In this document: positions 1 through 34,926 of the stretch, piece by piece
Layout of the letters: every line of letters starts with the position of its first letter
Position numbering within the stretch: the stretch's first letter is position 1
IMG/VR virus record: IMGVR_UViG_3300006793_000116
Span: 1 to 34,926 of that record
Reading direction: 5' to 3' (one strand)
Origin: a virus
DNA length: 34,926 nt
The notes under the pieces: model-generated
Seen by the model: the letters and a program-made list of their open reading frames with translations, nothing else
The model's database searches: none
What the model was told of the DNA's origin: nothing
Program-made: the position numbers and the translations under genes

Positions 1-28
1 TCTTAAAGACTTAAAAGTGGATTAATAC

Positions 29-1297
29 ATGGCAGAAAAGCTAAAGATTTTAGCTTGCCCAAGTAACCATGGAGGATGCGCTTATTACCGCATCCTCCTT
101 CCTATGGAGAAGTTGGCAGAGCTATACCCCGATGATGTAGAGGTTAGATGGGATGACAACCCTCTTGGGTGGAATGCGGACACGCAGACTGAGACTCCTC
201 CTGATTTTGAATATGAAAACATAAAGTGGGCGGATGTTGTGTTTACGCAGAACATCCATAATTTTGGTGGTATGTATACCGCACAGATTTTGCAGAAGGC
301 ACACGAATTTGGTAAGTTTACTCACTTTGATACCGATGACCTTTTGACCGACCTGTACGGAGGGCACCGCCTCTTCGATGTATACAAAGAGCAGCAACTA
401 GACGAGGTAACAAAATACATTTATAACAATGTAGATTTGGTTACGGTAACTCAACGGAAGTTCGCTGAGTATATCCAGGAGTTTGTTAGAGGGGCGTTAG
501 TAGTTATTAAAAACACTATTGATTACTCACTACCCCACTGGAATTTACCCAAAGCCCCTAAGCCTAAGAAACTAGCCCGTATGGGCTGGGTAGGGGGCAT
601 TCACCATGATGTTGATGTAAAGCATTTTGCAGGTATCCCTTATGTGGTAAACCAAAAGGTAGGAAAGGAAAGAGTACATTGGGGTTTCTACGGAAGACCT
701 ATAATGCCTAGAAATGAAAAGACCGGTAAACCAGAACCAGACTGGCAACAAGATGTTTGGAACGGGTATGAAAGAGTTTTTAAGACCGGATTTAAAGGGC
801 ATCGTAATTATGCGGTCTATCCTGCGATGGCTCCTAATCAATATGGTGCTATGTATACTAATATTGATATTAATCTTGCTATACTAGACGACAACCCATT
901 CAATCAGTCCAAGTCTGAGATTAAAGCGATTGAGGGTGCCCGTTACGGTATCCCGCTTATTGCTACAAATGTAGGCTGTTATGATGAGCTTATTGTAAAC
1001 GGAGAGACTGGGTATTTGATTGACCCTAAGAATTCTAAGACCGAATGGACACGTATTCTTACTAAGTGTATTAAAGACCCTAAGCACGTAGAAGAGATGG
1101 GCAGAAACCTAAAGCTTCTGTGTGACGATTTGTATGATATTAACAAAGTTATCGGCGGTAGGTTAGACCTATACCATAACCTGTTGAAGATGAAGGAGGA
1201 TGCCCTAAAATCCGCCCAAGGATACCAAGCACCTCCGCTTATCCAGCCTAACGTAAAAGATACCGAGGTAACCTTAGATAACCCCCTAAGCAAATGA
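29..1297 (+). CDS. Glycosyltransferase, GT-B fold (GT4-like)
   Basis: Likely transfers a sugar from a nucleotide-sugar donor to a glycan acceptor in the cytoplasm. The 422-residue protein has a glycine-rich N-terminal loop (GGCAYYR, residues 15-21) and, in the C-terminal half, the donor-binding E-x7-E type motif SEIKAIEGARYGIPLI (296-311) followed by TNVGCYDELIVNGETGYLI, a classic GT4 signature. The length suits a two-domain GT-B enzyme. The ATG at 29 follows a weak AGTGGA ribosome site. The operon probably starts upstream of the window. Its last codons overlap the next gene by 4 nt (ATGA), which suggests coupled translation. The donor and acceptor cannot be deduced. Confidence 0.85.
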   Translation: MAEKLKILACPSNHGGCAYYRILLPMEKLAELYPDDVEVRWDDNPLGWNADTQTETPPDFEYENIKWADVVFTQNIHNFGGMYTAQILQKAHEFGKFTHFDTDDLLTDLYGGHRLFDVYKEQQLDEVTKYIYNNVDLVTVTQRKFAEYIQEFVRGALVVIKNTIDYSLPHWNLPKAPKPKKLARMGWVGGIHHDVDVKHFAGIPYVVNQKVGKERVHWGFYGRPIMPRNEKTGKPEPDWQQDVWNGYERVFKTGFKGHRNYAVYPAMAPNQYGAMYTNIDINLAILDDNPFNQSKSEIKAIEGARYGIPLIATNVGCYDELIVNGETGYLIDPKNSKTEWTRILTKCIKDPKHVEEMGRNLKLLCDDLYDINKVIGGRLDLYHNLLKMKEDALKSAQGYQAPPLIQPNVKDTEVTLDNPLSK

Positions 1298-2076
1298 AAT
1301 ATTTAAGTGTAGTTGCTGTAATGAAAGACGAGTATAAAAATCTCGCTGAATGGTTAGACTTTCACCGAGCAGTGGGAGTAGAACATTTTTATCTTTATGA
1401 CAACAACAGTTCGGATGGTACTATTCGATATTTGTATGAGAAGAACTTTAGCGACGTTACGTATTTCAGTACTGACATGGATATGTGCCAAATGGCATGT
1501 TACTACAATGCTTTGAATGCGTTTAAAGACCAGTCTAAGTGGATGGCGTTTATTGATTTGGACGAGTTTCTTTTTGCCCCTAATGGAGATTTAAAAAAGA
1601 GATTGCGAGACTTTGAGCCATTTCCCGGAGTCGCCGTGAACGAAGTTTTCTTTGGTTCCAACGGACACGAAACGAGACCTGCTGGAGGAGTCTTACGTAA
1701 TTACACTAAGCGAAGAGAAGCGCCTGACAAACACATTAAATCTATTGTTCAGCCAGCCTATACCATGTGCCCAGCAGGAAACCCCCATTCCTTTTACTAT
1801 ATGGTAGGACAGCCGGTTAACGAAAAGAAAGAGCCTTGCATAGGTCCTTTTAATGAGCCTGGAAGCGCCGATTTATTCAGAGTTAACCATTACTGGGTTA
1901 AATCTAAAGAAGAGTACGAGACGAAATTAACACGTGGTAGGGCAGATGTTCCTTCACGAGACCCTAAGTTTCGTTATACAACAGGCATAGGTAGAAAACT
2001 AGACGAAGTATTTTTACAAGATAATGAAGTTGAAGATACTGACATCTGGCAATTTTTGGAGAGAGAACATGGCTAA
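1294..2076 (+). CDS. Glycosyltransferase, GT92/GT2-like (GT-A fold)
   Basis: The 260-residue protein starts with VVAVMKDEYKNLAEWLDFH and continues with YDNNSSDGT (residues 35-43) and the metal-binding FIDLDEFLF (86-94). This arrangement is typical of the GT92/DUF23 and Glyco_tranf_2_4 group of GT-A glycosyltransferases. A C-terminal segment with NHYWVKSKEEYETK is also typical of the group. The DxD-type Asp residues needed for a divalent metal are present. It overlaps both neighbours by a few bases, in the middle of the sugar operon. Substrate unknown. The fold assignment is firm; the family number is a judgement by eye. Confidence 0.85.
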   Translation: MKYLSVVAVMKDEYKNLAEWLDFHRAVGVEHFYLYDNNSSDGTIRYLYEKNFSDVTYFSTDMDMCQMACYYNALNAFKDQSKWMAFIDLDEFLFAPNGDLKKRLRDFEPFPGVAVNEVFFGSNGHETRPAGGVLRNYTKRREAPDKHIKSIVQPAYTMCPAGNPHSFYYMVGQPVNEKKEPCIGPFNEPGSADLFRVNHYWVKSKEEYETKLTRGRADVPSRDPKFRYTTGIGRKLDEVFLQDNEVEDTDIWQFLEREHG

Positions 2077-2869
2077 AAAAATAAAGATAATTAGTGGTTG
2101 GTCTAAAGAAGGGGGCTCAACCTTTTCCTTAATGGAACTTTGCGACTTGTTTAACGAGCGTGGTTATGACTGTACTTTTTACGGTCCGCATCCGTGGCAC
2201 TTAAACAAATGCAAAGGGGACCTACATCATAACTTTAAGATGGAGAAAGGGGATATTATTATCGGACATTTTATTCATCTAGACGAAAGACACCCGGACC
2301 CTGATAAGATTGTATTAAGTTGTCATGAGAAGGCAATCTTTCCTTTACAGCAATTAGAAAAGCAAACAGCTGGCTTCGATAAAATTAGGTTCATTAGCGA
2401 GGACCAAATGAAGTGGCAGGGCAAAGAGGGCACTGTAATCCCTAACACCATCAGAGGTATAGAAGATTCAGGCAATCATCCAGAGGGGGTTGCTGGAGTA
2501 ATCGGTACTGTGTGCCCCCTGAAGCAGACTCATATATCTGTGGAACGTGCTTTAGCGGATGGCTGTGAGAAAGTATTAATTTACGGTAATAATCTCGACG
2601 AGAACTACCTTAACGAAGCTATTATACCTTTACTGGGAGATAAAGTTGAATACCTGGGAATGGAGATGGATAGACAGAAAATCTATGACTCTATCTCATG
2701 TGTCTACCAGTCCAATTCTGAGGAGCTACCGGAAGCCTTTGGCCGAGTTCGTGCAGAGTGTATTCGTGCGGGAATCGATTACCACGGCAACGAAAGTGCT
2801 ACAACAGAATTTGAACTGTGGGACGAAGACAAAATCTTTGAGGCTTGGAAAGAATTTTTAGAGCTATGA
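2069..2869 (+). CDS. Probable glycosyltransferase (GT-B-like)
   Basis: The 266-residue protein is read from the ATG at 2069, which overlaps the previous stop codon and follows a GGAGAGAG ribosome site. An upstream in-frame ATG at 2024 lies inside the previous gene and has no ribosome site. The N-terminus (KIKIISGWSKEGGSTFSLMEL) looks like a GT-B Rossmann domain with a glycine loop, and the central VIPNTIRG recalls the VIPN(G/P) turn of GT4 enzymes. The C-terminal part (PEAFGRVRAECIRAG) matches the donor-site E-x7-E helix in spirit. It is shorter than usual for GT4 enzymes. The glycosyltransferase role is inferred from these patterns and the operon. Confidence 0.6.
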   Translation: MAKKIKIISGWSKEGGSTFSLMELCDLFNERGYDCTFYGPHPWHLNKCKGDLHHNFKMEKGDIIIGHFIHLDERHPDPDKIVLSCHEKAIFPLQQLEKQTAGFDKIRFISEDQMKWQGKEGTVIPNTIRGIEDSGNHPEGVAGVIGTVCPLKQTHISVERALADGCEKVLIYGNNLDENYLNEAIIPLLGDKVEYLGMEMDRQKIYDSISCVYQSNSEELPEAFGRVRAECIRAGIDYHGNESATTEFELWDEDKIFEAWKEFLEL

Positions 2870-3582
2870 AAACTATAGGTATTATTGGACACGGTGAAAT
2901 TGGACAGGGGCTAGAAAAAGTCTATGTCGAAAAAGGGTACACTCCTCTTATCAAGGACTTAGATAGAGACGATGGTTTAGAGGGAGTTGACGTACTAAAC
3001 ATTTGTATTCCATACTCCGATAGGTTCGTTACACAGGTTCGTGAGTTTATGGACGGCACCAAACCCGGTATAGCTATCATTCACTCCACCGTACCTCCCG
3101 GAACCACCCGCGAGATAAGCGCGAAGTATCCTAACGCGGTCCACTCCCCCGTCAGAGGCGTACACCCCAACCTTGATACGGGCATTAAAACGTTTGTAAA
3201 GGTGTTTGGGGGCGTAGAGGCAAAGAAAGCAGCTAAACACTTTGAACACGACTTAGATGTAGAGACTTGCGTATACGAATCATCACGAGCTACCGAAGTC
3301 GCAAAGCTTCTGGATACTTCGTATTATGGAGTATGTATTGCATGGCACGATTATGCTCGTAAGTTATGTGAACAGCACGACGTCAACTTTAATGAAGTTC
3401 AATCTCATTATAACTTAACATACAATCACGGATACGGAGAGCTTGGGAAACCTCATGTTGTAAGACCTACCCTTGTGCCTCCTAACGGAAGCATTGGAGG
3501 TCATTGCGTAGTTCCTAACGCCGAACTCTTACGAGCGGAATTAGATTCTAAATTACTTGAAGCAATCACTGATTTAAAATGA
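2866..3582 (+). CDS. Minimal nucleotide-sugar dehydrogenase-like protein
   Basis: The 238-residue protein begins with a Rossmann NAD-binding motif (GHGEIG, residues 8-13). It carries the UDP-glucose/UDP-ManNAc dehydrogenase landmarks HSTVPPGTT (73-81), SPVRGVHP (94-101), EVAKLLDTSYYG (144-155) and the catalytic-cysteine motif SIGGHCVVP (Cys214). Family members are usually about 400-450 residues. This one stops right after the GGHC motif and lacks the C-terminal UDP-binding domain. The ATG at 2866 overlaps the previous stop (ATGA). It could oxidise a nucleotide sugar such as the product of the epimerase at 4279, but the missing domain makes activity uncertain. It may instead act on another polyol or acyl substrate. 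Confidence 0.75.
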   Translation: MKTIGIIGHGEIGQGLEKVYVEKGYTPLIKDLDRDDGLEGVDVLNICIPYSDRFVTQVREFMDGTKPGIAIIHSTVPPGTTREISAKYPNAVHSPVRGVHPNLDTGIKTFVKVFGGVEAKKAAKHFEHDLDVETCVYESSRATEVAKLLDTSYYGVCIAWHDYARKLCEQHDVNFNEVQSHYNLTYNHGYGELGKPHVVRPTLVPPNGSIGGHCVVPNAELLRAELDSKLLEAITDLK

Positions 3583-4277
3583 AAACCTTTCAAGATGACT
3601 TCAACACTATTTTAAATAAAGTCCGAAACAGAGATTGCTTTTCATTTAGTAAGTATGCTGATGGAGAGTATAAAATTTTGCGCAATGAAAAGATTACTAA
3701 TTGCGACAACTGGACCTTTGACCCAGATAAACATAAAGAAGAACATCAGTATCTGCTCGACTCTTTCCGTTATGAGAGTGAAGATTATTGGGTAGGCGTA
3801 AGTTGCCCTTGTTGCCAACCTGTCAGCCATTGTATGTGGATGCGTAACGAGGTTAACACGCCTAATATTACTTGGGCTAATTTATTTGTTAACTCCAATT
3901 ACGGGGAGTTTGTAAACAAGATGTTTGCTGAGTTCTCTGATTGGGAAGGTAGGACCGTTCTTTTAGCCAACGAAAAAGGTAAAAACAATAAACTACCATT
4001 CGATGTTGATTTGTATGTACCTTGTAATGGTGAAGCATTCCTTATGCCGCATTTGGAGTACCATCTAGCAGAGATGACCTTATTAGCAGCTAGACAGGAT
4101 GGACAATTATTTTTATTTTCTGCGGGACCGTTGGGTAACATTCTAGCCCATCGACTACATGAAGTAAACCCGCGAAATACTTACATGGATATTGGGTCTA
4201 CTGTAAACCCATGGATTGTAGGTTCTAATAGAGGGTATTTACAGCGCCCTTCGGCAACGACGAGATGTATTTGGTAA
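3579..4277 (+). CDS. GT-D fold glycosyltransferase-like protein (DUF1792 type)
   Basis: The 232-residue protein has the hallmark 'RyGDGE'-like segment near its N-terminus, here SFSKYADGEYKIL (residues 22-34). In the GT-D family, known from streptococcal serine-rich adhesin glycosylation, this DxE motif binds metal and nucleotide sugar. The downstream pattern (a cluster of Cys and His around 75-87, SAGPLGNILAHRLHE near 184-198, YMDIGSTVNPW) fits the group, which ends with a conserved 'D(I/L)G' strand. It overlaps its upstream neighbour by 4 nt and precedes the epimerase by one base. Substrate unknown. Confidence 0.65.
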   Translation: MKTFQDDFNTILNKVRNRDCFSFSKYADGEYKILRNEKITNCDNWTFDPDKHKEEHQYLLDSFRYESEDYWVGVSCPCCQPVSHCMWMRNEVNTPNITWANLFVNSNYGEFVNKMFAEFSDWEGRTVLLANEKGKNNKLPFDVDLYVPCNGEAFLMPHLEYHLAEMTLLAARQDGQLFLFSAGPLGNILAHRLHEVNPRNTYMDIGSTVNPWIVGSNRGYLQRPSATTRCIW

Positions 4278-4278
4278 G

Positions 4279-5253
4279 ATGATTCTTCTTTGTTTTGGGA
4301 CTAGACCGGAATGGCTAAAAATAAAACCTTTAACTAAAGTGTTAAAGAATTACAAACTTTTGTTTACAGGTCAACACACGGATTTATTACGTGACATCGA
4401 GGTTGATTATAAGATTAATATTAACGAGGGTGATAATCGATTAGACCGAGTTGTAGCCGATTGCACGTTACAGTTTCCTGAGGGAGATTTTGATACAGTG
4501 TTAGTACAAGGAGATACTGCCTCTGCGTTCGCGTGTGGGTTAGCCGCGTTTCACCGTCAGTTACGTTTAGTATATTTAGAAGCGGGGTTACGTACAGGAG
4601 ATTTGGAAAACCCTTACCCTGAAGAAGGTTATCGTCAGATGATATCTCGTATAGCCGATGTAAATTTATGTCCGACTAATTTATCTATTACTAATTTAGT
4701 GCACGAAAGAACAGTAGGACAAAAGTTTGTAGTAGGTAACACAGTGCTTGATAACCTTTTACCTTATAAAGATAAATGCGAGTACGAACCTACTGTTTTG
4801 GTTACGATGCACCGTAGAGAAAATCATGAGAAAATGGACGAATGGTTCGCCGCTATTAACGATGCAGCTAAAGAGCATTCTGCCCTTAAGTTTGTACTTC
4901 CTATTCACCCTAACCCAAACGTACAAAAACACAAAGACCTTTTAACTCACGTAAACGTTATAGAACCTTTGGAATATAATGAACTGCTAAATGTGTTAGT
5001 TAAATCTAAGTTTGTAATAACCGATAGTGGGGGACTTCAAGAGGAAGGGAGCTTTTTTAACAAAAAAGTTATTGTATGTAGGAAGACAACCGAGAGACCT
5101 GAGGGTATTTCTACAGGTCATTCTATAATATGTGCTTCCCCACACCAATTAAAAAAGAGAGTTAAAACGGTTAACGAAGATTATATTATAGAAGAAGAGT
5201 GCCCTTACGGAGATGGTAAGTCGGCACAAAGAATAAGGGAGATATTAGAATGA
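4279..5253 (+). CDS. wecB: UDP-N-acetylglucosamine 2-epimerase (non-hydrolysing)
   Basis: Interconverts UDP-GlcNAc and UDP-ManNAc in the cytoplasm. The 324-residue protein shows the family landmarks in order: FGTRPEWLKIKPL at the N-terminus, LVQGDT, LEAGLRTGD, PEEGYRQMISRIAD, VTMHRRENH, the UDP-binding ITDSGGLQEE and KTTERPEGIS. Typical members are about 370 residues; this one is compact but appears complete. The codons are AT-rich, as in the neighbours. The next gene overlaps by 4 nt (ATGA). UDP-ManNAc could feed one of the transferases or the minimal dehydrogenase at 2866, which would give ManNAc uronate. That link is inference. Confidence 0.93.
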   Translation: MILLCFGTRPEWLKIKPLTKVLKNYKLLFTGQHTDLLRDIEVDYKININEGDNRLDRVVADCTLQFPEGDFDTVLVQGDTASAFACGLAAFHRQLRLVYLEAGLRTGDLENPYPEEGYRQMISRIADVNLCPTNLSITNLVHERTVGQKFVVGNTVLDNLLPYKDKCEYEPTVLVTMHRRENHEKMDEWFAAINDAAKEHSALKFVLPIHPNPNVQKHKDLLTHVNVIEPLEYNELLNVLVKSKFVITDSGGLQEEGSFFNKKVIVCRKTTERPEGISTGHSIICASPHQLKKRVKTVNEDYIIEEECPYGDGKSAQRIREILE

Positions 5254-5981
5254 TTACCGCAATACTTAATGCGTACAAACGCACCGATTATCTGAAAGAA
5301 CAGATTGAGGCTGTGCGAAACCAATCCGTTCCCGTGGACGAGATTTGGATTTGGTATAACAAGCCCGAAGATAGAGAACAGATTGAAATAGATGCTCCTG
5401 GATGTAAACTCGTGCAATGTAATCATAACTTTAAGTTCCATGGCAGATTCGCTTTAGGACTTCTAGCTCGTACCAAGTACGTTGCGTTCTTCGATGACGA
5501 TACAATCCCCTCACCCAAATGGTTTGAAAACTGTCTAAAGACAATTAGAGCAGGTCACGATGGTATATTAGGCGGCATTGGGGTTGTTTTAGAAGGTAAT
5601 GCCTACGCCCCCAACCACAAAGTTGGGTGGGACTTTCCTAACGAACAGGTTGAGGAAGTGGATTTAGTAGGACACGCGTGGTTCATGGATAAAAAGTATT
5701 TGCGTTATATGTGGTACGAAGAACCTTTGACGTGGGATAACGGAGAAGATATGCAACTTAGCTACCTTGCTCAAAAGCACGGCGGGGTAAAGACTTATGT
5801 TCCTCCTCACCCGAAAGAGGATACTAGTGTATGGTGTAATAACCCTGAAACTGCTACTCAGTACGCCAATGACGCTAACGCGAATGGGGTTCATGTGGCT
5901 ACTCATTTCCCTTTAAGACAAGGTATTGCCCACACGTACATAAAACATGGGTGGGAAACTGTTAGAATGAGAGCCAAGTAA
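5250..5981 (+). CDS. Family 2 glycosyltransferase (GT-A)
   Basis: The 243-residue protein begins with ITAILNAYKRTDYLKEQIEAV, the standard GT2 opening with an R/T/x/L helix after the first strand. It carries the metal-binding FFDDDTIPSPKW motif near residue 75-86 and the acceptor-side motif TWDNGEDMQLSYLAQ, the equivalent of the ED-x-x-L motif in processive and non-processive GT2 enzymes. No membrane segment is seen, so it is probably soluble. Start ATG 5250 overlaps the epimerase stop codon. Donor and acceptor unknown. Confidence 0.88.
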   Translation: MITAILNAYKRTDYLKEQIEAVRNQSVPVDEIWIWYNKPEDREQIEIDAPGCKLVQCNHNFKFHGRFALGLLARTKYVAFFDDDTIPSPKWFENCLKTIRAGHDGILGGIGVVLEGNAYAPNHKVGWDFPNEQVEEVDLVGHAWFMDKKYLRYMWYEEPLTWDNGEDMQLSYLAQKHGGVKTYVPPHPKEDTSVWCNNPETATQYANDANANGVHVATHFPLRQGIAHTYIKHGWETVRMRAK

Positions 5982-5982
5982 A

Positions 5983-6789
5983 ATGATAACTTTCGCAGAA
6001 CTAGGTAGAGCAGGGCGACTAGGAAACCAACTGTATCAGTATGCTTTTTTAAAAGGTGTTTCTGTTAAAACTGGATATCCCATACACTTACCTGATATGT
6101 CTGATAGGGAGTGGCACGGACAACAATGTAAGTTAGGAAAATTTAATTTGAAATACGATAAATTGGATTATTCCCAAATACAGCATTCGTTTACCCAACC
6201 CGCACCTTCTCACACTTTTTATCCAGAGGTATTTACGTGTCCCCCAAACACTAACTTTCATGGCTTTTTTCAAAACTCTAAGTATTTTGATTTTTGTCGC
6301 GAAGAACTTTTAGAAGACTTCTCCGTAAAATCTTCTATCAAAAAGAAAGCCACTAAAATCATCTCCTCCTACACCAACCCCACGAGCATTCACATTCGTC
6401 TAGGGGATTATTTAAGTAGGAACCAATCCCCTATAGCTGATTATCCTAAAAAAATAATCGAATATATTCAGACAGCGCAAGATAAATTCCCAACTAATAC
6501 AGATTATTTAGTGTTTACAGGGGGAAGTAGAAAAGGCAACGATGACAGAGACAGTGATTTCCAGTGGTGTAAAGAACGTCTTACGGGGGCTAACCTTCAT
6601 TTCATTGAAGGTAATGATGAAGTTTTAGATTTTGAATTAATTCGTCAATGCACCAACAACATTATGGGCTGGGATAGCACTTTTAGTTTCTGGGCGTCCT
6701 ACCTCAACACATCAGGTGGTAGAATTTTTGCCAGCAATTCCCACCAAAGTTTAACTATTGATAAACCTAGCTGGTTTGAAATATTATGA
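5983..6789 (+). CDS. Family 11 (alpha-1,2-fucosyltransferase-like) glycosyltransferase
   Basis: The 268-residue protein has the GT11 layout: an N-terminal GRLGNQLYQYAFLKG segment, a central FHGFFQNSKYF, the GDP-sugar-binding motif SIHIRLGDYL (the conserved HxRxGDY) and the C-terminal GWDSTFSFWASYLN. Known GT11 enzymes move L-fucose from GDP-L-fucose to a galactose 2-OH. No GDP-fucose pathway gene is seen in the window, but a GDP-mannose 3,5-epimerase lies at 10007. GDP-L-galactose is the 6-hydroxy analogue of GDP-L-fucose, so it is a plausible alternative donor (inference). The gene overlaps the next one by 4 nt. Confidence 0.88.
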   Translation: MITFAELGRAGRLGNQLYQYAFLKGVSVKTGYPIHLPDMSDREWHGQQCKLGKFNLKYDKLDYSQIQHSFTQPAPSHTFYPEVFTCPPNTNFHGFFQNSKYFDFCREELLEDFSVKSSIKKKATKIISSYTNPTSIHIRLGDYLSRNQSPIADYPKKIIEYIQTAQDKFPTNTDYLVFTGGSRKGNDDRDSDFQWCKERLTGANLHFIEGNDEVLDFELIRQCTNNIMGWDSTFSFWASYLNTSGGRIFASNSHQSLTIDKPSWFEIL

Positions 6790-7613
6790 TTGTACCGACT
6801 ATTTGCACTTCCTCGGATGGGGAAAATACAGAAGGCATAGGAGCGTTAGCCCAGTACCAAATATTTGCTTTTGCGTACGCTTTAGCCTCACATGCTAATT
6901 TTAAGTTTGACCCTTTTACTAACCTACAACACTACCAACATTGTGAAGTGACTCAACAAGAGTTTTGTGATGACGTTAATGAGTTATTTAAGTGCTTAAA
7001 AGAATCTTCTAAAAGTGGTGTAAAAGAAGTACAGCTTCAACCACAGATGTTGATGAAATTTGGTCAAGAGAATCTGCATTTCGTAAAGAAAGCTTTAGAC
7101 CCCCTTAACCTTTGTTTACCTAAACCACAAAAGTATTTTTCCGATAAGGACGTAAACGTGGCACTTCATTTACGCACATATACTGAGACGGATTGTTGTA
7201 CAGCACCTGTTAGAGAATATTTAACGGAGGGCAATAAGGAATCGGTTAAAAAATACTACTCTAATATCCTTACAAAAATAAAAGAAGTGTACTATGATGA
7301 TAATATAGTATTACACGTTTACGGTCAAGGTACGGAGGAAAACCATAAGTTTCTTGATGAGATTCATGATAACGTCCAGTACCATATTGACGAGTACCCC
7401 CCGGTTACTTTGTATCATATGACAAACGCAGACATTTTGTTAATGGCAAATAGCTCTTTTAGTTATGTGCCTCACTTATTTAATAAAACGTTTACAGTTG
7501 CTAAACCCGCGTTCCACCATACCTTACACGAGGACAACACGGTCAGGACTACCCCCACGGGTGATTTTGACATCACACTTTTAAAACAATATAAAAATGA
7601 AAGAACCAATTAG
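6786..7613 (+). CDS. Putative glycosyltransferase, distantly GT11/O-fucosyltransferase-like
   Basis: The 275-residue protein is not confidently assigned. Its central VNVALHLRTYTETD resembles the HxR donor-binding strand of fucosyltransferase-fold enzymes. The later MTNADILLMANSSFSYVPHLF recalls the conserved '(D/N)xxxxSxSSF(S/G)' C-terminal region of these GT-B enzymes. Several Cys residues occur in the first half. It starts at an ATGA overlap with the GT11 gene and ends 17 nt inside the next gene. A sugar-transfer role rests on these two motifs and the neighbourhood. Confidence 0.55.
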   Translation: MIVPTICTSSDGENTEGIGALAQYQIFAFAYALASHANFKFDPFTNLQHYQHCEVTQQEFCDDVNELFKCLKESSKSGVKEVQLQPQMLMKFGQENLHFVKKALDPLNLCLPKPQKYFSDKDVNVALHLRTYTETDCCTAPVREYLTEGNKESVKKYYSNILTKIKEVYYDDNIVLHVYGQGTEENHKFLDEIHDNVQYHIDEYPPVTLYHMTNADILLMANSSFSYVPHLFNKTFTVAKPAFHHTLHEDNTVRTTPTGDFDITLLKQYKNERTN

Positions 7614-8697
7614 TATTTTTGGAGTAGGCAAACTAGGAGTTTGCTGGGGATTGAATCTAGCAAAAGTAGGGTACGATGTCCTCGGAGTAGATGTAAATGA
7701 GGATTACGTAAAGCTTTTAAATGATAAGAAGTTGGTATCATCGGAAGATGGTGTAACCGACCTTCTCAAAAGTTCAACTAATTTTAGTGCCACTACTTCC
7801 ACATTACAAGGTCTGGAACACTCCGACATCTTATTTGTGTTGGTAGCCACTCCGTCGCTACCTGACGGTAAATATGACCACAGCCAAATCATTTCTTTGG
7901 TGGAAGAGTTGAAGCAGTATGGGAGACAGCCAAACACCAAAGAGTTAATCATTGGATGTACGGTGATGCCTGAGTTCTGCCAAAATCTACAAGAGGAGTT
8001 AAATGAGTATAACTACAAAGTGTCGTACAACCCAGAGTTTATCGCACAAGGTACTATTATCAGAGACCAGTTAAAACCGGATATGGTATTAATTGGTTCC
8101 CCTGACGAAGAGAGCGCAAAAAAAATTAAAAATATTCACCATGCCTTAGCAGAAAACGACCCCACTTATGCCGTTATGTCTCCACTTAGCGCAGAGATTT
8201 GTAAGATAGCACTTAATTGTTTTATCACCACTAAGATTGCGTTCACCAATATGATAGGAGATTTGGCTACTAAAGTTGACGCAGAACCACAAGCTATATT
8301 AGATGCTATCGGTTCAGACAGTCGAGTAGGTTCTAAATGTACTAAGTATGGTTATGGTTATGGAGGTCCGTGTTTCCCTAGGGATAACCGTGCCTTAGGT
8401 GTGTATGCTAAAGAAAAACAATGCGCTATCGATATTAGTGACGCAACCGACAAGTGCAATAAAAAGCATTTACATTTCATGGCAGATAACTACCAACCGG
8501 TGTCAGCAGGACATATAACATTTACCTCCGTCACCTACAAGCCCCAGTCAACTATGATTGAGGAATCACAGCAACTTGAGTTAGCGGCGGAATTAGCCAA
8601 CAAAGGTTATACTATAACTATTAAAGAAAGACCTGAAGTAATTGAACAGGTAAAAGTATTATACGGAGATTTATTTAATTATGAAACACGAGATTAA
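7597..8697 (+). CDS. ugd: UDP-glucose 6-dehydrogenase family protein
   Basis: Oxidises a UDP-hexose to the uronate with two NAD+ per turnover. The 366-residue protein has the GVGKLG NAD-binding loop (residues 9-14), the conserved SYNPEFIAQGTI (143-154), EICKIALNCFITTKIAF and the catalytic-cysteine loop YGYGGPCFPRD (Cys259). A partial C-terminal Rossmann domain follows (GHITFTSVTYKP...IEESQQLELAAEL). The family is usually 390-450 residues, so the end is slightly trimmed. It overlaps the upstream transferase and the downstream methyltransferase by 17 nt each. The most likely product is UDP-glucuronate; the exact hexose is not proven. Confidence 0.88.
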   Translation: MKEPISIFGVGKLGVCWGLNLAKVGYDVLGVDVNEDYVKLLNDKKLVSSEDGVTDLLKSSTNFSATTSTLQGLEHSDILFVLVATPSLPDGKYDHSQIISLVEELKQYGRQPNTKELIIGCTVMPEFCQNLQEELNEYNYKVSYNPEFIAQGTIIRDQLKPDMVLIGSPDEESAKKIKNIHHALAENDPTYAVMSPLSAEICKIALNCFITTKIAFTNMIGDLATKVDAEPQAILDAIGSDSRVGSKCTKYGYGYGGPCFPRDNRALGVYAKEKQCAIDISDATDKCNKKHLHFMADNYQPVSAGHITFTSVTYKPQSTMIEESQQLELAAELANKGYTITIKERPEVIEQVKVLYGDLFNYETRD

Positions 8698-9298
8698 TTT
8701 TCCCAACCAGCCTTTCGAGCTGTTTGTAGACGTGGGTTTATCCCATAATGCCCCCCATACCAGGGAAGTACTTAAAGATAACCCCAATACCTTTGTTATA
8801 GGGGTAGAGCCTCATCCAGGTAATTGTAAATCGGTACGCTCCCTCCGACTCCCTCGCTTCCAGTTAATTGAGGCTGGTGCTTACGATGGTGAAGGAGAAG
8901 ATTCTTTAGAGCTAAATATGATGCAGCCAGACCCCGGCACCTCTAGTTTTTTAGAGCCTACGGACGTGTTACTGACTCAAGGCCCAGGATACTCTATCGC
9001 TAATAAAGTAAAGGTAAAATTAATAACTTTAGAAAGTGTTTTGAGTACGGTCCCATGGGACCTAGTAGTGGGTGGTATTTTTAATTTAAAAACCGATACC
9101 CAAGGATTCGATTACAAAGTTTTAAAGGGGTTAGGTGATTACATTAATCGCGTACAAGACTTACAAATTGAATCCACGACACATGGACAATACGAACAGG
9201 CATGTACCCAAGAAGAATTATTTTCTTTTTTAAATGAGTACATGAACATAGTTAAAACCGACCAATTCGAGAACGCATGGTTTACAAAGAAAAAATAG
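8681..9298 (+). CDS. FkbM-family methyltransferase-like protein
   Basis: The 205-residue protein has a SAM-binding start LFVDVGLSHN, an acidic strand-2 end (VIGVEPHPGNCKSV) and the FkbM hallmark LKTDTQGFDYKVLKGLG (about residues 136-152). FkbM enzymes usually O-methylate sugars or polyketides, and they are frequent in glycan clusters. Methylation of a sugar hydroxyl on the glycan made by this operon is therefore likely, though inferred. It shares 17 nt with the upstream dehydrogenase and 22 nt with the downstream NAD synthetase, which points to tight translational coupling. Confidence 0.75.
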   Translation: MKHEINFPNQPFELFVDVGLSHNAPHTREVLKDNPNTFVIGVEPHPGNCKSVRSLRLPRFQLIEAGAYDGEGEDSLELNMMQPDPGTSSFLEPTDVLLTQGPGYSIANKVKVKLITLESVLSTVPWDLVVGGIFNLKTDTQGFDYKVLKGLGDYINRVQDLQIESTTHGQYEQACTQEELFSFLNEYMNIVKTDQFENAWFTKKK

Positions 9299-10014
9299 TT
9301 AAGTGGCTTAAGGAATACGCCGAGGCTTCCGGAATGGAGGGTTTTGTGGTAGGTATATCTGGAGGAATTGATTCCGCAGTCACCTCCACGTTATGTGCCC
9401 TAACAGGTCTTAAGGTTCATGCGGTTACAATGCCAATCCACCAAGACCCTACCTTACATGGTCTGTCGGAACTACAAATACAGTGGTTAGAGGATTCCTT
9501 CGCTAACGTTACTTCGGAATGCGTGGACTTAACCAAAACTTATGATATCTTTTCCCAAGACGTAACTACTACTGAATTAGGGTTAGCCAACAGTAGGGCA
9601 CGACTAAGAATGACAACCTTGTATGCTCTTGCCGCTAGTAGAAATATGTTAGTAGCTGGTACAGGCAATAAGGTAGAGGATTTTGGGGTAGGGTTTTTTA
9701 CTAAGTATGGAGATGGAGGGGTAGACCTCTCCCCTATTGCTGACCTAATGAAGTCGGAAGTGTATGAACTAGCGCACGAGCTTGGCGTCCCCCAGGAGAT
9801 TCAAGAAGTTGCTCCGACTGATGGCTTATGGGGTGATGGTAGAAACGACGAAGACCAGCTTGGAGCCACTTATGGAGAGCTTGAATGGGCGATGAGGTTT
9901 TCCGGCGGGGACTGCTCAGACCGAGAAAAAGAAGTTTTGAAAATATACTCAGAACACAGAAATAAAAACTATCATAAGATGATACCTATTCCGGTATTTA
10001 AAAAAGATGAATAA
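9277..10014 (+). CDS. nadE: NAD+ synthetase
   Basis: Makes NAD+ from nicotinate adenine dinucleotide with ATP and ammonia. The 245-residue protein has the PP-loop ATP-binding motif ISGGIDSAVTS (residues 27-37), LANSRARLRMTTLYALA, the VAGTGNKVEDFGVGFFTKYG block (126-145), DGGVDLSPIADLMKSEVY and the C-terminal TDGLWGDGRNDEDQLGA. The length equals that of the ammonia-dependent NadE type without a glutaminase domain. It lies among NAD-dependent enzymes (two dehydrogenases and two SDR enzymes with tightly bound NAD), so supply of cofactor during infection is a reasonable inference. Offsetting NAD-depleting host defences is another. Overlaps its neighbours by 22 and 8 nt. Confidence 0.93.
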   Translation: MVYKEKIVKWLKEYAEASGMEGFVVGISGGIDSAVTSTLCALTGLKVHAVTMPIHQDPTLHGLSELQIQWLEDSFANVTSECVDLTKTYDIFSQDVTTTELGLANSRARLRMTTLYALAASRNMLVAGTGNKVEDFGVGFFTKYGDGGVDLSPIADLMKSEVYELAHELGVPQEIQEVAPTDGLWGDGRNDEDQLGATYGELEWAMRFSGGDCSDREKEVLKIYSEHRNKNYHKMIPIPVFKKDE

Positions 10015-10987
10015 GAAAAAAGCACTAGTGTTAGGAGCAGGTGGCTTTATTGGAAGCCATATGGTTAAGCGCCTTAAAAAGGAAGGCTACTGGGTGAGAG
10101 GTGTAGACCTCAAGAACCCGGAGTTTGGTGATACAGAGGCTGACGAGTTCGCGATTGCAGACCTAAGAGACCCTAAAAAGGTACAGACTGTTATGCACCT
10201 AGACCAGTCCTTTGGAAAAGGGTTTGATGAAGTATACCAATTTGCTGCCGACATGGGTGGCGCCGGATACATTTTTACGGGAGAGAATGATGCCGACGTA
10301 ATGCACAACTCAGCCACAATCAATTTGAATGTAGCACATTACGCTTCTCTGTTCGAACACCCACCTAAAATATTCTACTCTTCGTCTGCGTGTATTTACC
10401 CCGAACGTAATCAATTAGACCCCGATAACCCCCTTTGTTCCGAAGACTCTGCATATCCGGCAGAACCCGATTCCGAGTATGGGTGGGAGAAGCTATTTTC
10501 GGAAAGGCTTTATAAATCTTACGTTAGAAACTATGGTCTTGATGTGAGGATTGCTCGATTCCATAATATTTATGGACCCGAAGGTACGTGGACTGGGGGG
10601 AAGGAAAAAGCCCCGGCTGCTATGTGTAGGAAAGCAGGGGAGGACACTCAAATCATGGAAGTGTGGGGTCCTGGAACCCAAACCCGTTCTTTTCTGTATA
10701 TCGATGATTGTATTGATGCAGTTAGGTCTTTAATGAATTCTGATTGTACAACAATACTTAATATCGGCTCTGAAGAAATGATTAGTATTAATAATTTAGC
10801 GTCCTTAGCGTTGAGTATTAGTGGGCGCGAGAAAGAAATAAAAAATATTGATGGTCCTGTTGGAGTGATGGGGCGGTGTTCCGATAATGCGTTAATAGAA
10901 AAGCACTTAGGTTGGGCACCTAGATACTCTCTAAAGGAAGGAATGAAACTTACGTTTTCTTTTATAGAACAAGAGCTAAAAAAATGA
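10007..10987 (+). CDS. gme: GDP-mannose 3,5-epimerase
   Basis: Converts GDP-D-mannose to GDP-L-galactose (and GDP-L-gulose). The 326-residue extended SDR has the GAGGFIG NAD loop (residues 10-16) and FAADMGGAGYI. It also has the very specific SSACIYPE (126-133), YGWEK (158-162), RFHNIYGPEGTWTGGKEKAP (184-203), the downstream AAMCRKA and QTRSFLYIDD. Measured against plant GME, the catalytic residues line up at identical spacing: Cys129 (plant Cys145), Tyr158 (Tyr174), Lys162 (Lys178) and Lys201 (Lys217). The C-terminus GRCSDNALIEKHLGWAP is also typical. This is one of the clearest assignments in the window. The last gene of the sugar block, overlapping the next by 4 nt. Confidence 0.93.
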   Translation: MNKKKALVLGAGGFIGSHMVKRLKKEGYWVRGVDLKNPEFGDTEADEFAIADLRDPKKVQTVMHLDQSFGKGFDEVYQFAADMGGAGYIFTGENDADVMHNSATINLNVAHYASLFEHPPKIFYSSSACIYPERNQLDPDNPLCSEDSAYPAEPDSEYGWEKLFSERLYKSYVRNYGLDVRIARFHNIYGPEGTWTGGKEKAPAAMCRKAGEDTQIMEVWGPGTQTRSFLYIDDCIDAVRSLMNSDCTTILNIGSEEMISINNLASLALSISGREKEIKNIDGPVGVMGRCSDNALIEKHLGWAPRYSLKEGMKLTFSFIEQELKK

Positions 10988-11205
10988 AATTTAAGAATAA
11001 TAATAACATAGATGTATACGTTGATTTAGGCACCTTAAAAAGAGTTTCCCCTGGAGAGGTTATCGACCTCCCAGGAGCCCTTAAATGTGAGGGGCTGTCT
11101 CCCATGTACCCAGAAGCGCCCCTAAAACCTAAGGTCGTAAAAAAAGCACCTATTAAGAAGTCTGAAAAAACCATTAAAAAGACAGATACTAGTGGTACTA
11201 TATAA
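10984..11205 (+). CDS. Small hypothetical protein with Lys-rich tail
   Basis: The 73-residue protein is not recognised. The first half (YVDLGTLKRVSPGEVIDLPG, about residues 12-31) looks like a compact beta structure. The second half is rich in Lys and Pro (KPKVVKKAPIKKSEK) and probably disordered. It starts in an ATGA overlap with the epimerase gene. Its stop codon lies inside a TATAAT sequence (11201-11206). Small proteins of this style (beta segment plus basic tail) are common near phage structural genes, but no role can be assigned. Confidence 0.6.
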   Translation: MKFKNNNNIDVYVDLGTLKRVSPGEVIDLPGALKCEGLSPMYPEAPLKPKVVKKAPIKKSEKTIKKTDTSGTI

Positions 11206-11209
11206 TTGT

Positions 11210-11386
11210 ATGGCAAACGTACACCAAAGACGTAGAGCAAGACTTCATCGCGCACGGCACCCCGAGCTACAGGAAGCCCCTGAAGTTGTAGAAGAAGTTG
11301 TAGAAGAAGTTGTAGAGGAAAAGCCAGAGGCTAAGAAAAAATCTAAACTTTTTAAGAAGAAATTTGCAAAGAAATCCGAGAAGTAG
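11210..11386 (+). CDS. Small basic protein with VEE tandem repeat
   Basis: The 58-residue protein is read from the ATG at 11210. It has an Arg/His-rich N-terminus (NVHQRRRARLHRARHP), then an acidic repeat EVVEEVVEEVVEE encoded by three tandem copies of a 12-nt unit (GTTGTAGAAGAA-like, about 11285-11322), then a Lys-rich tail. The charge blocks (basic-acidic-basic) suggest a disordered or coiled polypeptide that could bind nucleic acid. No ribosome site is visible; a TATAAT at 11201-11206 lies only 3 nt upstream. The unit number could vary between relatives by slippage. No function is assigned. Confidence 0.55.
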   Translation: MANVHQRRRARLHRARHPELQEAPEVVEEVVEEVVEEKPEAKKKSKLFKKKFAKKSEK

Positions 11387-11400
11387 CTCTAGAATAACCA

Positions 11401-11426
11401 AGCCATGTCTATAATAAGGCATGGCT
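11401..11426. promoter_or_regulatory. Inverted repeat flanking the recA -10 box
   Basis: AGCCATG (11401-11407) and CATGGCT (11420-11426) form a perfect 7-bp inverted repeat. It encloses the CTATAATA box and overlaps the first two codons of the recombinase gene. Because transcription should start near 11421, the repeat would act as a DNA operator rather than as an mRNA hairpin. Chance occurrence is possible for so short a repeat. Confidence 0.4.
11409..11416 (+). promoter_or_regulatory. -10-only promoter before recA-like gene
   Basis: CTATAATA with TATAAT at 11410-11415, 5 nt before the ATG at 11421. No -35 hexamer is seen 16-18 bp upstream. One of seven similar boxes on the plus strand. If used, the mRNA would be leaderless or nearly so. 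Confidence 0.55.
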
Positions 11427-12395
11427 AATATTTTAGACGACATTTGTAAGAAGCTAGACGGCGCAAACCTGCTTTCTGAGGAAGGGCAGGTTTTTGGGTT
11501 CGTAGACTCAGGTTCTTACGCGCTGAATAAGATTATTTCAGGTGAGTATAACGGTGGATTCCCTATCGGGGGCATCACAGAGATTTATGGTGAGTCATCT
11601 ACTGCCAAGACAGTGTTCCTTACCCACGCCTTTAAAGGCGCACAAAAGCAGGGGTTCTACACTGTAATGGTAGATAACGAACACGCCTACTCTCCCTCAT
11701 TCGCTAAAGTTCTTGGCGTAGATTCAGAGAAGCTAATCTACACGATGCCTGAAACGATGGAAGGTTGTTTTGAGACTATTGAGAACTCCATCTTAGCCAT
11801 CCGAGAACACGACAAGGATACCCCTATTGTTATTGGGTATGACTCCATTGGCGTTTCTCCTACGCGCAAAGAGATGCAAGGTGATTTAGGAGCCAACGGA
11901 GAGATTTCTGGTGCCCTAAGAGCTAAAGTCGCAGGTCAGTGCTTGCGTCGTATTAATCCTTTGTTGCGTAAACACAAAGCCGCTCTGATTATCATCAATC
12001 AGGTGCGTAGTAAAGTAGGTCTCGTCTTTGGTGACCCAAGAACCAAAGCTGGTGGCGGTAAAGCGTTATTGTATTACTGTGCCGTGTCTCTAGAAACTGC
12101 TTCGGCAAAAGGAGACATTCAGTACGATGATATGAAAAACCCAACTGGAATTAAGGGAACCATAAAGTGTGTAAAGAACAAAGTGACTGTACCATATCAA
12201 AACTGTGAGTTTAAACTTATGTATAATGAAGGTCTATCCCGAGAGTATGGTCTTACCTCATCAGCCTACAAACAAGGAGTCGTAACCTCCCCTGCTAAGG
12301 GATGGTACTCCATGGACGACGGAGAAACTAAGCAACGAGCCGCCGATTTAACTAAAGCTTTAAGTGAGAAAATTAAGTCTGGCGAAATTAAATGA
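11421..12395 (+). CDS. RecA/UvsX-like recombinase
   Basis: ATP-dependent strand-exchange protein for phage recombination and replication. The 324-residue protein has Walker A GESSTAKT (residues 57-64), a Walker B-like IVIGYDSIGVSP (136-147), the RecA/UvsX-type IIINQVRSKVG strand and the DPRTKAGGGKALLYYC block for ATP and DNA loops. It is shorter than UvsX (about 390) and bacterial RecA (about 350). The catalytic Glu usual in RecA is probably the Glu of DNEHAY. No Shine-Dalgarno is present, in agreement with the promoter box only 5 nt upstream. The stop overlaps the next gene by 4 nt (ATGA). Confidence 0.88.
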   Translation: MANILDDICKKLDGANLLSEEGQVFGFVDSGSYALNKIISGEYNGGFPIGGITEIYGESSTAKTVFLTHAFKGAQKQGFYTVMVDNEHAYSPSFAKVLGVDSEKLIYTMPETMEGCFETIENSILAIREHDKDTPIVIGYDSIGVSPTRKEMQGDLGANGEISGALRAKVAGQCLRRINPLLRKHKAALIIINQVRSKVGLVFGDPRTKAGGGKALLYYCAVSLETASAKGDIQYDDMKNPTGIKGTIKCVKNKVTVPYQNCEFKLMYNEGLSREYGLTSSAYKQGVVTSPAKGWYSMDDGETKQRAADLTKALSEKIKSGEIK

Positions 12396-13087
12396 GCCGG
12401 GCGGGGGTAATTATATTGAGTTTGGGAGGAACACCTGAGCTACAACAAATGACACAGAACGCCATTGATTCTTGTATATCCGGAGACGAATCTATCGATT
12501 TTACCGTGGTAGTATGTGAAAGCATAACAGGAGTTAAATATAAAAATGCCCGCACTGTAGTCCCTCCTACTAATTTACCCTTTAATTATAATGGATACAT
12601 GAATGGGTGTAGGCTCATGCCTGAGTTTGACGAGTGTGAATATATAGCCTTATGTAATAATGATTTAATCTTTGAAAAGGGGTGGGCTTCGACTATAATA
12701 AAGAAGATGAAAGAATGTGATGTGATGAGCGCATCTCCAATGGACCCTAGTGTCCACACGGATGTAAAGTTTAAGGACGGAGTATCTTTTGGGCACACTG
12801 TAACTAAACCTCCTCGTCATATAGCGGGATGGTGTATTGTTCAAGATGCGCGTATTTACGATACTATAAAAACATTAGACACCCAAGCCCAGTTTTGGCA
12901 CTCCGATACTACTTACGCACAACAACTACATACCTTGAATCTCGCCCACATCTTAGTAGAGGACTCTAAAGTCCACCACTTAAACTGCCAAACTATAAGC
13001 AGCTCGATTATCCCCAAGGGGGTTAGAGAGCAGTACACCAAATATTCCCCCATCCACATAAACATATATAACCATGGAATTAAGTGA
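12392..13087 (+). CDS. Glycosyltransferase family 2-like protein
   Basis: The 231-residue protein opens with AGVIILSLGGTPELQQMTQNAI, a GT-A nucleotide-binding fold, and has ALCNNDLIFEKGW, where the 'NND' element replaces the usual DxD of GT2 enzymes (seen in many GT2 members as N-D-D or N-N-D). The later HIAGWCIVQDARIYD and WHSDTTYAQQLH resemble the acceptor-site region. It is separated from the main sugar cluster by the recombinase gene and overlaps it by 4 nt. Substrate unknown. Confidence 0.7.
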   Translation: MSRAGVIILSLGGTPELQQMTQNAIDSCISGDESIDFTVVVCESITGVKYKNARTVVPPTNLPFNYNGYMNGCRLMPEFDECEYIALCNNDLIFEKGWASTIIKKMKECDVMSASPMDPSVHTDVKFKDGVSFGHTVTKPPRHIAGWCIVQDARIYDTIKTLDTQAQFWHSDTTYAQQLHTLNLAHILVEDSKVHHLNCQTISSSIIPKGVREQYTKYSPIHINIYNHGIK

Positions 13088-13310
13088 ATTTTTAGCATAC
13101 GTTTTTCTTTTTGGGTGGTTCTACTCTATGTACTGCGTAGGAAGAGCTGCTAGGTGGCTACTTTTGCCTCCCAGAAAGCCTAAAAAGAAGAAGTCTACGG
13201 AGGTGAAAGCGGTCGCTCCTCCCCGTAAACCTGCCAAACGTTCCTATCCTGTAAAAACCTCCTATAATGAGAAGTACAGAATTACCAACCCTGTCGAGTT
13301 TGATACCTAG
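13074..13310 (+). CDS. Small membrane protein with basic tail
   Basis: The 78-residue protein has one N-terminal hydrophobic helix (FLAYVFLFGWFYSMYCVG, about residues 6-23) followed by a strongly basic, Pro/Lys-rich tail (PPRKPKKKKSTEVKAV and onward). By the positive-inside rule the tail should be cytoplasmic. It overlaps the preceding glycosyltransferase gene by 14 nt. Possible roles include membrane anchoring of a glycan enzyme or a lysis-related function, but nothing in the sequence decides this. Confidence 0.6.
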   Translation: MELSEFLAYVFLFGWFYSMYCVGRAARWLLLPPRKPKKKKSTEVKAVAPPRKPAKRSYPVKTSYNEKYRITNPVEFDT

Positions 13311-13331
13311 ATAATAGTGAGGATTCCTCCC

Positions 13332-13724
13332 ATGATAAATGAAGCAAAATCAAAGTCCGGTAACAAAGAAGTCGCTAAGACTAAGCGTGGCAAGTTAGAC
13401 ACAGGCAAAAAATCCCGAGTCCCTGTTCACGCCTCTATTAGTGATGCTTTGTCTAAGCACAGTTACGGACATTATTTTACTACACCTGCGTCTGACCGCA
13501 TTTATGTGATTACGCACGGCACATGGGGAGAAAAATCTGCTGATAAAGTGGTAAAAGGATTCCCGGGGAAGACCGATATTAATGTTATTAAAGCATACTC
13601 TAAAAGAACCAATGTGAAGCACGGACCGGCAAAGATGCCAACCACTTCCAAAGGAAAAGCGAAAGCTGGATATGCTACTAAAAAATACAAAGACCTGGAA
13701 AAAAGAAAAACACCATTAGATTAA
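13332..13724 (+). CDS. Hypothetical basic protein
   Basis: The 130-residue protein is read from the ATG at 13332, preceded by GTGAGG at 13317-13322, 9 nt upstream. An in-frame GTG at 13317 is part of that ribosome site and is a less likely start. The ends are Lys-rich (KSKSGNKEVAKTKRGK; KGKAKAGYATKKYKDLEKRK). The middle (YFTTPASDRIYVITHGTWGEK) looks folded and alternates beta-like residues. The very high net charge suggests nucleic acid binding or a virion-internal role. It shares one base with the next gene (TAATG). Family not recognised. Confidence 0.6.
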   Translation: MINEAKSKSGNKEVAKTKRGKLDTGKKSRVPVHASISDALSKHSYGHYFTTPASDRIYVITHGTWGEKSADKVVKGFPGKTDINVIKAYSKRTNVKHGPAKMPTTSKGKAKAGYATKKYKDLEKRKTPLD

Positions 13725-14038
13725 TGCCAAAAGTATACACTCCTAAACAAAGCTATTTCTCTGAACAACGAGTTCAGAAAATGGCTAAGGATGTAGTGAG
13801 AGATAGCTCTCAAGACAGAAAACTCGCTTTAGAAGCGTTTGAGTACTTTAAGAACATGGTCGCAGATAATCCTCTTGACGATAAAGCTAAGGCAGAAATG
13901 TCTAAAGCTTTGGACTTAGCGCAAGGCGCAAACGATAAGGTTGTTAAGATTCTGGACCTCATGCTTAAAATGACCCAAGCAGAGATGAAGAGCCCTAAAA
14001 AATTAGACCCTATGTCGTTTGAGGACCTGAGCAAGTGA
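13724..14038 (+). CDS. Hypothetical helical protein
   Basis: The 104-residue protein is predicted almost entirely helical after residue 12, with heptad-like stretches (VQKMAKDVVRD; AKAEMSKALDLAQGANDKVV; ILDLMLKMTQAEM). Its first ATG overlaps the previous stop and its stop overlaps the next start, so it sits between the basic protein and the Clp-like AAA+ gene in one unit. It could be an adaptor or an assembly partner for that ATPase, but this is based on position only. Not recognised as a known family. Confidence 0.6.
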   Translation: MPKVYTPKQSYFSEQRVQKMAKDVVRDSSQDRKLALEAFEYFKNMVADNPLDDKAKAEMSKALDLAQGANDKVVKILDLMLKMTQAEMKSPKKLDPMSFEDLSK

Positions 14039-15291
14039 TGCGGAAAGAATTTAAAAACAAATTTATTGTCTACTCTCATACTTTAGACCGGTTCATCCCG
14101 ATTAAAAAGTTACCGGAGGATGAATTAGAGGGATTGGTAACGCAGATTATTGATGTTATCACCACCCCCAAGTTCTCTATCACAGAGTATGTAAACTTCA
14201 TTCTAGAGAACTTAGTTGTGGGGTATGACCATATCAAAGTGGATTGTGAAGAAGATGGGGTGTCAGAAGCCCTATTTGAGTGTGTGACCGAAATTTACCA
14301 AGGGTTTGCTTTGGAGATGATTAACAAAACTGTTAATTCATACATCGATGCGTCCGACTCCCCCCAACACAAAACCAAGAAAAGAAAATCTCTTACCTTT
14401 AAGGACTTCTCTGGGATTGAGGAGCAAATCAAGAAGATGATTGTAGGGCAAGAAGAGCCTATTGCAGAGGTTATGAAGCAGCTGAGGCTGATGAAGTCTG
14501 GTTTATGTGATAACAGCAACCTATTCTTTATCGGTCCTACTGGAGTGGGCAAGACTGAGTTGGCTAAGATTTTGGCGGACAAAGTGCTTGGGTCACGAAA
14601 GAAACTTCTTAAGATTAACTGTGGGGAGTACTCTAACTCTCATGAATACTCCAAACTTATTGGCAGCCCTCCAGGGTACATCGGACATAACGAGAAAGGC
14701 ATTCTCTCAGAACGCGCAGAGAAGTCCAATGAGTGGGTAATAGTGTTTGATGAGATTGAGAAAGGTCACTCTAAATTGTTTGATTTACTTCTAAATCTTA
14801 TGGATGAAGGGACCATTACCGATTCACATGGCACTGATTTGGATTTTAGTAACTCACTCATTATCTTTACAAGTAATATTGGTTTAAAAGATAATGTAGG
14901 TAAATCACTGGTAGGTTTTGGGAATGATATCAAAACGTACGAGACTTCAAGAGATGATATCAAAAAAGCCTTCAAGGACCGATTTGCTCCAGAGTTTATT
15001 AACAGACTAGACAGCGTGGTGTACTTCAACTCCCTTAAAAAGAGTGATGCTGAGAAGATTGTTAGGCTCCAGCTAAAGGAACTCCCTATCCGAGTGACCA
15101 AAAAACTGGTTGATTGGGTAACCAATGAGGCGTTCTCCGAGGAGTACGGTGCCAGAAACGTTAAACGCTTTATCAAAAATAACATTTCTATTAAAATTGC
15201 GGATGAAATCCTTAAAGGCGATAAAGATGTGAAATACAAAGCACTTTTCGATAAGAAAGAGTTCGTTGGTGTTGAGGCGGCGACAAAATAA
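14038..15291 (+). CDS. ClpA/ClpB-type AAA+ ATPase (single D2-like module)
   Basis: The 417-residue protein has about 125 residues of unrecognised N-terminal domain, then one HSP100 D2-like AAA+ module: Walker A IGPTGVGKT (165-173), pore loop PPGYIG (211-216), Walker B VIVFDEIEK (234-242), sensor 1 FTSN (277-280), FINRLD with the arginine finger and the sensor-2 EYGARNVKR. The GYIG pore loop implies it threads protein substrates. An IGF/IGL loop for ClpP docking was not clearly found (an N-terminal-side LIIFTSNIGL is sensor 1), so it may act as a protein remodeller without ClpP. The start may also be the GTG at 14035; the ATG at 14038 overlaps the previous stop. Confidence 0.88.
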   Translation: MRKEFKNKFIVYSHTLDRFIPIKKLPEDELEGLVTQIIDVITTPKFSITEYVNFILENLVVGYDHIKVDCEEDGVSEALFECVTEIYQGFALEMINKTVNSYIDASDSPQHKTKKRKSLTFKDFSGIEEQIKKMIVGQEEPIAEVMKQLRLMKSGLCDNSNLFFIGPTGVGKTELAKILADKVLGSRKKLLKINCGEYSNSHEYSKLIGSPPGYIGHNEKGILSERAEKSNEWVIVFDEIEKGHSKLFDLLLNLMDEGTITDSHGTDLDFSNSLIIFTSNIGLKDNVGKSLVGFGNDIKTYETSRDDIKKAFKDRFAPEFINRLDSVVYFNSLKKSDAEKIVRLQLKELPIRVTKKLVDWVTNEAFSEEYGARNVKRFIKNNISIKIADEILKGDKDVKYKALFDKKEFVGVEAATK

Positions 15292-15326
15292 ATTCGGATT
15301 TTAGGTCAGATTTAGGGGGCGAAGCT

Positions 15327-15334
15327 CTATAATA
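15327..15334 (+). promoter_or_regulatory. -10-only promoter before small gene at 15375
   Basis: CTATAATA with TATAAT at 15328-15333 and no matching -35. Transcription should start near 15339. The roughly 36-nt leader contains a small GGGC-ATTC-GCCC hairpin and a CTGGAG ribosome site before ATG 15375. Confidence 0.6.
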
Positions 15335-15374
15335 GTGTAACAACTAGCGGGGCATTCGCCCTGGAGATTCAAAA

Positions 15375-15638
15375 ATGTACGATAAAGAGTTTATTTACAA
15401 AAACACCGACAACGATTCTAAGCCGAACGTCATGGTTACGACTGAAAACCAGTCTGCCCTGCGTGGCTTCAACCGCAACTACATGACCAAGGGTCAGGCG
15501 ACCCGAATTCAAAACGAGTGGCGGAAGATTGAGAATCAGCCTTGGTCGCTCCAAACTAAGGAGCGTGTTCTTATGAAGCGCGTAGGCAAGCCAGCCCGTG
15601 ATTCGTTCCGTATGTACCGCAAGGAGTATATGGGCTAA
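15375..15638 (+). CDS. Small hypothetical protein, separately transcribed
   Basis: The 87-residue protein is rich in Arg, Lys, Asn and aromatic residues (LRGFNRNYMTKGQATRIQ; KRVGKPARDSFRMYRKEYMG). It is predicted mostly helical in the second half, and not recognised. It is monocistronic: its own -10-type promoter lies at 15327, a CTGGAG ribosome site stands 8-9 nt before the ATG, and a strong intrinsic terminator follows at 15663. The codons look more GC-rich and evenly used than in the neighbours, which suggests strong expression. Such a stand-alone unit in a late-type region would fit an abundant virion or DNA-binding protein, but that is inference. Confidence 0.7.
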   Translation: MYDKEFIYKNTDNDSKPNVMVTTENQSALRGFNRNYMTKGQATRIQNEWRKIENQPWSLQTKERVLMKRVGKPARDSFRMYRKEYMG

Positions 15639-15662
15639 GGAACAAGTTTAAGTTTTACCTTA

Positions 15663-15695
15663 TAGCGCAAGATTTTTCTTGCGCTATTTTTTTTT
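15663..15695 (+). terminator. Intrinsic terminator
   Basis: A 9-bp stem TAGCGCAAG / CTTGCGCTA around a 6-nt loop is followed by a run of nine T. It lies 25 nt after the stop codon at 15638 and 6 nt before the next promoter box, so it separates two transcription units. Confidence 0.92.
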
Positions 15696-15700
15696 AAACA

Positions 15701-15708
15701 CTATAATA
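15701..15708 (+). promoter_or_regulatory. -10-only promoter before rmlA-like gene
   Basis: CTATAATA with TATAAT at 15702-15707, 8 nt before the ATG at 15716, immediately after the terminator. No -35 hexamer. The transcript would be leaderless or start within 1-2 nt of the ATG. Confidence 0.6.
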
Positions 15709-15715
15709 ATATGAT

Positions 15716-16435
15716 ATGAAAGGGATTGTATTAGCAGGAGGATTAGGTAGTCGCCTACATCCACTCACTCACGCAACCAACAAACATTTGTTACCTGTAT
15801 ATGATAGACCTATGGTTTATTATCCATTACAAACACTGGCTAATGCAGGTATTAAAGAGATAATGATTGTTACAGGAGGTCCTCACGCAGGAGACTTCAT
15901 TCGCGTTCTTAAGAACGGCGAAGACTTAGGTTTAACTAAATTAAATTATGGGTATCAAGAAGGAGAAGGTGGAATCGCAGATGCTCTTAGCATGGCAGAG
16001 TCTTTTGTCGGTGATGATAGTTGCGTTGTTATTCTTGGGGATAACATTATCGCTGACGATATATCTAACCCTATTGCTAATTTTAGCGATATGGGAGGTT
16101 GTCATATCTTTACCAAAGAGGTTAATGACCCTGAAAGATTCGGGGTAGTAGAGTATGACCAAGAAGGGAAGATTGAGGATGTTATTGAAAAGCCCACAAA
16201 CCCCCCTTCCAACGATGCGGTAATAGGACTGTACCTATACGACAATACCGTTTTCGATAAAATCCGTAGCCTCAACCCTTCTGAAAGGGGGGAGTTAGAG
16301 GTAACGGACTTAAATAGAATGTATCTCAAGGAGGGCACGTTAACCAGTCATAAGGTTCATGGAACATGGATTGACTGCGGAACGTTTGATTCCCTCGCAA
16401 AAGCAACACAAGAATTTTATAATGACAAAAATTAA
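15716..16435 (+). CDS. rmlA: Glucose-1-phosphate thymidylyltransferase-like nucleotidyltransferase
   Basis: Activates a sugar-1-phosphate to dTDP-sugar. The 239-residue protein starts with the nucleotidyltransferase motif MKGIVLAGGLGSRLHPLT, then KHLLPVYDRPMVYYPLQTL, the metal-site ILGDNI, FGVVEYDQEGKIEDVIEKP and a C-terminal GTWIDCGTFDSL. These are all RmlA landmarks. At 239 residues it belongs to the short class that lacks the C-terminal dimer-helix extension of enzymes of about 290 residues. It lacks a ribosome site, in line with the promoter only 8 nt upstream. The stop lies 14 nt inside the rmlB-like gene, so the two likely act in sequence. Confidence 0.9.
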   Translation: MKGIVLAGGLGSRLHPLTHATNKHLLPVYDRPMVYYPLQTLANAGIKEIMIVTGGPHAGDFIRVLKNGEDLGLTKLNYGYQEGEGGIADALSMAESFVGDDSCVVILGDNIIADDISNPIANFSDMGGCHIFTKEVNDPERFGVVEYDQEGKIEDVIEKPTNPPSNDAVIGLYLYDNTVFDKIRSLNPSERGELEVTDLNRMYLKEGTLTSHKVHGTWIDCGTFDSLAKATQEFYNDKN

Positions 16436-17411
16436 ACCTTTTACGATTGTAGTGACGGGAGGGCTCGGTTTTATTGGCTCTCGTTTTATTAGGTATGTTT
16501 ACGAGAATACCGTACACAACATCATTAACATAGACAAACATACTTACGCGGCTGACCCTGCCCGGATTCCTGAGTATATCGGGGAAGATAAGGAAAGGTA
16601 TACTTTTCTTAGACTAGATATTTGTAGCAACGATTTGTCCAAGTATGACAAGGTTATAGAGGCTGATTACGTGGTGAATTTCGCTGCCGAGAGCCATGTA
16701 GATAACTCTATCGAAGACGGTAAACCGTTTATGGACACTAATATTATGGGGGTATATAATTTGCTGGAGCTATTTAAGGATGCTCCAAACCTCCGTCGTT
16801 TCGTACAAATCTCTACCGATGAAGTGTACGGCGATATGGCAGACCTAAGAGGAGAACAAGAAGCAGATGAGCTATACCCAATTAAACCATCTTCGTATTA
16901 CTCAGCAGCAAAGGCTTCGGCGGACCTATTGGTACAGTCGTGCGCAAGAACGTTCGAAATCCCCTACCTCATCACAAGAACCTGCAACAACTTCGGACCA
17001 GGACAAGACCCCGAAAAGTTCCTCCCAAAAATCGCTAAGTCCATCAGAGAGGGAGAAGCTGTTCCCGTTTATGGAGATGGAAATCAAGTGAGGGAGTGGA
17101 TGTTCGTCGATGAAAACGTAGAGATTATCTACGGTTTGATGATGGTTATCGAAGAGAACGGTATTTATAACATCGGTACAGGGTACAGATGTACTAACAA
17201 CGAGGTTATCGGTATGATTTCCAAAGCAATGAGAAAGAAGGTTAAGTATGAGTACGTTAAAGACCGTTTGGGGCATGATAAACGATATGCTTTAAATTGT
17301 GATAAGGTTAACAAGAAACTTCTTTTAAATGGTTATTGCTTGCTACAACCTCTATCTTCTTATATTAAGGATATGTACAATCCAGATATAATAGAGGTGC
17401 AGAGATTTTGA
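16422..17411 (+). CDS. rmlB: dTDP-glucose 4,6-dehydratase-like SDR
   Basis: Converts dTDP-glucose to dTDP-4-keto-6-deoxyglucose. The 329-residue protein (from ATG 16422) has TGGLGFIGS (residues 12-20), DKHTYA, FAAESHVDNSI, ISTDEVYGDM with Thr132-Asp133-Glu134, the YYSAAKAS catalytic Tyr160-Lys164 pair and TRTCNNFGPGQDPEKF. All are diagnostic for RmlB. An in-frame ATG at 16359 lies deep inside rmlA and has no ribosome site. No RmlC or RmlD homologue follows, so the keto sugar must be used by a host or another phage enzyme. Confidence 0.9.
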   Translation: MTKIKPFTIVVTGGLGFIGSRFIRYVYENTVHNIINIDKHTYAADPARIPEYIGEDKERYTFLRLDICSNDLSKYDKVIEADYVVNFAAESHVDNSIEDGKPFMDTNIMGVYNLLELFKDAPNLRRFVQISTDEVYGDMADLRGEQEADELYPIKPSSYYSAAKASADLLVQSCARTFEIPYLITRTCNNFGPGQDPEKFLPKIAKSIREGEAVPVYGDGNQVREWMFVDENVEIIYGLMMVIEENGIYNIGTGYRCTNNEVIGMISKAMRKKVKYEYVKDRLGHDKRYALNCDKVNKKLLLNGYCLLQPLSSYIKDMYNPDIIEVQRF

Positions 17412-17458
17412 GGATGGTTGGGTACATTTATCCACGGGATACTTGCGCGGAGCTTACT

Positions 17459-17466
17459 ATATAATA
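17459..17466 (+). promoter_or_regulatory. -10-only promoter before gene at 17472
   Basis: ATATAATA with TATAAT at 17460-17465, followed by 6 nt (AGTAAG) and the ATG at 17472. Same spacing as the right-arm leaderless promoters. No -35 hexamer. Confidence 0.6.
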
Positions 17467-17471
17467 GTAAG

Positions 17472-17891
17472 ATGCCACGATTTGACCCTTGGAATAATGA
17501 GAGATTTGGATACCCTCGTAAAGACTCACCTGCATTCCAGCGTGAGTGGAAGCCCCTAAGCTCCTCTGGAGTTTTAATTAATTCGATTGGCACAGGAGCA
17601 GAACAAACGATTGTAGTAGACCCCTCAGCTGTTGGGGTTTCTGGAACAGTTTATTTGTGGGGATTGTCTTACGTCGCTGCCACCGCAGATGTCCAAGCCG
17701 TTACAGTTAAGGATGTAAACGATAAGGAAATTATTACGGCAGTGGCTACGCAAAACGGTCCTTATTTCCTACAACTTAGCACCCCTATCCAAATCACGGA
17801 AAACAGCGGACTCAAGGTGTACTCGCTCCGGTCAGACGCCGCCTCCTACATAACCCCCTTCTACACCACTACACACCTCAAGTACGAGTAA
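17472..17891 (+). CDS. Hypothetical beta-rich protein, paralogue of next gene
   Basis: The 139-residue protein is predicted to be mostly beta strands (GTVYLWGLSYVAAT; QAVTVKDVNDKEIITAVAT). It shares the block NGPYFLQLSTPIQI with NGPWFQHFELPIQI in the next protein. An N-terminal WNNERFGYP segment is unlike its paralogue. A start at TTG 17418 would extend the protein through the promoter box and is unlikely. The ATG at 17472 begins 6 nt after TATAAT. Beta-rich duplicates of this size in late-type regions are often virion decoration or fibre parts (inference). Family not recognised. Confidence 0.65.
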   Translation: MPRFDPWNNERFGYPRKDSPAFQREWKPLSSSGVLINSIGTGAEQTIVVDPSAVGVSGTVYLWGLSYVAATADVQAVTVKDVNDKEIITAVATQNGPYFLQLSTPIQITENSGLKVYSLRSDAASYITPFYTTTHLKYE

Positions 17892-17893
17892 TT

Positions 17894-18382
17894 ATGCCTC
17901 CCGTCTCACCCGGTCAACCTAGCTCCTTCGGCTCCGTATACGCGGATAGCCCAGGTCTCCTGCGAGAGAATGGGTACACTTTTGTTTATACCTGCAAACC
18001 CGATACAGCCCATGCGGACATGCCTATTTGTTCTGGTTCGGCACCAACGCAAGTAACTACTTACCAAGATGTATTAGAGCCTTTAGGTCCGGGAGACACG
18101 TTAAGTATTTTTGGAATCCAAGCTGCTTGTGCGAGCACCACTACACCGCTTGTCTTTGCACTGAGAGCAGGTGACCATAATAACACAGACCCAGTACTCA
18201 TGGTCGGGACTGGAAATAAAAATGGTCCTTGGTTCCAGCATTTTGAACTACCCATCCAAATAGAGGGTCCCGAGACAGGCACCTTAGATATTTGGTGGGA
18301 AGTTATACACCCAGGAGTCACTGGCGCTCTTGCTGCTTTTAACCGCATTACCCTCCAAGGTATTGTACAAAGAAAGGTGTAG
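17894..18382 (+). CDS. Hypothetical beta-rich protein, paralogue of previous gene
   Basis: The 162-residue protein starts 2 nt after its paralogue's stop. It shares the central NGP(Y/W)F...PIQI strand pair with it and a similar overall layout: a Pro-rich N-terminus, a strand-rich core and an aromatic C-terminus (LDIWWEVIHPG). Two extra Cys residues occur near residues 35 and 75. No signal peptide is seen. It was probably formed by tandem duplication and divergence. A head or tail decoration role is possible, but there is no direct evidence. Confidence 0.65.
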   Translation: MPPVSPGQPSSFGSVYADSPGLLRENGYTFVYTCKPDTAHADMPICSGSAPTQVTTYQDVLEPLGPGDTLSIFGIQAACASTTTPLVFALRAGDHNNTDPVLMVGTGNKNGPWFQHFELPIQIEGPETGTLDIWWEVIHPGVTGALAAFNRITLQGIVQRKV

Positions 18383-18399
18383 GTTTGCTACCTCCGAAG

Positions 18400-18407
18400 C
18401 TATAATA
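18400..18407 (+). promoter_or_regulatory. -10-only promoter for tRNA-Ile and dCMP deaminase unit
   Basis: CTATAATA with TATAAT at 18401-18406. The predicted start, about 18412, coincides with the first base of the structured leader. No -35 hexamer. Confidence 0.55.
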
Positions 18408-18411
18408 GTAT

Positions 18412-18470
18412 GGGTGAGGTATGCTGAGTCGCGAGACCAGCTGTAGGCAATAAGACGGTCTGCCTCGCTC
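18412..18470 (+). ncRNA. Structured leader RNA upstream of tRNA-Ile
   Basis: GGGTGAGG (18412-18419) can pair over 8 bp with CCTCGCTC (18463-18470), enclosing an AGACC/GGTCT stem (18434-18438 with 18457-18461). A competing fold pairs the region from 18421 with CTCAGTAT up to 18475. The outer stem starts exactly at the transcription start expected from the TATAAT at 18401. It is not a canonical tRNA, because no T-arm is present. Confidence 0.45.
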
Positions 18471-18477
18471 AGTATTT

Positions 18478-18554
18478 GGGAGCGTAGCTTAGTTGGTTAA
18501 AGCTTTCGTCTTATATGCGAATGACCGCAGGTTCAAGTCCTGCCGCTCCTACCA
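18478..18554 (+). tRNA. tRNA-Ile (anticodon UAU)
   Basis: A full cloverleaf of 77 nt with encoded CCA: acceptor GGGAGCG/CGCTCCT, D-arm GCTT...AAGC, anticodon arm TTCGT-CTTATAT-GCGAA with anticodon TAT, variable loop of 5 nt and T-arm GCAGG-TTCAAGT-CCTGC. It reads AUA, a codon rare in many hosts but common in AT-rich phage genes. It precedes the dCMP deaminase gene by 23 nt and is probably cut out of a shared transcript. Confidence 0.93.
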
Positions 18555-18577
18555 GATACCGAAGTAAGAAAGTAGAA

Positions 18578-19000
18578 ATGCCAAAACAAATAGAATTTGA
18601 TGGGTTATTCATGGATATTGCGAAGCAAGTTGCGGAGCTATCCAAAGCTAAACGATTAAAAGTAGGCGCTGTTTTAACGAAAGATAGCCGAATTATCTCT
18701 ATCGGCTACAACGGCACTCCCCAAGGGATGGATAATTGCTGTGAGTATGGGGATGAGACCAAGGAAGAGGTCATCCACGCAGAAGCCAATGTAATCGCTT
18801 TCTTAGCCAGAACCAGTGAAACCACTGTGGGAGCCACGATGTACACTACGACGGCTCCATGCCCCCGTTGCGCGGCTCTGATGATTCAATGTAAGATTGA
18901 GCGGTTAGTGTATAGCAAACGCTACCGATACGATGCGGGGCTGGATATCTTGGAAGAAGCTGGCGTGGAGATTACTTCACTCAACCCCAAAGGAATTTAA
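18578..19000 (+). CDS. dCMP deaminase
   Basis: Deaminates dCMP to dUMP for dTTP synthesis. The 140-residue protein has the zinc site HAEAN (His67, Glu69) and PCPRC (Cys95 and Cys98, inside residues 94-98), plus LSKAKRLKVGAVLTKD and ISIGYNGTPQGMDN, which are typical of ComEB/T4 Cd-type deaminases. It is read from ATG 18578, because an upstream in-frame start at 18515 would lie inside the tRNA. No thymidylate synthase is present in the window. A weak AGTAAGAAAG site precedes the ATG. Confidence 0.92.
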   Translation: MPKQIEFDGLFMDIAKQVAELSKAKRLKVGAVLTKDSRIISIGYNGTPQGMDNCCEYGDETKEEVIHAEANVIAFLARTSETTVGATMYTTTAPCPRCAALMIQCKIERLVYSKRYRYDAGLDILEEAGVEITSLNPKGI

Positions 19001-19039
19001 GTTCTCGGAAAGATACCACTACTTCCAACCCCCCACACG

Positions 19040-19047
19040 CTATAATA
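19040..19047 (+). promoter_or_regulatory. -10-only promoter before tRNA-Arg
   Basis: CTATAATA with TATAAT at 19041-19046; no -35 hexamer. Transcription would start near 19053, about 23 nt before the tRNA. An AAGGAAGCATAAGTCAA element follows immediately. Confidence 0.55.
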
Positions 19048-19075
19048 AAAGGAAGCATAAGTCAAAGCACAGGTT

Positions 19076-19152
19076 GGGGGCGTAGTTCAGTTAGAGAGAA
19101 CATTTGCCTTCTAAGCAAACGGTCGGGGGTGCAAGTCCCTCCGCCCCTGCCA
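19076..19152 (+). tRNA. tRNA-Arg (anticodon UCU)
   Basis: 77 nt with encoded CCA: acceptor GGGGGCG/CGCCCCT, D-arm GTTC...GAAC, anticodon arm TTTGC-CTTCTAA-GCAAA with anticodon TCT, and T-arm GGGGG-TGCAAGT-CCCTC. It reads AGA, an Arg codon used often in the window's genes. The T-loop begins TG rather than TT, a mild departure. Confidence 0.92.
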
Positions 19153-19184
19153 TCTTATGGAACCTGAAAGGAAGCATAAGTCAA

Positions 19185-19433
19185 ATGATTAAACGGATTC
19201 ATATCAATCAACACTTTATTCGGTCGAATAAGAAGAAGCAGGAAAACAACCCTGTCGTAACCGTAAAGACATATAAGTCAAACGATTATGGTCATGAGGT
19301 AAACATTCTTGGTTCATCAAAAGTTATTTATTCCCCAGCCAAACCTCTGGCGTGCGGTGCAAAAGTTTGGATTGAAACTCAAGCACCTGTCGAGGTTAAA
19401 AACACTTTAACTGGTAACACAAAGGTGGTATAA
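19185..19433 (+). CDS. Conserved phage hypothetical protein
   Basis: The 82-residue protein starts at ATG 19185, with AAAGGAAG 10-17 nt upstream. An upstream in-frame start would lie in the tRNA. The text IHINQHFIRSNKKK, VVTVKTYKSNDYGHEV and KPLACGAKVWIETQA matches a pattern that recurs in small hypothetical proteins of phages and mobile elements, as far as memory allows. It is predicted to be a small beta-barrel-like fold. Function unknown. It lies between tRNA-Arg and another small gene. Confidence 0.7.
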   Translation: MIKRIHINQHFIRSNKKKQENNPVVTVKTYKSNDYGHEVNILGSSKVIYSPAKPLACGAKVWIETQAPVEVKNTLTGNTKVV

Positions 19434-19439
19434 GTCAAG

Positions 19440-19664
19440 ATGCTTTGGGCAGCGCGTGGAAATGGTATCTCCAAATACATGAAAAAAGGCTTTAACATTA
19501 TTAGGAGATACAGAGAAGAAGTTGAGCCTGACGATGTTCGTGATTGCTTTATGTGGCTTGGCTCTACCAAAACCTTGAAAAGCGCAAAAGCATTCGCCGC
19601 GAAACAAGAAGGTGAAATAGAGATTCGGGAATTCAAAATACAACAAGTTGAAAAAGATTCATAA
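19440..19664 (+). CDS. Small hypothetical protein
   Basis: The 74-residue protein is mixed alpha/beta, with a basic first half (KYMKKGFNIIRRYREEVEP) and an Ala/Lys-rich helix (STKTLKSAKAFAAKQEG). The ATG at 19440 follows AAAGGTGG with 11-nt spacing and an ATAAGTCAA copy directly upstream. It is probably cotranscribed with the gene at 19185. Family not recognised. Confidence 0.6.
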   Translation: MLWAARGNGISKYMKKGFNIIRRYREEVEPDDVRDCFMWLGSTKTLKSAKAFAAKQEGEIEIREFKIQQVEKDS

Positions 19665-19685
19665 AATCCCAAATCTCTATCCGTA

Positions 19686-19693
19686 CTATTATA
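19686..19693 (+). promoter_or_regulatory. -10-only promoter before gene at 19748
   Basis: CTATTATA with TATTAT at 19687-19692. The expected start, about 19699, falls at a 6-bp hairpin CTCGCC-agattcc-GGCGGG that would cap the 5' end of the mRNA. Confidence 0.5.
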
Positions 19694-19747
19694 GAGTCGC
19701 TCGCCAGATTCCGGCGGGTAAACCTCTAAATACTTACGAATAGATAC

Positions 19748-20113
19748 ATGAAGCGTCCTAAGCTAAAGCTAAATTTGTCTGAAGAAGAAGGTGTAATGGT
19801 AAAACACCTTTTGCCTTTCGTAAACCTCGTATGCACTAAAGCAGACAGGGACATAGGGATTAGCTTATTGGGATTCCATACCCGCCAACAGTATGTTCAT
19901 GCTTTCACATCTGATAAAAGATACGGAGATATGTTGGCTATCATTGTTTTTCTTTTCATGTTAGATGATTATGATGAAAGAAAGTTGTTTTTTGATAAAA
20001 TAACTTTTAATGATAAATTTTTAGAAAGTAGGTTGAGAGAACTATGTGGTTTTGAGAATGAAGGTTTGTCTGTTGATGAACTTAATGCCATGTGGAACAC
20101 TCCCTACAAATAA
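19748..20113 (+). CDS. Hypothetical acidic protein
   Basis: The 121-residue protein is predicted largely helical, with a hydrophobic central helix (YGDMLAIIVFLFMLDDYDE) that is too interrupted by charge to be a clear membrane segment. The first residues (KRPKLKLNLSEEEG) are typical of small phage regulators, but no helix-turn-helix is evident. It has its own leader with a 5' hairpin and no clear ribosome site. It is the last gene before the sigma70-driven operon. Not recognised. Confidence 0.6.
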   Translation: MKRPKLKLNLSEEEGVMVKHLLPFVNLVCTKADRDIGISLLGFHTRQQYVHAFTSDKRYGDMLAIIVFLFMLDDYDERKLFFDKITFNDKFLESRLRELCGFENEGLSVDELNAMWNTPYK

Positions 20114-20128
20114 TTATAGTGATTTTAC

Positions 20129-20157
20129 TTGACAAACCGTCAAGAATATGATATACT
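20129..20157 (+). promoter_or_regulatory. Sigma70 promoter P1 of the MoxR operon
   Basis: TTGACA (20129-20134), 17-bp spacer, TATACT (20152-20157). The -35 lies in a short palindrome CTTGAC-AAACC-GTCAAG (about 20128-20143), a possible operator. The transcript would carry stem-loop element R1 at its 5' end. Confidence 0.85.
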
Positions 20158-20200
20158 AGCCCGCGCTCGAGCGTAAGTAGTGTGGGGGTAAGGACTTACG
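20158..20200 (+). repeat. Stem-loop element R1 (of nine)
   Basis: A GC-rich GCCCGCGCTCGAG block is followed by CGTAAGT (20172-20178), a 15-nt loop and ACTTACG (20194-20200). It sits in the leader of P1 and 49 nt before the -35 of P2. It is the only copy in the left half of the window, and it has the same sense relative to the downstream promoter as most right-arm copies. Confidence 0.8.
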
Positions 20201-20249
20201 AACAATTTGGCTATTTTCCAAATAATCGCTGACTTTTGTCGGTTCGTGC

Positions 20250-20278
20250 TTGACCTATGGCTAGGAATATGCTAAAAT
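20250..20278 (+). promoter_or_regulatory. Sigma70 promoter P2 of the MoxR operon
   Basis: TTGACC (20250-20255), 17-bp spacer, TAAAAT (20273-20278). It gives a leader of about 70 nt with a CCCC-TT-GGGG hairpin before ATG 20357. Confidence 0.75.
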
Positions 20279-20356
20279 TCACCCTCATTGACCGCCTCTA
20301 CACCCCCTTGGGGAAGACTCAGGCTCTAATTTTTCTCATAACAACAAGTTGAAACC

Positions 20357-21193
20357 ATGAAATTCGTAATTGACGAAACAAAAGATAAAATGATTCACTC
20401 TCTAATCAAGGGTGGCAAGAATGTAATGCTAACAGGTGCAACAGGCTCAGGTAAAACTACCTATTGCTTTGAGGTTGCAAATAACTTAGGCATGAATTGT
20501 GAAGTAGTAAACTGTGGTTCTACGCAAGATGCGCGAACTTCTCTACTTGGCTTTTTCCAACTCAAGGATGGTAACACCGAGTTTACCCCTTCTAACTTCA
20601 TTAAAGCTATTCAGACCGAAAACACTTTGATTGTTCTTGATGAACTTTCTCGTGCTTCGGACGACGCTTTTAACATCTTGTTCCCTGTCCTAGACCATCG
20701 CCGTGAAATCTCTATTGAAGAAGAAAACGGAGATAACCGAAAGGTAAAGGTTGCAAAAGGTGTTCGTTTTATTGCAACTGCAAACATTGGTTTGGAATAC
20801 TCGTCTACTCGCACACTAGACCGCGCATTGCAAGACCGCGTTATGACCTTCAACCTTCCTTACATTACAGGAAAGCAAATGGTTGATTACATTGAAGGTA
20901 ATGAAGAACTTTCCCCTTCTGATAGCCTTATGCTGAAAACCTTGTCTGAAGTTTACGACTACTCGCACTCTTTGTTTGGCAAAGGCAAAATCGGAACTCG
21001 TATCTCTACTCGTTCTGTAATTGACACCATTTCTTTGATTAAAGATGGTTTCTCTGTAAGGGATATTCTTGATAACGCTATCTTGTCGCAATACGAACAA
21101 GATTCTAGCACTATCGTTAATGATGCTAATGTCTTGCGAGAATTCGCTGATAGCATTGGTGTTTACACAAAACAATCCTCTGACAACAAGTAG
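20357..21193 (+). CDS. MoxR/CobS-like AAA+ ATPase
   Basis: The 278-residue protein has Walker A LTGATGSGKTT (residues 25-35), Walker B LIVLDELSRA (91-100), sensor 1 FIATANIG (near 137-144) and a DRALQDRV arginine-finger segment. This is the single-module AAA_5/MoxR architecture. MoxR ATPases usually work with a VWA-domain partner to remodel or activate a target protein, and such a partner is encoded at 22815. It is first in the operon, about 79-200 nt downstream of P1 and P2. No clear ribosome site is seen (AACAAGTTGAAACC before the ATG). Confidence 0.88.
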   Translation: MKFVIDETKDKMIHSLIKGGKNVMLTGATGSGKTTYCFEVANNLGMNCEVVNCGSTQDARTSLLGFFQLKDGNTEFTPSNFIKAIQTENTLIVLDELSRASDDAFNILFPVLDHRREISIEEENGDNRKVKVAKGVRFIATANIGLEYSSTRTLDRALQDRVMTFNLPYITGKQMVDYIEGNEELSPSDSLMLKTLSEVYDYSHSLFGKGKIGTRISTRSVIDTISLIKDGFSVRDILDNAILSQYEQDSSTIVNDANVLREFADSIGVYTKQSSDNK

Positions 21194-21197
21194 TCAA

Positions 21198-22430
21198 TTG
21201 GACAATTCCGTAGAAGTAGAAATTAAGCCTGTAAAGGCTGATGCGGAGTTGATGTCTGCGTGGCTTGGAGAAATGGAAGATACTTCCATTTCTTCCAAGT
21301 TATTGTTCGACCTACAAACCCTTTTGCGTCATTACGCAGACTTCCTTGTCCCAGACAAGAATGTAACTGTGGAATATAAGTATGAAGGAACCCCTTGTGC
21401 GTCAGTAGATAAAGACCAAGTTTTTATCCCACTTGATATGTTACAAGAAGGTCGTGTAGACGAAACTATTTCCTCTGTAATCCATGAATTGCATCACATT
21501 AAGCATTCTTATAAAGAATCAAAGATTTGTGAGAAAATTATTCCCTATTTTAAGCGCATTCTTAAAACCGTAGAAATTAAACATTACGGTAAAAAGATGT
21601 CGATTTGGGATGCCGTTTCCTCGGAGGGAGAGATTACCGTTGGAGGTATTATGGAGAGGAATCTGCAACATCAGAATAACAAGTTTATCTATCAATACTT
21701 TGGCGATTTGTTTTTGTTGCTAAACGCTATTGAAGATGTTAGGATTGATGAAATGCAACCTAAGAATCTATTGAAGTATAGGTTTAAGCAAGAGAAACTT
21801 GCTTTTGAGAAGTTCCAAGACTTGTATGAGAGTGGAGACTTAGATAAAGATTCATTGTTTGGTTCTTTTATCGACGCTTTGTTTCATCTAAAAGGTTATG
21901 GTCATTCTCAGTTGGTTGTAGATAACAACCTTACTAAAGACAGTATTCTTGCTGTTGAAGAACCAAAGCATTATTACCAACCAACTTTTTCCGCATTTGC
22001 AAAAGTGCTACAAGACCATGCGGGAGGGCTTTGGGAACAATACAAAACACAAGAATCTATGGACGATACCGCCATTTCTGATTACCTTGTTTCAGATGCC
22101 ATTTCCAATAACGATGATGGAGGTGCAGCAACAGAAGATGAAAGTCTTGATTTACAGCCTAAAAAATCTTCCGACTGTAAACCTGTTGATACCGAAGTAG
22201 CCAATCAAGTGAGGGGTACTTTTGGAGAAGATGCTATTCGTGACTTGCTTACCGCAATGGGAAGTGACGAAAATGAAGAGGGCGAACCAACACAGTTGTT
22301 GATGAACCCACAACAATGGGCTGAGATTCAAGCGTTCACAGCCTTAAAACACATTCCATGCCGAGAGGTTGTAAAAGAACTTCCTCAAGGCGTAAACTAC
22401 GACACTTTAATTTTAGATTGCTATGCTTAA
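21198..22430 (+). CDS. HExxH metallopeptidase-like protein of the MoxR-VWA operon
   Basis: From the TTG at 21198 the protein has 410 residues; the start is uncertain. An open frame extends upstream to 21069 inside the MoxR gene, and an ATG at 21252 has GGAG too close. A helix with SSVIHELHHIKHSYKES carries the zinc-peptidase HExxH motif (about 96-100), and an acidic, low-complexity stretch lies near 295-350 (NDDGGAATEDESLDL). MoxR-VWA operons in bacteria often carry metallopeptidase-like partners. The peptidase activity is an inference from the single motif; the third zinc ligand was not identified. Confidence 0.65.
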   Translation: MDNSVEVEIKPVKADAELMSAWLGEMEDTSISSKLLFDLQTLLRHYADFLVPDKNVTVEYKYEGTPCASVDKDQVFIPLDMLQEGRVDETISSVIHELHHIKHSYKESKICEKIIPYFKRILKTVEIKHYGKKMSIWDAVSSEGEITVGGIMERNLQHQNNKFIYQYFGDLFLLLNAIEDVRIDEMQPKNLLKYRFKQEKLAFEKFQDLYESGDLDKDSLFGSFIDALFHLKGYGHSQLVVDNNLTKDSILAVEEPKHYYQPTFSAFAKVLQDHAGGLWEQYKTQESMDDTAISDYLVSDAISNNDDGGAATEDESLDLQPKKSSDCKPVDTEVANQVRGTFGEDAIRDLLTAMGSDENEEGEPTQLLMNPQQWAEIQAFTALKHIPCREVVKELPQGVNYDTLILDCYA

Positions 22431-22812
22431 ACTAACTACCCCTAAATCTTTTCTGCGTTTTGCTAAAAACATGACTGTAGGAGAGTTGAAAAACGTTACG
22501 GATGCCGACTTGTTGGAATACACTTCGGAATTTCAATCCACCATTCAACCCGACAATCTTGACGACTTTTCTTCCACCAAGGAAACTAACGACAAAATGT
22601 ATGCTCTTGCCGTCCAAGTTTATGGAGCGTATAGCAAGCAAGCCAAATACCTGGCTCGTAATTTCCGTAAAGGCGATAGTCTGGTAAGCATTCATTACAG
22701 TCAGTTTCCTACAGTTTCTGAAATAACTAGGTGGGTTGAAAATTCCAAAAGTGGGTTTTACGAAGATGGTTGTGTCCCTTATCTAAACTACGAAAAAAAG
22801 GAGGATAACTAA
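22423..22812 (+). CDS. Hypothetical protein of the MoxR-VWA operon
   Basis: The 129-residue protein is predicted helical (FLRFAKNMTVGELKNVTDAD; ALAVQVYGAYSKQAKYLARN) with an acidic C-terminus. Its ATG lies 8 nt inside the upstream gene and its stop is followed 2 nt later by the VWA gene. The end of the coding region contains the AAGGAGG ribosome site for that next gene. Its position suggests a role in the ATPase-VWA complex. No family recognised. Confidence 0.6.
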   Translation: MLKLTTPKSFLRFAKNMTVGELKNVTDADLLEYTSEFQSTIQPDNLDDFSSTKETNDKMYALAVQVYGAYSKQAKYLARNFRKGDSLVSIHYSQFPTVSEITRWVENSKSGFYEDGCVPYLNYEKKEDN

Positions 22813-22814
22813 GA

Positions 22815-23771
22815 ATGCCTAAAAATGTAACTGCAAGTTTTGATAAAGACACATTGTTCCATCGTCATGTGGGCAGCGACACACTTCGATTCCGAGAAGA
22901 GTTGTATTCTAAGTTTGCGCGTAACATGACCTCTTTGTTAGAGTCCAGAAAGCCTAAGCGGTATAACAGTAATCGTGGGTTGTTAGACCCTCGTAAACTA
23001 TACCGTCACCAGATGGACGATAATGTGTTTTACAAAAAGACTAACACTCCTAAATCGGATACGACTTTCGTATTTTTAGTTGATGCGAGTGGAAGTATGA
23101 ACCATACGCAAGAAGTTGGCGGTGATGGTTTACGTCTTTCTCGTATTGATGTTTGTGGCGCAATCTGTTCTGCGTTTGCGAAAGCAAATAAGACCGTTTT
23201 GGGTAATAAGATTAAGATGGAAGTTTTTACTAAAACAGAGGCAGGGAAATGCTTTAACAGTTTTGTTAAAGGGTATGTTCCGATTCTATCAAGAGTGTTT
23301 TCTAACACCAAGAATGATACCGATTGGGATAAACTTTGTCGTCTGAATACTTCCGCACCTATAAAAGTGGACGGTCGTAGCGCAGGTAGTTATACTCCTG
23401 AATTTCTGTTGCTTCCTGCACTTATGCAATGGGTAAAGCAGAATCTTACCACCAAGAACATGGTTATTGTAAACTTAACTGATGGCGACCTTGTTCATCA
23501 ATTTGTTCCTAGAGAGCAGATTGAGCAATATCTAGAAAGCCCCCATGACGTAAAATGCTACAGGGGTTTTAATGAGGATACAAAATCATTGCGTGTTAAG
23601 TATCTTCGTGGTGTTCCCAATACTACATTATACTTAACCTCGTATGGTTCCGAATGGGAGTCCGAGAATATCAAAGATATGTATGGACAAAATGCCGTTT
23701 CTGCAAACGATAAAACATTCGATGTAGAATTCTTTAAGACCCTTAACACTTTGTTAAACGAATATGCGTAA
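22815..23771 (+). CDS. VWA (MIDAS) domain protein, CobT-like
   Basis: The 318-residue protein carries FVFLVDASGSMNHT (residues 85-98), the DxSxS MIDAS motif, and later VNLTDGDLVHQF, the Thr/Asp part of the metal site. An N-terminal basic region (about 1-80) precedes the VWA domain. AAGGAGG lies 10 nt before the ATG. Together with the MoxR/CobS-like ATPase this looks like the CobS/CobT or MoxR/VWA pairing seen in many large phages and bacteria, where the VWA protein links the ATPase to its target. The cobalt-chelatase role is not implied by the sequence. Overlaps the next gene by 8 nt. Confidence 0.85.
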   Translation: MPKNVTASFDKDTLFHRHVGSDTLRFREELYSKFARNMTSLLESRKPKRYNSNRGLLDPRKLYRHQMDDNVFYKKTNTPKSDTTFVFLVDASGSMNHTQEVGGDGLRLSRIDVCGAICSAFAKANKTVLGNKIKMEVFTKTEAGKCFNSFVKGYVPILSRVFSNTKNDTDWDKLCRLNTSAPIKVDGRSAGSYTPEFLLLPALMQWVKQNLTTKNMVIVNLTDGDLVHQFVPREQIEQYLESPHDVKCYRGFNEDTKSLRVKYLRGVPNTTLYLTSYGSEWESENIKDMYGQNAVSANDKTFDVEFFKTLNTLLNEYA

Positions 23772-24936
23772 AATCGAAATAGAAAACTTTAACTGCCTCC
23801 CAGGTTGTACCTCAGATATAATGTTCGTTGTAGAAAACACAGCACTTCGGCGTGAACACGCCTACTACGCCTACAGCAAACGTACCCCCTCTAAGTTTAT
23901 GAGCGACATCTGTAAAAACCTAAACGCAAGTGACTGCCCCAGTTTTGTTAATAACAAAACTAAATCTTTAGTTATTATTGACGATAAGCGACAAGAGATT
24001 GGTTGCATCCAAAACCGTAGTTTAATTACAACAGGTTTTCTTTATGAGGAATTGTTGCAAGTAAACCGTGGTACTCAAAATATCGAAAAAGACCGTAACA
24101 AGTTTTTTATCAATGATATTACAGGTAACGCCGATGGGTTTAATTCGGATTACTATTTACGAGTGTTGGACTTGTGTTGGTATTTGCAAGAACAAAAAGC
24201 CAACGCAATAGAAATCTCCGCGAGGCACAACAGAGTCTCCAGTAAGCGTGTCTTGCCTGAGCCACACAACTTTTTTTCTAAGCGTTACAAAAAGGCGCAA
24301 GCGGAAACGAAAGATACTCTCGTTCACAAGATTATTGAGCATATTACTGAGTATGGGGATAGGCTTTTTGAGGTACTAAACAAAGCAACAAATAACAACA
24401 TCGACTTTAGTATAAGTTTAGACTCTTTAGGGTCTGGCTCCGAAAAAGGAACCGACCTGGGTGACTTTACGGATTCGTTTTTTGAGGAACTTAACCCTTT
24501 TAGGTATTCTTACCAATATAAATACGTAAAAGAATATTGGGACTACCGTAAAAAACTACTTAAAAATGTAAGTTCAGATTCGGACAATACTCCTATTACG
24601 TCTTGGAAAGAGTTTGTAGTTGATGCGATAGAAAGTGCTACAGCCGATATTATTTTACCTGATGGGGTTTCTATAGCAGCCAGTAGTGGAATGTGCGAAC
24701 TTACGGCTTTTGGACTACAAGAGTTTCTTAGGAGAGCGGACATCTGGATTAAAAACGGTACGGTCGTTGGAGGAGGAAGGACATCCTATCCCTCAGTCAA
24801 TGCCTCACAGTGGAAAACTGTCGCAGAATCAAAGTTTAAGCGATGCCGTGATTGGAAGTTGGGGAATATCAATTTCTATAAAGCAGAAGCATTGAAGTTG
24901 CGTCGTAATTTGTTGGAGGGAACTTTCGATGAGTAA
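23764..24936 (+). CDS. Hypothetical protein of the MoxR-VWA operon
   Basis: The 390-residue protein is mixed alpha/beta with no transmembrane helix and no motif I recognise. An N-terminal third with CLPGCTSDIMFVVENTAL is followed by an acidic, Ser/Gly-rich middle (SLDSLGSGSEKGTDLGDFTD, about 219-238) and a helical C-terminus. It overlaps the VWA gene and the putative sigma gene by 8 nt each, so it is an integral member of this operon. It could be the target or adaptor of the ATPase machine. There is no basis for a more specific call. Confidence 0.6.
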   Translation: MRKIEIENFNCLPGCTSDIMFVVENTALRREHAYYAYSKRTPSKFMSDICKNLNASDCPSFVNNKTKSLVIIDDKRQEIGCIQNRSLITTGFLYEELLQVNRGTQNIEKDRNKFFINDITGNADGFNSDYYLRVLDLCWYLQEQKANAIEISARHNRVSSKRVLPEPHNFFSKRYKKAQAETKDTLVHKIIEHITEYGDRLFEVLNKATNNNIDFSISLDSLGSGSEKGTDLGDFTDSFFEELNPFRYSYQYKYVKEYWDYRKKLLKNVSSDSDNTPITSWKEFVVDAIESATADIILPDGVSIAASSGMCELTAFGLQEFLRRADIWIKNGTVVGGGRTSYPSVNASQWKTVAESKFKRCRDWKLGNINFYKAEALKLRRNLLEGTFDE

Positions 24937-25480
24937 TAATCTCTCTTACGAACAATGGGAGTGGTTGGAAGAAAAATACGGTAAGTTGTTACATCATATT
25001 GCTTACCGTATCGGACTCGACCCAATTACGCATGACCATGACGATAGCTATCAAGAACTGTGCATTGCAATGATGGATACTGTAAGAATGTTTGATAAAA
25101 CTGCTACTGTTCCGTTTGATGAATACAAAGATACTGCACACTTTGATAAGTATCTCAAAACTGTTTTATGGAACAGAAAGAACTGTCTCGGTCAAAGGAT
25201 TATCCGTCGCGCACCTTTGCGTAAGCAAGTAACTATTGACGAGAAACTTCTTAAAGGTAAAGTCTTTAATCCTGTTGAGAGTTTCGAGCCTTTTGGAAAC
25301 GAACCTCTTGATAAGGATATGTTAAGTATCCTGCGAGAAGTAGAGCAAGATGCTAAAATCATTAAGCCTAGCGGGGAGTTTAATATCAGCCGTTTATGTC
25401 ACAACCTAAACAAAAGTAAATCTGAAATTAAACATACCCTTGAACGACTACGCTACACCCTAAAATCTTATGATGAATAA
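24929..25480 (+). CDS. Putative phage sigma factor (sigma70 region 2-like)
   Basis: The 183-residue protein has QELCIAMMDTVRMFD followed, after an insert, by FDKYLKTVLWNRKNCL. This resembles the core-binding and -10-binding helices of sigma region 2, as in T4 gp55-like late sigma factors. The C-terminal ISRLCHNLNKSKSEIKHTLE could be a helix-turn-helix similar to region 4. A TTGGAGGG ribosome site precedes the ATG. A sigma that reads a -10 box without a -35 would explain the CTATAATA promoters. The assignment rests on pattern similarity; an unrelated DNA-binding protein is possible. Confidence 0.55.
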   Translation: MSNNLSYEQWEWLEEKYGKLLHHIAYRIGLDPITHDHDDSYQELCIAMMDTVRMFDKTATVPFDEYKDTAHFDKYLKTVLWNRKNCLGQRIIRRAPLRKQVTIDEKLLKGKVFNPVESFEPFGNEPLDKDMLSILREVEQDAKIIKPSGEFNISRLCHNLNKSKSEIKHTLERLRYTLKSYDE

Positions 25481-25643
25481 AGCATTTGATACTCTAATGC
25501 CTATAGTATGGTTAGGAGGCACATTCTTTCTAATGTGCTACTATGCTTGGGAACACCAATTCGATTTATTGTTTATCACAATAATCACTTTATTGAACTC
25601 CCTTGCTTTGGGGAGTTTACTAAGCAAACAAAAAAACAAATAA
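25473..25643 (+). CDS. Small two-helix membrane protein
   Basis: A 56-residue protein that overlaps the previous gene by 8 nt. It has two hydrophobic segments (LMPIVWLGGTFFLMCYYAW, about residues 8-26, and LLFITIITLLNSLALGSLL, 32-50) joined by a short EHQFD loop, and a Lys-rich end. This is the topology of small phage membrane peptides such as holin- or superinfection-type proteins, but no such role can be claimed. The ATG lies in TGATGAATAA. The next gene starts 1 nt after its stop. Confidence 0.65.
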   Translation: MNKAFDTLMPIVWLGGTFFLMCYYAWEHQFDLLFITIITLLNSLALGSLLSKQKNK

Positions 25644-25644
25644 C

Positions 25645-25854
25645 ATGATTGACCAAGAAGAAACGATGTCTGACGAACTCGCTCTCAGCTATGCGATTGA
25701 AACATTGCGAGATTTAGATGAGCATTGTGATAACGACGAGCAGAGAGCCGAGTTATCAGAAGTTGTGAGTGTGCTATCAAGTATGCTTCAGACCTACTCT
25801 AGTTTTCAATGCAATGTAACTATTGGGGAGGACGAAAACCGTTGTCGTAAGTAA
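25645..25854 (+). CDS. Small acidic hypothetical protein
   Basis: The 69-residue protein is strongly acidic in its first two thirds (EETMSDELALSYAIETLRD; DEHCDNDEQRAELSEVV) and predicted helical. ATG 25645 is taken as the start; MSDEL at 25666 is an alternative. Its stop shares a base with the next ATG (TAATG). Small acidic proteins of this kind are typical of phage early regions, where some inhibit host enzymes by mimicking DNA, but no specific evidence exists here. Confidence 0.6.
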   Translation: MIDQEETMSDELALSYAIETLRDLDEHCDNDEQRAELSEVVSVLSSMLQTYSSFQCNVTIGEDENRCRK

Positions 25855-26081
25855 TGAAAGTTTACGCACTTATACACAAGACGAGGGATACTTCTATCAC
25901 TTTGGACGATAGAGTTTACTCAAGTATTATTAAGATTTGTGATAGCATGGAAACCGCTCAAGAAGAACGGAAGATTGCTACTTCACTATTCTTTAATCAC
26001 GACCACTTTTGCCCCGATTTAGAATGGTTTGAGATTGAAGAATTTACTCTAACTGAAAGACGTAAAGAGGAGGATAACTAA
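25854..26081 (+). CDS. Small hypothetical protein
   Basis: The 75-residue protein starts MKVYALIHKTRDTSITLDD and has a helix (IIKICDSMETAQEERKIATS) with a FNHDHFCPDLEWFEIEEF tail. It looks like a compact alpha/beta fold. The acidic EWFEIEEF end is a common motif of small phage proteins. It overlaps both neighbours by one base. Its last codons contain the GAGGAGG ribosome site of the next gene. Family not recognised. Confidence 0.6.
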   Translation: MKVYALIHKTRDTSITLDDRVYSSIIKICDSMETAQEERKIATSLFFNHDHFCPDLEWFEIEEFTLTERRKEEDN

Positions 26082-26575
26082 TGCCAAATCACTGCACTAA
26101 TACTTTACTCATTAAAGGAGACTTAAAGCACAGACAAGAGTTTGTGGATAAGAATAAAGGTTTTGCTTGGGGCGATACGGCGAAGAAAGGAAAATACAAA
26201 ACTCTTTCTTTCAACGCACAAGTACCTATGCCAAAGAAACACATTGCTTCCAATGCTAAAAGTAAAGTAAACGATGATTGGTATCCTTGGGCTAAGAAAC
26301 ATTGGGGAACAAAATGGGATTGTTACGAAGAAGAACTTGTGCACGAGAAAAACTATACTTGCTATTCATTTGAGACTGCATGGTGTCCTCCTATTGAGTG
26401 GGTAAAGAAGGTGTCTCGCACATTCCCACATCTCGAATTCAATGGTGAGTGGGCTGAAAGCGGAGGTACTGGAGGAAAGATAATGTTTCAGGGAGGAGAG
26501 TGTTTTTATGATGAGGCTATGACTGAAGAAGAATGGAACCAGCATCAAGGCATTGTGGAGGACGAAGATTGGTAA
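26081..26575 (+). CDS. Api92-like / DUF1281-type protein
   Basis: The 164-residue protein begins with MPNHCTNTLLIKG, has VPMPKKH, WAKKHWGTKWDC, FETAWCPPIEW and FPHLEFNGEWAESG. These are the sequence marks of the DUF1281/YubB group with a ferredoxin-like fold, found in plasmids and phages (Api92-like). The biological function is unknown. GGAGG stands 8 nt before the ATG. The stop lies 7 nt inside the next gene, whose ribosome site falls in the codons near 26557. Confidence 0.8.
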   Translation: MPNHCTNTLLIKGDLKHRQEFVDKNKGFAWGDTAKKGKYKTLSFNAQVPMPKKHIASNAKSKVNDDWYPWAKKHWGTKWDCYEEELVHEKNYTCYSFETAWCPPIEWVKKVSRTFPHLEFNGEWAESGGTGGKIMFQGGECFYDEAMTEEEWNQHQGIVEDEDW

Positions 26576-26784
26576 CTGATAATAACAAAGATTTCGACGA
26601 CCCAGTTAACCACCCCAAACACTATAATAAGGGTATTGAGACAACTGATTACATCTGTTCGTGGGATATGGATTTCTGTGAAGGGAATATAATCAAGTAT
26701 GTTACTCGGTACAAATACAAGCATGGTGTTGAGGACTTGAAAAAAGCCAAATGGTATTTAGAAAAACTAATCAAAGAACAATGA
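26569..26784 (+). CDS. DUF3310 (NHPKHY) protein
   Basis: A 71-residue protein best read from the TTG at 26569, which is 7 nt after GGAGG. An in-frame ATG at 26533 has no ribosome site. The diagnostic block DPVNHPKHYNKGIETTD is followed by CEGNIIKYVTRYKYKHG and EDLKKAKWYLEKL. This matches DUF3310 domains (often annotated nucleotide kinase-like), common in phages of many kinds. The biochemical role is not settled. It overlaps the next gene by 4 nt. Confidence 0.85.
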   Translation: MVTDNNKDFDDPVNHPKHYNKGIETTDYICSWDMDFCEGNIIKYVTRYKYKHGVEDLKKAKWYLEKLIKEQ

Positions 26785-27098
26785 AAATCGAAAACCCTAT
26801 TGACGAAAGGCTATGGAAAGCCTTAAACCATGTTACCAACTTTGCCAACAGCAAGGTTGTAACTGATTCAGACTGGAAGTATGCAGATGGATTGGAAGAA
26901 TCCATTGCACTTGTTAGTGAATACGCATCTTGTTTTGCTGCTGATGGAAGTGTGTCTCACCGAGGACAAATCCCTCACGCATGGAATCAAGATTCAATTT
27001 TTGAGGATTGGAAGGACAGACCTTCCGCCATTACGGAAGAAGTATCTGCCGAACAAAAAGATGCTAATGCCAAGAAACTCTTGGAGGAACTAACTTGA
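26781..27098 (+). CDS. Hypothetical protein
   Basis: The 105-residue protein is predicted mainly helical (ERLWKALNHVTNFANSKVV; GLEESIALVSEYASCFAADG). A central HRGQIPHAWN segment looks like a loop and the C-terminus is acidic. It starts at ATG 26781 in an ATGA overlap with the DUF3310 gene. The TGATG at its end starts the next gene. Not recognised. Confidence 0.6.
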   Translation: MKIENPIDERLWKALNHVTNFANSKVVTDSDWKYADGLEESIALVSEYASCFAADGSVSHRGQIPHAWNQDSIFEDWKDRPSAITEEVSAEQKDANAKKLLEELT

Positions 27099-27304
27099 TG
27101 GAACTTTTAACACAAGCTGGATTAGGCATTGTCGCCTTATCTTTGGTAGCTGCCTTTATCTCTTTTTCGGTTTCAAGTATGAGCGAGAAATCATACCGAA
27201 GAATGACAAGGAAAAGCCAACGAGACAGAAACGAGAGACACATTGCAGAGCTTAAAGCAGAACTGAGACTTCTTTCTAGGAGGGTATCGAAACTTGAGTC
27301 CTAA
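27098..27304 (+). CDS. Small membrane protein with coiled-coil tail
   Basis: The 68-residue protein has one N-terminal hydrophobic helix (GLGIVALSLVAAFISFSV, about residues 8-25) and a basic, heptad-like C-terminal half (RNERHIAELKAELRLLSRRV). Such membrane-anchored coiled coils resemble spanin or Rz-like and inner-membrane phage peptides, though length and context do not prove this. TTG 27095 is an alternative start. AGGAGG within its last codons serves the next gene. Confidence 0.6.
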   Translation: MELLTQAGLGIVALSLVAAFISFSVSSMSEKSYRRMTRKSQRDRNERHIAELKAELRLLSRRVSKLES

Positions 27305-27404
27305 AGAAAGAGGACGCGAATCAGAACTTGGGAAGGTAGGAAAAGAACTTTTAATTTTTCTTAACATCGTTCTCGTAGTCATTGTAGCTGACCTAATACT
27401 ATGA
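27294..27404 (+). CDS. Tiny membrane peptide (TTG start)
   Basis: A 36-residue frame that starts at TTG 27294, 10 nt after AGGAGG, and overlaps both neighbours (11 nt upstream, 4 nt downstream as ATGA). A charged N-terminus (SPKERGRESELGKVGKE) precedes a hydrophobic helix LLIFLNIVLVVIVADLIL. The coupling with the following ATG favours real translation, but the short length keeps confidence moderate. Confidence 0.5.
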   Translation: MSPKERGRESELGKVGKELLIFLNIVLVVIVADLIL

Positions 27405-27601
27405 AATATGTAATCACAAAGAAATGCTACGCCAATGAATTCGTCATGGTGGAAGCTGAAAATGAACAAGAAGCCTTCGACAAAGCCAAAAACGGAGAAG
27501 GGAGTAACTTAGGAGGCTACCTAGAATTTGGTGGCTATCAACCTGTTGAAACTTGGCAAGTAGAAGAGCTAACACACAAAGAGGAAACTACCAATGAATA
27601 A
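27401..27601 (+). CDS. Small hypothetical protein
   Basis: The 66-residue protein begins MKYVITKKCYANEFVMVEAE, with a beta-beta-helix layout and an ENEQEAFDKAKNGEG helix that recurs in many small phage proteins of unknown function. Its C-terminus is acidic (EELTHKEETTNE). ATG 27401 overlaps the upstream tiny gene by 4 nt. The downstream gene starts 8 nt before its stop. Confidence 0.65.
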   Translation: MKYVITKKCYANEFVMVEAENEQEAFDKAKNGEGSNLGGYLEFGGYQPVETWQVEELTHKEETTNE

Positions 27602-27728
27602 AGAAGAAGCAATACAAATAGTTCTAGCAGAGCTGGTAGAGCGTTTACCTAAAAATAACCTGGAAGGATTCCTTCCTGATGATGAGGTTTACGAAGCAAT
27701 GAAGCTGTTAAGTGAGGGAGAGAAGTAA
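27594..27728 (+). CDS. Small acidic helical protein
   Basis: A 44-residue protein with two predicted helices (NKEEAIQIVLAELVERLP and DDEVYEAMKLLSEGEK). It overlaps the upstream gene by 8 nt and the downstream ATG by one base (TAATG). The GAGGAAAC sequence just upstream can serve as its ribosome site. Too short to classify; the codon pattern and overlaps support a real gene. Confidence 0.6.
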   Translation: MNKEEAIQIVLAELVERLPKNNLEGFLPDDEVYEAMKLLSEGEK

Positions 27729-27967
27729 TGGTTTACGACCCCCACGAGTACCAGATAGGAAGATTAAAATCGCGCGTAAAGGATTTAGAGGAAACTGTAG
27801 CTTCTCTCAGAGAGAAATACCTTGCAAGCACCAACAATGCTTTCGTCCTACAGCTCCTCAATAATGCTCTCAGAGAGAAATACCTTTACAACACATCATC
27901 TACTATGTCAGAAGATACAGTTAATATAGATTGGGATTTAGATTATGGTCAACAAGGAATTGATTAA
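27728..27967 (+). CDS. Coiled-coil hypothetical protein
   Basis: The 79-residue protein has a heptad-like N-terminal half (IGRLKSRVKDLEETVASLRE) and an internal duplication of the text (A)SLREKYL / ALREKYL (near residues 26-33 and 47-53). The duplication is also visible at DNA level as CTCTCAGAGAGAAATACCTT twice. An acidic C-terminus (DWDLDYGQQGID) ends it. It is the last gene of the plus-strand operon, upstream of the 28062 terminator. GAGGGAGA stands just before the ATG. No function known. Confidence 0.65.
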   Translation: MVYDPHEYQIGRLKSRVKDLEETVASLREKYLASTNNAFVLQLLNNALREKYLYNTSSTMSEDTVNIDWDLDYGQQGID

Positions 27968-28061
27968 GTATAATCCCTTTTGGGGATTACCATACCCATG
28001 TAAGAGTAGCATAAGTCAAAGGAGAAAACCTACCAACTAAAGGGTAGAAATAGGTATAAAA

Positions 28062-28127
28062 AAACCTCTTAACCAAGACACCCCATATAGGGAAGCATAA
28101 GTCAAGGTTAAGAGGTTTGTTTTTTTT
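28062..28127. terminator. Bidirectional intrinsic terminator
   Basis: A perfect 13-bp inverted repeat (AAACCTCTTAACC at 28062-28074 and GGTTAAGAGGTTT at 28106-28118) is flanked by an A-run on the left and a run of eight T on the right. It can end both the plus-strand operon and transcripts coming from the minus-strand promoter at 28626. Its unusually large 31-nt loop holds a copy of ATAAGTCAA. Confidence 0.8.
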
Positions 28128-28435
28128 ATTGTGTTTTCTTCGTTGTTTCTTGTAAGAATCCGAATAAAGTTCGGAGCTTTCGTTCTTTTTTGGTTTTTGT
28201 AATAAGGGAATAAAAAAAAACAGAACATAATTCGACCTAGTTTCACCCTATTACCCCTGCTCTAGTATAAGTCAAGACCTAATTAGACCAGAGTAATAGA
28301 GAGATAAAACAAAAACACATCCAGTTTACCGAACATTGTACGGAGAAACCCCCTCTTACCCCATCATAAAGATGGTATAAGTCAAGGTTTTATGCGATTT
28401 ACAAAAACCTATTTGTTTTATTCTTATTTTTTTGT

Positions 28436-28498
28436 ATTCAGCTTTCATAGAATGAGAACTAGCTAAATGCCTCAGCTCAAATCTATGAGCAGCTGAAT
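28436..28498. other. Long stem-loop in noncoding region
   Basis: ATTCAGCTTTCATAGA (28436-28451) pairs with TCTATGAGCAGCTGAAT (28482-28498) over about 16 bp with one small bulge. The 30-nt loop can form a smaller GAGCTGAGG-type stem. It is not followed by a T-run on either strand, so it is not a simple terminator. Confidence 0.6.
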
Positions 28499-28625
28499 CA
28501 CTTTCCCCACAGGGGGATACAAAAGAAATACAAAAAAGAGGTTTACAAAAAACAACTACTTATAAAAGAACAAAATGGTATTCCCTTTACATAAATGCGG
28601 GGGGTACAACCACTTAGGAATGCGT

Positions 28626-28654
28626 ATTATAGCAAATCCCCCGCTCCCCGTCAA
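28626..28654 (-). promoter_or_regulatory. Sigma70 promoter into the noncoding region
   Basis: TTGACG (28649-28654), 17-bp spacer, TATAAT (28626-28631). No start codon stands within 20 nt downstream except an 8-codon GTG frame. It lies 86 nt downstream (minus sense) of stem-loop element R2. Confidence 0.75.
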
Positions 28655-28740
28655 GCATAAACCCTTACAAAACAAGAACTTAGAACCTTTAGGTGTAAAT
28701 TAGAAATCAATCAACTTGTTTTTTGTTTTTTATTATTGTT

Positions 28741-28795
28741 CGTAAGTGCTTGGTGGCACACTAGTTAGGTCGGCCCGGGGCCCGCCGCCGGTTTT
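28741..28795 (-). repeat. Stem-loop element R2 (of nine)
   Basis: Minus-strand sense: a GC-rich block containing GCGGGCCCCGGGCC, then CCTAACT, a 15-nt loop and ACTTACG (28741-28747). The arms carry two mismatches, so this is the most degenerate copy. It follows the terminator at 28842. Confidence 0.65.
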
Positions 28796-28841
28796 GTCAA
28801 GTAAAAAAGAAAAACTTTTGGCGTGCGTACCAGGTGAACAT

Positions 28842-28873
28842 AAAAAAGGAGCGAGGCTAGTAAGCCCCGCCCC
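28842..28873 (-). terminator. Intrinsic terminator of the 28905 gene
   Basis: In the minus sense a 10-bp stem GGGGCGGGGC / GCCTCGCTCC (with two G-T pairs) is followed by six T. A second small hairpin (AAACCC...GGGTT, 28874-28892) stands between it and the stop codon. Confidence 0.8.
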
Positions 28874-28904
28874 ATAACCCACGAGGGTTTATATGAAAAC
28901 AATC

Positions 28905-29237
28905 CTACATTCCCTTAGCAACTTCATTAGCCACGAGGTTACGCTCTTCCTTAAGCGCAGCGAGGTCAAACTTATACTGAGACAGCCACGCCTCCGCTTG
29001 CTCCCCGCGCTGAACCCAGCCAGCAACGCGAGCTTGAAAGTCTGAAACCTTCTTGTCAGCTTCCTTGCCCCAACGCTTCCACTTCAGAGCGGTTTTGTTG
29101 AGTTCGTCGATTTGCTCGTCAAGTGCCATGACCTTCGGGTCTGCGTTAACTTGCTTCTTGTTTTGCTTGGCTTGCAAAGCAACCATTTGTGCTTGCAGCT
29201 CGTCCATGCGTTCTTGAATCGGGCGATGTTGTGCCAT
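28905..29237 (-). CDS. Coiled-coil hypothetical protein
   Basis: The 110-residue protein is read from the ATG at 29237, which has a perfect AAGGAGG ribosome site 5-6 nt upstream. It is Gln/Lys/Glu-rich and almost entirely helical (ERMDELQAQMVALQAKQNKK; MALDEQIDELNKTALKWKR), a coiled coil of perhaps 80 residues. Its own sigma70 promoter lies at 29293-29321, and a terminator follows. Unlike its right-arm neighbours it has a normal leader of about 50 nt. The role is unknown; a scaffold or DNA-mimic function would be speculation. Confidence 0.75.
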   Translation of the reverse strand: MAQHRPIQERMDELQAQMVALQAKQNKKQVNADPKVMALDEQIDELNKTALKWKRWGKEADKKVSDFQARVAGWVQRGEQAEAWLSQYKFDLAALKEERNLVANEVAKGM

Positions 29238-29292
29238 TTGGGTAATCCTCCTTGGATTGATGTTAGGGTGTAGTCTCGATTTGAGATGACTC

Positions 29293-29321
29293 ATTATACC
29301 ATAGGGGGCAGCATAAGTCAA
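29293..29321 (-). promoter_or_regulatory. Sigma70 promoter of the 29237 gene
   Basis: TTGACT (29316-29321), 17-bp spacer, TATAAT (29293-29298). The -35 and first spacer bases form TTGACTTATGC, a copy of the repeated ATAAGTCAA motif. The leader carries AAGGAGG. Confidence 0.9.
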
Positions 29322-29333
29322 GGGTTTTCTTGG

Positions 29334-29410
29334 AAAAATATCAGAGAGAGAGGGATGTTCTGAACATCATGATTTTCTTAGGGATGCAGAACAGTTCTCC
29401 CTCTGACAGA
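29334..29410 (-). ncRNA. Putative small RNA with own promoter
   Basis: The promoter at 29417-29445 would start RNA near 29410. The sequence folds back over its whole length: TCAGAG...CTCTGA (29341-29346 with 29401-29406) and GTTCTG/CAGAAC (29357-29362 with 29387-29392), then TATTTTT follows. This gives an RNA of about 70 nt with a terminator-like end. No translatable frame starts downstream of the transcription start. Confidence 0.5.
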
Positions 29411-29416
29411 TGACAT

Positions 29417-29445
29417 AGTATACCATAGGGGGTGGTATAAGTCAA
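29417..29445 (-). promoter_or_regulatory. Sigma70 promoter of the putative small RNA
   Basis: TTGACT (29440-29445), 17-bp spacer, TATACT (29417-29422). It shares most of the spacer and the GGGTTTTCTTGG upstream flank with the promoter at 29293, so the two are duplicates. Confidence 0.85.
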
Positions 29446-29482
29446 GGGTTTTCTTGGTAATTTTTTTAAGGAGCTTTCGAGC

Positions 29483-29558
29483 TGGTAGGGAGAGTGGGAC
29501 TCGAACCCACACTGGAAGGATTTTAAGTCCTTTGCCTCTGCCATTGGGCTACCTCCCC
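29483..29558 (-). tRNA. tRNA with UAA anticodon (Leu), short variable loop
   Basis: A 76-nt cloverleaf with encoded CCA: acceptor GGGGAGG/TCTCCCT, D-arm GCC...GGC with GG in the loop, anticodon arm AAGGA-CTTAAAA-TCCTT with anticodon TAA, a 5-nt variable loop and T-arm GTGGG-TTCGAGT-CCCAC. UAA reads the Leu codon UUA. Bacterial Leu tRNAs normally have a long variable arm; this one does not. Confidence 0.88.
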
Positions 29559-29572
29559 GTTTGCTCCCACAC

Positions 29573-29602
29573 ATTATAGCTCTGCGGGGGGGTATTAGTC
29601 AA
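29573..29602 (-). promoter_or_regulatory. Sigma70 promoter of the tRNA-Leu gene
   Basis: TTGACT (29597-29602), 18-bp spacer, TATAAT (29573-29578). The tRNA begins 14 nt after the -10, so the primary transcript has a leader of only about 8 nt. Confidence 0.88.
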
Positions 29603-29619
29603 GAACTTTCTCGGAAATC

Positions 29620-29667
29620 GTATAAGCCCTTACCCCCACACTACTTACGCCGACGCGGGGCCGGGAT
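29620..29667 (-). repeat. Stem-loop element R3 (of nine)
   Basis: Minus sense: GC-rich CCCGGCCCCGCGTCGG, then CGTAAGT, a 15-nt loop identical to R1 and GCTTATA. The -35 of the tRNA-Leu promoter lies 18 nt further on. The stem keeps pairing through G-T pairs. Confidence 0.75.
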
Positions 29668-29789
29668 TTGGAGAATGGTTTTTTTGTGAGAAAACCATTG
29701 AAAAAACTCCCTCCCTCATTTACTTGAATCGCCGTGAGGCGAGCGATTATATCAAAGCGGTAAAAACATAGAATATTATATTTGCACGA

Positions 29790-29816
29790 AATAGTATTGT
29801 CCCACACAATGCTATT
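29790..29816 (-). terminator. Weak stem-loop at end of 30006 gene
   Basis: AATAGCATTGT / ACAATACTATT, an 11-bp arm pair with one mismatch and a GTGGG loop, overlaps the stop codon of the gene. There is no strong T-run, so termination is doubtful. Confidence 0.4.
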
Positions 29817-30006
29817 CTGATGACGGCTTCCCTTTCAGACGTTCCAACTCGCGCTCCATGCTGCGCACCGTGCCATCCGCTTCCAACAAGGAAAGGAACG
29901 AGTCGATAATGCTCTCCTGCTGCTGTAGGGTAAACTCAGGGTGATTGTCGATAATCTCGGCGCAGAGGTCAGCGAGGGATTGGAAGGGGGTACTTGACTG
30001 ATTCAT
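29812..30006 (-). CDS. Small hypothetical protein, leaderless mRNA
   Basis: A 64-residue, mostly helical protein (FQSLADLCAEIIDNHPEFTL; QESIIDSFLSLLEADG) with a charged C-terminus. It starts at ATG 30006, exactly 7 nt after a perfect TATAAT, and has no ribosome site, so the mRNA should begin at or next to the ATG. Longer in-frame starts would lie within the promoter. A degenerate second copy of its promoter and first codons lies 85 nt upstream. Not recognised. Confidence 0.7.
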   Translation of the reverse strand: MNQSSTPFQSLADLCAEIIDNHPEFTLQQQESIIDSFLSLLEADGTVRSMERELERLKGKPSSE

Positions 30007-30013
30007 TGTAGGT

Positions 30014-30042
30014 ATTATAACCGAGCGGAAGCGGTCTGTCAA
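30014..30042 (-). promoter_or_regulatory. Sigma70 promoter, leaderless start at 30006
   Basis: TTGACA (30037-30042), 17-bp spacer GACCGCTTCCGCTCGGT, TATAAT (30014-30019), then 7 nt to ATG. The same spacer recurs at 30099 and 31307. Confidence 0.92.
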
Positions 30043-30070
30043 GGGGAAACTAGGATTTTTTTATTTTTTC

Positions 30071-30127
30071 CTAAGTCCTTGACTGATTCATTGTAAGTAT
30101 TATAACCGAGCGCAAGCGGTCTTTCAA
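30071..30127 (-). repeat. Duplicated promoter with 6-codon frame
   Basis: TTGAAA (30122-30127), 17-bp spacer, TATAAT (30099-30104), 7 nt, then ATG AAT CAG TCA AGG ACT TAG (30091-30071). It is a near copy of the promoter and first codons of the gene at 30006. It is either a decayed duplication or a leader peptide. Confidence 0.7.
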
Positions 30128-30165
30128 GCATAAAACAGGAAATCCAGGCAAGTATTTTAATTGTT

Positions 30166-30240
30166 TGTAAGTCCTTACCTCCACACTACTTAGGACGAAA
30201 TCCGGGCCCGCCAAATCGGTGATTTAGAGCCGTTTGGTGA
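30166..30240 (-). repeat. Stem-loop element R4 (of nine)
   Basis: Minus sense: GGCGGGCCCGG block, CCTAAGT, a 15-nt loop and ACTTACA (30166-30172). A flank of about 45 bp between it and the next promoter is nearly identical to that of R7 at 32091. It lies between the end of the GP88 gene and the duplicated promoter. Confidence 0.8.
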
Positions 30241-30254
30241 GGGTTATTCGTTAG

Positions 30255-30920
30255 TTAGACAAACCACTTTTCCTTGACCTTATGCCCGTGAAGCGCGTAG
30301 CGGATAACTTTAATATCTTTAGACCAGCAAGCGCGACACGTTGCGCACTTTCCGCTGCGCGTATAAGCGCGGCAAAGACTTTCCCCCTTGGTCGGAACGA
30401 AGTCCTCTGCACTTTCAATGATGGTAGAGGTCGTATCCCCTTCCACAGTTTCCCCGTCAATGCTATCACTGGAGAAGCGCACCACTACGTTAGGCAACGC
30501 ATTCATACGCGCAAAGACAGGCGCGAAGATTGGGTCTTTGTGCATACGGGTAGGCAGCCAATGCTGGCAGTTCGGGGTCATTTTCATCACGGTATATATT
30601 CTGTGCGCAAGCGGTAGGCTGTAAACGTCGCCAGAATCGAACCAGCGAAAATACTTAGCTTTGCCAATCTTGGCGACCATAGTTGCCGTCCAACCAGGTA
30701 CTTTCCAATCTTCCATGTTATGCGCACGAGCAGCGATTGTAGCGGGAAAGCGGTATGCGCCCGTCAAGGCATAGCAGTAATGGCAAGCGTCTACTGGCTT
30801 GCCTTCCGAATCCTTAGCACTAGGACAAGAATCCCATGCAGGAAGCGACCAGGACTTACAAGGCATTTTGCCAGCAGAGGAGATTTTAGGGGTAGCGATA
30901 GGGGTGGAGATTGACTTCAT
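30255..30920 (-). CDS. GP88-family protein
   Basis: The 221-residue protein resembles the phage 'gene product 88' family: SWSLPAWDSCPSAK, CHYCYALTGAYRFPATIAAR, KYFRWFDSGDVYSL, HWLPTRMHKDP, VVVRFSSDSIDG and, at the end, CATCRACWSKDIKVIRYALHGH. Many Cys residues (CxxC pairs near 46-49 and 195-201) suggest metal or Fe-S binding. The biochemical role of the family is not established to my knowledge. The mRNA should be leaderless: TATAAT at 30928-30933 lies 7 nt before ATG 30920. It is the largest gene of the right arm. Confidence 0.85.
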   Translation of the reverse strand: MKSISTPIATPKISSAGKMPCKSWSLPAWDSCPSAKDSEGKPVDACHYCYALTGAYRFPATIAARAHNMEDWKVPGWTATMVAKIGKAKYFRWFDSGDVYSLPLAHRIYTVMKMTPNCQHWLPTRMHKDPIFAPVFARMNALPNVVVRFSSDSIDGETVEGDTTSTIIESAEDFVPTKGESLCRAYTRSGKCATCRACWSKDIKVIRYALHGHKVKEKWFV

Positions 30921-30927
30921 TCCCTAT

Positions 30928-30956
30928 ATTATAGCGTTGCGCACCTACGCGGTCAA
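30928..30956 (-). promoter_or_regulatory. Sigma70 promoter, leaderless start at 30920
   Basis: TTGACC (30951-30956), 17-bp spacer, TATAAT (30928-30933), 7 nt (ATAGGGA) to the ATG. Confidence 0.9.
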
Positions 30957-31044
30957 GTCTTCGTCATTTTGTAAGTATCTTACTTATAACGGGTTACGGT
31001 TATCTCAAAAGATTTTTCATTTTATTATATTTCCTTTATTTTAC

Positions 31045-31106
31045 TTGACAAAATCCGCTGGCGGGGCCAAGTCCGTCCCTAAGTAGTGTCGTGACCAAGG
31101 TTTACG
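31045..31106 (+). repeat. Stem-loop element R5 (of nine), inverted
   Basis: Plus sense: TTGACA, GC-rich GCTGGCGGGGCC, then CCTAAGT (31078-31084), a 15-nt loop and GTTTACG (31100-31106). It is inverted relative to the other right-arm copies, and its second arm overlaps the stop codon of the minus-strand gene ending at 31102. Confidence 0.65.
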
Positions 31107-31299
31107 TCGGCTGCCAAGGTTTCACCGACGGGCAACAATACAGGCTTCGCTCCATTTCTGCTCGAAGACCTTCGAGGCACTCGGAACAGTCCTCAGCAGC
31201 TTCGACGGTGCGGTAGCGTTCCCCACACTCGCAAACGTGTGGGAAGTCTTCGATGTTTAGGTTCTCTTGTGGCATGGTCTTAGGGTTGGGGTCTTTCAC
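31102..31299 (-). CDS. Small Cys-rich protein, leaderless GTG start
   Basis: A 65-residue protein read from the GTG at 31299, which is 7 nt after TATAAT (31307-31312). An in-frame TTG at 31380 has no ribosome site and lies upstream of that promoter; an ATG at 31275 also lacks one. It has Cys pairs HVCECGERY and DCSECLEG and a CC near the end, which suggests a small zinc-binding fold. Predicted acidic. Its stop lies within R5. Not recognised. Confidence 0.65.
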   Translation of the reverse strand: MKDPNPKTMPQENLNIEDFPHVCECGERYRTVEAAEDCSECLEGLRAEMERSLYCCPSVKPWQPT

Positions 31300-31306
31300 A
31301 GTAAGT

Positions 31307-31335
31307 ATTATAACCGAGCGGAAGCGGTCTTTCAA
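31307..31335 (-). promoter_or_regulatory. Sigma70 promoter, leaderless GTG at 31299
   Basis: TTGAAA (31330-31335), 17-bp spacer identical to that at 30014, TATAAT (31307-31312), 7 nt to GTG. Confidence 0.88.
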
Positions 31336-31431
31336 GTATAAAGCAGGAAAAAGATAGTCTTTCTTTTTTTCAGAGTGCAACGACTCTCAGAGGTGAAAAA
31401 CTGCCGGAAAAATCTCCCCTGTTGTGCGTAT

Positions 31432-31460
31432 ATTATACCGTCTTTCTAGCATATTGTCAA
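31432..31460 (-). promoter_or_regulatory. Upstream sigma70 promoter (tandem)
   Basis: TTGACA (31455-31460), 17-bp spacer, TATAAT (31432-31437). It gives a leader of about 130 nt to the 31299 gene, with a small AGAGT/ACTCT hairpin, or a separate short RNA. No start codon follows within its first 40 nt. Confidence 0.8.
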
Positions 31461-31476
31461 GCATAATCTCATAATT

Positions 31477-31550
31477 TTTAACTCCTTACAGACACTAGAC
31501 TTACGCTCGAGCCGGGCCCGCCCAATCCAGGGTTTAGACCCTGTTTGTGG
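31477..31550 (-). repeat. Stem-loop element R6 (of nine)
   Basis: Minus sense: CAGGGTCTAAACCCTG hairpin, GGGCGGGCCCGGCTCGAG block, CGTAAGT, a 15-nt loop and AGTTAAA (31477-31483), then 16 nt to the -35 at 31460. The distal arm pairs poorly in this copy. Confidence 0.75.
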
Positions 31551-31561
31551 GAGGTAAAGGG

Positions 31562-31780
31562 TCAAACGCCATCAACAGACAGACCAAGGTACTTAGAAAG
31601 TAAGGTAGCATTAGCTTCCTCGTCTGCATCGAATACTTCATTCATACAATTAAGAACCAAAAGGATTTCTTCGTCACGTGTTAGTTGACCGTCGTACATG
31701 TTCTCTCTAATAGACTTGAAGAACATATTGATTATGATTTCCTTAGCCAAAGGAATATCCTGTATTTCAGATTGAGCCAT
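31562..31780 (-). CDS. Small acidic hypothetical protein
   Basis: The 72-residue protein is acidic and helical (SEIQDIPLAKEIIINMFFKS; TRDEEILLVLNCMNEVFDAD). It starts in a TAATG overlap with the upstream gene and has a GGGGGTG site 8 nt before, so it is translated from the same leaderless-start mRNA as the gene at 32016. Its stop is followed directly by R6. Not recognised. Confidence 0.65.
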   Translation of the reverse strand: MAQSEIQDIPLAKEIIINMFFKSIRENMYDGQLTRDEEILLVLNCMNEVFDADEEANATLLSKYLGLSVDGV

Positions 31781-32016
31781 TATAGATTCACCCCCAACTG
31801 GCGCAGAGTGTAATAAATAACGTCCTCGGCTTGCGTTGCCGAGATATCGTACTTGGCAGCAACTTCGTACGACAAGTGAGCGATTACTGCGTAGTTACAG
31901 TGTGGTAGGAACTCAGCGTAGTATTGGAAATCATCTAAGACGCTAGGAAGGCAGACATTCAGACCTGCTGCAAGGGATTCTTTGACTGACGGGGTAGGGG
32001 GGACTATCGAATTCAT
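31780..32016 (-). CDS. Small hypothetical protein, leaderless mRNA
   Basis: A 78-residue protein starting at ATG 32016, 7 nt after TAAAAT. It is helical with several aromatic residues (DDFQYYAEFLPHCNYAVIAH) and ends with QAEDVIYYTLRQLGVNL. In-frame starts further upstream fall in or beyond the promoter. It forms a two-gene unit with the gene at 31780. Not recognised. Confidence 0.68.
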   Translation of the reverse strand: MNSIVPPTPSVKESLAAGLNVCLPSVLDDFQYYAEFLPHCNYAVIAHLSYEVAAKYDISATQAEDVIYYTLRQLGVNL

Positions 32017-32023
32017 TGTATAC

Positions 32024-32052
32024 ATTTTAGTTGCGCGGACGCATTTGCGCAA
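32024..32052 (-). promoter_or_regulatory. Sigma70 promoter, leaderless start at 32016
   Basis: TTGCGC (32047-32052), 17-bp spacer, TAAAAT (32024-32029), 7 nt to ATG. Weaker hexamers than its neighbours. Confidence 0.7.
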
Positions 32053-32090
32053 GCGTAAAACAGGAAATCCAGGCAAGTATTTTAATTGTT

Positions 32091-32160
32091 TGTAAGTGTT
32101 TGGCAGGTCACTACTTACGCTCGAGCCGGGCCCGCCCAATCCAGGGTTTAGACCCCTTTG
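32091..32160 (-). repeat. Stem-loop element R7 (of nine)
   Basis: Minus sense: GGGCGGGCCCGGCTCGAG, CGTAAGT (32113-32119), a 15-nt loop and ACTTACA (32091-32097). The stem is perfect for 6 bp. The same 45-bp flank as in R4 leads to the -35 at 32052. Confidence 0.82.
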
Positions 32161-32221
32161 GCGAGGGTTTAGGTGGGGTTTTGAACAGACCCCAAACTGT
32201 ATGAAATCAAATATCTAACCT

Positions 32222-32428
32222 TTAACCTTTAGCGCATTTGTATTTGCCGCGCAGGTTCTGATTGTGATACTTGCCAACACTCTCAGCGTCAGCCATAGCA
32301 TCAGCAACAGAGAAGGGGACATCGGCATAGGTATACACCTCGCCTTTGCTAGTTTCAATGCTTAGTTCGTTTTTGTTAGGAACATAAGCGAATTTTTCAA
32401 TCCAACTTGAAATGAATTTTCCAGCCAT
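32222..32428 (-). CDS. KTSC-domain protein
   Basis: The 68-residue protein matches the KTSC domain: IEKFAYVPNKNELSIETSKG, EVYTYADVPFSVADAM, and the AESVGKYHNQNLRGKY end with the Ser-Gly-x-Tyr and R-G-x-Y positions. This domain is common in small phage and bacterial proteins of unknown function. A GGGAGG ribosome site 9 nt before the ATG lies at the end of the upstream gene, which ends one base earlier, so both share an mRNA. Confidence 0.8.
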   Translation of the reverse strand: MAGKFISSWIEKFAYVPNKNELSIETSKGEVYTYADVPFSVADAMADAESVGKYHNQNLRGKYKCAKG

Positions 32429-32429
32429 C

Positions 32430-32606
32430 TTAAGTATACCTCCCTACTTGGGTGATGTTGCGTCGCACGAATGAGCGAGCGCGGTTATAGTCGTTGAAAG
32501 TCATTTTAGACTCTGAGCGACCTTGGGTGATTGTAGCAGTCCAAATAGACTTGCCACGAGTTTTGTTGATGCTAACTTTGTTAGCTTTGATTGGTTTTTT
32601 CTTAAC
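32430..32606 (-). CDS. Small basic protein, non-canonical start
   Basis: A 58-residue, basic protein (KKKPIKANKVSINKTRGK; NDYNRARSFVRRNITQ). A perfect AGGAGG (32612-32617) stands 5 nt before GTT at 32606-32604, but no ATG, GTG or TTG lies at a usable distance. An upstream in-frame ATG at 32684 lies within the promoter and could not be on the mRNA. The start could be GTT, or a base may be misread in the assembly. It is cotranscribed with the KTSC gene from the promoter at 32644. Confidence 0.55.
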   Translation of the reverse strand, partial: VKKKPIKANKVSINKTRGKSIWTATITQGRSESKMTFNDYNRARSFVRRNITQVGRYT

Positions 32607-32628
32607 GAGACCCTCCTGGGGGTTCGGT

Positions 32629-32793
32629 TTATTCGAGATACATAGTATAGCAAAGCCATGCCATGGTGTCAACCCTTTTTTCACATTTTTTGTGGACGGT
32701 TGAGAACTGAGCCATTAAAGCCCCTGAGGGTATTACCGGCTCATGTTTGAGCCATTGTGGTGGGGCACGAGGGGGGGTCTTGCTGGTTTCCAT
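32629..32793 (-). CDS. Small hypothetical protein, leaderless mRNA
   Basis: A 54-residue open frame starting at ATG 32793, 7 nt after a perfect TATAAT with TTGACA upstream. This is the same layout as the other leaderless genes. The protein is Pro-rich at first (SKTPPRAPPQWLKHEPVIP) and has a Cys/Trp/Met-rich end. Its 3' part overlaps the promoter at 32644 of the next unit. No other explanation for the strong promoter is seen. Short length and lack of homology leave moderate confidence. Confidence 0.5.
   Translation of the reverse strand: METSKTPPRAPPQWLKHEPVIPSGALMAQFSTVHKKCEKRVDTMAWLCYTMYLE
32644..32672 (-). promoter_or_regulatory. Sigma70 promoter of the 32606-KTSC unit
   Basis: TTGACA (32667-32672), 17-bp spacer, TATACT (32644-32649). 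It produces a leader of about 30 nt with AGGAGG. Confidence 0.88.
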
Positions 32794-32800
32794 TCCAGGC

Positions 32801-32830
32801 ATTATACACGCGCCCCCTGCTGGCTGTCAA
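32801..32830 (-). promoter_or_regulatory. Sigma70 promoter, leaderless start at 32793
   Basis: TTGACA (32825-32830), 18-bp spacer, TATAAT (32801-32806), 7 nt (GCCTGGA) to ATG. Confidence 0.88.
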
Positions 32831-32848
32831 GAACTTTCTTGAAAATCG

Positions 32849-32913
32849 TATAAACCCTTGTAAACACGCGACTTACGCTGGCGCGAGGCCCGCGCCCGCT
32901 GACCTTGTCAAGG
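32849..32913 (-). repeat. Stem-loop element R8 (of nine)
   Basis: Minus sense: CCTTGACAAGG palindrome, GC-rich GCGGGCGCGGGCCTCGCGCC, CGTAAGT (32871-32877), a 15-nt loop and GTTTATA (32849-32855), then 18 nt to the -35 at 32830. Pairing is maintained by G-T pairs. Confidence 0.78.
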
Positions 32914-32932
32914 ATAAAATGGCGACGAATAT

Positions 32933-33166
32933 CTACCAAGGATGGTAGTCGTCGTCTTCCATGCGTTCCATCATATTGAACACTCGGTCTTGGCAAGACT
33001 GGCACATACCCGAAATACTATATTCCTTTTTAGAAATATCATCGCGGAAGTCGCAGTCGCGGATTTGAGTGCTACCACAGGGGACACATTCCCCGTTGAT
33101 GATAGAGTTCGCCGCTTGGGGGAACAGTTGGAAAACAGGTTTAGAGAGGTCGGGAGGTAGGGGCAT
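32933..33166 (-). CDS. Zinc-ribbon-like small protein
   Basis: A 77-residue protein from ATG 33166 with CVPCGS and MCQSCQDRVFN, two CxxC knuckles about 24 residues apart, the pattern of a small zinc ribbon. An IRDCDFRDDISKKEYSI segment lies between them. AAGGA lies 7 nt before the ATG, which comes one base after the previous stop. It is likely the second gene of the 33407 unit. It could bind nucleic acid or act as a small transcription modulator; unproven. Confidence 0.68.
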   Translation of the reverse strand: MPLPPDLSKPVFQLFPQAANSIINGECVPCGSTQIRDCDFRDDISKKEYSISGMCQSCQDRVFNMMERMEDDDYHPW

Positions 33167-33167
33167 T

Positions 33168-33407
33168 TTAGTATCCTTGGGTTGCGAGGTAAGCGTCGTG
33201 GGAACCGTAACGGCTGTCCGTTTCTTTTTCGTTACCCACCATACGGCGAGATTCACGATACATTTCCAAAAGGCGCATAGTTTGTTCGCACTGCCACCCG
33301 CCTGATGGGATTGTTTTGTGTGATTGGGCGAATGCCCGACCAATGGTGAGAGAGAGATTGTGTAAGTCTTCGATAGACTGAGGGACGGTAGCAGAGTTGT
33401 ATGCCAT
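33168..33407 (-). CDS. Small hypothetical protein, leaderless mRNA
   Basis: A 79-residue protein starting at ATG 33407, 6 nt after TAAAAT. A helix (QSIEDLHNLSLTIGRAFAQS) is followed by CEQTMRLLEMYRESRRMV and a C-terminal AYLATQGY. The last part resembles the end of the protein at 33676 (VLEHYRSVRRML ... FNATQGF), so the two may be diverged paralogues. No ribosome site. Function unknown. Confidence 0.68.
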   Translation of the reverse strand: MAYNSATVPQSIEDLHNLSLTIGRAFAQSHKTIPSGGWQCEQTMRLLEMYRESRRMVGNEKETDSRYGSHDAYLATQGY

Positions 33408-33413
33408 GAGAGT

Positions 33414-33442
33414 ATTTTAGCAGAGCGGGGGAGGATTGTCAA
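33414..33442 (-). promoter_or_regulatory. Sigma70 promoter, leaderless start at 33407
   Basis: TTGACA (33437-33442), 17-bp spacer, TAAAAT (33414-33419), 6 nt to ATG. Confidence 0.88.
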
Positions 33443-33460
33443 GCATTTTCTAGAAAATCC

Positions 33461-33676
33461 CTAGAATCCTTGCGTTGCGTTAAACGCCTTACGCTTGGAA
33501 CCTCTGTGGTTGCCTAAGTGGTTCCCACATCGTTGGATTGGCAACATCCTACGGACTGAGCGGTAGTGTTCTAGGACTTTCGCAGCCTTAGCGTTACGCT
33601 TGTGGTTTGGAGAGGTGTAGAGAGTCTCGAAACGCTTTGCAACGAGAACGGAGTAGAGGTTGATTAGGTAATTCAC
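33461..33676 (-). CDS. Small basic protein, leaderless GTG start
   Basis: A 71-residue, strongly basic protein read from GTG 33676, 7 nt after TACAAT. Features are NYLINLYSVLVAKRFE, a KRNAKAAKVLEHYRSVRRML helix and a GNHRGSKRKAFNATQGF end. The basic charge suggests nucleic acid binding. A frame extends upstream to 33742, but that part lies in the promoter. The C-terminal similarity to the 33407 gene hints at common origin. Not recognised. Confidence 0.65.
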   Translation of the reverse strand: MNYLINLYSVLVAKRFETLYTSPNHKRNAKAAKVLEHYRSVRRMLPIQRCGNHLGNHRGSKRKAFNATQGF

Positions 33677-33683
33677 AGTGAGT

Positions 33684-33712
33684 ATTGTAACAGAGCGGAA
33701 GCCGTTTGTCAA
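33684..33712 (-). promoter_or_regulatory. Sigma70 promoter, leaderless GTG at 33676
   Basis: TTGACA (33707-33712), 17-bp spacer, TACAAT (33684-33689), 7 nt to GTG. Confidence 0.85.
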
Positions 33713-33728
33713 GTAAAAAAGGGAAAAT

Positions 33729-33923
33729 TTAAGAGTTTCCAATCAAAATACCTTGCACCCAAGTATCGAAACGGTCAACGTCAAAGTTAGGGTTTGATTC
33801 TTTACAAACAGCGATGACCTCGTCCATGATGATGATGGTTTGGTCTTTGGTGGCGTTCAAAGCCACGATGATGTCGGCAGTCATTTGAGCCAACGCCTGG
33901 AAGTGTGAGCGAGTCATTTTCAT
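33729..33923 (-). CDS. Small hypothetical protein, leaderless mRNA
   Basis: A 64-residue protein starting at ATG 33923 (MKMTRSH), 6 nt after TATACT. It is helical (FQALAQMTADIIVALNATKD; TIIIMDEVIAVCKES) and acidic. Its layout is similar to the gene at 30006 (two amphipathic helices, DxxI repeats), although clear homology is not visible. No ribosome site. Function unknown. Confidence 0.68.
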   Translation of the reverse strand: MKMTRSHFQALAQMTADIIVALNATKDQTIIIMDEVIAVCKESNPNFDVDRFDTWVQGILIGNS

Positions 33924-33929
33924 ACGCGT

Positions 33930-33959
33930 AGTATAGCACAGCGGAGAGGGTGCTGTCAA
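33930..33959 (-). promoter_or_regulatory. Sigma70 promoter, leaderless start at 33923
   Basis: TTGACA (33954-33959), 18-bp spacer, TATACT (33930-33935), 6 nt to ATG. Confidence 0.88.
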
Positions 33960-33977
33960 GAACTCTCTTGAAAATCG

Positions 33978-34045
33978 TATAAACCCTTGTAAACACGTGA
34001 CTTACGTTCGACCCGGGGCCCGCTCAATCCAGGGTTTGGAGGCTA
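33978..34045 (-). repeat. Stem-loop element R9 (of nine)
   Basis: Minus sense: CCAAACCCTGGATTGAGCGG, GCCCCGGGTCGAA, CGTAAGT (34000-34006), a 15-nt loop almost identical to R8 and GTTTATA (33978-33984), then 18 nt to the -35 at 33959. Confidence 0.8.
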
Positions 34046-34055
34046 TACAAGGGCG

Positions 34056-34499
34056 TTATTCGAACTTTTGAACGTAGTGCGTTACATTCTTAATCCAATG
34101 TTTATTTAAGCCGTTAGGGTCATTGTCTGCACCCACAGGGCAATACTTAGCACCTAGAAAAGATATAAACTCACCCTTGCTACCAGCCTTAACCCATCTA
34201 TCATAGTTTTTCTGCACAGTAGCAGCGCACCAACCGGCTTGGCTGCGGTACGTGGGCTTTACGCGAGCGTGAAGAATACCATATTCCTTACCCTTGCCAC
34301 CATTCTCAGCGTGCCTAATAGCAGCGACAATAGGCGCGAGCATATCTCTACACTCAGGGCGTATGTTCACCTCGATAGCATCCTGGAAGGCATCAGCGCA
34401 AGCCTTGCCATCTTTGGCTTCAATGGCTTGGTATGGTGATTGAAGTAGTAGTAGTGCGAGTACCAGCATATTAGCAAGGTGTGGTGTCTGCGCACTCAT
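34056..34499 (-). CDS. Exported lysozyme/transglycosylase-like protein
   Basis: The 147-residue protein starts with a signal-peptide-like hydrophobic stretch (ANMLVLALLLLQSPYQAIEA, about 9-28). The mature part has IVAAIRHAENGGKGKEYGIL (Glu65 in a position like the catalytic Glu of lytic transglycosylases), YRSQAGWCAATVQKNYDRW, FISFLGAKYCPVGADNDPNG and LNKHWIKNVTHY. This pattern I know from uncharacterised lysozyme-like secreted proteins. A peptidoglycan-cutting role is likely but unproven. It overlaps the upstream gene by 29 nt. Confidence 0.65.
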   Translation of the reverse strand: MSAQTPHLANMLVLALLLLQSPYQAIEAKDGKACADAFQDAIEVNIRPECRDMLAPIVAAIRHAENGGKGKEYGILHARVKPTYRSQAGWCAATVQKNYDRWVKAGSKGEFISFLGAKYCPVGADNDPNGLNKHWIKNVTHYVQKFE

Positions 34500-34659
34500 C
34501 TATTGCCTTATCCATTGCCTTATCCCCTTCGGGACAGTCGCAGTATACTTGACCGTCGATTAGACCGCCATCATAACATGCACCGCAGTTAGGGATATCG
34601 GTAGCCTCACAAGCCTCATTAGGCGAGTAAGAAGAATCGTAGTAGTTGATTGATTTCAT
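34471..34659 (-). CDS. Small Cys-rich acidic protein
   Basis: A 62-residue protein with eight Cys (CEATDIPNCGACYDGGLIDG, then VYCDCPEGD and ADTTPC). The NCGACYDGG core with CDCPEG resembles a DnaJ-type or rubredoxin-like zinc knuckle. It is read from ATG 34659, with a GGAGA site 12-13 nt upstream in a normal leader of about 50 nt. First gene of a two-gene unit with the lysozyme-like gene. Not recognised further. Confidence 0.65.
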   Translation of the reverse strand: MKSINYYDSSYSPNEACEATDIPNCGACYDGGLIDGQVYCDCPEGDKAMDKAIDECADTTPC

Positions 34660-34718
34660 TGCGTCAGTAAGTCTCCGTATGCGGCGCGTTCGGGGGGGAA
34701 GGTGTTTCCTATGCTATC

Positions 34719-34747
34719 ATTATAATCTCGCGCAAGGGTACTGTCAA
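34719..34747 (-). promoter_or_regulatory. Sigma70 promoter of the 34659 unit
   Basis: TTGACA (34742-34747), 17-bp spacer, TATAAT (34719-34724). It lies 59 nt before the ATG and is one of the few right-arm promoters with a standard leader. Confidence 0.9.
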
Positions 34748-34798
34748 GTGTTTTCTTGAAAATCCCACCGGAAAATTTCGCGTTGTTGGGACTCCTAC

Positions 34799-34831
34799 GG
34801 GGGGCGAAGCCGCCCCACTTCCTCCTGGAGG
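34799..34831. other. GC-rich hairpins near the window end
   Basis: GGGGCG-AAGC-CGCCCC (34801-34816) and the palindrome CCTCC-T-GGAGG (34821-34831) lie side by side between the last promoter and the A-rich tail. Without a T-run they are not clear terminators. Confidence 0.5.
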
Positions 34832-34847
34832 TACATCTCTATAAGAA

Positions 34848-34926
34848 CAAAAAAAAATAAAATCCAAAAAAAATAAAATCCAAAAAAAATAAAAACCAAA
34901 AAAAATAAAATCAAAAAAAAATAAAA
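34848..34926. repeat. A-rich tandem repeat at window end
   Basis: About five copies of a 15-17-nt unit of the type CCAAAAAAAATAAAAT run to the last base. Unit length varies by one or two A. It may mark a genome or contig end, or an assembly artefact. No gene is seen from 34748 to 34926. Confidence 0.8.

Follow-up and report, generated by a model that had tools for sequence, protein, structure and literature searches.

Palindromic DNA boxes upstream of sigma70 promoters in large uncultivated phages: a probable operator and its reduced form in a virus record

The nearest known kinds of element to the one analyzed here are the SAS/ESAS sequences of cluster K mycobacteriophages (Pope et al. 2011, PMC3203893; PMC12699233) and, as described in citing papers, the promoter-early stem-loops (PeSLs) of T4-like phages (Arbiol 2010; Comeau 2014). 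The ESAS dyad is made of imperfect 17-bp inverted repeats (PMC3203893; PMC12699233). Like the present element, it is a repeated dyad upstream of many small non-structural genes, with many occurrences per genome, a clade-specific consensus and an unproven function. ESAS has a single inverted repeat with a 4-13 bp spacer, beside the 13-bp SAS at the start codon, whereas the full form of the present element displays two dyads 53 bp apart and a GC block, upstream of the -35 hexamer. Inverted repeats before many genes are common to both, while consensus and layout differ. SAS membership was rejected because the 13-bp core (GGGATAGGAGCCC) gave zero matches, with up to 2 mismatches allowed, in the window (the whole stretch of DNA analyzed, a 34,926-bp virus record of IMG/VR class).

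PeSLs, as citing papers describe them, combine an intergenic early sigma70 promoter and a palindrome into modules lying between small genes of a variable region, an arrangement close to that reported below. Their stem-loop is described there as a terminator, whereas the present element lacks the RNA pairing and the other features of one. A further comparison is with the sites of class I activators and with twin enhancer sites (CRP, NtrC), where dyads lie at successive helical phases upstream of -35. The present element likewise has two dyads on one helix face, phased upstream of -35, but it is not known to match the CRP or NtrC consensus, and it differs by its GC-only spacer, its occurrence in phages and its frequency, close to one per transcription unit. 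The literature searched contained no account of an element with twin palindromes and a GC core, although one may exist elsewhere.

The plus strand of the window encoded UvsX, glycosyltransferases and nucleotide-sugar enzymes, as well as a short protein resembling sigma-70 region 2. From about 28.9 to 34.7 kb, the minus strand was occupied by numerous small genes with near-consensus sigma70 promoters, and 26 promoter-like sites were counted in positions 28,500-34,926 (8.4 expected). An earlier note on this DNA had listed nine copies of an intergenic element, all of which were recovered at their positions (29 nt each), and the G+C block that it had seen on one side of the box proved real. Copies were scored with an outside matrix of 29 positions, built from pattern-matched sites in IMG/VR loci with zero window sequence included, the source pattern itself not being fitted by the window copies. 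All nine ranked within the top 16 of the roughly 34,900 positions in the window, with scores of 5.0 to 24.4 bits against a 99.9th percentile of -0.9, far beyond chance. A tenth copy, absent from the earlier list, was obtained at 28656-28684, and a possible eleventh at 28590-28618 (13.3 bits). Boxes are listed below with their outside-matrix scores and the distance (d) from the box end to the -35.

20172-20200, plus strand: box, copy 1; 24.4 bits; an exception, with promoter TTGACA-17-TATACT upstream and pointing into the box
28656-28684, minus strand: tenth box; 21.4 bits; 1 bp from the -35 of promoter 28654-28626
28741-28790, minus strand: box 28741-28769 with GC block on its right; 13.1 bits; next promoter at 86 bp
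29621-29668, minus strand: box 29621-29649 with GC block; 14.6 bits; -35 at 29602, d=18; the promoter precedes the tRNA-Leu gene 29483-29558
30166-30211, minus strand: box 30166-30194 with GC block; 21.4 bits; -35 at 30127, d=38
31058-31106, plus strand: GC block with box 31078-31106; 5.0 bits; inverted relative to the flanking genes
31477-31525, minus strand: box 31477-31505 with GC block; 11.5 bits; -35 at 31460, d=16
32091-32138, minus strand: box 32091-32119 with GC block; 17.0 bits; weak promoter TTGCGC/TAAAAT, d=38, by eye
32849-32899, minus strand: box 32849-32877 with GC block; 6.9 bits; -35 at 32830, d=18
33978-34025, minus strand: box 33978-34006 with GC block; 6.9 bits; -35 at 33959, d=18

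Seven of the nine copies had been placed between a stop codon and the next promoter, and this layout was borne out: the copies at 28741, 29621, 30166, 31477, 32091, 32849 and 33978 all follow a gene of the minus strand and precede a promoter of that strand. Apart from 28741 (d=86), their distances from box to -35 were 18, 18, 18, 16, 38 and 38 bp, the last one to a weak -35 picked by eye. The two exceptions to the layout were 20172, which follows its promoter, and 31078, which is inverted.

Further copies were found in other phages, as the check proposed in the earlier note required, but what was conserved in them was a dsDNA dyad, without the compensatory changes that it had also called for. 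Two pattern scans of viral contigs returned at least 120 stretches, and the fetched IMG/VR loci contained, among the matches listed, 692 distinct two-box units. The full element covers about 82 bp and consists of two imperfect 29-bp palindromes, usually 53 bp or five helix turns apart (exactly 53 bp in 630 of the 692 units). The box consensus was CGTAAGTCCTTA-n5-TAAGGACTTACG, often flanked by TTGA/TCAA, with half-site (C/T)(G/C)TAA-N4-TT(A/G), and the 24-bp spacer between boxes contained a core made up of G and C only, with 92% G+C against 41% for the loci. Units within one locus shared a median identity of only 65%. The element is carried by several lineages of large uncultivated phages, before many small early-type genes. 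Nearly complete reading of two 200-230 kb contigs gave 15 and 17 units, all within one small-gene cluster of about 20 kb, and the same confinement to one cluster was seen in two more contigs among the matches listed. Protein searches of INPHARED (UvsX, GP88, terminase and a DUF932-like protein) returned distant relatives only, and the regions retrieved from five of these contained zero units. Eight contigs that matched an L006-style pattern were discarded as unrelated matches.

Bacterial and archaeal genomes were nearly devoid of the element. Across 257 Gb of these genomes, the strict pair pattern gave 0 matches and a looser pattern gave 4 loci, compared with at least 120 viral stretches. Three of these loci, each on a short MAG contig that carried several units of 53-bp spacing, are taken here as phage fragments, and the fourth had no units. 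A host repeat or MITE was rejected on these nearly empty scans. Transposition of a mobile palindromic repeat of REP/BIME or MITE type would also leave many intergenic palindromic copies in several phage lineages; it is nevertheless highly improbable here, as judged from this near absence, from the restriction of units to a single gene cluster in the two contigs read almost whole, from copies that are divergent instead of near-identical, and from the one-sided and phased association with promoters detailed below.

The element is present in the window in a shorter form. Related phages (L009, G011 and G002) displayed box pairs at 50-52 bp, while in the window no partner 50-56 bp away from a copy exceeded chance. 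Window copies consist of one box and a GC block, the box kept being the promoter-proximal one, and the 29-bp palindrome is decayed on one side in the window clade. The window form is read as a reduced, single-box version that probably lost its distal palindrome. The loop of the hairpin proposed earlier, said to be an invariant 15 nt, kept its length but not its sequence, and corresponds to the inner part of the 29-bp palindrome of the wider family. The 7-nt arms attributed to every copy were similarly incomplete in several of them, with 4-5 of the 7 positions paired (30166, 31477 and 28741).

The copies are not RNA hairpins. The earlier note had described arms that change while pairing is kept, but no compensatory (two-sided) change occurred at any of the 7 pairs of the proposed stem in 33 boxes drawn from the window clade, from relatives of this clade and from two large phages, and paired cells (81.2%) were fewer than in 500 of 500 shuffles. 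Mutual information on 539 distinct boxes placed arm pairing near or below the expectation for independent half-sites, apart from slight excesses (the largest at position 2, 0.51 vs 0.45 expected), and the variable positions 6 and 8 paired less than expected (0.42 vs 0.52 and 0.36 vs 0.46). Such independent variation of half-sites is what a dsDNA site with two-fold symmetry shows. The G-T pairs that had been taken as a hint of RNA were matched by A.C in the nine copies (11 vs 11), and G.U was the rarer on the sense strand of the proximal (222 vs 317) and distal boxes (181 vs 325). The 7-bp/15-nt hairpin was absent from minimum-energy RNA folds, with the exception of one antisense fold of the first copy. 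The hint of an RNA structure thus failed on covariation, on G.U vs A.C counts and on folding, and the RNA hairpin was rejected. The statement that the element matches no known terminator or riboswitch fared better: an Rfam search of the window returned three tRNAs and nothing else, terminator-like sites in the repeat region were at chance level (8 vs 7.3 expected), and none of 228 distal boxes was followed by a T-run. An intrinsic terminator was rejected on the last two counts and, by the same features together with the missing covariation, the element would appear to differ from a PeSL terminator. Palindromes can form hairpins and, read in the sense direction, most copies in the window come after a stop codon and before the next promoter, as a transcribed stem-loop (terminator, processing site or protein-binding RNA) would; against the pair counts, the independent or anti-correlated arms, the missing stem and T-runs, the excess of A.C over G.U and the lack of an Rfam family, such an RNA element is quite improbable.

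Promoters were found on one side of the element. An outward-pointing, near-consensus sigma70 promoter was located within 130 bp on exactly one side of 445 of the 692 units and on both sides of 5, and was missing within that distance from 242. Inward-pointing promoters were detected at 35 flanks, and shuffled flanks gave 18 out of 1384. A strong sigma70-like promoter, typical of PeSLs, was associated with the 445 units as well as with six window copies (d=16-38, one of them weak and picked by eye).

The distance between box and promoter followed the helical repeat. Distances from box end to -35 peaked at 17-19, 27-30, 38-40 and 49-51 bp, and the resultant at 10.5 bp reached 0.42 after dereplication (255 distances) and 0.48 for the 224 distances of at most 70 bp (maximum of 0.26 in 2000 jittered sets). 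The 28-29 bp peak carries much of this periodicity: without distances of 26-30 bp, p was about 6e-4 at 10.5 bp and the best-fitting period was 7.3 bp. Common ancestry of neighboring units could also inflate it. The window clade provided an independent replicate of the phase seen in large phages. The test took boxes whose promoter lay no more than about 40 bp away, and left aside 28656 (d=1), 28741 (d=86) and two boxes of L006 (d=69 and 83). Distances of 7, 16, 17, 18, 26, 27, 37, 38 and 39 bp shared a single phase (resultant 0.88, p = 0.0005), near the one found in the large phages (6.6 vs 7.7 bp).

This geometry also bears on two other explanations. Dyads repeated in one genome region are reminiscent of iterons, and a replication, partition or packaging site might lie in the small-gene cluster by chance; this is very improbable, as the copies recur about every kilobase and each goes with a single promoter, on one side and at phased distances. 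Alternatively, units may mark the boundaries of recombination cassettes, repeated intergenic modules through which phages would exchange small genes, a role proposed for PeSLs. The presence of one unit per small gene, from stop codon to next promoter, in a variable gene cluster is consistent with this role, as is a stretch of 43 identical bases common to two window copies. Cassette exchange is still unlikely to be what the units are for, given that a median identity of 65% within loci fits homologous exchange badly and that neither the exact 53-bp spacing nor the promoter phase is required for it; recombination may be a side effect of the units.

The window copies are probably a reduced form of a repeated dsDNA operator, through which a putative dimeric protein would set the sigma70 promoters of small genes in a helical-phase-dependent manner. 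Symmetric half-sites without arm covariation and a fixed promoter geometry, both found here, are what characterizes an operator for a dimeric DNA-binding regulator. The earlier suggestion that a phage regulator could bind the element held up, its position being strong evidence of a regulatory site at the DNA level. A dimeric protein, encoded by the phage or taken from its host, would probably sit on the palindromes on one helix face, and the two palindromes of the full element would be in helical phase with the polymerase at the promoter. Once bound upstream of the host sigma70 promoter, the dimer could contact RNA polymerase or a neighboring dimer depending on phase, and this contact would set the timing or strength of expression of each small gene. 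Early expression is suggested by the size of the genes, the region and the sigma70 promoters. By analogy with class I activators, activation would be somewhat more likely than repression, looping repression being a possible alternative mode.

An activator should be unneeded at near-consensus promoters, which counts against the operator reading. The 242 units with no near-consensus promoter within 130 bp, the off-layout position of copies 20172 and 31078 and the missing second box in the window also run counter to it. Proteins common to the window clade and the large-phage clade included no obvious shared regulator. A binder of HU/IHF type, considered because the half-site is YAA-N4-TTR-like, was rejected since a sequence search found the family (PF00216) absent from 20 carriers. 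The units avoid both perfect palindromes and extended identity to one another, which may help to keep hairpin cleavage and recombination low. Chances are about even that the operators represent a new regulon architecture, in which one regulator would serve some 15-20 early-type transcription units in several large uncultivated phage lineages, through twin-palindrome/GC-core sites five helix turns apart, in phase with sigma70 promoters, different from one another and imperfectly palindromic.

Nine unexplained repeats have thereby become a defined and searchable DNA motif of many unstudied large phages, which marks the apparent host-takeover genes of its carriers and their promoters. The exact 53-bp spacing and the phasing at about 10.5 bp yield predictions open to reporter assay. 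If a phage protein binds the motif, it would act as the master regulator in early infection and could be found directly through its site; if a host protein does, the motif would point to the host and to the host factor exploited by the phage.

The loci fetched from IMG/VR that carry the two-box units (carrier loci) also harbored a sigma54-like -24/-12 motif, TGGCAY-N5-TTGCW, at 172 sites in 1.56 Mb, as compared with 2 in shuffled sequence. Most of these sites (135 of 172) were located at most 200 bp from a unit, and face-to-face pairing was frequent; the motif was absent (0 sites) from the window.

L206, L149, L146, L115 and further carrier loci: TGGCAY-N5-TTGCW motif, at most 200 bp from units

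Loci of large phages (L206, L189, L133 and others) displayed an additional dyad, CCTTACGATATTGTAAGG, which preceded many -35 boxes and was positioned between unit and promoter, as well as a recurrent CCGATA in the -35/-10 spacer. On the minus strand of the window, a CTTGACTTATACCA-like motif was matched 6 times, against 0.5 expected, and it was likewise common, as CTTGACTTATAGCA, in L006, a locus grouped with the window's own clade in the box-to-(-35) distance test.

19426-19439, minus strand: CTTGACTTATACCA-like motif
28263-28276, minus strand: CTTGACTTATACCA-like motif
28373-28386, minus strand: CTTGACTTATACCA-like motif
29433-29446, minus strand: CTTGACTTATACCA-like motif
24929-25480: 183-aa protein, weak match to sigma-70 region 2

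The match of the 183-aa protein to sigma-70 region 2 (E 4e-5) fell just under the Pfam cut-off, and this protein may be a late sigma factor, comparable to T4 gp55.

Other repeats were observed. At its right end (34841-34926), the window was made up of 16-bp A-rich units (CCAAAAAAAATAAAAT) repeated in tandem; this array may mark a limit of the assembly or be a repeat of natural origin. Another fetched locus, L185, encompassed about seven nearly perfect palindromes TGTAAGTCCTTGCTACATAAGGACTTACA within 420 bp (4301-4721), devoid of the GC block, where a similar palindrome was perhaps put to a different use.

The promoter adjoining the box at 29621 is predicted to drive a tRNA-Leu gene (promoter and gene together, window 29483-29602), and the element would therefore not be restricted to protein genes.
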